Positions 1 through 48,607 of a stretch of DNA of 48,607 nt are shown piece by piece. The stretch comes from an uncultured Geobacter sp. (GTDB lineage: Bacteria > Desulfobacterota > Desulfuromonadia > Geobacterales > CAIOGM01). The stretch covers positions 1-48,607 of the forward strand of contig CAIOGM010000033.1 of assembly GCA_903857795.1 (NCBI GenBank), written 5' to 3'. Each line of letters starts with the position of its first letter. Position 1 is the first letter of the stretch. Position numbers and translations under genes: made by a program. The notes beneath the pieces were generated by a model. It did not search any database. It was given only the letters and a program-made list of their open reading frames with translations, and was not told the DNA's origin.

Positions 1-656
1 AGTTCACCCCCGACCTGGCCCGGATCATGGCGCCCGAATCGCTCCTCTCCACCTTCGACGTGGGGAACATTTCCGTTGAGGCGTTGCTGTTTCAGACCGG
101 CTACCTCACCATCGACTCCTCCCGCTACCTTCCCGGTCGGTTGGAATTGACCCTCCGCTATCCCAACAAGGAGGTTCAATCCAGCCTGAACGATGCCCTG
201 TTGCGGGAATTATCCCAGGACCCCATGGTTCCCGCGGTGAATGTCAGCCGACTCTACGACATCCTCATGGCCGACGATCTTCCGGCCCTGCGGGAGCTCT
301 TCCACTCCTTCTTCGCCTCCATCCCCCACGACTGGTACCGGAAAAATCAGCTTGCAGGCTACGAAGGGTACTACGCCAGTATCTTCTACAGCTACTTTGC
401 CGCGCTGGGGCTGGAGATAATCGTGGAGGACGCCACCAACAAGGGGCGGATCGACATGACGGTGCGGTACAACCGCCGAATCTACCTGTTTGAATTCAAG
501 GTGGTGGAGATGGTTCCCCAAGGAAAGGCGCTGGAGCAGTTGAAGAGCAAAGGGTATGCAGAGAAATACCGACGTTACTGTGAACCGATCCGGCTGATCG
601 GCGTGGAGTTCAGCCGCATGAGCCGCAACATCGTGGGGTTCGAGATCGAAGGATAG
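1..656 (+). CDS. AAA-ATPase-like / PD-(D/E)XK nuclease family protein, C-terminal part (5' end outside window)
   Basis: The reading frame is open from the first bases of the window (frame of position 3) to the stop at 656, so the gene begins upstream and only about 217 residues are visible. The segment 'ALLFQTGYLTI' and the later 'YLFEFKV' resemble the end of the AAA-ATPase-like domain (PF09820) followed by the PDDEXK_9 domain (PF08011). The nuclease-like core is visible as the Asp of 'GRIDMTV' followed by E-F-K in 'LFEFKV'. Proteins of this family are widespread and often multi-copy. Their role is not settled, though they are suspected mobile or defence-associated nucleases. The internal ATG at 27 is probably not the true start. 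The family call is by recognition of conserved phrases; function is unknown. Confidence 0.8.
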   Translation, partial: FTPDLARIMAPESLLSTFDVGNISVEALLFQTGYLTIDSSRYLPGRLELTLRYPNKEVQSSLNDALLRELSQDPMVPAVNVSRLYDILMADDLPALRELFHSFFASIPHDWYRKNQLAGYEGYYASIFYSYFAALGLEIIVEDATNKGRIDMTVRYNRRIYLFEFKVVEMVPQGKALEQLKSKGYAEKYRRYCEPIRLIGVEFSRMSRNIVGFEIEG

Positions 657-677
657 AGGCTCCGGGGTTCTGCCTGT

Positions 678-1541
678 TCACCCCTCCCGGATCGCGTATC
701 CCGCAGAAGTTTCGGCGATAAACCCTTCCCGCTTTAGATCCCCCAGATTCTTCTTAACCCGCAGAGCATCGCCGTCAAGCAGCGTGACAAGCTCCCCTTC
801 CGTGACTCCCTCTTGAGCCAATATCGCCGTGAGGATGCGGCTCCTGACCTCCCGGTTGGACCCCTTAAAAGGGGACTGCCGTACATGGTGGGCGCTCCGC
901 CTGCTGGGATTGGGGAGCAGCCGCTTCAGCAGCACCCCGTAATCCATGAGAGCATAGTACCACTCCCGGGGCGCGTCCCGGTCCAGGGTCAACGCCACCA
1001 GCGGGAACAGTTCCCGATCCGTTATCCCCTGCCGGTCGGGGAAAAAATGATGAAGATAGACAGCACGGATATTGGTCTCGATAAAAACCACCGGCTGATC
1101 GAAGGCAAAGGCGCAGATGGCGCCGGCGGTGTAGGGGCCGATCCCTGGGAGAGTCCGCAGCTCTTCCTCCGTTACCGGCACCATCCCGCCGAAGCGGGCC
1201 ACCACCTCCTCGGCGGCCCGCTTGAGCGCCATCCCCCGCCGGTTGTAGCCGAGCCCCTGCCAGGCGGCCAGCACCTCCTGGAGCGAGGCCCGGGCCAGTG
1301 CCTCCAGGTCTGGAAACGTGAGCAAAAACTCCCCGTACCGACTCCGGATCCGTTCAACCTGAGTCTGCTGGAGCATGATCTCCGAGACCATGATGCGGTA
1401 CGGATCCCTGGTCTGCCGCCAGGGGAGGTCGGTACGGGACTCCGCTCCGACGGCGTCAACGACAAGCAGCCGGAATGACTGGACGGTTTGCGGGGAGAGC
1501 CCTTCCCGAAAGAGAAGATCCCGGAATGTCTGTTCGTTCAT
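678..1541 (-). CDS. MutY-like HhH-GPD adenine glycosylase lacking the FeS cluster
   Basis: Predicted 287-residue DNA glycosylase of the Nth/MutY superfamily, probably acting in base excision repair on A opposite oxidised G. The MutY-like N-terminal half is clear: 'LPWRQTRDPYRIMVSEIMLQQTQV' region around residues 39-62 with the catalytic Glu at about 54, and the helix-hairpin-helix LPGIG at 131-135. Two differences from classical MutY are visible. The position of the catalytic Asp (E. coli D138) is Glu155 in 'FIETN', and the four-cysteine FeS loop and the C-terminal NUDIX-like domain are both absent. Instead there is a short C-terminal region that may be winged-helix-like ('VKKNLGDLKREGFI'). 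It converges with the preceding gene with a gap of about 21 bp. No strong ribosome binding site precedes the ATG at 1541. Confidence 0.85.
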   Translation of the reverse strand: MNEQTFRDLLFREGLSPQTVQSFRLLVVDAVGAESRTDLPWRQTRDPYRIMVSEIMLQQTQVERIRSRYGEFLLTFPDLEALARASLQEVLAAWQGLGYNRRGMALKRAAEEVVARFGGMVPVTEEELRTLPGIGPYTAGAICAFAFDQPVVFIETNIRAVYLHHFFPDRQGITDRELFPLVALTLDRDAPREWYYALMDYGVLLKRLLPNPSRRSAHHVRQSPFKGSNREVRSRILTAILAQEGVTEGELVTLLDGDALRVKKNLGDLKREGFIAETSAGYAIREG

Positions 1542-1563
1542 GAATGCTCTGGGGAAAACTGAA

Positions 1564-1594
1564 AACAGGCGCCCCCGAAAACGAGACGCCTGTT
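1564..1594 (-). terminator. Rho-independent terminator of the outer membrane protein gene
   Basis: Perfect 8-bp inverted repeat AACAGGCG (1564-1571) / CGCCTGTT (1587-1594) with a 15-nt loop. Read on the minus strand it is followed by T-rich sequence (TTTTCAGTTTT). It lies just downstream of the gene ending at 1618. Confidence 0.7.
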
Positions 1595-1617
1595 CAGGAA
1601 TGGGGTGAAGGGGAGAA

Positions 1618-2226
1618 TCAGTTGATGAAGTAACGGACGCCGAAGGTCATGTTGAAGCTTGAGGGGTCGAAGTTCCCCTGCTTACCCGCACTATTACTGA
1701 TATTGGTATTGGGAGCAACGACGAGTTTCACTTCGGTGGTCAATGCAAAGTGCTTCGTAAGGAAGTAGTCGACCCCGCCACTCACGTGAGCGCCCACATT
1801 GGTATCCACATCGTAACCGTTGTTGGCGCCGTTGACGAGGATATCAAGACCGACTCCGGCGTAGGGACAGAAGCCGCTGAGCTCGCGAAACCGGTACTGG
1901 GCGCCAAGAGAGAGGTTTATGACGTTGAATTCCGTTGGGGCCCCAAACGTGCCATTGCCGTTGAAGTTGCTGTTGGTTATGTCTAACTCGGCGGCGATAT
2001 TCTTGTTGATACCGTACATGAACCCACCGCCCCAGACGAAGCCCACGTCGGTGCTTATGTTATTTATGGATCCGTAGTAACCGTTGGTCGACTCGCTGTC
2101 GAAGGGGACCTGGAAGCCGAGTCGGCCGGTGACGCCGAGTTTCCCGGTGAGGTCGGTTGCGCCGGCGACGCCGGCGGCGAGGGTCAGCAGCAGGGTGACG
2201 CAAGTGAGAATCAGGTTTTTTTTCAT
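1618..2226 (-). CDS. Outer membrane beta-barrel protein (OmpA/OmpW-like porin family)
   Basis: 202 residues with a clear signal peptide (basic MKKN, hydrophobic core, cleavage expected near 'GVAGA|TD' around residue 23). The mature part alternates polar and aromatic/hydrophobic residues, as in an eight-stranded barrel, and contains the phrases 'AAELDITNSNF', 'CPYAGVGLDI' and 'HVSGGVDYFLTKHFALTTEVK'. It ends with 'MTFGVRYFIN', so the barrel's last strand is near the C-terminus. It is monocistronic, with its own promoter (2275-2303) and terminator (1564-1594). The Shine-Dalgarno AGGAGG stands about 11 nt before the ATG. The substrate or role cannot be deduced. Confidence 0.85.
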   Translation of the reverse strand: MKKNLILTCVTLLLTLAAGVAGATDLTGKLGVTGRLGFQVPFDSESTNGYYGSINNISTDVGFVWGGGFMYGINKNIAAELDITNSNFNGNGTFGAPTEFNVINLSLGAQYRFRELSGFCPYAGVGLDILVNGANNGYDVDTNVGAHVSGGVDYFLTKHFALTTEVKLVVAPNTNISNSAGKQGNFDPSSFNMTFGVRYFIN

Positions 2227-2274
2227 AAAAAAGACATCCTCCTGTGAGTTGGTGATTATGCCGAAGCGGGGCGA

Positions 2275-2303
2275 ATTCTATCCCAAGAGACGGCCGATGG
2301 CAA
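2275..2303 (-). promoter_or_regulatory. Sigma-70 promoter for the beta-barrel gene
   Basis: On the minus strand TTGCCA (2298-2303), 17-bp spacer, TAGAAT (2275-2280). Each hexamer matches the consensus at 5 of 6 positions, with optimal spacing. It lies about 50 bp upstream of the start codon at 2226. Confidence 0.65.
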
Positions 2304-2398
2304 GTCCGGCCTTTATTTTGCGGCAATTACCCTGAAAAACAGCAGTTGATCACGCGGAGACGCGTAGAAATTCAAGACGTTACGTCAGGCGGTGCGGA

Positions 2399-3055
2399 TC
2401 AGCAAAGCTGGATGACCGCCTTGACCGCCCTGTCGATCCCCTCATATGCCTCGGAAATCCGGCCTGCCAGCATATAGGCCGGAGTGGAGACGATCTTGTT
2501 CTTCTCATCCAGAACATATTCGGTGACCGGACAGTTCACATGACAGCTCCCGGTCTGATTGATGGCCGCAGCCGTCCCCTCGTCGGTGCCGATGGTCAAC
2601 TGCGGCGCATACTCCCGGCCGAGAGCCGCCGCCACCAGCGCCGGGGCGATGCAGATGGCGCCGATCGGCTTGTGCAGGGCCACCATCTCCTTCAGCAGAC
2701 GGGCCACCTCCGGGAAAACCTGGGCAGCGGCCCCCTTCACCGCGAAGTCGCAGAGGTTCTTGGCAGCACCGAAGCCGCCGGGAAAGACGACCGCGTCCAG
2801 CTCCCCCGCCGTGACTCCGGCAATGTCCCGGATCTTCCCCCGGGCGATCCGGGCCCCCTCCACCAGGGCGTTGCGGGTGACTCCCGCCGCCTCGCCGGTC
2901 AGATGATTCACCACGGGAAACTCGGCATCGGGAGCCATGCAGAGCGCTTCCGCCCCGTGCCTGTCGATGGCCAGCAGGGTGAACACCGCCTCGTGAATCT
3001 CGCTTCCGTCGTACACGCCGCATCCCGACAACACGACACCGATCTTTTTCTTCAT
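2399..3055 (-). CDS. elbB: ElbB-type DJ-1/PfpI family protein (isoprenoid biosynthesis-associated glyoxalase)
   Basis: 218 residues of the DJ-1/PfpI superfamily, closest by eye to ElbB: 'IGVVLSGCGVYDGSEIHEA' at the N-terminus, 'FPGGFGAAKNLCDFA' near residues 91-105 and the nucleophile elbow 'ICIAPAL' with Cys135. ElbB was linked to isoprenoid synthesis and later shown to have weak glyoxalase activity; its physiological role is not clear. The start at 3055 is preferred over an upstream in-frame ATG at 3118 because a GGAGG lies 6 nt before it and because homologues begin at 'MKKKIGV'. The upstream in-frame ATG falls inside a 40-bp direct repeat. Confidence 0.88.
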   Translation of the reverse strand: MKKKIGVVLSGCGVYDGSEIHEAVFTLLAIDRHGAEALCMAPDAEFPVVNHLTGEAAGVTRNALVEGARIARGKIRDIAGVTAGELDAVVFPGGFGAAKNLCDFAVKGAAAQVFPEVARLLKEMVALHKPIGAICIAPALVAAALGREYAPQLTIGTDEGTAAAINQTGSCHVNCPVTEYVLDEKNKIVSTPAYMLAGRISEAYEGIDRAVKAVIQLC

Positions 3056-3078
3056 GGCAACCTCCGTTGAGTAAGGAT

Positions 3079-3165
3079 TTTGTGGCTGGATTCTATGTTG
3101 ATTTTCATCGAGCTGCAACCAAAGCTTTGTGGCTGGATTCTATGACGATTATCATCGAGCTGCAA
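3079..3165. repeat. Two 40-bp direct repeats between elbB and htrA
   Basis: Copy 1 at 3079-3118 and copy 2 at 3126-3165 both begin TTTGTGGCTGGATTCTATG and end CATCGAGCTGCAA. They differ at three positions and are separated by 7 bp (47-bp period). They lie in the divergent upstream region of elbB (minus) and the protease gene (plus), so they may be operator sites or the remains of a local duplication. Confidence 0.8.
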
Positions 3166-3299
3166 GAGTTGATTTAGCTACGGGCGAAGGTGGCGCGCTG
3201 GACTTGACTCTTCACATGGTGATGAACAGATTGACTATGCTACAAATATTGGATACCCTTCCACTCTCTTCAGACAGAGCATTCACAGTGAGGTCGATC

Positions 3300-4751
3300 A
3301 TGGCGAAACGATTTACGATAGCACTCCTCCTGATAGTCACCACCCTCGCCTCCCTGCCGGGGTGCAAGAAGAAGGATTCCGGCACACTCTTCAACGAGTC
3401 GGGGCGCAAGGGAACGGTGGAGGCTCCGGTAAAGGAAGTTCCCAAGGATATGCTGGCAACCCAGCAGGCGTTCATCAACCTGGTCAAGGAGGTGACCCCC
3501 TCGGTGGTCAACATCTCCACAGTCAGCAAGAAGAAGATGACCCGTCCCATGCTGGAATTCTCCCCCTTCTTCGACGACTTCTTCGGCAATCGCACCCCCC
3601 GCGGCCCCCAATTCAAGCGGGACAAGAGCCTGGGATCCGGATTCATCATCAACAAGGAGGGGTACATCGTCACCAACGACCATGTGGTACGGGATGCCGA
3701 GTCGATCCAGGTAACGCTCGCCAACGACAAGGTCTACAACGCCAGGATCGTGGGGAGCGACCAAAAGACCGACCTGGCGGTGATCAAGATCGATTCCAGG
3801 GAGCCGCTCCAGACCACGGCAGTTCTCGGTGACTCGGACAAGCTCCAGGTGGGGCAGTGGGCCATCGCCATCGGCAACCCCTTCGGCCTGGACCGGACCG
3901 TGACGGTGGGGGTCATCTCCGCCACCGGTCGCTCCGGCATGGGGATCGAGACCTACGAGGACTTCATTCAGACCGATGCTTCCATCAATCCGGGAAACTC
4001 GGGAGGCCCGCTCCTCAACATCCACGGTGAGGTGGTCGGGATCAATACCGCCATCGTAGCGGCGGGTCAAGGGATCGGCTTCGCTATTCCCGTGAACATG
4101 GCCAAAAACGTTATCAGCCAGCTCATGCAGAAGGGGAAGGTAGCCCGGGGATGGCTGGGGGTCTCCATCCAACCGGTCACCACGGCGCTGGCTGACTCCT
4201 TCGGACTCAAGAAGAGCGGCGGCGCCCTCATCAGCGATGTGATCTCCGGTTCGCCGGCCGCCAGGTCCGGTCTCAAGCAGGGGGACGTCATCACCCGGTT
4301 CGACGGCAAGGAAATAAGGGATTCCAAGCAGTTGCAGCTCATCGTGGCGGAGGTTCCCGTCGGCAGGAGTGTGAGCGTCGATCTGGTCCGGGAGGGGAAA
4401 CCGCTGACTCTCTCCGTTACCGTCGGCAACGCAGATAATGCCACCGCCGCCGCAAATCGCCCCGAATCGGTCCCGGTGGGGAACTGGCTGGGGCTCTCCG
4501 TGGAGGAACTCCCCCAGAACCAGCAGGGGCGCGGGCTGACCGGGGTACTGGTGACCGATGTGGAGGAGGGGAGCAGCGCCGCCGACGGGGGGATCAAACC
4601 AGGCGACATCATCCAGTCCATCAACCAGAAGCGGGTCATGAACCGTGGTGACTATACCGCCGCCATGCAGCAGGCCGAGCAGCGAGGCGCCGTCGCCTTT
4701 CTCATCCGACGGGGGAAGACGAGCCTCTACTTCGCCTTCACCATGCGTTGA
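3300..4751 (+). CDS. HtrA/DegP-family serine protease, predicted lipoprotein
   Basis: 483-residue envelope protease/chaperone. After the start there is a hydrophobic segment ending 'LASLPGC', so Cys22 is a candidate lipid-modified residue (Pro at -2 is unusual). The trypsin-like domain shows the triad His128 ('TNDHVV'), Asp158 ('KTDLAVIKI') and Ser234 ('GNSGGPLL'). Two PDZ domains follow (about 280-370 and 390-480), the full DegP/DegQ layout. A GAGG stands about 8 nt before the ATG at 3300. The frame is open back to 3129, but that extension runs through the direct repeat and lacks signal-peptide character, so it was not used. The protein would be anchored in the cell envelope, unlike soluble E. 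coli DegP. A regulatory role in envelope stress is inferred from the family. Confidence 0.9.
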   Translation: MAKRFTIALLLIVTTLASLPGCKKKDSGTLFNESGRKGTVEAPVKEVPKDMLATQQAFINLVKEVTPSVVNISTVSKKKMTRPMLEFSPFFDDFFGNRTPRGPQFKRDKSLGSGFIINKEGYIVTNDHVVRDAESIQVTLANDKVYNARIVGSDQKTDLAVIKIDSREPLQTTAVLGDSDKLQVGQWAIAIGNPFGLDRTVTVGVISATGRSGMGIETYEDFIQTDASINPGNSGGPLLNIHGEVVGINTAIVAAGQGIGFAIPVNMAKNVISQLMQKGKVARGWLGVSIQPVTTALADSFGLKKSGGALISDVISGSPAARSGLKQGDVITRFDGKEIRDSKQLQLIVAEVPVGRSVSVDLVREGKPLTLSVTVGNADNATAAANRPESVPVGNWLGLSVEELPQNQQGRGLTGVLVTDVEEGSSAADGGIKPGDIIQSINQKRVMNRGDYTAAMQQAEQRGAVAFLIRRGKTSLYFAFTMR

Positions 4752-4825
4752 AACAGAAAAAACAGGTAAAGGTTGAGGTTGAGGTAAAGGGAGGGAAAGA
4801 GAGAGACGGGGAGAGCGAATTTGCA

Positions 4826-4854
4826 TTAACTTTGTGCGCAGTTTCTGCTAGTAT
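4826..4854 (+). promoter_or_regulatory. Possible promoter for the small gene at 4886
   Basis: TTAACT (4826-4831), 17-bp spacer, TAGTAT (4849-4854); 4 of 6 matches in each hexamer. It follows a purine-rich stretch (about 4751-4819) and lies 32 bp before the start codon. Confidence 0.35.
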
Positions 4855-4885
4855 GTCTGACACCTGAATTGGCAGGAACGGGCAG

Positions 4886-5161
4886 ATGGAGTCCTTCATG
4901 CACATTATCGATACTCCCGAGCAGGCACGCCGCTTGGCCCGCGCCATCATTTCCGACATCGCCATCTACAACAGGGAAACGGTGGAGCGGGGAATCAAGA
5001 CCGACTGCATCTTCGATCTCCTCGGCAATGAGCTCGAAGAGGGGCGGCAGCACTTTTCTCTGAGGGTAGTTCCGGAGCTTGCCGCGTCCAACCTCTACGA
5101 CATCGCCATCGTCGACGTCCTGATCAAGCGTGCCGGAAAGATAGAATCCCCCATCTGGTAA
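4886..5161 (+). CDS. Small conserved-looking protein of unknown function
   Basis: 91 residues, soluble, with no signal peptide or cysteine-rich motif. The segment 'DTPEQARRLARAIISDIAIYNRETVERGI' looks amphipathic and helical, and an acidic/hydrophobic stretch 'ELEEGRQHFSLRVVPELAA' follows. I recall similar short proteins in Geobacter genomes but cannot name a family. The start could also be the ATG at 4898 (MHIIDTPEQ). It is followed by a strong terminator and has its own candidate promoter, so it is probably transcribed alone. No function is proposed. Confidence 0.65.
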   Translation: MESFMHIIDTPEQARRLARAIISDIAIYNRETVERGIKTDCIFDLLGNELEEGRQHFSLRVVPELAASNLYDIAIVDVLIKRAGKIESPIW

Positions 5162-5184
5162 CCTTCCGAAACCTTTGATCTGAC

Positions 5185-5210
5185 AAGGCGCGGTTCGAAA
5201 ACCGCGCCTT
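5185..5210 (+). terminator. Rho-independent terminator after the small gene
   Basis: Perfect 11-bp stem AAGGCGCGGTT (5185-5195) / AACCGCGCCTT (5200-5210) with a CGAA tetraloop, followed by TCTTT. It lies between the gene ending at 5161 and the pseudouridine synthase gene. Confidence 0.85.
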
Positions 5211-5229
5211 CTTTATGTGTGGGCCACCA

Positions 5230-6213
5230 ATGACAACAATTTTTACCGCATCTGATGAGGCAACCTCTTCCCGGCTGGATCTGGTGATCTGTGGCGAACT
5301 CCCGGAGATGAGCCGCTCGACGGTCCAGCGGCTCATCGAAGAGGGGCGCGTGACGGTGAACGGTCGGCAGGAACGGGCGTCCTTCAAGCTCAAGGGGGGC
5401 GAAGAGATCAGCGTCACCGTCCCCCCTCCTGTGCCGGCGGAACCGATGGCCGAGGAGATTCCCCTGGAGATTCTCTACGAGGACTCCGACCTGGTGGTCA
5501 TCAACAAGCCGGCCGGCATGGTGGTCCATCAGGGGGCGGGGAACAGCAGCGGCACCCTGGTAAACGCCCTTCTGGGGCACTGTGGCGATCTCTCGGGGAT
5601 CGGCGGTGAACTGCGACCGGGGATCGTCCACCGGATCGACAAGGACACCTCCGGCATCCTGGTGGCGGCCAAGAACGACCGGGCTCACCAGTCACTGGCG
5701 GAGCAGTTCCGGCTCCACAGCGTGAAGCGGCTCTACCGGGCTCTCGTCTTCGGTGCGCCCAAGGAGGAGAGCGGACGGATCGAATCGGCCATCGGCCGCC
5801 ATCCGGTGGACCGGAAGCGGATGTCCAGCAGCGCGCGGTACGGCAAGCTGGCGGTTACCCGCTGGAAGGTCCTGGAGCGGTACGAACGGCTGACCTTTCT
5901 GGAACTCCGACTGGAGACCGGAAGGACCCACCAGATCCGGGTTCATCTCTCGGAGAAGGGGCATCAGCTGGTGGGGGACGAGATTTACGGCGGCGGCGGC
6001 CGACTGATCTCGATCTCCGACCCAAAACTCAAGAAGTTGATCAGCCAGCTGGGCCGCCAGGCCCTCCACGCCATGACCCTCGGCTTCATCCACCCCAGCG
6101 ATGGCCGCTACCTGGAGTTCACGACCCCGCTCCCCGAGGATATGCAGCGGATCGTCGACTATCTTGAACCGCAGGCGCAGCGGACCGAACCGGCTCTCTC
6201 TCCGCTGAGCTGA
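5230..6213 (+). CDS. rluD: RluA-family 23S rRNA pseudouridine synthase (RluD type)
   Basis: 327 residues. An N-terminal S4 RNA-binding domain (about 12-70; 'MSRSTVQRLIEEGRVTVNG') is followed by the catalytic domain. The signature 'HRIDKDTSG' at 134-142 includes the catalytic Asp137, and 'LETGRTHQIRVHL' is the conserved C-terminal motif. Having S4 plus the RluA domain fits RluD, which modifies helix 69 of 23S rRNA, though RluC cannot be excluded from sequence reading alone. The start at 5230 (MTTIFTAS) is preferred to an ATG at 5215, which lies next to the terminator hairpin. Neither has a good Shine-Dalgarno. pgeF follows after about 50 bp, a linkage common in many bacteria. Confidence 0.88.
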   Translation: MTTIFTASDEATSSRLDLVICGELPEMSRSTVQRLIEEGRVTVNGRQERASFKLKGGEEISVTVPPPVPAEPMAEEIPLEILYEDSDLVVINKPAGMVVHQGAGNSSGTLVNALLGHCGDLSGIGGELRPGIVHRIDKDTSGILVAAKNDRAHQSLAEQFRLHSVKRLYRALVFGAPKEESGRIESAIGRHPVDRKRMSSSARYGKLAVTRWKVLERYERLTFLELRLETGRTHQIRVHLSEKGHQLVGDEIYGGGGRLISISDPKLKKLISQLGRQALHAMTLGFIHPSDGRYLEFTTPLPEDMQRIVDYLEPQAQRTEPALSPLS

Positions 6214-6264
6214 CAATTCGAATTACAGGGTGCGTGCCCCGTCCCCGTAGCGTAAGGAGCAACC

Positions 6265-7065
6265 ATGAAACCGACCAAAGCCGCCAAGGTCCACTACCTT
6301 GAGCCGGAACTCTTCACCGCAGCAGGGATCTCGTCCCACGGCTTCACGACCCGACACGAAGGGGTCTCCCGCCCCCCCTACAACTCGCTGAACCTGGGGA
6401 CGACGACCCTTGACCTCTCTCACAACGTGGAAGGGAACCGGCACCTCCTGGTCCATGCCTTCGGCGGCAGCCCGGAACGGTTCGTGGCCGTCACCCAGGT
6501 TCACGGAGTCGACCTCCTGGTGATCGACTCTCCCAATCCCGACTACCACCATTTTCAGCGCCTGGAGTGCGACGGCATCATCACCAACCAGCCTGAGGTC
6601 ATGATCGCGGTCAGCGTGGCCGATTGTGTTCCGCTACTCCTCCTTGACCCGGAGAAAAGGGTCGCAGCCGCGCTCCATGGCGGGTGGAAGGGGACCGCCG
6701 GAAACATCAGCGGCAAGGCGATAGCGGCGATGGTTGAGCTCTTCGGCTCCGATCCGGCCCGGATTCTCGCCGCCGTCGGTCCGGCCATCAGCCCCTGCTG
6801 CTACCAGGTGGATCTCCCTGTTCTGGAGGCGTTCCGAAGCCAGGAAGGGGGGTACGAACGTTTTGCGGCCCCCGCCGGCGACGGGAAGTGGCGACTCGAC
6901 CTCTCCGGGGCCACCGTGGCGCAGCTGCGCGATGCCGGCCTGGTGGAACAGAACATCCAGGTTGCCCCCCACTGCGTCTCCTGCACCCCCGAGCTCTTCT
7001 TCTCCTACCGCCGCGACAACGGCGTTACCGGCCGCCAGATGGGATTCATCATGCTCAAGGCTTAG
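6265..7065 (+). CDS. pgeF: Peptidoglycan editing factor PgeF (YfiH, multicopper oxidase-like laccase domain)
   Basis: 266 residues spanning the complete PgeF/YfiH (Cu-oxidase_4) fold. The metal-binding triad is visible as His80 ('TQVHG'), Cys121 ('VADCVP') and His138 ('AALHGGWKGT'). In E. coli this family removes misincorporated L-serine from peptidoglycan precursors, and homologues were earlier annotated as polyphenol oxidases. A GTAAGGAG lies before the ATG. The gene probably forms a unit with the pseudouridine synthase upstream. Its stop codon is directly followed by a heptanucleotide array. Confidence 0.92.
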   Translation: MKPTKAAKVHYLEPELFTAAGISSHGFTTRHEGVSRPPYNSLNLGTTTLDLSHNVEGNRHLLVHAFGGSPERFVAVTQVHGVDLLVIDSPNPDYHHFQRLECDGIITNQPEVMIAVSVADCVPLLLLDPEKRVAAALHGGWKGTAGNISGKAIAAMVELFGSDPARILAAVGPAISPCCYQVDLPVLEAFRSQEGGYERFAAPAGDGKWRLDLSGATVAQLRDAGLVEQNIQVAPHCVSCTPELFFSYRRDNGVTGRQMGFIMLKA

Positions 7066-7128
7066 GTTCTGGGTTCTATGTTCTATGTTCTATGTTCTAT
7101 GTTCAGGGTTCTATGTTTTGAGTTATTT
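7066..7128. repeat. Heptanucleotide tandem array (GTTCTAT type)
   Basis: Nine consecutive 7-bp units, all starting GTT, begin at the base after the pgeF stop codon: GTTCTGG, four GTTCTAT, GTTCAGG, GTTCTAT, then two degenerate units. They fill most of the gap before the hydrolase gene. Confidence 0.9.
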
Positions 7129-7169
7129 GGGTGTGGGCGGGAAGCTGAGGGTTCGAGAGGAGCGTTGAC

Positions 7170-7967
7170 ATGAATGCAGTCATAAACGGGATATCCATGG
7201 CGTATGATGATCGCGGGAGCGGTCCGGCCCTGCTGCTCATCCACGGCTTCCCCCTCTGCCGGAAAATGTGGCGGCCGCAGTTCAACTGCATCCCGGAGGC
7301 CGGCTTTCGACTCATCGCTCCGGACCTGCGCGGCTTCGGAGAGAGTGACGCGCCGGACGGCCCCTACTCTATCGATCTCTTTGCCGATGATGTCGTCGAA
7401 CTCCTGGACCATCTGGAGATCGACAGGGCGGTGGTCGGGGGGATGTCCATGGGGGGGTACGTCCTCTTCAATCTCCTGGACCGCTACCCCGAACGGCTCT
7501 CCGGCGCCTGCTTCATCACCACCCGCGCCCATGCCGACGATTCCGCGGGGAAGGCGCAGCGGCTCCTCCTGGCCCAGGAGGTCATGAAATTCGGGCCCCA
7601 GGCCATCGCCGAATCCTTCGAGCAGATCCTCTTTGCCGGGGAGAGCCTGACCGAGCGGCCGAAACTGGTGGGGGAGGTCTATGGCTGGATGACCGGGACA
7701 GACTCCCGAGGATTGGCCGGGGGACTCCTCGCCATGCGGGAACGGCAGGATTACACCCAGTTCCTCGGCAACTTCACCCTCCCGGCGCTGGCCATCGCCG
7801 CAGCAGAGGACAAGGCGGCGCCACCGGAGAAGGTACGGGAGATCGCCGCAGGGATTCCTGGCTGCAGGCTCTGCATCATCCCCCGGGCCGGGCATATGGC
7901 CAACCTGGAGAATCCCGGCGCCTTCAATGACTGCCTGATTGAGTTTTTGAAGGGGATTCGATTCTAG
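7170..7967 (+). CDS. Alpha/beta-fold hydrolase
   Basis: 265 residues with the canonical fold features: oxyanion-hole motif 'LLIHGFP' (about 22-28), nucleophile elbow 'GMSMGG' with Ser93, a late Asp in 'AAEDKAAPPEK' (about 214) and the catalytic His in 'RAGHMANLENP' (about 246). The pattern resembles 3-oxoadipate enol-lactonase and other esterase-like members, but the substrate cannot be assigned. A GAGGAGC lies before the ATG. The gene is bracketed exactly by two heptanucleotide arrays (7066-7128 and 7968-8023), which may mark it as an inserted or duplicated cassette. Confidence 0.9.
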   Translation: MNAVINGISMAYDDRGSGPALLLIHGFPLCRKMWRPQFNCIPEAGFRLIAPDLRGFGESDAPDGPYSIDLFADDVVELLDHLEIDRAVVGGMSMGGYVLFNLLDRYPERLSGACFITTRAHADDSAGKAQRLLLAQEVMKFGPQAIAESFEQILFAGESLTERPKLVGEVYGWMTGTDSRGLAGGLLAMRERQDYTQFLGNFTLPALAIAAAEDKAAPPEKVREIAAGIPGCRLCIIPRAGHMANLENPGAFNDCLIEFLKGIRF

Positions 7968-8023
7968 GTTCGGGGTTCTGGGTTCAAGGTTCAAGGTTCA
8001 AGGTTCAAGGTTCAAGGTTATGG
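7968..8023. repeat. Heptanucleotide tandem array (GTTCAAG type)
   Basis: Eight consecutive 7-bp units, all starting GTT, begin at the base after the hydrolase stop codon: GTTCGGG, GTTCTGG, five GTTCAAG, GTTATGG. The array runs into the translation start region of truC. Confidence 0.9.
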
Positions 8024-8031
8024 GGGGTGCG

Positions 8032-8811
8032 GTGAAAATCCTCTTTCTTGACGATCATCTGGTGGCCGTCACCAAGCCTGCCGGGCTCCTGGTCCACCGG
8101 AGCGCCGTGGATCGGCGCGAGACCCTGTCGGCCCTGCAGCTGACCCGTGACCGGATCGGCCGGCGTGTCTATCCGGTGCACCGCCTGGATCGCCCCACGT
8201 CCGGTCTCCTCCTCTTTGCCCTCTCCCCGGAAGCAGCCACTCTCCTCTGCAACTCCTTTGCCAGCCGTCAGGTTGAGAAACTGTACTTGGCCGTGGTCCG
8301 GGGGAGGAGCCCCGATGACGGTCTCATCGACTATCCCCTGGTGGAGGAGCAGGACCGGATGACCGACCGACGCGCCAGGGGGGACAAGGGAGCACAGGAG
8401 GCGATCACCTCGTTTCGAAGAGTCGCCACGACGGAACTCCCCTACCCTTCCGGTTCCCACCCGACCAGCCGCTACTCACTGGTGGAGGTCCGCCCCCTGA
8501 CCGGGCGCAAACACCAGATCCGCCGCCACTTCAAGCACCTGAGCCATCCCGTCATCGGCGACACGACCCACGGTGACGGCGCCCACAACCGCCGCTTCCG
8601 GGAGGAGTTCGCCAGCTCGCGGCTCCTTCTGCACGCCCTGGCGCTGACCGTCCCGCACCCGGCAACGGGAGAAAGGCTGACGATAACCGCGCCGCTGGAC
8701 GAGACGTTTTCCCGCCTCCTCGACCTGTTGGGGTGGCAGGAGGAGACGTACGGGATTATCACCCCATCTCCGGCGGCTTCTCCCCATTCAGCTCCAGGGC
8801 TGGAAGTGTGA
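8032..8811 (+). CDS. truC: tRNA pseudouridine synthase C
   Basis: 259 residues of the RluA family without an S4 domain. It follows E. coli TruC closely: 'VAVTKPAGLLVHRS', the signature 'HRLDRPTSGLLL' (about 50-61) with catalytic Asp53, 'DYPLVEEQDR' and 'TGRKHQIRRH'. TruC makes pseudouridine-65 in tRNA. The GTG at 8032 is preferred because a GGGGGG run stands 6 nt upstream and the protein then begins 'MKILFLDDHLVAVTKP'. The alternative ATG at 8020 lies inside the end of the heptamer array. The last 53 bp overlap the 3' end of the convergent histidine kinase gene. Confidence 0.9.
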   Translation: MKILFLDDHLVAVTKPAGLLVHRSAVDRRETLSALQLTRDRIGRRVYPVHRLDRPTSGLLLFALSPEAATLLCNSFASRQVEKLYLAVVRGRSPDDGLIDYPLVEEQDRMTDRRARGDKGAQEAITSFRRVATTELPYPSGSHPTSRYSLVEVRPLTGRKHQIRRHFKHLSHPVIGDTTHGDGAHNRRFREEFASSRLLLHALALTVPHPATGERLTITAPLDETFSRLLDLLGWQEETYGIITPSPAASPHSAPGLEV

Positions 8812-10462
8812 CATAGAATGTGCTCCCCTTCCCCGGCGCCGACTCCAGATCGATTGTCCCGCCATGTTTCTCCACGATGGAGTGACAAATCGCCAGACCC
8901 AGGCCGCTCCCCTGTTCCTTGGTGGTGACGTAGGGATCGAAGATCCGCTGCTGCTCCGACTCGTGAATCCCGATCCCCGTATCGACCACGGAGATCCTGA
9001 CGAACGGTTTACCTGTGGGAGAGCTGAAGTTTTCCGCCCGGATGGTGATCGTCCCACCATGGGGCATCGCCTGAACCGCGTTGATCACCAGGTTATGAAA
9101 CAGCTGACCCAACTGCCCTTCATCGGCCATCACCGGAAGGAGATTATCCGCCAGGAGGAATTCGCACGGCAGAGATGAGCCGTGAGTCGCAAATCCTGCA
9201 GCTTCCCTCAATACCCCTTTCAGTTCGGTGATCCTCTTGACCGGCTCTCCTCCTCGGGCAAAGGTGAGGAGCTGCCGGGTGAGCCCCTTGGCGCGGGTGG
9301 CAGCTTTTTCGGCATCCGCCAGCCGCTCCATCAGCAGCTCCGTGTAATGTCTCTGCATACGGGCCAGGGAGATATTACCGGTGATAGCCATGAGAATGTT
9401 GTTGAAATCATGGGCGATCCCTCCTGCCAATACGGCCAGCGATTCCAGCTTCAGGCTCTTCAGCTGCTCGTCCCGGGCCCGACGAAGTTCGGTGACATCC
9501 TCCACCGTCCCCACATACCCGGTGATCACTCTATCCGGGCCCGTTATGGGAGTGGCCAGAACCCGGACCCAGACGGTTTTTCCCTGCGGAGTCAGGTAGC
9601 GACTCTCCAGCTCCATTCTCCGCCCCGTCGACGCGGCTTCATTCCAGGCGATGACCGTCTTTTCCTGCTCATCAGGATGGATGGCCCTGCACCATCCCTG
9701 CCCCAGGCTCTCCTGGGCCGACAGTCCCGAGATCTCCTCCCAACGCCGGTTACTGTACGTGTTGTTCCCGTGACAGTCGGCCTTGAAGATCCCCATGGGG
9801 GAGGAGTCGCAGAGGGTGCGGAACTGCTCCTCGCTGGACCGCAGCTGCTCCTCCACCAGCCTCCTGGACGTGACATCCTCGAACAGGACCCCCACACAGG
9901 AACCGGGAAGTGGAAAGACCTTGAATGTGTAAAACCTCAGACCGAAACGCTGGTCTTCGTAGCCGAAGGCCCCCACCTCGAATCCTTCCCCGCTCCGGAC
10001 GACCTCGGCAAAACGCCGGGGGATACCATCCTTTCTTAATCGGGGGAAGAGCTCGTCAATGGAGCGGCCGATAATCTCTTCGATGGGAAGACCAATATTC
10101 CTTGCCGATGCGGGGTTGGCGGTGACCAGGCGAAGAGAGCGGTCATCGGCAGGGTCATCCAGGTGGTAGACGTATAACCCCGCCTGCATCCGGTCGACGA
10201 TGTCGTGGGAGCGGCGGAGTTCCAACTCGAACCGCCTCTGATGAGTAGAATAACGGCTGATGAGCTGATAGAGGAGCGCCGACGTGCAGAGGATGAACAG
10301 CAGCCCCTTGGCAATGGCCAGCTGCGTCAGCGTTTTCGGATCACTGATCAGGCTGCCCAACAGGCTGTCTGAACCGTAGATCCAGACGCTGCTGAAGAGC
10401 GCATAGATTACGACGATCCTGACCACCGCCCGCCGGTCGTAGCCACTCTGCTCCCGATTCAC
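8759..10462 (-). CDS. PAS-domain sensor histidine kinase, membrane-bound
   Basis: 567 residues. Two transmembrane helices (about 12-34 and 47-69) are separated by a very short loop. Two PAS domains follow (about 88-200 and 212-328, the second with a PAC-like 'YVGTVEDVTELRRAR'). The phosphoacceptor is His351 in 'GGIAHDFNN', the NtrB/FixL-like class. The C-terminal ATPase domain shows N-box 'NLVINAVQAMP', G1 'DTGIGI' and G2 'GSGLGLAI'. No receiver is attached and no partner regulator is adjacent. The start is GTG at 10462 behind GAGGAGC. It lies 27 bp after hisC on the same strand and is probably co-transcribed. Its 3' end overlaps truC. Confidence 0.9.
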   Translation of the reverse strand: MNREQSGYDRRAVVRIVVIYALFSSVWIYGSDSLLGSLISDPKTLTQLAIAKGLLFILCTSALLYQLISRYSTHQRRFELELRRSHDIVDRMQAGLYVYHLDDPADDRSLRLVTANPASARNIGLPIEEIIGRSIDELFPRLRKDGIPRRFAEVVRSGEGFEVGAFGYEDQRFGLRFYTFKVFPLPGSCVGVLFEDVTSRRLVEEQLRSSEEQFRTLCDSSPMGIFKADCHGNNTYSNRRWEEISGLSAQESLGQGWCRAIHPDEQEKTVIAWNEAASTGRRMELESRYLTPQGKTVWVRVLATPITGPDRVITGYVGTVEDVTELRRARDEQLKSLKLESLAVLAGGIAHDFNNILMAITGNISLARMQRHYTELLMERLADAEKAATRAKGLTRQLLTFARGGEPVKRITELKGVLREAAGFATHGSSLPCEFLLADNLLPVMADEGQLGQLFHNLVINAVQAMPHGGTITIRAENFSSPTGKPFVRISVVDTGIGIHESEQQRIFDPYVTTKEQGSGLGLAICHSIVEKHGGTIDLESAPGKGSTFYVTLPALELNGEKPPEMG

Positions 10463-10489
10463 GTAAGCTCCTCACAAATCATGACAGGG

Positions 10490-11530
10490 TTAGCCGATCT
10501 CGCGCAACGCCGTGAGGGTCGCCTCCATCTCCAGGCGGCTGCCGATGGAGATCCGGAGTCCATGGGAGAGGAGTGGATCGGTGAAGTACCGGACGAGGAT
10601 CTTCCGACCGAAGAGCCCCTCATAGATCCGGCCGCCGTCGCGGTCCGGCGGCGAGACGAAGACGAAATTCGCCTCCGACGGGATGGTCTGGTACCCCATG
10701 GCCCGCAGTTCGGTAGAGAACCACTCCCGCGTCTCCCTGATCTTCCGCACACACTCCCGGAAGTACTCCTGATCGTGGAGGGCTGCCACAGCGGCGACCT
10801 GGGCCAGCCGGTCAAGGTGGTAGTGATCGCGGATCTTGTCCAGGGCGGCGATCACCTGAGGCCGGGCGATGGCCAGCCCCAGGCGCATCCCCGCCAGAGA
10901 GTAGCTCTTTGAGAGGGTCCGGGTCACCACCAGATTCTCATGGGAGCGGACCAGGTCGAGGGCAGTGCCGTCGGCAAAGTCGGCATAGGCCTCGTCAACC
11001 ACCAGCATCCCGTCGCACCGCGTTGCCAACTCTCCGATGAAGGGGAGTGGAAAGGAGAACCCCAGCGGCGCATTGGGGGTGGTGAGGAAGAAGAGCTTTC
11101 CCGTGTACCGCTCCGGCAGACCGTCGATCCGGAAATCAGGGGTGAGACCAAAGGTCCGGATCCGGGCCCCCTGGATCTCCGCCAGGGTGGCGTAATAGGA
11201 GTAGGAGGGGTGGATGTAGGCGATCTCCTCCCCCTCCCCGGCAAAGGCCCGGATGAGATTATTCAACAGCTCGTCGGAACCGTTGGCCATGATGATCCAG
11301 TCGGGATCAAAGCCATAGAGACGGCCGGCCTCCTCCCTCGCCAGCCTGCTGGACGGGTCCGGATACCGGCGCAGGGATTCTCCGGCTTCCGCCCGGATCG
11401 CCTCGATGACGGCGGGTGACGGCGGATAGGGGTTCTCATTGGTGTTCAGCTTGATGTAATCGGGCTCCTTGGGCTGAAACCCGGGGATATACCCTTTCAT
11501 CCCGGCGATGTTGCTGCGCAGGGGAATCAT
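10490..11530 (-). CDS. hisC: Histidinol-phosphate aminotransferase
   Basis: 346 residues; fold type I PLP-dependent transaminase catalysing the imidazole-acetol-phosphate/histidinol-phosphate step of histidine synthesis. Visible features are '[13 protein letters not shown]' near the N-terminus, 'NGSDELL', 'DEAYADFA' and the PLP lysine in '[16 protein letters not shown]' (about residue 207). A good AGGAGG precedes the ATG. The rest of the his operon is not nearby, so hisC is isolated here, with its own promoter and a sensor kinase downstream. Confidence 0.93.
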
Positions 11531-11571
11531 GCAGCCTCCTGTACGATGAAAAATCTTTCTTAACGTGGTGG

Positions 11572-11600
11572 ATTATACATACCGTCAACCGTCTTGTCCC
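11572..11600 (-). promoter_or_regulatory. Promoter for hisC
   Basis: On the minus strand GGGACA (11595-11600), 17-bp spacer, perfect TATAAT (11572-11577), 41 bp before the hisC start. Confidence 0.6.
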
Positions 11601-11695
11601 GTAGAAATTGCTGCCGAAATTAGTAGAGTCCGGCCGAAAGTTGAGTACCCGATCCTCCCCGAGGGCAACCCCCAGACCGGTGTTGAAGTAGCACC

Positions 11696-11740
11696 ACAGA
11701 GAAGGGGACACACCCACGGCGTGTCCCCTTCTCTGTTTTT
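11696..11740 (+). terminator. Perfect 16-bp hairpin with T-tract on the plus strand
   Basis: ACAGAGAAGGGGACAC (11696-11711) pairs perfectly with GTGTCCCCTTCTCTGT (11721-11736) around a 9-nt loop. A run of five T on the plus strand overlaps the end of the stem. It lies just after argG (minus strand) and may end argG transcription, but the U-run points the other way, where no gene is visible. Confidence 0.75.
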
Positions 11741-11763
11741 GGACTACACAGGGGAGATTATAG

Positions 11764-12978
11764 CTACTTCTGTCCCTTCATGAGCGACTGAATCCTCAGC
11801 CTCAGGGAGTTGATCTTGATGAACCCTTCGGCGTCGGCCTGGTTGTAGACCTGATCCTTCTCGAAGGTGGCGAAGTCCAGGTTGAAGAGGGAGTCGGTCT
11901 CGGACTTGCGCCCCACGGTGCGGCAATGCCCCTTGTAGAGCTTCAGCCGCGCCACACCGTTCACCGTCTGCTGAGAGTCGTCGATGAGAGTCTGAAGCAT
12001 CCTCCGCTCCGGCGAGAACCAGTAGCCGGCATAGACGATCCAGGCGTACTGGGGGATGAGAGAATCACGAATCCGCATCACCTCCCGGTCCATGGTGATC
12101 TGCTCCACCGCGCTGTGGGCTTCCCGGAGGATGGTGCCGCCGGGAGTCTCATAAACACCACGGGATTTCATCCCCACGGAGCGGTTCTCCAGCAGGTCCA
12201 CCCGGCCGATACCGTGCGTGCCGCCAAGAGTATTCAGGTGAGCCAGGAGCTCGGCGGGGGTCATCCGGACCCCGTCCACCGCCACGGCATTCCCCTTCTC
12301 GAACTCGATCTCCACGAACTGGGCCTTGTTGGGAGCCTTTTCCGGAGAGTTGGTGAGGACGTACATATCCTCGGGGGGCTCGGCCCAGGTGTCCTCCAGG
12401 ATTCCCCCTTCGAAGGAGATATGGAGGAGGTTTCTGTCGCTGGACCAGGGGCGCTTCTTGGTGATGGGAATCGGAATATCATTCTTCTTGGCGTAGGCAA
12501 TAAGTGCCTGACGACTGTTCAGCTTCCACTCCCGCCAGGGGGCGATGACCGTGATAGCCGGGTCAAAATGATAATAACCCAATTCGAAGCGGACCTGGTC
12601 GTTTCCCTTCCCCGTGGCGCCGTGAGAGACGGCATCGGCCCCCTCCAGCGCTGCGATCTCCATCTGCCTTTTAGCGATGAGCGGCCGGGCGATGGAGGTC
12701 CCCAGGAGGTAGTGCCCCTCGTAGATGGCGTTGGCCCGGAACATGGGGTAGACGAAGTCGCGGACGAACTCTTCCTTCAGATCGTCGATGTAGACCTTGT
12801 CCGCGCCGGTGGCGATCGCCTTCTCCCGGACCGGATCCAGTTCGTCCCCTTGCCCCAGGTCGGCGGAGAAGGCGATCATCTCGCAGCCGTACTCGTTCTT
12901 CAGCCACTTGAGGATGATGGAGGTGTCGAGCCCGCCGGAATAGGCGAGGACGATCTTCTTGACTTCTTTTTTGGCCAT
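11764..12978 (-). CDS. argG: Argininosuccinate synthase
   Basis: 404 residues, normal family length. The ATP pyrophosphatase loop 'AYSGGLDTS' lies near the N-terminus, and '[14 protein letters not shown]', '[17 protein letters not shown]' and '[11 protein letters not shown]' are all classical ArgG segments. It ligates citrulline and aspartate in arginine synthesis. AAAGGAG stands before the ATG, 9 bp after the natural end of the broken hepT frame, so argG appears to be the last gene of the arg cluster, read through mntA and hepT remnants. Confidence 0.97.
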
Positions 12979-12989
12979 CTGATTCTCCT

Positions 12990-13349
12990 TTATTGTTGAG
13001 TAGACAGAAAGTCGCAGACAATCTGAGTCAGCAACCGTTCGATTTCAGGGGCATCGTTGCGGGCAGCATCCCAGAGGGTCTCCAGGTCGACGCCGAATTA
13101 GCCGTGAATGAGCCCGTCCCTCATTCCGGCCATCTTACGCCATGGCAGTTCCGGATAGCGTTCTCGAACGTCAGGCGGAATATTTTTTGTCGCTTCACCG
13201 AGAATTTCAAAAGATCGGGTTACCGCGTAAACAGTCTTCCGATCTCCGGAAAACTCCAGGTAATTCATCTGTGCCGTAAATTGCGGGGCATCGCGTACAG
13301 ACTCGACCATATCGGCGAGATAGTCTCGAAGTTCCCGCTTTTCAGACAT
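12990..13349 (-). pseudogene. HepT-like RNase toxin, interrupted by a nonsense codon at the catalytic tyrosine
   Basis: The frame beginning at 13349 encodes 83 residues and stops with TAA at 13098-13100. The same frame then stays open for a further 35 residues ('FGVDLETLWDAARND...') to a second stop at 12990, giving the usual HepT (DUF86) length of about 118. Arg77 and His82 of the RX4HXY ribonuclease motif are present; codon 84, expected to be Tyr, is TAA. In studied MntA-HepT pairs this Tyr is the residue the antitoxin AMPylates. One base change from TAC or TAT explains it. The gene overlaps the end of mntA by 8 bp, the normal coupled arrangement. The toxin is inferred to be inactive. Confidence 0.85.
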
Positions 13350-13638
13350 ACTGGACCTCTTGAAGGATGATCCTTCCGATAAAAGGCTTGAGTCCCTTCC
13401 TGGTTACCAGATCGACTTTAGAGACTCCAAGAAGCTCTTCCAGGTAAAACTCAAGGTCCATGAATTTCATAAGCCCCACCGGCCGGTTGAACTCCACGAG
13501 GATATCCAGATCGCTGTCATCCCGCGCCTCACCCCGTGCCACCGAACCGAAGACGCCGATCTCTGCCACGCCATAGGTATCGGCCAGTTCAGGCTTGTGC
13601 TCTGCGATAATGGATTTGATCTCGGCAAGTGGTTTCAT
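13342..13638 (-). CDS. mntA: MntA-type minimal nucleotidyltransferase antitoxin
   Basis: 98 residues of the MNT family. The exact GSX10DXD active-site motif is present (Gly31-Ser32, Asp43, Asp45 in 'SDLDILVEF'). Known homologues neutralise HepT toxins by transferring AMP to the toxin's tyrosine. The start at 13638 ('[11 protein letters not shown]') is preferred over an in-frame ATG at 13671, because homologues begin here and a GGGAG lies upstream. The 3' end overlaps hepT by 8 bp. Unlike its partner, it looks intact. Confidence 0.88.
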
Positions 13639-13675
13639 GGATCGGCTCCCTGTACCACAGGACCTGCTCACGGCT

Positions 13676-14665
13676 TCAGAAAATATACCTGAAACGCCTC
13701 ATCCTCATTCCCGGCAGCAACCTTATCCCCCAGAGGAACGGGGAGAGGAGTCCGCGTACCACCATCCTCAGAATACTGCTCTCCGCAATCAACCCCGCGA
13801 TGGTCCCGCCATGGCGGTAGTAGAGGACGATGAACCGTCGCCCCAGCGGGTTGTTCCGGAGATAGAGCTCCCGAAAGGCGCGCAACGCCATGACCTCTTC
13901 AGCCTCGGAATCGCCCCATGCGGCGGTGGCAATGAAGCAGGTCTGGTACTTCTTGTAGAGGAGGAGCCGCTTGAACCGGCTGGGGAAGCTCTTTTTGAGC
14001 AGCTCCCGTGCCCTCTGCAGCCACCTCTTCCCCTTCTCGTAGATCCCCTCCGAGGGATAGAACCTCTTGCCGCTCTTCTGGTCGCGCTGGGGCGCCATGA
14101 GCCGCTCCGCAGCGGCGATCATGGCCATCAGTGTCCCCTCACGGGTCGGCAACAGGAGCGCACCGTTCTGGTAGAGCTGGAGCACCTGCTCCATCCGCTC
14201 CGCGAACTGGCCATAGCTCAGCGGGGTGATTTCCTTCAGCAGCGTCGCCAGAGCCTCAACCTCGACCTTCTTCCCCAGGGCGACGATGTCCTCCCCAGCC
14301 CGGGCCAACAGACTCTCCCGCTCCGCATCGGGGACTCTTTTCAGGAGAAGCTCCAGCTTCCCCAGGCTCTCCTTCAGATTGGCCGGTGATTGCCCTGCCT
14401 CGGCCAGGATCTTGCCATAGAGCGCCCGGACGTTATCCGGCTCATACTGTAACAGCCGGACATACTGCTCGAGGGCCGTTGCCGAATTCCCCCCCGCCAG
14501 GGCCGCATCGGCCATCTTCAGCAGCAGGGTGAGCGAGAAGTCATCCACTGCATCGACCATGGTGGGGGTGCTGTAGCCATGAACGGGGCCGGCAGGACGA
14601 GCCGCGACCTGTCCTCGTCCCTGCGGTGTCTCCAGTTGTACCGGCCTGACGGGATTGATTTCCAT
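13676..14665 (-). CDS. CFI-box-CTERM domain protein with a helical/TPR-like N-terminal region
   Basis: 329 residues. An unstructured, Pro/Gln-rich start is followed by a helical region with TPR-like phrases ('ALEQYVRLLQYEPDNVRALYGKIL', 66-87). The C-terminal 90 residues carry the CFI-box: 'CFIATAAWG' from Cys243, then 'LRAFRELYLRNNPLGRRFI', 'YYRHGG' and 'LRMVVRGLLSPF'. Such domains occur at C-termini of many otherwise unrelated bacterial proteins and may direct processing or localisation; the mechanism is unknown. AGGTGACCC precedes the ATG. It sits inside the arginine gene cluster 35 bp after argF, an unexplained position. Confidence 0.8.
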   Translation of the reverse strand: MEINPVRPVQLETPQGRGQVAARPAGPVHGYSTPTMVDAVDDFSLTLLLKMADAALAGGNSATALEQYVRLLQYEPDNVRALYGKILAEAGQSPANLKESLGKLELLLKRVPDAERESLLARAGEDIVALGKKVEVEALATLLKEITPLSYGQFAERMEQVLQLYQNGALLLPTREGTLMAMIAAAERLMAPQRDQKSGKRFYPSEGIYEKGKRWLQRARELLKKSFPSRFKRLLLYKKYQTCFIATAAWGDSEAEEVMALRAFRELYLRNNPLGRRFIVLYYRHGGTIAGLIAESSILRMVVRGLLSPFLWGIRLLPGMRMRRFRYIF

Positions 14666-14699
14666 GGGTCACCTGTCGCCGATGGGCTCCTGCCCCCTG

Positions 14700-15611
14700 C
14701 TACTCCATGAGCCACGCCATGATCGCCTTCTGGATATGGAGGCGGTTCTCAGCCTCATCCCAGACCGCCGAGTGGGAGCCTTCGATGACGTCGTCGGTTA
14801 TCTCCTCACCACGGTGTGCCGGGAGACAGTGGAGGACCATGCAGTTCCCCTTGGCGCCGTCAAGCAGTCCTTCATTGACCTGAAAACCGGTAAAGGCTAT
14901 CTCCCGGATCTTCTGCTCCGCCTCCTGCCCCATGCTGGCCCAGACATCGGTGTTGATGACATCGGCGTCCCGCACCGCCTCATGGGGGTCGTCGGTGAGG
15001 GTAATCAGCGTCGTCCCCTTTGATCTTGCCCATGCCAGCACCGTGGCGTCCGGCTCGTACCCCTTGGGGCAGGCCAGGGTCAGCTCAAAACCGAAGATGG
15101 CCGCCGCCTCGATCCAGCTGTTTGCCATGTTGTTGCCGTCCCCCACCCAGGCGAACTTCAACCCTTCATACCCCCCCTTCTGCTCGATGACCGTGAAGAG
15201 ATCGGCCATGACCTGGCACGGGTGGAAGCGGTCGGTGAGGCCGTTGATAACCGGCGCCGTGCTGTAGCGGGCGAACTCCTCGATGGTCTCCTGACCATAG
15301 GTCCGGATCATCACCCCGTCACAGTAGCGGGAGATGACCCGCGCCGTGTCCCGTATCGGTTCACCCCGCCCCATCTGAGAGGTGCCCGTGGAAATGAAGA
15401 GCGGCTGGGCGCCAAGCTGGAACACCCCGACTTCAAAGGAGATGCGCGTCCTGGTGGATGCCTTCTCGAAGATCAGAGCAATACTCTTCCCCTCCAGGTG
15501 ACGGTGTGGAATCCTCTGCTTCTGCTTCGCCTTTAACTCCTTGGTGAAGACAAAAAGATCGTCCAGCTCTTCGCGGGTAAACTGGTGCAGCGCCAGAAAA
15601 TGTTTATTCAT
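14700..15611 (-). CDS. argF: Ornithine carbamoyltransferase
   Basis: 303 residues. The carbamoyl-phosphate motif 'STRTR', 'HPCQVMADL', 'VGDGNNMANSW', 'DVWASMGQE' and the ornithine loop 'HCLPAHRGEE' are all visible. It makes citrulline from ornithine. The ATG at 15611 ('MNKHFLAL') has AAAGGA at the right distance and is preferred to an in-frame ATG at 15626. It starts 11 bp after the argD stop. Confidence 0.96.
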   Translation of the reverse strand: MNKHFLALHQFTREELDDLFVFTKELKAKQKQRIPHRHLEGKSIALIFEKASTRTRISFEVGVFQLGAQPLFISTGTSQMGRGEPIRDTARVISRYCDGVMIRTYGQETIEEFARYSTAPVINGLTDRFHPCQVMADLFTVIEQKGGYEGLKFAWVGDGNNMANSWIEAAAIFGFELTLACPKGYEPDATVLAWARSKGTTLITLTDDPHEAVRDADVINTDVWASMGQEAEQKIREIAFTGFQVNEGLLDGAKGNCMVLHCLPAHRGEEITDDVIEGSHSAVWDEAENRLHIQKAIMAWLME

Positions 15612-15622
15612 GATATATCCTT

Positions 15623-16813
15623 TCAAATCTCGGACAATATCCCGTCCAGAATCCCGATCATCTCGTCCACCTCCTGCTTGCTCACGGTCAAGGCCGGGAC
15701 GAAGCGAAGCACCGTGTCGTGGGTAACGTTAAGGAGAACCCCCCGGTCGTGCCCCTTCTTGACGATATCACCGCCGGGGATGGAGAGGTTCATGCCGATC
15801 ATCAGGCCGATCCCCCTGACCTCCAGGACAAAGGGGTACTTTCTCTGCAGCGCCTCAAGCTCGCCCAGGAGATACTCCCCCATCTCCTCGGCCCGGTTGA
15901 GAAGCCCCTCCTCCAAGATGGCCCTGATCGTCGCCACCGCTGCCGCCGAAACCAGAGGATTGCCACCGAAGGTCGAGCCGTGGGTACCGGGGGTGAAGGC
16001 CGCGGCGAACTCGTCCCGGGCCAGCATGGTCCCTATGGGAGCACCGCCGGCCAGGGCCTTGGCCAGAGTCATGATGTCCGGGGTGATACCGAAATGTTCA
16101 TAGGCGAAGAGCTTTCCGGTCCGGCCCATCCCCACCTGGACCTCATCCAGGATCAGGATGAGTCCGTGCCGGTCGCAAAGTTCTCTCACCTCCTGAAGAT
16201 AGCTACGGGAGGGGATGTTTACCCCCCCCTCCCCCTGGATCGGCTCCAGCATGACGGCGCAGGTGACAGGCGAGATCGCCCGCTCCAGGGCAGCTGCGTC
16301 GTTGAAGGGAACGTGCTTGAAGCCGTGCAGCAGCGGATCGAAGAAGCGCTGAACCTTCTCCTGGCCGGTGGCGGAGACGGTGGCCATGGTCCTGCCGTGG
16401 AACGAGTCAGCCGCGGTGATGATCTCATACCGCTCAGGGCCATATTTTTCCCTGCTGTACTTTCGGGCCAGCTTGATGGCGGCCTCATTGGCCTCGGCCC
16501 CGCTGTTGCAGAAGAACGCCTTATCCGCAAAGGAGTGGGCGCAGAGGAGCTCGGCCAGCTCTATCTGGCTGGGGATTTGATAATAATTGGAGCAGTGGAT
16601 CAGCTCTGCCGCCTGTTTCTGCAAGGCAGCCACCACCTTCGGATGGCAGTGCCCCAGGTTATTCACCGCCACCCCTGCCAGGAAGTCCAGGTAACGCTTG
16701 CCATCGGCATCCCAGAGGAGCGAACCCTCACCACGCACCGGGACGATGGGGTACCGTCCGTAGGTCTTCATGATGTATTTGTCAGACTTGGCTATCCACT
16801 CTGCTGAGTTCAT
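15623..16813 (-). CDS. argD: Acetylornithine aminotransferase
   Basis: 396 residues, class III PLP aminotransferase. Visible are '[19 protein letters not shown]', 'SFHGRT', '[14 protein letters not shown]' and the PLP lysine in 'TLAKALAGG', then '[10 protein letters not shown]'. It converts N-acetylglutamate semialdehyde to N-acetylornithine. The start ATG at 16813 overlaps the argB stop as ATGA, a 4-bp translational coupling. The frame is open upstream inside argB, but that extension is a shadow of argB. Confidence 0.96.
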
Positions 16814-17709
16814 TTTTGTATCTCCGTCCCGACGCCCACGTCGGTGAACATCTCCAGTAGTACCGCATGCCGGACCCGGCCGTCGATAATATGGGCTTTC
16901 TTCACCCCTTCGCGAAGAGCATCCGCGCAGCAGGTGACCTTGGGAATCATGCCGCCGGTTATCGCCTCTTCCTGAATGAGCCGATGAAGATCGGAGACGG
17001 CGATACTGGAAAGGAGCGTGCCGGCCTGATCCTTGACCCCCGCCACATCGGTGAGGAGGATAAGCTTCTCGGCGTTGAGCGCCGCGGCGACACGACCGGC
17101 CACCAGATCGGCGTTGATGTTGTAACACTCCCCCTCCGTACCGACCCCAACCGGAGCGATGACCGCAATATATTTGCCGTTCTCCAGGGTCCGGATCAGG
17201 TCGGTATTGACCTTGACCACGTCCCCGACAAAACCAAGATCGATCTTCTCCACCGTCCCGTCTTCGTGCCGGATCTCTTCCCGGAGTTTCTTGCAGAGGA
17301 GCAGGTTCCCGTCTTTACCGGAGAGTCCGACGGCCCGGCCACCGTGCTGATTGAGGTAACCGACCACCTCCTTGTTGACCTGTCCCACGAGAACCATCTC
17401 CACCACACTCATGGTGTCGGCGTCGGTAACTCGCATCCCCTTGATGAACCGGGATTCAATCCCGTACCGTTTCAGGGTCTCGTTGATCTGGGGGCCGCCG
17501 CCATGGACGATGACCGTGTTGATCCCCAGAGACTTCAGGAGGATCACGTCCAGGGCGAAAGACTCCTTGAGCGCTTCGTCTGACATGGCGTGACCGCCGT
17601 ATTTAATGACGATGGTCTTGCCGGCGAACCGCCGGATATACGGCAACGCCTCTATCAGTGTGTTGGCTTTTTCAATCAGCTGCTGCATCGTTCGCTCCGT
17701 GTCTGCCAT
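16810..17709 (-). CDS. argB: Acetylglutamate kinase
   Basis: 299 residues of the amino-acid kinase family: '[10 protein letters not shown]' near residue 32, '[10 protein letters not shown]', 'LSGKDGNLL' and 'GGMIPKV'. The N-terminal helix '[15 protein letters not shown]' before the first strand is the extension seen in arginine-inhibited hexameric NAGK, so feedback inhibition by arginine is inferred. First gene of the cluster, with a strong promoter at 17753-17780. Confidence 0.96.
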
Positions 17710-17752
17710 GCTACCTCGTGCGCGTCCCTGCTCCGGGAGGAAAAGAAAGGGT

Positions 17753-17780
17753 CATTATAGTGATAACCTGAACAGTATCA
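17753..17780 (-). promoter_or_regulatory. Strong promoter of the arg cluster with an embedded inverted repeat
   Basis: On the minus strand TTGATA (17775-17780), 16-bp spacer, perfect TATAAT (17753-17758). TGATA (17760-17764) and TATCA (17775-17779) form an inverted repeat with a 10-bp centre that spans the spacer, a possible repressor site. No textbook ARG box was recognised. Confidence 0.7.
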
Positions 17781-17921
17781 AGCACAAAGTGTCTTTTATC
17801 CCGTAACCGGCGGATATTGAGCCGTTCACGAAAAAAGAGTGAACGACCACGGCCGAATCTGTCGAGAAACGGCGTTGGGGAAGAAATGCCCAAAATGAGT
17901 CCAGGATGTTGGGCGAGTCGC

Positions 17922-17950
17922 TTGTCGTAACGGTGCAACCATGATATAAG
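17922..17950 (+). promoter_or_regulatory. Promoter of the zinc-ribbon gene
   Basis: TTGTCG (17922-17927), 17-bp spacer, TATAAG (17945-17950). The transcript would begin near 17957 and include the hairpin at 17967-17988. Confidence 0.5.
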
Positions 17951-18024
17951 GGATGAAGTACCATACAGGCCACGGCTATCCGTGGCCTTCGTATTCTAAA
18001 GCACCCCCCCAAAGGATGTACCCC

Positions 18025-18477
18025 ATGAATGTCAGAGTTAAATCAGCCGGAGACATCCTCGACGCCAACTGCACCCGCTGCCGCGCCCTTACCAACCACA
18101 CCATCGTCGCCATGGTTGATGGTCGCGTCGCGCGGGTGAAGTGCAACACCTGCGGCGGTGAGCATAACTACCATGCGCCCAAGGAGGAGAAGAGCCCTGT
18201 GGTCCGTCGTGCGGCCGCGCCCAAGGAGCGGAGCAGCTCCCCGGCCGCGGCCAGGAAAGAGAAAGATACCGCCCCACGGTACCACGAACAGTGGGAAGCG
18301 GCTCTCGCTGGGAAGGACGAAGACAAGGTAAAAGAGTATGACATGTCCGGTAAATTCGCCAAGGATACAGTGGTGAGACATTCAACATTCGGTCTCGGAA
18401 TCGTGACCATGGTGGTGGGCAACAAGATGGACGTTCTGTTTACTGACGGCCCCAAGCTGCTCCGCTGCGGAAAGTGA
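18025..18477 (+). CDS. Small zinc-ribbon protein with a C-terminal KOW/CarD-like beta domain
   Basis: 150 residues. The N-terminus has two CXXC pairs (Cys16/Cys19 and Cys40/Cys43, 'CTRC' and 'CNTC') likely to bind zinc. A low-complexity, charged, Ala/Lys/Ser-rich linker (about 52-85) follows. The C-terminal 45 residues ('DTVVRHSTFGLGIVTMVVGNKMDVLFTDGPKLLRCG') look like the small beta domain (DUF3553-like) found at the C-terminus of UvrD-type helicases and in similar nucleic-acid-associated proteins. AAAGGA lies before the ATG at 18025; an in-frame ATG at 17953 overlaps the leader hairpin and was rejected. A nucleic-acid-binding role is only inferred. Confidence 0.75.
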   Translation: MNVRVKSAGDILDANCTRCRALTNHTIVAMVDGRVARVKCNTCGGEHNYHAPKEEKSPVVRRAAAPKERSSSPAAARKEKDTAPRYHEQWEAALAGKDEDKVKEYDMSGKFAKDTVVRHSTFGLGIVTMVVGNKMDVLFTDGPKLLRCGK

Positions 18478-18489
18478 TCCCCCGGCGGA

Positions 18490-18996
18490 TCAGCGATACC
18501 TCTTGCGCCGGAACAAACCGCTCTTGAGCGAAGCGATCCGGTCGAGGAAGAGGACGCCGTCAAGATGGTCCATCTCGTGCTGGATAGCCACCGCCTCAAA
18601 CCCCATCGACTCAAGCTCCTGCTGCTCTCCATGTGCGTCGGTATAGCTAAGACGAATCAGTGTGGACCGTTCCACGTCCCCAGTATAATCAGGAATGCTC
18701 ATACACCCCTCACGCATGGTGGCGCTCCCTTCACCCAGAAGAATCTCCGGGTTGATGAGCACGAGAAGACCGTGGTTTGACTCTCGCCCGAGCTTGCTCA
18801 TGGAGACGTCCACCACGCAGAGCCTCAAGGAGGCGCCGATCTGAGGCGCTGCCACCCCCACGGAGCCGGGTCCACTACGCATTGTATCGAGCAGGTCTGC
18901 AACGAGCTCCAGAATCTCCGAGTCGATCCGCTCAACCCGGCGACACATCTTCTTCAGCAACGGGTGAGGAAACTGCAGTATCGTTCGTACCGGCAT
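18490..18996 (-). CDS. def: Peptide deformylase
   Basis: 168 residues with all three motifs: 'GVAAPQIG' (about 47-54), 'EGCMS' with metal ligand Cys98, and 'QHEMDHLDG' with metal ligands His140 and His144 and catalytic Glu141. It removes the formyl group from nascent proteins. Motif I reads S-V-G-V-A-A-P-Q, so the first glycine of GxGxAAxQ is Ser. It starts 3 bp after the end of the ACT-domain gene and is co-transcribed with it. It is not next to fmt, the usual partner, so a second deformylase may exist elsewhere. Confidence 0.92.
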   Translation of the reverse strand: MPVRTILQFPHPLLKKMCRRVERIDSEILELVADLLDTMRSGPGSVGVAAPQIGASLRLCVVDVSMSKLGRESNHGLLVLINPEILLGEGSATMREGCMSIPDYTGDVERSTLIRLSYTDAHGEQQELESMGFEAVAIQHEMDHLDGVLFLDRIASLKSGLFRRKRYR

Positions 18997-18999
18997 CGG

Positions 19000-19548
19000 T
19001 CAGAGCGACACGGGGTTAATGGCGCGCACCCCGATCTCCACGTTAAGCTCCCCGCGGAGCCCGGCCAACAGCAGTTCCGCATCCTCCACTGACATCCCCT
19101 CTGGGAGGTACGCCTCCAGCATCATCACATAGAGTGGTTCCGTTTCGGTACCGACGAGCCTGGTATTAAGGTCGGTAATGGAGACCCGTCGATCGGCCAG
19201 TTCGCGAGTCACCCGGTAGACGATCCCGGGACGATCGGCGCCATAGACCGAGATGAGACAGAGCTCTCCAGCAGGGGGGCTCAGTTTGATCTCCTCCTCA
19301 CTGAGGCTCCGGATATGCGCCACGAGCCCTGCCGATTCATGGAGATGCCGGAATTCGTCAACCAACCTGCTCTTCGGAAAAGGCTTCGGGTGCGAGACGG
19401 TGAGGATCATGGCAAAGTCACCCCCCAGCATGGTACAGCTGGAATCCTCAACGTTGCAGCCGAGTCGTAACAGGACCTCTGCCGTGTCGGCAACGATCCC
19501 GGGGCGGTCTTTACTGATGACCGTCACGGCAAAATGCGGCTTTATCAT
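19000..19548 (-). CDS. Double ACT-domain protein (GcvR-like)
   Basis: 182 residues made of two ACT domains. The first starts 'HFAVTVISKDRPGIVADTAEVL' and the second 'LISVYGADRPGIVYRVTREL'. The pattern resembles GcvR, regulator of the glycine cleavage operon in E. coli, and related amino-acid-sensing proteins. The ligand cannot be assigned. AGGAGAGG precedes the ATG at 19548, which is preferred to one at 19566. Confidence 0.88.
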   Translation of the reverse strand: MIKPHFAVTVISKDRPGIVADTAEVLLRLGCNVEDSSCTMLGGDFAMILTVSHPKPFPKSRLVDEFRHLHESAGLVAHIRSLSEEEIKLSPPAGELCLISVYGADRPGIVYRVTRELADRRVSITDLNTRLVGTETEPLYVMMLEAYLPEGMSVEDAELLLAGLRGELNVEIGVRAINPVSL

Positions 19549-19604
19549 GACCTCTCCTCTTCTCACAAGAATTTAGGTTTCACAGCAGCTGTTCCCGTTG
19601 ACAC

Positions 19605-19639
19605 AAAAGGCCCTCCCGATTTTTGCGGGAGGGCCTTTT
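19605..19639 (-). terminator. Terminator of the nuo operon (bidirectional shape)
   Basis: Perfect 14-bp stem AAAAGGCCCTCCCG (19605-19618) / CGGGAGGGCCTTTT (19626-19639) with a 7-nt loop. It has T-tracts on both strands, 23 bp past the nuoN stop. Confidence 0.9.
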
Positions 19640-19662
19640 TGTGCATCAGAAGAGCCAAGGCA

Positions 19663-21105
19663 TTACGGAAGTGACAGAGTCGCCAGGTTAAGCACCGAAT
19701 TGGGGATGATCCCCGGGATGAGCACTCCGGCCACCGCGATGAGAATACAGAGCATGATCGCAGGAGAGAGTTTGACCCAGTCGAATTCCTCTTCGGGGCT
19801 TTTCATGTACATGAAGACCATCACGCGCAGATAGTAGTAGACTGACGCGGCGCTGTTGAGAACACCGATGATGGCAAGCCAGATATATCCTTCCTGGACG
19901 GCGCCGGCGAAGAGATAGAATTTACCAATAAAGCCTGCTGTCGGCGGTATTCCTGCAAGGGAGAAGAGAAAGATGGACATACAGAGTGCAAGAACCGGAT
20001 GCTTGACGCCGAACCCTGCGTAATCCTGAACGTTGTTGTTCGGTTCCCCCTTCTTGCCGACCAGGATGATGATTGCAAAGGCACCAATGTTCATAAAGGT
20101 ATAGGTGAGCAGATAGAACATGATTCCACTGACACCGGAGGCGTTATGAGCGGTGAAGCCGACCAGGGCGTAACCGGCATGGGCGATGGAGGAGTACGCC
20201 AGCATCCGTTTGATGTTGTCCTGGGAAAGGGCGATGATGTTACCTGTTGTCATGGTGAGGACAGCCAGAATCCAGAGAAGCTCGGACCACTGTGGCATGA
20301 GGGTCGGGAAGGCGATGACGAAGACTCTCACGAAAGCGGCAAATCCGGCGGCCTTGGGACCTGCTGACATGAAGGCGGTGATCGGGGTCGGCGCTCCCTC
20401 GTAGACATCGGGGGTCCACATATGAAAGGGGGCTGCGGCGATCTTGAATGAGAAACCGGTTGCCATGAGGAGCATCCCCGCCAGGAACATGGGGTTGTTC
20501 ATCACCGCGCTGCTCTGGGCTGCCATGGCCGCAATCTTTACGATCTTGGTGGAACCGGTGGCCCCGTAGATCAGGGCCATGCCGTAGAGCAGGAAACCGG
20601 TGGAAAAGGCCCCCAGAAGGAAGTACTTGAGCCCTGCCTCGTTGGACTTGGTGTTGGCCCGATTGAAGCCGGCGAGGATATAGAGCGCTACCGACAGCAC
20701 CTCCAGTCCAAGGAATACCGTCATCAGATCGGTGGCCTTGGCCATGAACATCATCCCCACCGTGGCGAAGAGGATCAGCGGATAGAGTTCTCCGTGATTG
20801 CACCCCTCCTTCTTGAAGTAGCCATCGGAGATCAGGATGGTGAGTCCGGCGCAGAGGATGAAGATCACCGTGAAAAACGCCGAGAAGTTGTCTTGGAGGA
20901 CCATGTCGCTGAAGCCACTGATCTTCGCACCCCAGGGGATGCTGAAGAGGGCTCCGACAAGACCCGCCAGGCTGAGGTAGCCGAGGTACGCCTTCTCCTC
21001 GCCCTTCACCAGGACATTGATGAGGAGCAGCGCCATGGCGACCACGGACAGCACGGTCTCGGGCATGATGGCCATAAAATTAAGCTGCGGCAGTGCAAGT
21101 TCCAT
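19663..21105 (-). CDS. nuoN: NADH-quinone oxidoreductase subunit N
   Basis: 480 residues, about 14 hydrophobic helices, one of the three antiporter-like proton-pumping subunits of the membrane arm. Typical segments are 'FLGLEVLSVALYILAGF', the conserved lysine helix 'NEAGLKYFLLGAFSTGFLLYG' and 'KRMLAYSSIAHAGYALVG'. Last gene of the nuo operon. Normal length for the family. Confidence 0.96.
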   Translation of the reverse strand: MELALPQLNFMAIMPETVLSVVAMALLLINVLVKGEEKAYLGYLSLAGLVGALFSIPWGAKISGFSDMVLQDNFSAFFTVIFILCAGLTILISDGYFKKEGCNHGELYPLILFATVGMMFMAKATDLMTVFLGLEVLSVALYILAGFNRANTKSNEAGLKYFLLGAFSTGFLLYGMALIYGATGSTKIVKIAAMAAQSSAVMNNPMFLAGMLLMATGFSFKIAAAPFHMWTPDVYEGAPTPITAFMSAGPKAAGFAAFVRVFVIAFPTLMPQWSELLWILAVLTMTTGNIIALSQDNIKRMLAYSSIAHAGYALVGFTAHNASGVSGIMFYLLTYTFMNIGAFAIIILVGKKGEPNNNVQDYAGFGVKHPVLALCMSIFLFSLAGIPPTAGFIGKFYLFAGAVQEGYIWLAIIGVLNSAASVYYYLRVMVFMYMKSPEEEFDWVKLSPAIMLCILIAVAGVLIPGIIPNSVLNLATLSLP

Positions 21106-21146
21106 CTATCATTCCTCCAGTAACGGTAGCAGCTGTTCTCTAAGAG

Positions 21147-22721
<1,575 letters not shown>

Positions 22722-22762
22722 CGAATCTGCTCCTTTTCTTCAAAAACCCTGGAGGGATGTTA

Positions 22763-24769
22763 TCAGCGGAAGATATAGTAACCCAGGATCGCCATCGTGC
22801 CGGCTGCCATGACGAAGGCGTAGTTGTGTACATAACCTGTCGCCGTATAGCGGAAAGCACCACTCCACCCCTTGACAACAGCGGCTACGCCATTGACGAT
22901 CCCGTCCACCACCAGCACATCGAACCCCTTCCAGAGGAAGTTACCGAACGCCTTGCAAGGATTGACAAAAAGGAAGTCGTAAAGCTCATCGATGTACCAC
23001 TTGTTATAGACCGCACGGTGCAGCGCAGGGAAGGTTGAGGTGAACTTCCCCGGAAGCTCGGTGTTTTTGATGTACATGGTGAAGGCGATGGTGATTCCCA
23101 CCAAGGCGATTACCACGGAGCCTCCCATAAGCCCCCACTCCAGGGCCACATTGTGATGCCCCCCGACCTGTGCATAGGTATGGCCGTACTCTTGCGCAAG
23201 TTCGAAGACCGGATCGAGCCAGAGTTCGAAGTAGTTGGGGATGCCGCCGAAGAGTTCACCGATAAGCTTGGGAAGGCCGATGTAGCCGCCCACAGCCGCC
23301 AGGAAGCCGAGCACCATGAGCGGAATGGTGATGACCAGTGGGGACTCATGCAGGTGGCTCTTGGCCTTCGGTTGAATCCGGCAGTCACCGTAGAAGGTCA
23401 TGAAGACCAGACGGAACATATAGAAAGCGGTAAAGCAGGCTGCCACGGCTCCGATTCCCCAGAGAATCATATTCAGACCACCGTGATAGGGATTGGAGAA
23501 CGCCTGCCAGAGGATCTCATCCTTGGAGAAGAACCCCGAGAACCCGGGGATACCGGCGATGGCGATGGTGGAGACCAGGAAGGTGATGAAGGTGATCGGC
23601 ATCGCCTTTCTCAGCCCCCCCATGTTCCGCATGTCCTGGGCATCGTCATGGGAGTGGGCATGATGCAGCGCATAGTGCATGGCGTGAATGACCGAACCGG
23701 AACCGAGGAAGAGGCACGCCTTGAAGAAGGCGTGGGTCATGAGGTGGAAGATTCCGGCGGCGAAGGCGCCGGTCCCCATGGCCAGGAACATGAACCCCAG
23801 CTGGGAGACGGTGGAGTAGGCCAGCACCCGCTTGATGTCATTCTGTGCAGTGCCGATGGTAGCGGCGAAGATGGCGGTTGCGGCCCCCACCACTGCGATG
23901 ACCATCATGGTATCGGGGGACTTGATGAAGATGAAGCTCATCCGACCGATCATATAGACACCGGCGGTGACCATGGTGGCGGCATGGATGAGGGCGGAAA
24001 CCGGTGTGGGGCCTTCCATGGCGTCGGGAAGCCAGGTGAAGAGCGGGATCTGGGCCGACTTGCCGGTAGCGCCCACGAAGAAGCAGAGTGTGGCGACGGT
24101 GACCACCCCGCCGTAAGGGAGGAGGTGCGACGCCTGCTTCAACTCCATGAAGTTGATGGTCCAGATGTTCTGGTTGGAGCCGAGCCACCAGTAGAGGGTG
24201 AAGAGCCCGACCAGGAAGCCGAAGTCACCCACCCGGTTCATGACGAACGCCTTCTTGGCGGCGTCACCGGCCGACTTCTTATGGAAGTAGTAGCCGATGA
24301 GGAGGTAAGAACAGAGTCCGACTCCTTCCCAGCCGATGAACATCACCAGCAGGTTGTTCCCCAGGACCAGCAGGAGCATGGACATGCAGAAGAGGTTCAG
24401 ATATGCGAAGAAACGGTAGAAACCCTCTTCTCCATGCATATAGCCGATGGAGTACAGGTGAATCAGGGAGCCGACACCGGTGACCACCATTATCATGACC
24501 ACTGAGAGGGGATCCACCAGGAAGGCCATATCGGCCTTGAAGTTCCCGGAATGTATCCAGGGGAAGATCACCTTCTCGAAGACACGATGCTCGGGTGAGG
24601 TGCCGATCATCTGTATCAGGATGCCGCATGACACCAGGAACGACCCGAAGATCGCCAGCGTGCCGATGCCGCCGATAACCGCTTCATTCTTGATCTTCTT
24701 GCCGAAGAGGCCATTGACCAGGAAGCCGATGAGCGGTAAGAGCGGGATAAGCCAGACATTATCAAACAT
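22763..24769 (-). CDS. nuoL: NADH-quinone oxidoreductase subunit L
   Basis: 668 residues, antiporter-like subunit with the long lateral helix at its C-terminus. 'FFVGATGKSAQIPLFTWLPDAMEGPTPVSALIHAATMVTAGVYM' is the conserved core, and 'HAFFKACLFLGSGSVIHAMH' follows. A His-rich segment ('HYALHHAHSHDDAQD') lies in a loop, as in many homologues. It is somewhat longer than E. coli NuoL (613). Confidence 0.96.
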   Translation of the reverse strand: MFDNVWLIPLLPLIGFLVNGLFGKKIKNEAVIGGIGTLAIFGSFLVSCGILIQMIGTSPEHRVFEKVIFPWIHSGNFKADMAFLVDPLSVVMIMVVTGVGSLIHLYSIGYMHGEEGFYRFFAYLNLFCMSMLLLVLGNNLLVMFIGWEGVGLCSYLLIGYYFHKKSAGDAAKKAFVMNRVGDFGFLVGLFTLYWWLGSNQNIWTINFMELKQASHLLPYGGVVTVATLCFFVGATGKSAQIPLFTWLPDAMEGPTPVSALIHAATMVTAGVYMIGRMSFIFIKSPDTMMVIAVVGAATAIFAATIGTAQNDIKRVLAYSTVSQLGFMFLAMGTGAFAAGIFHLMTHAFFKACLFLGSGSVIHAMHYALHHAHSHDDAQDMRNMGGLRKAMPITFITFLVSTIAIAGIPGFSGFFSKDEILWQAFSNPYHGGLNMILWGIGAVAACFTAFYMFRLVFMTFYGDCRIQPKAKSHLHESPLVITIPLMVLGFLAAVGGYIGLPKLIGELFGGIPNYFELWLDPVFELAQEYGHTYAQVGGHHNVALEWGLMGGSVVIALVGITIAFTMYIKNTELPGKFTSTFPALHRAVYNKWYIDELYDFLFVNPCKAFGNFLWKGFDVLVVDGIVNGVAAVVKGWSGAFRYTATGYVHNYAFVMAAGTMAILGYYIFR

Positions 24770-24817
24770 TCCGGACTCCTTGAAAAGTTAATGCACAAAC
24801 GAACGAACCCGGTCGGG

Positions 24818-25120
24818 TCACAGTTTCATGATGTTCATATCTTCGACGTCGATGGATTCGCGATTCTTGTAGAAGGCGATCATCAGGGCCAACCCCACTG
24901 CCGCTTCGGCGGCGGCGACCGTCATGACGAAGAAGACGAAGATCTGGCCGTCGATATTCCCAAGATAGCGGGAGAAGGCGATGAAGGTCAGGTTGACCGC
25001 ATTGAGCATCAGCTCCACGCACATGAAGATGACGATGGCGTTTCTCCGTATCAGGACCCCCAGGGCGCCGATGGAGAAGAGGATGCCGCTCAGGATGAGA
25101 TAGTGGTGCAGGGTTATCAT
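24818..25120 (-). CDS. nuoK: NADH-quinone oxidoreductase subunit K
   Basis: 100 residues, three transmembrane helices. The two membrane glutamates are present: one in '[14 protein letters not shown]' and one in '[23 protein letters not shown]'. Normal length. It lies 14 bp after nuoJ. Confidence 0.96.
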
Positions 25121-25134
25121 TTCATCACCTCAGA

Positions 25135-25641
25135 CTAGAGTTTGCGCTTTGCCAGGATCACGGAGCCGACGATGGCCACCAGCAGCAGGATCGATGTGAT
25201 CTCGAAGGGGAGGAGGAAGTCGCTGAACATCGCCCGGCCGATGAGCTCCGTATGCCCGACTTTATCCACCAGATCCGTGGTCATCAAGCCGGGCTCGCCG
25301 GTCAGCGGGCTCTTTTTCAGGAATCCGCTGATGACGAAGAGGGTCAGGACCGCGACGATGCAGCTCACCAGCACTCCGTGTACATAATTCTTACTGGTCT
25401 CGGTCCGCATGTTCAGGAGCATGATGACGAAGACGATGAGAACCATGATCGCTCCGGCGTAGACGATGACCTGGACGGCGGCCATGAACGGAGCATCAAG
25501 CATCACGTAGAGGGTCGCCAGACAGAAGAAGGTCATGATCAGCGAGAGGGCGCAGTTGATCGGGTTCCGCATGGCGACCACCAGTATGCTGGAGAGGATC
25601 GCGACGGCAGCCACAAGGGTAAAGAACAGGATTTCTGGCAT
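25135..25641 (-). CDS. nuoJ: NADH-quinone oxidoreductase subunit J
   Basis: 168 residues, five hydrophobic helices. 'VQVIVYAGAIMVLIVFVIMLLNM' is the ND6/NuoJ core with the pi-bulge helix. The start is at 25641 with AAAGGAGC just upstream. Confidence 0.95.
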   Translation of the reverse strand: MPEILFFTLVAAVAILSSILVVAMRNPINCALSLIMTFFCLATLYVMLDAPFMAAVQVIVYAGAIMVLIVFVIMLLNMRTETSKNYVHGVLVSCIVAVLTLFVISGFLKKSPLTGEPGLMTTDLVDKVGHTELIGRAMFSDFLLPFEITSILLLVAIVGSVILAKRKL

Positions 25642-25652
25642 CGTTGCTCCTT

Positions 25653-26063
25653 TTACTGCTTGTCGGTAAGCTTTTCTTGCGTGTAGTTGAAATCGTCACG
25701 CGAATAATTGGCCAATTCGAAGTTCCCTGTCATCTTGACGGCGTCCACCGGGCAGGCTTCGACGCAGTAGCCGCAAAATATGCAGCGGAGCAGGTCGATG
25801 TCGTAGCGGGAGGCGTATTTGTCATGGGTGATGGGATCTTCCGCCGCCTCCACGGTGATGCACTTGGCCGGACAGACAGTGGGGCAGAGGTAACAGGCCA
25901 CGCACTTGGATCGGTCATGGTAGCGGTTCAGCGCATGGAGTCCCCGGAAACGGGGCCCGATTTCCGGACGTTCAGTCGGGTACTGTAGCGTTACCGGCTT
26001 CTTGAAGAGGTGCTGGAGTGTGATCTTCAGACCATTTATGAGTGGCGAGGCGACATTGAGCAT
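25653..26063 (-). CDS. nuoI: NADH-quinone oxidoreductase subunit I (2x[4Fe-4S])
   Basis: 136 residues. Two ferredoxin motifs bind clusters N6a and N6b: 'CVACYLCPTVCP' and 'CIFCGYCVEACP'. The ATG at 26063 ('MLNVASPLI') with GAAGGA upstream is the start; the frame is open further upstream, but that part is a shadow of nuoH. Confidence 0.95.
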   Translation of the reverse strand: MLNVASPLINGLKITLQHLFKKPVTLQYPTERPEIGPRFRGLHALNRYHDRSKCVACYLCPTVCPAKCITVEAAEDPITHDKYASRYDIDLLRCIFCGYCVEACPVDAVKMTGNFELANYSRDDFNYTQEKLTDKQ

Positions 26064-26088
26064 GGCACGATCCTTCCGTGAAGAGTGG

Positions 26089-27183
26089 TTAGGCGAACAG
26101 GGTGCCGAGCCAGTTGCCGGCTCCGACGACGTTGATCCAGAATGCGTTGCCGACGATGAGCACCAGGGTGATGGGGAGGAAGAACTTCCAGCCCAACCCC
26201 ATGAGCTGATCATAGCGGTACCGCGGGTAGGTTGCCCGGATCCACATACAGGTGAAGATCAGGGTGTAAACTTTCGCGATGAAGTAGAACGGAGACAGGA
26301 TCGGCATGGCGTCAGTGAACGGGCCGTGCCAACCGCCCAGGAAGAGAGTCACCGTCATGGCGCAGACCGTGATCATGTTGGCGTACTCGGCCATGAAGAA
26401 CATGGCGTACTTCATCGATGAGTATTCCGTGCAGAACCCGGAGACAAGCTCGGTCTCCGCCTCGGGGAGGTCGAAGGGGGTCCGGTTGATCTCGGCCAGG
26501 GAACAGATGAAGAAGATGATGAAGGCGGCGAAAAGGAACGGGTTGCGCCAGGCGTACCAGCCGAAACCAGCCTGATCTGCGACGATCTTCTGTAATGAGA
26601 GGGTACCGGAGACCATGAAGACCGTTATGAGTGCCAGGCCGGCCGCCAGTTCATAGGAGATCATCTGGGCCGAAGCCCTGAGCCCGCCCAGGAGCGAATA
26701 CTTGCTGTTGGACGACCACCCGGCAAGGACGATGCCGTAGACCCCCAGTGAGGAGAGCGCCAGAATATAGAGTACTCCGACATTCACGTCGATGATGCTG
26801 CCGGCCTTGTCGGCATAGGCGGCAATCTGCAACGGAATTTTGTACTCCCCAAAGGTCAGGGTGCTTCCGAAAGGGATGACGGCAAAGGAGATGAACGCCG
26901 GGACCAGGGCGATGAGCGGCGCCACGAGAAACGCGAAGGTGCTCGCCTCCGAGGGGATGATCTCTTCCTTGAAGAAGAGTTTCAGTCCGTCGGCTATGGG
27001 CTGGAGGAGCCCGTGCCACCCGGTGCGCATGGGCCCGAGTCGTACCTGCATGTGACCGATGATCTTACGCTCGGCATAGGTGGCGTAGGCGACGGTCAGC
27101 AGCACCCAGACGAACACAACCAGAACCTTGGCCACCATGGCGATGTAATACCATACGGGCAAACCTAGAATTTCGTATTCCAT
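26089..27183 (-). CDS. nuoH: NADH-quinone oxidoreductase subunit H
   Basis: 364 residues, about eight helices, forming part of the quinone site. 'YAERKIIGHMQVRLGPMRTGWHGLLQPIADGLKLFFKE' and 'FDLPEAETELVSGFCTEYSSMKYA' are diagnostic. A 93-bp gap separates it from nuoG; no additional gene was seen there. Confidence 0.96.
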   Translation of the reverse strand: MEYEILGLPVWYYIAMVAKVLVVFVWVLLTVAYATYAERKIIGHMQVRLGPMRTGWHGLLQPIADGLKLFFKEEIIPSEASTFAFLVAPLIALVPAFISFAVIPFGSTLTFGEYKIPLQIAAYADKAGSIIDVNVGVLYILALSSLGVYGIVLAGWSSNSKYSLLGGLRASAQMISYELAAGLALITVFMVSGTLSLQKIVADQAGFGWYAWRNPFLFAAFIIFFICSLAEINRTPFDLPEAETELVSGFCTEYSSMKYAMFFMAEYANMITVCAMTVTLFLGGWHGPFTDAMPILSPFYFIAKVYTLIFTCMWIRATYPRYRYDQLMGLGWKFFLPITLVLIVGNAFWINVVGAGNWLGTLFA

Positions 27184-27276
27184 GAGCCCCTCTTCCCCTC
27201 GTTCATAATTTCTGCTTAACGTTCGCGCAGGATCTCTGCGGAACTCCTGAAAATCGCTTCCCGGTACGCTCTTCCG

Positions 27277-29760
27277 CTATTTCGCCTTCGCTACGCTTAC
27301 CCAGGTGACCGGGGCGCCGGTAGCGATGCTGTTGATTGAGTTGTCGTTAAAGTGGTACGGTGCGAAGACGACCCCTTCGGAGAGTCGGTTCCCGAGTTTC
27401 GCCTTCAGCGTCACAGAGCCCGCTGTCGAGCTGACGGTGACCTTGTCCCCCTCGACCAGAGAGAGCCTCTTCACGTCGGCCCGTCCAAATTCCACATAAC
27501 CTTCCGGGCAGACCATCATAGGACCTTCTCCGTACTGGGAGAGAGTACCGCAGTGATTGAGGGCGCTGCCGGTAAGGAGGGCGAACTTACCCGCTTCTGC
27601 AGTCGGGGCAGGAGCAACCACCGGCACCAGTTTGGGCGAAAGGGTAACCGGGCGAACGACACCGTTGCTCCCAAGTTTGGCCCAGGTCAGTCCGGCATAA
27701 CCAGAGACGGATTCGCTGATCTCGGTGAAGAGTGCCTGGCAAGAAGCGTAGAGCGGCTTACCCGTCACCGCTGCGTGGATTTTATTGAAGATTTCGTAAT
27801 CGCTCTTGGAGGAGCCCACCGGCTTGATCGCCTTGGTGATCTTCTGCACATTACGGCCGAGGCTCGTAAATGTCCCATCTTTCTCGGCGAAGGAGCAGGC
27901 AGGAAGCACCACATGGGCCTTGGCGGCGCTCTCGGTGAGGAAGAGATCCTGAACCACGAGGAAGTCGACCTTGGACAGTGCGGCCTCAACCTTTTTCCTG
28001 TCGGGATAGGAGACAACCGGGTTTTCGCCAACGAGATAAAGCGCCTTGATTGTTCCGGCGATGCAACCGTCGATGATTCCAGCAGCGTCCTTCCCGTTTT
28101 TACCAGGGACGATCCCCAGATCAGCGGCTCCCTGACTGTTGTTCTTCTCGCCCATGAAGAGGACGCCGGACCCCTCCTTGCCGATCCGGCCGGTCAGCAT
28201 GGCCAGATTGAGGAGCGACTGAGCCAGGGCAGAGCCGTGGCCGGGGTAACCGAGTCCCAGCGGCATGAGGATGAGAGCCTTCTCGCTGGCGGCATACTCC
28301 TTTGCCAAGGCTACGAGCGCCTCCGGGGTAAGTCCGGTGACTGCGGCCCCCTTCTCCACGGTGCAGGAGGAGAGAGCGGTGACCAGGGCTGCATATCCAT
28401 CCAGAAGAGGGGCGGAAGCATCGACCAGTTTCTCGGTGACGATGATGTTGGCCAGGGTGTTGAAAAGGACGAGCTCACTCCCCGGTGTATGCAGCAGAGT
28501 CTGGGCACCGGGAAGACGGGAGAGCTTGCCGCTCTTGTCGGAGACGATCCTCAGGTTGACCCCCTGGCGTTTGACCCCCAGGTTGATCTCGAAGCCGATA
28601 ACCGGGTGGGTCTCGTAGGCGTCGCTCTTGACTACCAGGAGCAGGTCACACTTCTGAATGTCGGCGATAACCGAGGGAGAGGCTGCCTCGCCGAGCCCCT
28701 TGAGAGCCGCATCGGTGAGCGCTGCGTGGGCGTAGCCGGCGGAATGATCCAGATTTTCCGAGCCGACCCCTTCGGTGAAGAGTTTCTTGAAGAGAAAGAG
28801 CTCCTCATTGGTGAGTCGCGGAGTCACCAGGGCGGCTGCGGCCGATTTGGCTTCGCCCAACTTAGTCGAGACCAGCGCCAGAGCCTCGTCCCAGGTTGCT
28901 TCAACCAGGGCCGATCCTTTGCGGATGAGCGGCGTGGTGAGCCGTTTCTCGCTATTGACGAACTGGTATCCCCAGCGACCGCGTGTACAGAGCTGACCGT
29001 TATGGAATCCCTGGTTCTCATCATAGATGGTGGTGAGGACCTTGTTGTCCTTGACCCCCAGGGTGAGCTGGCACCCGGTGCCGCAGTAGGAGCAGACACT
29101 CTTGACCTTCTGCATGGCCCACCAGCGGGCCTTGAACTTGAACGGCCGTGAGAGGAGCGCACCCACCGGGCAGACTGAGACGCATGATCCGCAGAATTCA
29201 CACTCCAACGGTCCGTCGAAGGCGGTCCCCATCTTGGCGTCGATGCCACGGTTGATGAAGGTATAGGCGCCGAAGGAGACGATCTCATCGCAAATCCGGG
29301 CGCACTTGCCGCAGTGAACGCAGCGGTTCATGTCCCGCTCGATGAGCGGGTTAATGTAGTCGATCTCCCAGCGGAACTTCTCGTCCGATAGCGGGTTCTT
29401 GCTGACCCCGTACTCGTAGGTGAGGTTCTGCAGATCGCAATCGCCGGCGGCATCGCAGACCGGGCAGTCCACCGGGTGCTTCAGGAGGAGCAGTTCCAGC
29501 ACCAGTTTCCGAGCCTTGACGATCTCCTCGTTACTGGTTCGGACGATCATCCCCTCGGTGGCCGGCGTGGTGCAGGACGGGATGAGACGCCCCTTCATCT
29601 GCTCCACCTCCACGAGACACATCCGGCAACCGCCGAAAGGGTGTAGTTTCTTGTCGTGGCAGAGTATGGGGATCTTGATGCCGGCGCTCTTGGCCGCGTC
29701 GTAGATCGTCGCGTCCTTTGCCACCGTCACCTGCTTGTCGTCGATCGTAAGGTTAACCAT
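27277..29760 (-). CDS. nuoG: NADH-quinone oxidoreductase subunit G
   Basis: 827 residues. The N-terminal [2Fe-2S] domain is seen in 'CHDKKLHPFGGCRMCLVEV', the His-Cys3 N5 site in 'HPVDCPVCDAAGDCDLQ', and two [4Fe-4S] motifs in 'CVHCGKCARIC' and 'CEFCGSCVSVCPVGAL'. A further Cys set 'CSYCGTGC...LCTRG' (the N7-like ligands) precedes a molybdopterin-oxidoreductase-like domain without expected Mo cofactor. It channels electrons from NuoF toward the quinone site. Confidence 0.96.
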   Translation of the reverse strand: MVNLTIDDKQVTVAKDATIYDAAKSAGIKIPILCHDKKLHPFGGCRMCLVEVEQMKGRLIPSCTTPATEGMIVRTSNEEIVKARKLVLELLLLKHPVDCPVCDAAGDCDLQNLTYEYGVSKNPLSDEKFRWEIDYINPLIERDMNRCVHCGKCARICDEIVSFGAYTFINRGIDAKMGTAFDGPLECEFCGSCVSVCPVGALLSRPFKFKARWWAMQKVKSVCSYCGTGCQLTLGVKDNKVLTTIYDENQGFHNGQLCTRGRWGYQFVNSEKRLTTPLIRKGSALVEATWDEALALVSTKLGEAKSAAAALVTPRLTNEELFLFKKLFTEGVGSENLDHSAGYAHAALTDAALKGLGEAASPSVIADIQKCDLLLVVKSDAYETHPVIGFEINLGVKRQGVNLRIVSDKSGKLSRLPGAQTLLHTPGSELVLFNTLANIIVTEKLVDASAPLLDGYAALVTALSSCTVEKGAAVTGLTPEALVALAKEYAASEKALILMPLGLGYPGHGSALAQSLLNLAMLTGRIGKEGSGVLFMGEKNNSQGAADLGIVPGKNGKDAAGIIDGCIAGTIKALYLVGENPVVSYPDRKKVEAALSKVDFLVVQDLFLTESAAKAHVVLPACSFAEKDGTFTSLGRNVQKITKAIKPVGSSKSDYEIFNKIHAAVTGKPLYASCQALFTEISESVSGYAGLTWAKLGSNGVVRPVTLSPKLVPVVAPAPTAEAGKFALLTGSALNHCGTLSQYGEGPMMVCPEGYVEFGRADVKRLSLVEGDKVTVSSTAGSVTLKAKLGNRLSEGVVFAPYHFNDNSINSIATGAPVTWVSVAKAK

Positions 29761-29802
29761 CGTACCCTCTATCCTCGTGACTGCGTGATCGTTATATCGC
29801 TG

Positions 29803-31584
29803 TTATTCAATGGCCATGAAGCGGCAGGCATCATAGCACGATTTGCACTTGGTGCAGTTTTCCTGGATAAGATAGGCAACCTCGCCCTTTTGCCACTTGA
29901 TGGCATTGGAAGGGCAGGCCTTGAGGCAGGCGCCGCATTTGACGCACTTTGCGTCCACCACCTTCCAGAGGAGCAGTTCCTTGCAACAGTTGGAAGGACA
30001 CCGCTTGTCGACAATGTGCGCCTCATACTCGTGGCGGAAGTACTTCACCGTGGAGAGAATCGGGTTAGGAGCCGTCTGCCCCAGACCGCAGAGGGAAGCC
30101 TTCTTGATAATGCTTCCCATCTCCAGGAGGGTATCGATATCCTTGAGCTCGCCCCGTCCCTCGGTGATCCGCTCCAGAATGTCCAGCATCGCCTTCAACC
30201 CCACCCGGCAGGGAACGCACTTGCCGCACGACTCATCCCGGGTAAAAGTGAGGAAGAAGCGGGCCACGTCCACCATGCAGGTGGTTTCGTCCATGACGAC
30301 GAGACCGCCGGAGCCCATCATGGCGCCAGCCTTGATGAGTGAATCGTAGTCAACCGGGGTGTCCAGCACTTCCGATGGGATACAACCGCCTGAAGGACCA
30401 CCGGCTTGTACAGCCTTGAACTTCCGGTTGTTGGCAATGCCGCCGCAGACGTCGTAGATGACGGAGCGAACCGACATCCCCGCCGGGACCTCCACAAGAC
30501 CGGTATGCTTTACCTTACCGGTAACCGCGAAGATCTTGGTTCCTTTGGTGGTGTCTGTCCCAAGGGAGGCGTACCACTCGGACCCCTTGTTGATGATGTG
30601 CCGAATATTGGCGAAGGTCTCCACGTTGTTGATGTTGGTCGGCTTGCCCCAGAGTCCCTTGACCGCCGGGAACGGCGGGCGGGGGCGCGGCATACCGCGT
30701 TCCCCCTCGATGGACGCCATGAGAGCAGTCTCTTCGCCGCAGACGAAGGCGCCAGCCCCCTTCTTGATTATCAGGTCGAAATCGAAACCCCACCCCTGGA
30801 TGTCGTATCCCAGGTAGTTTTTTGAACGGCAGTCGTCCAGCGCCTTCTGGAGCCGTTCGATAGCCAAAGGGTACTCGGCCCGGACATAGACGTACCCCTT
30901 GGTGGCACCGATGGCGTAACCGGCAATCATCATCCCTTCGATGATGCAGTAGGGGTCCCCTTCCAGGATAGAACGGTCCATAAACGCGCCGGGGTCACCC
31001 TCGTCGGCGTTGCAAATGATGTACTTCTGCTTGCCCGGAGTGGCGGCGCAGAAGGACCACTTCATCCCCGTGGGGAAGCCGCCCCCCCCGCGCCCTCTGA
31101 GGCCGGATTTTTTGACCTCGTCGGTGACCTGGGCCGGAGTCATGCTCTTGATGCACTTCTCTATGGCCTTGAAACCGTCCTCGTCCAGGTATGCCTCGAT
31201 CTTCTCCGGGTCTATCTGGCCGCAGCCGGTCATGACCACCCGCATCTGGGCATCCACGAACTTGTTATAGTAGTCCTTGGCCTTCTTCTTCAGAATCGGG
31301 GAGTGGTTGAGGATATGCTCCTCAAGGATGGCAGCCACGTCCTCGGGCTGAACGAAATCATAAGTGATCCGTCCAAGTTCCGGGGTAATGACATCCACGA
31401 GAACGTCGTTGGCGCACAAGCCCCGACAGCCGGTCTTGACCACGTCGCAGCGTTTGCCGACCTTGGCGTCAATCCCTTTCTCGGCGATGAGCCTGGAAAA
31501 CTCGTGCTCCACCTTCTTGGCGCCGGCGGAGATGCCGCCGGTTCCCTGGCAGATCAGTATCTGGATTCCCGCATGTTCAGCCAT
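29803..31584 (-). CDS. nuoF: NADH-quinone oxidoreductase subunit F, extended form
   Basis: 593 residues, much longer than E. coli NuoF (445). The N-terminal 115 residues are a thioredoxin-like ferredoxin domain related to NuoE; of its usual four cysteines one is missing ('CQGTGG' where CxxxxC is expected), while 'CRGLC' is kept. The central part binds FMN and NADH ('GLRGRGGGGFPTGMKW') and cluster N3 ('ESCGKCVPCR'). The C-terminus adds two [4Fe-4S] motifs, 'CVKCGACLKACP' and 'CTKCKSCYDAC'. This layout is shared with HydB/HoxF-type subunits of electron-bifurcating enzymes and with Geobacter complex I. Confidence 0.95.
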   Translation of the reverse strand: MAEHAGIQILICQGTGGISAGAKKVEHEFSRLIAEKGIDAKVGKRCDVVKTGCRGLCANDVLVDVITPELGRITYDFVQPEDVAAILEEHILNHSPILKKKAKDYYNKFVDAQMRVVMTGCGQIDPEKIEAYLDEDGFKAIEKCIKSMTPAQVTDEVKKSGLRGRGGGGFPTGMKWSFCAATPGKQKYIICNADEGDPGAFMDRSILEGDPYCIIEGMMIAGYAIGATKGYVYVRAEYPLAIERLQKALDDCRSKNYLGYDIQGWGFDFDLIIKKGAGAFVCGEETALMASIEGERGMPRPRPPFPAVKGLWGKPTNINNVETFANIRHIINKGSEWYASLGTDTTKGTKIFAVTGKVKHTGLVEVPAGMSVRSVIYDVCGGIANNRKFKAVQAGGPSGGCIPSEVLDTPVDYDSLIKAGAMMGSGGLVVMDETTCMVDVARFFLTFTRDESCGKCVPCRVGLKAMLDILERITEGRGELKDIDTLLEMGSIIKKASLCGLGQTAPNPILSTVKYFRHEYEAHIVDKRCPSNCCKELLLWKVVDAKCVKCGACLKACPSNAIKWQKGEVAYLIQENCTKCKSCYDACRFMAIE

Positions 31585-31614
31585 AGTCTGAAATGTCCTC
31601 TGTGATCCGGGTCG

Positions 31615-32136
31615 CTATTTCATGGGCCGCTGGTTATATTCGGCGATAATCTCGTCAACCTTCTGGACGGTCATCTTGCCGAACGTGTCGTCGTTGACCA
31701 TGGCCAGCGGCGCCATGCCGCAGGCGCCGAGGCAGGCAACCTTCTCGAAGGTGAAGCGGAGGTCTTCCGAGGTCTCGGCGTGTCCGATGCCGAGTTTACC
31801 GAAGAAGGTCTCAACTATCCGTTCCGCCCCCTGAACGTGGCAGGCGGTCCCGACACAGACGCGAATGATGTAGCGTCCGCGCGGTTTCAGGTGGAACTGT
31901 GAGTAAAAGGTCAGCACGCCGTAGATCTGGCTGGGGTAGACATTGAGTCGCTCCGCCACCAGAGCGACCGTGGGGGGCGGGACAAAGCCGTATTCGTCCT
32001 GGATACCCTGAAGCACCGGCATCAGGTTTCCCGGAAGGGTCAGATATTTGTCGATGATCGCGTTGGCTGCGGTAAGATCTACCTCTTCCGCCGGCGCTTC
32101 CTCGATCTTTTTCTTCTGAACTGCTGCGTGGCTCAT
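31615..32136 (-). CDS. nuoE: NADH-quinone oxidoreductase subunit E
   Basis: 173 residues, thioredoxin-fold [2Fe-2S] protein (cluster N1a). The four ligands are seen in 'CVGTACHVQG' and 'CLGACGMAP'. It lies 30 bp before nuoF. Confidence 0.96.
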   Translation of the reverse strand: MSHAAVQKKKIEEAPAEEVDLTAANAIIDKYLTLPGNLMPVLQGIQDEYGFVPPPTVALVAERLNVYPSQIYGVLTFYSQFHLKPRGRYIIRVCVGTACHVQGAERIVETFFGKLGIGHAETSEDLRFTFEKVACLGACGMAPLAMVNDDTFGKMTVQKVDEIIAEYNQRPMK

Positions 32137-32184
32137 CGGCGCCTGCTCCTTTACTCGGATCTCTGACAGCGCTGCTTTTGTCGG

Positions 32185-33357
32185 CTACCGGTCGATGTCA
32201 CCGAGGACGATATCCAGGGTTCCGATAACAGCCACCAGGTCGGCGATCATCCCCCCCTTGGCCATCTTTTCGATTGCGGAGAGGTTGCAGAATGAGGGGG
32301 GACGGATGCGCATCCGGTATGGCATATTCCCCCCCTCACTGACCAGATAGTAGCCGAGCTCCCCCTTGGGCGCTTCGACAGCCTGGTAGACCTCGCCTTC
32401 CGGTGCGGGAAATCCTTCACTGGCGATCTTGAAGTGGTGGATGAGCCCTTCGATAGTGTTATAGACGGAATCCTTGGGAGGATAACAGACCTGCGGAACA
32501 TCTGCGAGAATCGGCCCCGGCTTGAGAGCAGCCATTGCCTGGCCGATGATCTTGATGGACTCTCGCATCTCCACGAGTCGAACCTTGTACCGGTCAAAGG
32601 TATCGCACTTTTCCCCCACCGGCACGACGAACTTGTACTTCTCGTAGCCGCTGTAGGGGTTGTCGCGCCGCATATCCCAGTCGACCCCTGAACCGCGCAG
32701 AGCCGGCCCGGTGATCCCGGCGTCCACCGCATCTTCCGCCGAAATGAAGCCGTTGCCGATGGTCCGCTGGAGCCAGATGGTGTTCTTGGTGAGGAGCCCT
32801 TCGTAGGTGTCGAAATAGGCGGGGAAGGTGTCGAGAATCTCGCGGACATCCTTCTCGAAGCCGTCGTACAGTTCGGAGGAGAGCCCGCCGACCCGGAAGT
32901 AGTTACTGGTCATCCGGGCGCCGGAGAGCTTCTCATACAGCTCCATGACCTTCTCACGCTCGCGGAAGGCGTAGATGAAGACGGTCATGGCGCCGATATC
33001 CAAAGCATGGCAGGCGAGCCAGACCAGGTGGGACTTGACACGGGTCAGTTCGGCCAGGATCACCCGGATGGTCTCGGCCCGTTCAGGAACCGTGATGCCG
33101 AGAAGTTTCTCCACTGCAAGGACATAACCCAGGTTGTTGCTCATGGGCGCCAAGTAGTCGAGCCGGTCGGTCAGCGGGATGATCTGGTGATAGGTTCGGT
33201 GTTCCGAGAGTTTTTCGATACCGCGGTGAAGAAACCCGATATGCGGGGTGATCTTCTGGATGACTTCACCGTCCAGTTCTATGACCAGCCTGAGTACCCC
33301 GTGGGTACTCGGGTGCTGCGGTCCCATGTTTACCGTCATGATTTCCGTACTAGCCAT
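32185..33357 (-). CDS. nuoD: NADH-quinone oxidoreductase subunit D
   Basis: 390 residues, 49-kDa subunit forming the quinone cavity. 'NMGPQHPSTHGVLRLV', 'HRGIEKLSEHRTYHQ' and 'RIRPPSFCNL' are diagnostic. The ATG at 33357 has GAGG 6 nt upstream and matches the usual start 'MASTEIMTVN'; an in-frame ATG at 33369 is less likely. NuoC is a separate gene, not fused. A heptamer array lies upstream. Confidence 0.96.
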   Translation of the reverse strand: MASTEIMTVNMGPQHPSTHGVLRLVIELDGEVIQKITPHIGFLHRGIEKLSEHRTYHQIIPLTDRLDYLAPMSNNLGYVLAVEKLLGITVPERAETIRVILAELTRVKSHLVWLACHALDIGAMTVFIYAFREREKVMELYEKLSGARMTSNYFRVGGLSSELYDGFEKDVREILDTFPAYFDTYEGLLTKNTIWLQRTIGNGFISAEDAVDAGITGPALRGSGVDWDMRRDNPYSGYEKYKFVVPVGEKCDTFDRYKVRLVEMRESIKIIGQAMAALKPGPILADVPQVCYPPKDSVYNTIEGLIHHFKIASEGFPAPEGEVYQAVEAPKGELGYYLVSEGGNMPYRMRIRPPSFCNLSAIEKMAKGGMIADLVAVIGTLDIVLGDIDR

Positions 33358-33378
33358 TGATAGCCTCATTTAAACTAC

Positions 33379-33437
33379 AATTATGAATTATGAATTACGA
33401 ATTACGAATTACGAATTTCAATTCTTAATTCGTAATT
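33379..33437. repeat. AT-rich heptanucleotide array with inverted end between nuoD and nuoC
   Basis: Five 7-bp units in a row: AATTATG twice (33379-33392) and AATTACG three times (33393-33413). AATTCGTAATT (33427-33437) is the reverse complement of the AATTACGAATT in the array, so the mRNA can fold back on itself. It lies within the 84-bp nuoC-nuoD gap, in otherwise GC-rich surroundings. Confidence 0.85.
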
Positions 33438-33441
33438 GCCT

Positions 33442-33927
33442 CTACGACAGACGTCCCGCGTACGGTTCCCGATCCGGTCCCTGTAACGGGTAGTCTTTCC
33501 GGAGCGGATGACCCACCCAGTCATCGGTCAAGAGGATCCGGCGCAGGTCAGGGTGTCCGGTAAACGTGATGCCAAAGAGGTCGAAGACTTCACGCTCCAG
33601 CCAGTCGGCTGTTGACCAGACCGTGCTGACGGTATCCACGACTGCGGGACTCTCTTCAACCGGCGCCTTCACCCGGAGGCGATCCTTGCCAGGGATGGAG
33701 TACAGATTGTAGACCATCATGAAGCGGGGCTCGCGGCCGAGGTAATCGACGGCAGTGACGTCGGAGAGGAGATTATACTTGAGGCTGTCCCTGAGAAAGG
33801 TGCAGATGGCCACGATCTCTTCCTTTTTGACCGTTACCGTTACCTCGCCGCGGAACTCCTTGACTTCGAGGACCGAACCAGCGAACTTCTCTCTCAGCTT
33901 GACTACCGCCCGATGATTTTCTGCCAT
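33442..33927 (-). CDS. nuoC: NADH-quinone oxidoreductase subunit C
   Basis: 161 residues, 30-kDa subunit of the peripheral arm. 'TADWLEREVFDLFGITFTGHPDLRRILLTDDWVGHPLRKDYPL' near the C-terminus is the family signature. Normal length for an unfused NuoC. Confidence 0.96.
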   Translation of the reverse strand: MAENHRAVVKLREKFAGSVLEVKEFRGEVTVTVKKEEIVAICTFLRDSLKYNLLSDVTAVDYLGREPRFMMVYNLYSIPGKDRLRVKAPVEESPAVVDTVSTVWSTADWLEREVFDLFGITFTGHPDLRRILLTDDWVGHPLRKDYPLQGPDREPYAGRLS

Positions 33928-33976
33928 ATCAATCTACCTTTCGCAGAGGTGTTCGTACGTGGTTGTAAGCGTCAGA

Positions 33977-34492
33977 TCAGGCGGCGGCCGGCGGCAGCCG
34001 CTCTCCCAGACCGATGGTGGAGCCGAAGGAGTTGCGCTCCTTGGAAATCTTGTCCTGGAGTTTCATGAGTCCGTAGAGGAGCGCCTCGGGCCGCGGCGGG
34101 CAGCCAGGGATATAGACATCTACCGGCAGCCCCTCGTCGATCCCCTGTACCACGCTGTAGGTATCGAAGATTCCGCCCGAGCAGGCGCAGGCCCCCATGG
34201 CGATGACCCATTTCGGCTCCGGCATCTGCTCGTACACAGTCTGGATGATCGGCAGCATCTTCTTGGTGACGGTTCCGGCGATGATGATACAGTCTGCCTG
34301 GCGGGGGGAGGCCCGGAAGATGATACCGAAACGGTCCAGGTCATGCTTCGCCGCGCCGGTGGCCATCATCTCAATGGCGCAGCAGGCAAGGCCGAAGGTC
34401 ATGGGCCAGATGGAGGATTTACGCGCCCAGTTGACGAGGCTGTCAAGGGTCGTCAGCTTGACGTTGTCGCCCAGCGGCTGATTTACTCCCAT
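33977..34492 (-). CDS. nuoB: NADH-quinone oxidoreductase subunit B
   Basis: 171 residues, carries cluster N2. The ligands are seen in '[11 protein letters not shown]', 'GACACSGG' and '[13 protein letters not shown]'. The start at 34492 ('MGVNQPLG') overlaps the nuoA stop by 10 bp (ATGGGAGTAA); the open frame farther upstream is a shadow of nuoA. Confidence 0.96.
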
Positions 34493-34854
34493 TCCAGAGC
34501 TCCTTTTTTCCACACGTAGATGTATCCGACAAAGAGGATAGCGATGAAGACCAGCATCTCGGAGAGGATGAAGGTGCCAAGCCCCCCGGCGATGTATGAC
34601 TTGTAGACCACCGCCCAAGGGTACATGAAGACACACTCGATATCGAACAGGATGAAGAGCATGGCGATCAGGTAAAACTTGATGGAAAAGCGTTCCCGGG
34701 CCGTCCCCACCGGTTCGCAGCCGCACTCGTAGGGGGCAAGCTTTACCTTGCTCGGTTTCTTTGGACCGATCAAAGTGGAGAAGACGAGGGAGCCGAGTCC
34801 GAAGAGGACGGCGATTACGACGAGGAGTACGATGGGGAGATACGCGCCGAGCAT
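34483..34854 (-). CDS. nuoA: NADH-quinone oxidoreductase subunit A
   Basis: 123 residues, three transmembrane helices. '[40 protein letters not shown]' is the ND3 loop and second helix. First gene of the 14-gene operon. Confidence 0.96.
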
Positions 34855-35206
34855 GGAAACCCTCCGAATTCTAGTGAGGTATCAGCAATAAACTCTGCAG
34901 TGGTCGGCGCCTGACTGCGCGACGCCTGTTTGTTCAGAAAACTGGACCATGCAAAACACGCGCAACATATTGTATTCATGGTTCTGATGTCAAGCAAAAA
35001 GTCAGAAAAACTTGCGGCGTTGTCTGTATTTCCAATACCCTTCATTTTAAAAACACGAATGTTTCAAGCCTCACGGCAATCGGCCCATGCTCTGCCATGG
35101 AGTTAATCACTTTAGTCCGGTTGGCGGCTCTTCGTATTTTGCCAGCAGCTGACGCTTGAGCCCGCTCAGTCGGTCTGATACCAAGAACTCGTACTGGGGT
35201 ATCGAT
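34855..35206. other. Upstream region of the nuo operon
   Basis: About 350 bp without a convincing gene. It contains the nuo promoter (34964-34993). A 6-bp inverted repeat GATACC/GGTATC lies near 35178-35204 close to the end of the EF-G gene, without a U-run. Short open frames here lack start-site or codon support. Confidence 0.6.
34964..34993 (-). promoter_or_regulatory. Candidate promoter of the nuo operon
   Basis: On the minus strand a perfect TTGACA (34988-34993), 18-bp spacer, TATGTT (34964-34969; 4 of 6). It gives a leader of about 100 nt to nuoA. Confidence 0.6.
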
Positions 35207-37273
35207 TCAGGTCAGCCCGAACTGCCGCTGCAGTTCCAGCGGCGCCCGGTCATAATGAGAGAACTCCATCGTATAGCTTCCCCGTCCCTTGGTGGCGCTC
35301 CTCAGTTCGGTCATGTAGCCGAACATCCCGGCCAAAGGGGCCAGTGCCCGGATGATCTCCAGATCGTCGCGACTCTCCATCCCCTCCACCCTTCCCCGTT
35401 TCTGCTGAAGCCCCCCCAGAACCCTCCCCGCCGCCTCAACCGGGATGGTCAGCTCCAGGGCCATGACCGGCTCAAGGAGCAAGGGGCCGGCGGCTCTGGC
35501 CGCCATCACGAGCCCCTTCAGGGCCGCGGCCCTAAGCCCCAGCTCGGTGGTGATCCCCGGCTCGAAGGGGCTCTCCAGGAGGAGCAGCTCCAGATCGGTC
35601 AGTGGGTAGCCGGAGAGACAGCCGGCCGCGCACCCTTGAAGCAGGGAGGTCGTCAAATTCTGCCGCTGCTCCGGGGTAAACGGCAGCCGCTCCGGTGGCG
35701 GGAGCAGCACCCGCACACCGGCGCCCCGGGGGAGCGGGGTGAGCCGCAGCAGCACCTCCCCCTTCTGCACCCTCCCCTCCACCTCCCTCAGGAAGAGCTC
35801 CCGGTGCTCCACCTGCCGCTGGATGCTCTCCCGATAGACCACCCGGGGGGCGCCGCTCTTCACATGCACGCCGAACTCCCGAACGAGCCGGTCCATGAGG
35901 ATTTCCAGGTGGAGCTCCCCCATCCCCGTGAGGATGGTCTGCCCCGTATCTGGCGCCTCATGAACTCTGAATGTGGGGTCTTCCCAGAGGAGTTTTTCCA
36001 GGGCAACGGGGAGCCGCTCCCGGTCGTCGGCCCCCTGGGGCTCCACAGCCAGAGAGACCACCGGTTCGGGGATCGTCACCCCCTCCAGCAGCAGGGGGTG
36101 GGCCGGGTCACAGAGAGTATCCCCCGTGAGCGCCTCCTTGAGTCCGGCGACGGCGACGATGTCACCGGCCGAGGCGCCGTCGATCTGTTCCCGCCGGTGG
36201 GAGTGCATCCGGAAGAGGCGGCCGATCTTCTCACTCTTGCTCCTGCTGCTGTTGAGGATAGCCTCCCCCGTCCGGAGGGCGCCGGAGTAGATCCGGAGGT
36301 AGGTCAGCTTTCTTCCCTCATCCGCCTGGACCTTGAACGCCAGCGCCCGCAGCGGGCCCGTGGCGCTGCAGACGACCTCCTCGTCCGCGCCCGTCACCGG
36401 GTTGTGACCGCGAGGCGGCGCCGTATCCAGCGGCGACGGGAGAAAGGCCGCCACCCCGTCCAGGAGCGGCTGAATCCCCTTGTTGCGCAATGCACTCCCC
36501 AGAAACAGGGGGAAGAGCCGGCACTCAAGCACCGCCGCCCGAAGCGGTGGGAGCAGCCGTTGGGCTGAGATCGCGTTTCCCGCCAGGTAATCGGCCATGA
36601 CTCCGTCGTCGAAATCGGCGGCCGCCTCCACGATCAGCTCACGGGCCGTGGCCGCCGCCTCCCGGTACGCCTCCGGAATGGGCCCCCTGGTGACGGACCG
36701 TCCCTGGTCCGCCTCATCGAAGGTCACAACCTCTTCGGTGAGCAGGTCGATGACCCCGAAGAACCGGCTCTCGTTCCCCAAGGGGAGCTGCAGGAGGAGC
36801 GGACGGACCTTGAGCCTCGCCTCCATCCGCGCCATGACCATCCCCAGATCCGCCCCCAGCCGGTCCATCTTGTTGATGAAACAGATTCGGGGGACCCGGT
36901 AGCGCTCCGCCTGCCGCCAGACCGACTCGCTCTGGGGCTGGACCCCCTCCACGGCGCTGAAGATGGCGATGGCGCCGTCCAGCACCCGCATGCTCCGCTC
37001 CACCTCCATGGTGAAATCTATATGGCCGGGGGTATCGATGAGGTTGATGGTGACGTCGTGCCAGCGGCAGGTGGTGGCGCTGGCGGTGATGGTGATCCCC
37101 CGCTCCTGCTCCTGGGGCATCCAGTCCATGACCGCGGCCCCCTCATGGACCTCCCCCATCTTGTGGGTCTCACCCGAATAGTAGAGGATCCGTTCGGAGA
37201 CGGTGGTCTTGCCTGCGTCGATGTGGGAGATGATGCCGATATTGCGGATAGTTGCGGGTGAGGTCAGGGGCAT
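35207..37273 (-). CDS. Elongation factor G paralogue (EF-G2-like)
   Basis: 688 residues, five-domain translational GTPase. G1 is 'SHIDAGKTT' (Ser where EF-G usually has Ala), G2 'RGITI', G3 'DTPGHIDF' and G4 'NKMDR'; domains IV-V continue to '[19 protein letters not shown]'. It is not in the rpsL-rpsG-fusA-tufA context of the main EF-G, and its sequence departs from the canonical protein at several conserved places ('GHIDF' for 'GHVDF'). It is likely a second copy with a specialised role such as ribosome recycling or stress translation; that role is inferred. It lies 81 bp after the hybrid kinase gene on the same strand. Confidence 0.88.
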
Positions 37274-37354
37274 GGCGACACTCTCCGGTCAGACTTGCTC
37301 TGTTTCACCGTAACTGCTCAGGCCATATGCCTTCTTTTACCATTCATGCCGCCG

Positions 37355-39847
<2,493 letters not shown>

Positions 39848-39892
39848 GGGAGGGGCCTTTGTCGGGGAAGAAGGGAAACGGGGTAACTTTGC

Positions 39893-40585
39893 TCATCTGG
39901 CGCCGCCCTCCCCAAGGAGTTCACGCTGGTAGATGGTCACCATCTCCATGGTGGTATCGGTCCGGTACTTGCGCCGCAGGCTCCCCAGATGCTTTTCCAC
40001 CGTCCGGATGCTGATCTCCAGCCGTTCGGCGATCTTCTTGCTCCGGACCCCCCGGCAGAGGAGGTCGAGCACCTCCGCCTCCCGTCTGGAGACCGGATCG
40101 AGGGGGGATGCAGCGTAGTGGTGGTGGGCCGTCACCGCTTCCGTGATCTCAGGGCAGACATACCTCCTCCCGGCGATGGCCATGGTGATGGCCAGGTGGA
40201 GCTCCTGACGAGTCGCCCTCTTCAGGATGTAGCCGGCCAGCCCCAGTTCGACGGCGGCCATCAGCAGCAGCCCGTCCGTCACCCCGGTGACCGCGATCAC
40301 CAGGGTTTCGGGCCACTCCTCCCTGATCCGGCGGGCCGCCGCCACACCGTCCATCCCCGGCAGTCGCAGGTCCATGAGCACCATCCGCGGGCGCAGCTCC
40401 GCCACCAGGGCAAGGGCCTCCTCACCGGTGGCCGCCTCCCCCACCACCGTCACCTCCGGAAACGCCTCAACCAGCAGACAGAACGCATCCCGTATCAGCT
40501 CTTCGTCGTCGACGATTATCAGCCGCACCGGTGCGTGCGGGTGGGATGGGGTGCGGCTCTCCGTGGTCGGCAGGGTGCTCTTCAT
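39893..40585 (-). CDS. NarL/LuxR-type response regulator
   Basis: 230 residues. The receiver (about 20-140) has the acidic pair 'VDDEE', phosphoacceptor Asp72 ('LMDLRLPGMDG'), Thr100 and Lys122. The HTH domain (about 165-225) reads 'VSRREAEVLDLLCRGVRSKKIAERLEISIRTVEKHLGSLRRKY'. The ATG at 40585 follows GAGGAG; an ATG at 40621 lies within the palindromic region and is less likely. It is divergent from the PEP-CTERM operon and upstream of its likely kinase. Confidence 0.9.
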   Translation of the reverse strand: MKSTLPTTESRTPSHPHAPVRLIIVDDEELIRDAFCLLVEAFPEVTVVGEAATGEEALALVAELRPRMVLMDLRLPGMDGVAAARRIREEWPETLVIAVTGVTDGLLLMAAVELGLAGYILKRATRQELHLAITMAIAGRRYVCPEITEAVTAHHHYAASPLDPVSRREAEVLDLLCRGVRSKKIAERLEISIRTVEKHLGSLRRKYRTDTTMEMVTIYQRELLGEGGAR

Positions 40586-40604
40586 AACCGGCAGGCTCCT
40601 CGAC

Positions 40605-40658
40605 GGTAGTAAAACTACCACCTCATTAATAGGTACTTTCCCTACTATATTAAATAGT
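40605..40658. promoter_or_regulatory. Cluster of palindromes in the divergent control region
   Basis: GTAGTAAAACTAC (40606-40618, within GGTAGTAAAACTACC) and, on the opposite strand, GTAGGGAAAGTAC (40633-40645) match at 10 of 13 positions. A third palindrome, ACTAT-N5-ATAGT, lies at 40644-40658. They sit between the LuxR-type regulator and the PEP-CTERM operon. LuxR-type regulators bind such short inverted repeats, so these are candidate operators. Confidence 0.55.
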
Positions 40659-40846
40659 TACGACGTGCTACGGTATAGCGTATCCGGTAATGGATTGCAA
40701 GGAGTTAAAATTTCATGAGGAGGGAGGCGCCGCCCATCGCCCGAAAAGCGCATCACGCAACCGGCAGTTCATCCAAAACCCGGCAGACGGCGGATCTCCT
40801 GTCGTCACTCTTTTATCGGCTCTCACTATAACTAAGGAGTACCCAC

Positions 40847-41545
40847 ATGAAACGAACCATCGCCCCCTTCATCAACACGGCGACCTTAGCCCTCACCCTC
40901 CTCCTGGCCACCACCGTCTGGGGCTCTCCCGTTTACCTGGATGTCTCGGGTAAATTGAGCTCTTCCACCGTTCTGGGGCAACTCGGCAGCCCTGATCCGG
41001 GCGTTCCCCTTGCAGATAACACCCCCTTCAGCTATCACGCTACATTCGACACCACTAACATTTACGGTCCCGGCGGTACCGGTTTGGTTGGCTATAACCT
41101 CTCTTCCTTGACATTCAACCTTGCCGGCGACATCTATCCTCTCGTACCGATCGGGAACCTGATTGTTGCCTTGTTCGACCCCACGGGCCCTTTTAGCGGC
41201 ATGTATGGAGCAGGGCTCGTCAGCTTAGTGCTGCCCGGAGGGTTCATGCTCCCAGCTTACTCCACCGCATCCCCTTCATTTTTGCTCCCGGATCCTGCCC
41301 CTTTTGTCCTGAAATCATCTGATTACCTGAGCCAATTGAGCCCCGGCGCCAAGGCGGCTTTTCTTTTAAACGAGACGACCTACCTGGCTCAAATTACCTT
41401 CGCGACCGAAGGGCCCACCACCACCTTCGGTTATGCTTCCCCCGTCCCGGAACCCTCCACCTATCTCCTGGTCACCTTGGGGCTTGGGATGCTGCTGTTT
41501 GTGCGGCAGAAAAAAACAAAGGACCAACAAAGGAGCACCAGATGA
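40847..41545 (+). CDS. PEP-CTERM domain protein 1
   Basis: 232 residues. A signal peptide (to about 'TVWG|SP', residue 26) is followed by a beta-rich, secreted-type body. The C-terminal sorting signal is Val-Pro-Glu-Pro-Ser-Thr from residue 200, then a hydrophobic helix 'LLVTLGLGMLLFV' and basic 'RQKK'. Proteins with this signal are processed by an exosortase and delivered to the cell surface or matrix. A CTAAGGAGT precedes the ATG. The last nine codons form an added tail that also supplies the Shine-Dalgarno of the next gene, which overlaps as ATGA. It is distantly related to PEP-CTERM protein 2. Confidence 0.9.
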   Translation: MKRTIAPFINTATLALTLLLATTVWGSPVYLDVSGKLSSSTVLGQLGSPDPGVPLADNTPFSYHATFDTTNIYGPGGTGLVGYNLSSLTFNLAGDIYPLVPIGNLIVALFDPTGPFSGMYGAGLVSLVLPGGFMLPAYSTASPSFLLPDPAPFVLKSSDYLSQLSPGAKAAFLLNETTYLAQITFATEGPTTTFGYASPVPEPSTYLLVTLGLGMLLFVRQKKTKDQQRSTR

Positions 41546-42183
41546 AAAAACGGATCTTCTCTCTTTTCCTCCTGGCAACTCTCACCCTTACCCTCGCCGC
41601 TCCGGCCATGGCGTCGCCGGTGCTGACGCTCCATTCCACGGGGAGTTTCGGCCAAACGTCGACCCTGAACGGTAAAGCCTTTGGCGTCGACACCCCCTTC
41701 TCCCTGCAGGCCCAGTTTAACCCAAGTATTGATCAAACTCCGATGTCTGGGGTCGGGGTATTCAGCATCACCTCTTTTTCCATCTACCTGCAAAACAGAA
41801 CCTACACCGCTTCGCCTTCGGCAAAGCTCAATGTTGTGTTAATGAGCCCACCGTATCTGCCTGTCTATGGTGCCGGATTAGTTGACGCGCCGTCTCTAAC
41901 TTCAGAGTTTATAAGTTATTTTTCATCCGCAACACCCACATACAAGGCCGATACGCCCGCGGCCACGCAGTTTTCGAATTTTGTTGGGAAATACCAGTCC
42001 GCCGCGTACACGATCACGCTGGACAATGGGGAAGGTGACCTGGTCATTCGCAATCTGGCCGCCTCGGGGAATTACACGGCAAATATCACCGCCGTTGCCG
42101 TTCCCGAACCCTCCACCTACGTCCTGGTCACCATGGGGCTGGGGATGCTGGGGTTTGTGCGGCAGAAAAAAGCCAAGGGCTAA
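41542..42183 (+). CDS. PEP-CTERM domain protein 2
   Basis: 213 residues. Signal peptide 'MKKRIFSLFLLATLTLTLA' with cleavage near 'AMA|SP'. The opening of the mature part ('SPVLTLHSTGSFGQ...DTPFSLQAQFN') parallels protein 1 ('SPVYLDVSGKL...NTPFSYHATFD'), and both share 'VYGAGLV' or 'MYGAGLV', so the pair arose by duplication. The sorting signal is Val-Pro-Glu-Pro-Ser-Thr from residue 187, then 'VLVTMGLGMLGFV' and 'RQKK'. AAAGGAGC precedes the ATG. The TPR gene follows after 17 bp. Confidence 0.9.
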   Translation: MKKRIFSLFLLATLTLTLAAPAMASPVLTLHSTGSFGQTSTLNGKAFGVDTPFSLQAQFNPSIDQTPMSGVGVFSITSFSIYLQNRTYTASPSAKLNVVLMSPPYLPVYGAGLVDAPSLTSEFISYFSSATPTYKADTPAATQFSNFVGKYQSAAYTITLDNGEGDLVIRNLAASGNYTANITAVAVPEPSTYVLVTMGLGMLGFVRQKKAKG

Positions 42184-42200
42184 GGTGCGGAAACACGACC

Positions 42201-43643
42201 ATGTCTTACAAGATCCTTATCGTACTCTTCTACCTCGCCACCCTGGGGCTGGTCTCCTTCCTCGGCGTCACCCTGCAGCGCGACTGGTGCCGCTATTTTA
42301 TCGAGTTCAAGAGGAGACGGCGGAAGAGACGACGGCGCAGGAAAAAATCTACCGAAAAGCCGGCAAGATCCCCGCGCCCTTTCTTCCTCTTCTGGTGGCT
42401 GAAGACATCCGGCCGTGCGCTGGCAGCCGCCTGCAGTGTCTACCTCCTGCTGACCGCCGGTTTCTATCTGGCCTGGCCGCTGCTCCGTTACGGTGGCACG
42501 AGCGGCCATGCCGCGGCCGCGATCCCGGTCAAAACGGCACAGCAGAAAGAGCAGTGGAAGAGCTACGTGGAACTCTGCCTGGTCGCCGAGAATAAGCCTC
42601 AAGACCCCTTCCTACAGCTGAAACTGGCCCGGGCCCAACGTGATCTGGGACTGGCGCACAAGACGCTGGCCACCTACCACCGGGTGATCTATCTGGATAC
42701 TCTCTCCCTGGACGCCCAATACGAACTGGGCTGTCTGGCCGTAGGCATGGGCGAGACGAATCTGGCAATTTCCCAGGTCGTCGCACTGACCCGCAACTGG
42801 CCCACCCGGCCGGAGCCTCACCTGCTCCAGGCCCGTATCGACATCCGGGCGGGAAAACCGGTTGAGGGGCTAACCCAGGTACGGAGAGCTCTGGCTGCCG
42901 AACCGGGTGACCGGGAGGTTAGGCTTCTGCTCATTGAGATGCTGCTCCAGCAACACGCCTATGCCGAGGTGCCCCGCCTGGTGCAGGAGGGGTTGAAGCA
43001 GCCGCCTTCCCAGCTCACTCAGACGGTTAACAGCTCACAATGGGTGACCCTGTCCACTGGGGGAGCACCCCCTGTGACCACGACCACTCTCTTGTACCTC
43101 CTGGCCCGGAGCCAGGTCGGTCTGGGGCAGTTCGCCGCGGCCGACGCGACGCTCCAGGCCGCGGCCACCACCGACCCGAGCTCGTCGGAGTCGTACATGG
43201 CCCTGGGAGACCTGCGGATGAGCTGCAGTAAGTACCGTAGCGCGCTGGCAGCCTATGAAGAGGTGCTGAAACGGAATCCAGAGAGTACCATGGCCATGAA
43301 CAACATCGCCAGCCTCTCCGTGGAACATGGCTTCGACCTGGCGCGGGCCGCAACCCTGGCCGCGCGGATGTATACCAAGTATCCCCAAGAACCGGCGGTG
43401 GCGGATACCCTGGGGTGGGTGCTCTTCTCCCAACAGGGGAAACTGGAGCAGGCGCTGCCGCTGCTGCAGTTCGCCGCAACCGGCGCACCCAAGAACCCGC
43501 TCCACCGCTACCACTACGGCGCGGCGCTGCTGAAAGACGGGCAGGTCGAAAGCGGCCGAAATGAGCTAACCGCGGCGCTGAAGCTCTCCGGGGAGTCCGA
43601 CGGTGCGGTCAAGGCCCGGCTGCTGCTAGGAGGAAAAGGATAA
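42201..43643 (+). CDS. TPR-repeat membrane protein 1 with a polybasic loop
   Basis: 480 residues. Two membrane helices (about 4-24 and 70-93) flank a short loop that includes 13 consecutive Lys/Arg residues (37-49); by the positive-inside rule this loop is cytoplasmic and the long C-terminal part is periplasmic. From about residue 115 it carries tetratricopeptide repeats, including 'YELGCLAVGMGETNLAISQVV', 'YMALGDLRMSCSKYRSALAAYEEVL' and a last unit starting 'ADTLGWVLFSQQGKLEQALPLL'. The C-terminus resembles PrsT, the TPR protein of exosortase systems. It follows the two PEP-CTERM genes. It is highly similar to the next gene. Ribosome binding site weak. Confidence 0.88.
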   Translation: MSYKILIVLFYLATLGLVSFLGVTLQRDWCRYFIEFKRRRRKRRRRRKKSTEKPARSPRPFFLFWWLKTSGRALAAACSVYLLLTAGFYLAWPLLRYGGTSGHAAAAIPVKTAQQKEQWKSYVELCLVAENKPQDPFLQLKLARAQRDLGLAHKTLATYHRVIYLDTLSLDAQYELGCLAVGMGETNLAISQVVALTRNWPTRPEPHLLQARIDIRAGKPVEGLTQVRRALAAEPGDREVRLLLIEMLLQQHAYAEVPRLVQEGLKQPPSQLTQTVNSSQWVTLSTGGAPPVTTTTLLYLLARSQVGLGQFAAADATLQAAATTDPSSSESYMALGDLRMSCSKYRSALAAYEEVLKRNPESTMAMNNIASLSVEHGFDLARAATLAARMYTKYPQEPAVADTLGWVLFSQQGKLEQALPLLQFAATGAPKNPLHRYHYGAALLKDGQVESGRNELTAALKLSGESDGAVKARLLLGGKG

Positions 43644-43705
43644 GGTACGGGACTCCCTGTGACCGGTTGTTCCTGAAAGCCGGCTGACTCCTGCCGCATC
43701 TTCTG

Positions 43706-43734
43706 TTGACGGTTTCCCCACTATCGGATACCTT
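43706..43734 (+). promoter_or_regulatory. Possible internal promoter for TPR protein 2
   Basis: TTGACG (43706-43711), 17-bp spacer, TACCTT (43729-43734). The -10 is weak. It lies in the 125-bp gap between the two TPR genes. Confidence 0.3.
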
Positions 43735-43768
43735 GCGTGACAATCCATCCTGCGGAGCAACCACCACC

Positions 43769-45214
43769 ATGTCATACAAGATCCTTATCGTTCTCTTCTG
43801 CCTCACCACCGCGGGGTTTATCGCCTTCCTCGGCATCACCCTGCAGCGCGCCTGGCGCAACTATTTCATCGAATTCAAGACGAAACGGCACAAGAAACGA
43901 CGGCGTGGAGAGAAGTCGGAGGAACTGCCGGAGAAAACCCCGCGCCCCTTCTTCCTCTTCTGGTGGCTGAAGACATCCGGCCGGGCGCTGGCGATCGGCT
44001 GCAGCGCCTACCTCCTGCTGAGCGCCGGCTTCTATCTGGTCTGGCCGCTGCTCCGCTACGGCGGCACAAGCGGCCACGCCGCGGCCGCGATCCCGGACAA
44101 GACGGAGAAACAGAAAGAGCAGTGGAAGAGCTACGTGGAGTTGAGCCTGGCGGCCGAGAAGAAGCCCCAGGACGCCCCCATCCAGCTGAAACTGGCCCGG
44201 GCCCAGCGCGATCTGGGACTAGGGGCCAAGGCGCTGACCACCTACCGCCGGGTGATCTACCTGGATCCCCTCTCCCTGGACGCCCAGTACGAACTGGGCT
44301 GTCTGGCCGTGGCCATGGGCGAGACGAATCTGGCCGCCTCCCAGGTCGTCGAACTGAATCGCCACTGGCCAACCCGGCCGGAGCCGCACCTGCTCCAGGC
44401 CCGTATCGACATCCGGGCAGGGAAACGGGTTGAGGGGGTGGCCCAGGTGCGGGGAGCGCTGGCGGCTGATCCGGGCAACCGGGAGGTTCGGCTCCTGCTC
44501 ATTGACGTACTGCTCCAGCAACGCGCCTATGCCGAGGCGGCCCGCCTGGCCCAGGAGGGGCTGAAGCAGCAAGCGCCATCCCGTCTTGATCAGACGGTCA
44601 ATAGCTCACAAGGAGTGCCTCCGTCCGGGGGGATATCAACCCCTGCGACCACATCCAGCCTCTTCTTTCTCCTGGCCCGGAGCCAGGTCGGCCTGGGGCA
44701 GTTCGCCGAGGCCGACGCGACGCTCCAGGCCGCAGCCGCGGCCGACCCGCTCTCCCCGGCGCCGTACATGGCCCTGGGGGACCTCCGGATGAGCCGCAGT
44801 GAGTACCGCAGAGCGCTGGCCGCCTATGAAGAGGTGCTGAAACGGGACAAGGAAAGTACTCTGGCCATGAACAACATCGCCAGCCTCTCCGTGGAACACG
44901 GCTTCGACCTGGAGCGGGCCGCTACCCTGGCGGCGCGGATGTACGCCAAATATCCGCGGGATCCGGCGGTGGCTGACACCCTGGGGTGGGTGCTCTTCTC
45001 CCAACAGGGGAAACTGGAACAGGCGCTGCCGCTGTTGCGGTTCGCCGCAACCGCCGCACCCAGGAACCCGATCCACCGCTACCACTACGGCGCGGCACTG
45101 CTGAAGAACGGGCAGGTCGAGGTCGGTCGTAAGGAGCTGGCGGCGGCGCTCAAGCTCTCCGGGGAGTTCGACGGTGCGGAAAAGGCGCGGGCGCTGCTGG
45201 GAGGGAAGAGTTGA
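43769..45214 (+). CDS. TPR-repeat membrane protein 2 (paralogue of the previous gene)
   Basis: 481 residues with the same plan as its neighbour: helix (4-24), basic cytoplasmic loop, helix (about 70-93), periplasmic TPR region. Identity to protein 1 is high over nearly the whole length at both protein and DNA level, which indicates a fairly recent tandem duplication. Divergence is concentrated in the basic loop (here 'KTKRHKKRRRGEK', a shorter run) and in the linker near residues 275-300 between the two TPR halves. The start at 43769 ('MSYKILIVLF') matches the start of protein 1; the frame is open upstream to 43706 but lacks similarity. A 7-bp inverted repeat CTGGAGC/GCTCCAG (45216-45241) follows the stop. 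Confidence 0.88.
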   Translation: MSYKILIVLFCLTTAGFIAFLGITLQRAWRNYFIEFKTKRHKKRRRGEKSEELPEKTPRPFFLFWWLKTSGRALAIGCSAYLLLSAGFYLVWPLLRYGGTSGHAAAAIPDKTEKQKEQWKSYVELSLAAEKKPQDAPIQLKLARAQRDLGLGAKALTTYRRVIYLDPLSLDAQYELGCLAVAMGETNLAASQVVELNRHWPTRPEPHLLQARIDIRAGKRVEGVAQVRGALAADPGNREVRLLLIDVLLQQRAYAEAARLAQEGLKQQAPSRLDQTVNSSQGVPPSGGISTPATTSSLFFLLARSQVGLGQFAEADATLQAAAAADPLSPAPYMALGDLRMSRSEYRRALAAYEEVLKRDKESTLAMNNIASLSVEHGFDLERAATLAARMYAKYPRDPAVADTLGWVLFSQQGKLEQALPLLRFAATAAPRNPIHRYHYGAALLKNGQVEVGRKELAAALKLSGEFDGAEKARALLGGKS

Positions 45215-45316
45215 CCTGGAGCTAACATAACGCGGCTCCAGCACGATCTTTCTTGACAATGTTCGGTTGCCTGCGCCAGGGTGTAGCTTCCCAATCCGCA
45301 CACAAGGCGCCCTCAT

Positions 45317-47296
45317 ATGCTCATCAGAACCCTGCGTTGCCCCGCTCCCCGTTGGACTGTTCCGTTCCTCCTCCTGGTTGTCTCCCTCTGGTTCCGGCTC
45401 CCCGACTCATACGCAGCGCCCCTGCTCCTGGAAAAACCGCAGCCGTACTCCCTGGCCGGTCATCTGGAAAACCTGGTTGATCCCACAGGGGCGCTCACCT
45501 TCAAGGAGCTGCTCACCGCCGGCGCCACGGCCCGCTTCACCCCGCTTCCCGGATTCGTCAACCAGGGATTCATCCGCGCGGCCAGCTGGAGCCGCTTCAC
45601 CTACCAACCCGCCGCACATGATAGCTCGGAGGATCTGTTTTTACGGCTGACCCCCGCCTTTCTGGACGAAGTCACGCTCTATGTCCAGGTCGGATCGAAC
45701 CCCGCCGACCCCGCCTCCTACCGCAAACATGACCTGGGCGACCATTACCCCGCCGAGCTCCGCCAGATACGCCATCCCGACATGGTGGCGCCGCTCCCGT
45801 CGACTCCCGGAATCCCACGGCAGGTCTACATCCGCGTCAGGAGCTCCAGCACCCATACCCTCCAGGGGTGGATCTATCCGAGCGACCAGTTCATCGGCTG
45901 GTCCGCCAACTACACCACCTGGATGGGCGGCCTGCTGGGGGTCATCCTCTTCGATCTGGTGATCAGCGCGCTCCTGGCGCTCATGCTGCGTGACGTCCTT
46001 ATCGGTTACTACTCGCTCTTCGCCCTGACCTTCTTTGTCCGGCAGCTGGGGATCGACGGGGCGATCTTCATCCTCTGTCCGTCGGTTGCCCACCTGATCA
46101 ATGATTATCTGGTGGGAGGCGGCATCAGCCTCGGCTTGTGCGCCTACAGCCTCTTTGTCATGCGCCTCTTCAACACCCACGGCGAACGGCCGTACGTCCA
46201 CCGTTTCCTGCAGCTCAACATCCTCATCGGGGCGGCCACCACCCTCGGCATCCCCCTGGGGTGGTATGGCCAGCTGGCCCCCGTGACGACCATCTGTTAT
46301 CTGCTCCTGGCCTGCTTCATCCCGCTGCTCGCCTACCAGTACCTGCGGCGCGGCGCCCCGGCCGGCGGCTGGATCGTCATGGGGTTCTCCGTGGTCCTGA
46401 TCCCGGCGGTGCCGCGTTTTCTCGTGGTGCTCGGGCTGATCCAGCCGACCTGGTTCACCACCTACGGCTACTACTACGGCATGGTCCTGCAGATGGTGAT
46501 GATCACCCTGGCGCTGATCAAACGGCTGGAGGTCTCGCGGGAACTGCTCCTCTCCACCTCCCGCCGAACCGAGGCGGTGGCCGTGGAGCTGGCCAAGGAG
46601 ATGACCGGCGAGCTGCGCGAGGCGCTGCAGCGCCAGACCCGCTTCGTCGCCATGGTCTGCCACGAGTACCGGACCCCGCTGGCCATCATCCGGGCCAACC
46701 TGGACCTGCTGGCTCTGCTTCAGGAACAGGACGACAACATCGCCTTCGCCGTGGGGAAGATGAAGCGGGCAGTAGCCCGCCTGGTGGAGGTCCTGGAGGT
46801 CTCCCTGGGGAGGGTGCGGCTCTCCGACGGCGCGCTCACGCTCCGGCCGGAGCCGCTGGAGTTGGAGCGGCTCTGCTCCCGGCTCCTGGAACAGGCAACC
46901 GAATACTGGCCCGACCGGCGGGTAGTGGTGGTTGCCGGAGACACCGCCGTGGTGCAGGGCGATCCCCTCCTGCTCCAGACGGCGCTGCTCAACCTGGTGG
47001 ACAATGGGCTCAAATACTCTCGCGCCGACCGCCCCGTTACCGTCTCCTGGACGGTGGTCGGAGGAGAGGTGGTCGTCCGGGTCGCGGACCAGGGATCCGG
47101 CGTCACCCCCCAGGAGCAGGGACGGCTCTTCGAGAAATATTTCCGGGGGAGCGCCACCACCGGGACCGTAGGCGCCGGGTTGGGACTCTGGCTGGTGGCA
47201 CGAATAGTGGAAGAGCATGGAGGAAGCGTCGCGCTGGAGAGCAGCGTAACCGGGGCCGTCATGGCCGTGCGTCTGCCGCTGAAGAGGAACCCATGA
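45317..47296 (+). CDS. 7TMR-DISM sensor histidine kinase
   Basis: 659 residues. A signal peptide (about 1-34) precedes a periplasmic 7TMR-DISMED2 carbohydrate-binding-like domain (about 50-190). Seven membrane helices follow (about 200-400). HisKA carries His449 in 'VCHEYRTPL', and HATPase has 'NLVDNGLKYS', 'DQGSGV' and 'GAGLGLWL'. DISMED2 domains are thought to sense sugars or envelope polymers, which would fit a system controlling surface material. It overlaps the next regulator gene by 4 bp (ATGA), so the two form a pair. Confidence 0.9.
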   Translation: MLIRTLRCPAPRWTVPFLLLVVSLWFRLPDSYAAPLLLEKPQPYSLAGHLENLVDPTGALTFKELLTAGATARFTPLPGFVNQGFIRAASWSRFTYQPAAHDSSEDLFLRLTPAFLDEVTLYVQVGSNPADPASYRKHDLGDHYPAELRQIRHPDMVAPLPSTPGIPRQVYIRVRSSSTHTLQGWIYPSDQFIGWSANYTTWMGGLLGVILFDLVISALLALMLRDVLIGYYSLFALTFFVRQLGIDGAIFILCPSVAHLINDYLVGGGISLGLCAYSLFVMRLFNTHGERPYVHRFLQLNILIGAATTLGIPLGWYGQLAPVTTICYLLLACFIPLLAYQYLRRGAPAGGWIVMGFSVVLIPAVPRFLVVLGLIQPTWFTTYGYYYGMVLQMVMITLALIKRLEVSRELLLSTSRRTEAVAVELAKEMTGELREALQRQTRFVAMVCHEYRTPLAIIRANLDLLALLQEQDDNIAFAVGKMKRAVARLVEVLEVSLGRVRLSDGALTLRPEPLELERLCSRLLEQATEYWPDRRVVVVAGDTAVVQGDPLLLQTALLNLVDNGLKYSRADRPVTVSWTVVGGEVVVRVADQGSGVTPQEQGRLFEKYFRGSATTGTVGAGLGLWLVARIVEEHGGSVALESSVTGAVMAVRLPLKRNP

Positions 47297-47997
47297 ACGA
47301 AACCCGACGGGTAGTGATTATCGAAGATGACCAGGACCTGAGAGAGAGCATCATCCGCTTTCTCCTGGTGGCCGGAGTGGAGGCTGTCGGTGTCGGCAGC
47401 GTCCTCGAATTCTATGAAACCGTCATCACCCGCATCTTTGACGTGGCGGTGGTGGACATCAACCTCCCCGACCAGTCGGGCTTCACCCTGGCCGATTATC
47501 TCCGCCGCAACACCGACTTGGGGATCATCATCATCACCGCCCGCGACGGCATGGAAGACCGGGTGCGGGGATACGGCGCCGGGGCCGACCTCTATCTGGT
47601 CAAACCGGTGAATATGCCGGAGCTGGCTGCGGCCATCATCAACCTGACCCGCCGACGCCGGGAGAGAAACTCACCCCAGATCCCCGCGCCTGTTGCCCTA
47701 TGGACCCTGGAACGGAGCTCCTGGACCCTCGTCACCCCCCTGGGGATCAGGGTTCCCCTCTCAGGACAGGAGCGGACCCTGATGAGCTGTCTGGTGGAGG
47801 CCCAGGGGGAGGCGGTAGCCCGCGCCGATCTGTTCACGGCCCTGGGATATGAAGAGTCAAGCACTAATTCCCGCGCCCTGGATTCGCTGGTGCAGCGTCT
47901 GCGGCGCAAGATCGAGAGCAGCACCGGACGCCCCGCACCCCTGGAAAGCGGCTATCGCCGGGGGTACAGCTTCACAAGCCTGCTGCATATGGCGTAA
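47293..47997 (+). CDS. OmpR/PhoB-type response regulator
   Basis: 234 residues. The receiver (1-120) has the acidic cluster 'EDDQD' at 11-15, phosphoacceptor Asp55 ('VVDINLPDQSG'), Thr82 and Lys104. The C-terminal winged-helix DNA-binding domain (about 140-230) shows 'LSGQERTLMSCLVEAQGEAVARADL' and 'SLVQRLRRKIE', with a final 'YRRGYSF'. It overlaps the upstream kinase as ATGA. A plausible target is the periodic repeat at 48051-48090 before the secreted-protein gene. Confidence 0.92.
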   Translation: MNETRRVVIIEDDQDLRESIIRFLLVAGVEAVGVGSVLEFYETVITRIFDVAVVDINLPDQSGFTLADYLRRNTDLGIIIITARDGMEDRVRGYGAGADLYLVKPVNMPELAAAIINLTRRRRERNSPQIPAPVALWTLERSSWTLVTPLGIRVPLSGQERTLMSCLVEAQGEAVARADLFTALGYEESSTNSRALDSLVQRLRRKIESSTGRPAPLESGYRRGYSFTSLLHMA

Positions 47998-48364
47998 CCG
48001 GATACGTCAAAGCACCGGTTTCCGTCTCATTTCCCCGCCCGGCGCCGTTTCATTTCGTCACATTTCGATGAAATTCGTCACAATTGCCACCACTCGTGCC
48101 ATAACTCACCGGTCTGATTATTATATTTGCTCTATGTCCCCCTCTAATCGAACTGAATAATTCCGCCGTTCACCTTCTCGGTTTCCTGTTTTCGGCCGAC
48201 TGCGGCTCATCCCGCACCGCATCGGCGGTGATCATGCCCGTTTCATCCGGTCACGAAATTGCAGTATCCTTGTTGTCGGAGCGTTCGGCGTTCGCCCGGC
48301 AGGCGATCCGAACTGCTGATCAATGCCGGTCAGCACCACACCGAGCCAAAAGGAGTAACCACGA
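47998..48364 (+). other. Long regulatory region before the secreted-protein gene
   Basis: About 365 bp without a gene. It contains a 10-bp-periodic direct repeat (48051-48090), an AT-rich -10-like TATATT (48122-48127) and two stem-loops in the presumed leader: GTTCGG (48283-48288) / CCGAAC (48308-48313) with an inner CGCC/GGCG stem, and TGCTGA (48314-48319) / TCAGCA (48330-48335), just before the Shine-Dalgarno AAGGAG. Confidence 0.6.
48051..48090 (+). promoter_or_regulatory. 10-bp-periodic direct repeats, candidate OmpR-family operator
   Basis: Successive 10-bp blocks CATTTCGTCA (48051), CATTTCGATG (48061), AAATTCGTCA (48071) and CAATTGCCAC (48081). The 9-mer TTCGTCACA recurs exactly 20 bp apart (48054-48062 and 48074-48082). 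One-turn spacing is the typical binding pattern of OmpR/PhoB regulators, and such a regulator is encoded immediately upstream. Confidence 0.55.
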
Positions 48365-48607
48365 ATGAAAGTGACAACAACATTGAAAGTCGATGAAAAG
48401 CGGCTGCTGGCCTATGCGGTGGCGGCAGGCGCGGTTCTGGCCGCGGCGGGTCCGGCGGACGCCTCGGTGGTGTATGGCAAGGTTGGGCACCAATTAGCCT
48501 ATAACGAAGGCTTCTACCCCGTCAACATCGTCGACAAAGTCGGCAATAAGATTTTTGCAATGTATTTTGTTAATTCAGATGCCCTCACGGCCGGCCACCC
48601 GGCTAAC
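48365..48607 (+). CDS. Predicted secreted protein, N-terminal part (cut by window edge)
   Basis: 81 residues visible. The start 'MKVTTTLKVDEKRLLAYAVAAGAVLAAAGPADA' is a signal peptide with cleavage near 'ADA|SVVYG'. Similar leaders occur in secreted PEP-CTERM-type proteins, but the C-terminus, which would prove it, is outside the window. AAGGAG is 9 nt upstream of the ATG. Its position behind the kinase-regulator pair suggests it is their target. Confidence 0.75.
   Translation, partial: MKVTTTLKVDEKRLLAYAVAAGAVLAAAGPADASVVYGKVGHQLAYNEGFYPVNIVDKVGNKIFAMYFVNSDALTAGHPAN

Follow-up and report, generated by a model that had tools for sequence, protein, structure and literature searches.

Little is known about which proteins assist exosortases in the selection and transport of PEP-CTERM proteins. 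The locus analysed here, in which two PEP-CTERM genes are directly followed by two TPR genes and flanked by two sets of signalling genes, raises the question of whether the TPR proteins have a part in that process and how far the neighbouring regulators belong to the same unit. The window, a stretch of 48,607 nucleotides, covers the whole of contig C33 in a genome of 4.05 Mb and 179 contigs (G000), and it was compared with the other three species of the same genus (G001–G003).

The locus and its genomic setting

The gene order described in the first-pass annotation was confirmed with its frames intact: genes for a LuxR-type regulator and a hybrid kinase diverge from a series consisting of two PEP-CTERM genes, two TPR genes, a DISM kinase gene, an OmpR-type regulator gene and a secreted-protein gene (Table 1). 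PEP1 and PEP2 overlap by 4 bp (ATGA), and a gap of 17 bp separates PEP2 from TPR1. The gaps that follow measure 125 bp (TPR1 to TPR2) and 102 bp (TPR2 to the kinase), the latter containing an 8-bp stem (-14 kcal/mol). The OmpR-type regulator is translationally coupled to the DISM kinase, with which it shares an ATGA overlap, and this pair may form a transcription unit of its own. Scans for sigma-70 promoters and terminators returned no more matches than in shuffled sequence. The best candidate for a -24/-12 site upstream of PEP1 agreed with the consensus at 5 of 12 positions and was not convincing.

Table 1. Features of the locus, with positions in the window.
Feature	Position	Strand	Description and basis
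Hybrid histidine kinase, membrane	37355-39847	-	830 aa; Pfam PAS-HisKA-HATPase-REC
LuxR-type response regulator	39893-40621	-	Pfam Response_reg and GerE
Palindrome GGTAGTAAAACTACC	40605-40619	no strand	Window sequence; between the divergent LuxR and PEP1 genes
PEP1, PEP-CTERM surface protein	40847-41545	+	232 aa, tail VPEPSTYLLVTLGLGMLLFVRQKK; PF07589, TIGR02595
PEP2, PEP-CTERM surface protein	41542-42183	+	213 aa, tail VPEPSTYVLVTMGLGMLGFVRQKK; PF07589, homology to PEP1
TPR1	42201-43643	+	Two-TM hairpin at residues ~2-98, TPR superhelix at ~113-477; Pfam TPR, AlphaFold2, topology
TPR2, tandem duplicate of TPR1	43769-45214	+	79% identity to TPR1, its sister in the tree
7TMR-DISM sensor histidine kinase	45317-47296	+	Pfam 7TMR-DISM_7TM, DISMED2, HisKA, HATPase_c
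OmpR-type response regulator	47293-47997	+	Pfam Response_reg, Trans_reg_C
Secreted-protein gene, 5' part	48365-48607	+	Ends at the contig end after 81 codons

On the divergent side, the HPt domain of the hybrid kinase was marginal (23.7 bits against a Pfam cut-off of 24.6), and the true start of the LuxR-type regulator is probably the ATG at about 40585. A second element in the same region (40605-40646), GGTACTTTCCCTACT at 40632, is half-similar to the palindrome. Both are possible binding sites of the LuxR-type regulator; the palindrome was not found upstream of the G001 ortholog, and no LuxR-site motif common to the window and the G001 orthologs was found. At the other end, the final secreted-protein gene is incomplete because the window is the whole contig. 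Its sole relative among the ORFs fetched was a PEP-CTERM protein on another contig of the same genome (L154:1602-2351 on C150, E 2.7e-8), and it probably encodes another PEP-CTERM protein.

Both PEP1 and PEP2 exceeded the Pfam cut-off (PF07589: 26.0 and 30.6 bits, respectively, against 20.7) and the NCBIfam cut-off (TIGR02595: 25.7 and 22.9 bits against 16), which upheld their original assignment as PEP-CTERM proteins. Their N-termini carry a hydrophobic stretch ending in small residues, and the structure prediction of PEP2 had a mean pLDDT of 41, too low to be of use. The genome contains 47 PEP-CTERM motifs. An exosortase had been expected elsewhere in the genome, and three exosortase genes (PF09721) were indeed present, on contigs C88, C128 and C90, with no PF09721 match on the contig of the window. 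The C88 exosortase scored above the XrtA cut-off and has counterparts of 78-81% identity in all three other species. Canonical PrsK and PrsR are encoded on C65 (565.7 and 668.8 bits for TIGR02916 and TIGR02915, respectively), the sole genes above these cut-offs in the genome, and true PrsT is encoded on C129 and C128. The window therefore does not represent the canonical Prs locus. As a separate observation, the C90 exosortase (L054:9483-10807), the third in the genome, is closest to XrtC and has a small PEP-CTERM gene alongside, with the tail VPEPTTLPLLCMG; the two are perhaps a dedicated one-substrate pair.

The hairpin-TPR family

TPR1 and TPR2 belong to a family in which, according to alignment and hydropathy, one to five repeated transmembrane hairpins precede a TPR domain. 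The turn of the hairpin carries the motif D-L-x-x-A-x-x-x-Y-R ... F-x-R-W-W, conserved across some 30 hairpins, and in each of 21 members its positive charge exceeded that of the outer loops. The turn should therefore be cytoplasmic and the TPR domain periplasmic, with predicted anchoring in the inner membrane. In the AlphaFold2 model of TPR1 (mean pLDDT 82), two long helices are joined to a TPR superhelix, and the closest folds in the PDB were TPR superhelices such as OGT (Z 26), mostly matched over the TPR part. Matches of this kind are frequent among TPR proteins and do not on their own reveal a function.

Full-length relatives of TPR1 were limited to the same genus in searches of 58 genomes and 84,980 species, and their source records are the uncultured MAGs Desulfuromonadales F14_bin-0369, Geobacter sp. 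E14_bin-1665 and Geobacteraceae VK3_bin-0517. Beyond the genus, only the TPR part was matched, in long PrsT-like proteins without the hairpin motif. A hairpin-only profile (A4), which gave E values of about 1e-23 for TPR1 and TPR2, both among its 14 rows, had hits in 4 of the 141 genomes of the order, each belonging to this genus, marginal matches (6.5e-5 or weaker, several with stop codons) aside. About 34 copies are dispersed over the four genomes, from about 1 to 15 per species. The open literature, to which the search was confined with subscription papers outside its scope, contained no description of such a membrane-hairpin TPR family. One member of 888 aa (L048:8881-11547, G001:C199) has about five hairpin repeats, and its gene has another TPR gene and three PEP-CTERM genes as neighbours.

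HemY-type proteins have an N-terminal membrane hairpin of two transmembrane helices, followed by TPR repeats. A relationship with them was rejected: TIGR00540 gave E values of 0.12-0.49 only, and the hairpin motif of the family differs and is repeated. The known TPR partner of PEP-CTERM systems is PrsT, which was inferred in 2006 from phylogenetic profiles (PMC1569441). The window proteins share with it a TPR domain, aligning with the C-terminal third of the TIGR02917 profile (about 556-898), a gene position near PEP-CTERM genes and an expected periplasmic site. However, the description of TPR1 and TPR2 as PrsT-like could not be maintained. Their scores of 104.1 and 112.3 bits fall short of the TIGR02917 cut-off of 312, the true PrsT genes lie elsewhere, and in place of the lipobox of the PrsT lipoprotein their N-terminus consists of a transmembrane helix, a basic turn and a second transmembrane helix. 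Unlike PrsT, the hairpin-TPR family is also multicopy, genus-specific and predicted to be anchored by its one to five hairpins.

Two further systems invite comparison. In Aquincola tertiaricarbonis, prsT lies beside pepA and is required for flocculation (PMC9850573). The PEP-CTERM gene is directly upstream of the TPR gene there as in the window, but prsT is of the canonical lipoprotein kind and present once, and pepA is RpoN-dependent (PMC9850573). LbcA of Pseudomonas aeruginosa (PDB 7rqf), likewise a periplasmic TPR superhelix, is a natural bacterial protein that resembled TPR1 in structure (Z 20.0, 348 residues aligned, rmsd 8.7) and sequence (E 2.5e-8), although having the TPR fold in common does not establish function. 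In contrast to TPR1, LbcA is a lipoprotein with other anchoring, and its partner is the periplasmic protease CtpA, not an exosortase.

Linkage to PEP-CTERM and exosortase genes

A PEP-CTERM gene was located within 2.5 kb of 15 of the 29 family genes, corresponding to 12 of 26 loci, whereas ~7% would be expected at about one PEP-CTERM gene per 100 kb. Neighbours were assigned by hand from the fetched loci and the PEP-CTERM motif list. By locus, the linkage gave a p of about 1e-7, and with the window left out it held for 11 of 25 loci; p-values of this kind overstate independence because the loci share ancestry, and they serve as guides only. The TPR and PEP-CTERM genes were co-directional in all 12 linked loci. 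The hairpin-only search further revealed partial copies, two of which (G002:C167 and G001:C126) lie beside PEP-CTERM motifs on the same strand. In two genomes, the gene next to a TPR gene encodes an exosortase with a fused EpsI-like part (G001:C367, L034:6466-9656; G002:C314, L038:1542-4921). These fused exosortases scored below the named Xrt subtypes, and no obvious copy of this type was found in G000. The functional link between the TPR family and PEP-CTERM or exosortase genes, first proposed for the window, is supported by these data and recurs across the genus.

The neighbours also share a sorting-signal subtype. Tails of the form PEPx[ST]Y, with Tyr three residues after the PEP motif, were present in 14 of 15 TPR-adjacent PEP-CTERM proteins, compared with 8 of 38 others in G000 and 14 of 52 others when a G002 sample was added (14/15 vs. 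14/52, Fisher p 5e-6). PEPxTY tails also occur where a PEP-CTERM gene has a kinase gene but no TPR gene beside it; thus, the tail defines a wider class that includes the TPR-linked genes and is no TPR signature. The ectodomains of the TPR-adjacent proteins belong to unrelated families, and the family of PEP1 and PEP2 also adjoins a TPR gene of another clade (G001:C432). What the TPR partners have in common is the tail, not the ectodomain.

On balance, we lean towards an explanation in which the core of the locus is a PEP-CTERM/TPR operon whose TPR proteins act as genus-specific inner-membrane adaptors for exosortase-dependent surface display. One hairpin would anchor each window TPR protein in the inner membrane, with the turn in the cytoplasm and the superhelix in the periplasm. 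The superhelix would most likely dock either the exosortase itself or the PEP-CTERM precursors, which a C-terminal helix likewise keeps in the membrane, and docking would help sorting or onward export. Both the docking of tail or exosortase and the step served are what we infer from the linkage, the predicted topology and the PrsT precedent. A more specific version, in which the loci are dispersed regulated cassettes and the TPR protein is a dedicated exosortase adaptor that recognises PEPxTY tails and hands these precursors on, either to the exosortase or to the following step of export, seems rather unlikely to us. A genus in which a membrane-anchored TPR family has expanded alongside PEP-CTERM genes, and at some sites alongside the exosortase, offers natural replicates for studying the role of the TPR partner and whether routing differs between tail subtypes.

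A PEP-CTERM neighbour is lacking at about half of the copies. Some copies adjoin genes of secreted repeat proteins, one adjoins selA, and hairpin-TPR genes lie directly beside an HlyB-type type I secretion transporter at G002:C127 (L049:5553-9317) and G001:C302 (L051:1-2964). Some copies may therefore serve other cargo, and the family may serve another secretion route too. These copies would also suit TPR proteins that are general envelope scaffolds for secretion, polysaccharide or outer-membrane assembly, placed close to PEP-CTERM genes by shared surface-gene islands and having no direct part in sorting. We give this alternative tentative credence at most, as the PEP-TPR loci are all co-directional, two copies adjoin an exosortase and the neighbours have a sorting-signal subtype in common. 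Ordinary paralog expansion with no function common to the copies, with TPR genes hitchhiking on mobile or recombining surface-protein islands, could account for the wide swing in copy number among species and for the many copies located at the end of a contig or close to ORFs that look mobile. It appears improbable against the conserved turn motif, the consistent strand and gene order, and the purifying selection on TPR1 and TPR2 (dN 0.12, dS 0.33, dN/dS about 0.37).

The twin genes also bear on the idea that each TPR protein is dedicated to one of the two substrates, with both two-component systems in joint control. The gene order of the window is in its favour, and the PEP1/PEP2 overlap and the short gap before TPR1 fit one transcript. 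However, TPR1 and TPR2 are close sisters (support 100/99), whereas PEP1 and PEP2 share about 35% identity; the TPR pair is far closer than the PEP pair, and the duplications are therefore probably of different age, the TPR pair having probably arisen long after the PEP pair diverged. Moreover, the genes are arranged PEP-PEP-TPR-TPR, not as a repeated PEP-TPR unit, and TPR clades and ectodomain families are mixed across the loci. The stem between TPR2 and the kinase, and the different neighbour of the DISM pair in G001 and G002 (see below), likewise argue against a single jointly controlled unit. One TPR protein per substrate is accordingly not supported, and this arrangement as a whole is very improbable.

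Regulators across the genus

The DISM kinase has one ortholog (78-81% identity) in each of G001–G003. In G001 and G002, it lies 3' of ndh, a gene named by eye from its N-terminus. In G003 (L134:400-520, C78), a remnant of 12 residues of a TPR C-terminus with a stop codon was found just upstream of the kinase; the match is short (E 0.2), although its position and frame are those expected. Relatives of the OmpR-type regulator comprised one of 85% identity in G003 and copies of 79% and 81% in G002, where one OmpR copy is situated 3' of a PEP-TPR pair. In the DISM kinase family, four of the nine members lie no more than about 3 kb from a PEP-CTERM gene. For the other system, G001:C536 encodes orthologs of the hybrid kinase (64%) and the LuxR-type regulator (65%) side by side, divergent from a secreted-protein gene, and a LuxR/hybrid-kinase paralog on G001:C153 points away from two genes for secreted repeat proteins and two for PEP-CTERM proteins.

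These findings support a repeated association of secreted-protein or PEP-CTERM genes with each of the two regulator families. Judged by the conservation of gene order, the exact module does not hold up, as none of the other three species yielded the complete order, but its PEP-TPR core does. The LuxR/hybrid-kinase and DISM/OmpR pairs are probably local regulators from families that have repeatedly settled beside such operons, and both two-component systems might control this one module. Precedents exist for a LuxR-type regulator over matrix genes (EmbR in Rubrivivax; PMC3684757) and for PrsR-type control of PEP-CTERM genes (Desulfovibrio; PMC3333781). The window regulators resemble PrsK and PrsR (Haft et al. 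2006, PMC1569441) in being sensor kinases and response regulators beside, or acting on, PEP-CTERM genes, but they are LuxR- and OmpR-type, with no good -24/-12 site 5' of PEP1. Their identification as PrsK and PrsR was rejected, with scores below the TIGR02916 and TIGR02915 cut-offs, GerE or Trans_reg_C output domains and no sigma-54 domain.

A common EF-G neighbourhood was considered as synteny and dismissed, because the TPR genes of G001 and G002 lie on the opposite side of EF-G from those of the window. Closely similar ORFs of 500-540 aa that start with MRKKLPIGI (L136:9453-11081, L135:5791-7329 and L042:1-1523) recur in G001 and G002 close to the kinase, OmpR and PEP-TPR genes; they are possibly selfish or mobile elements.
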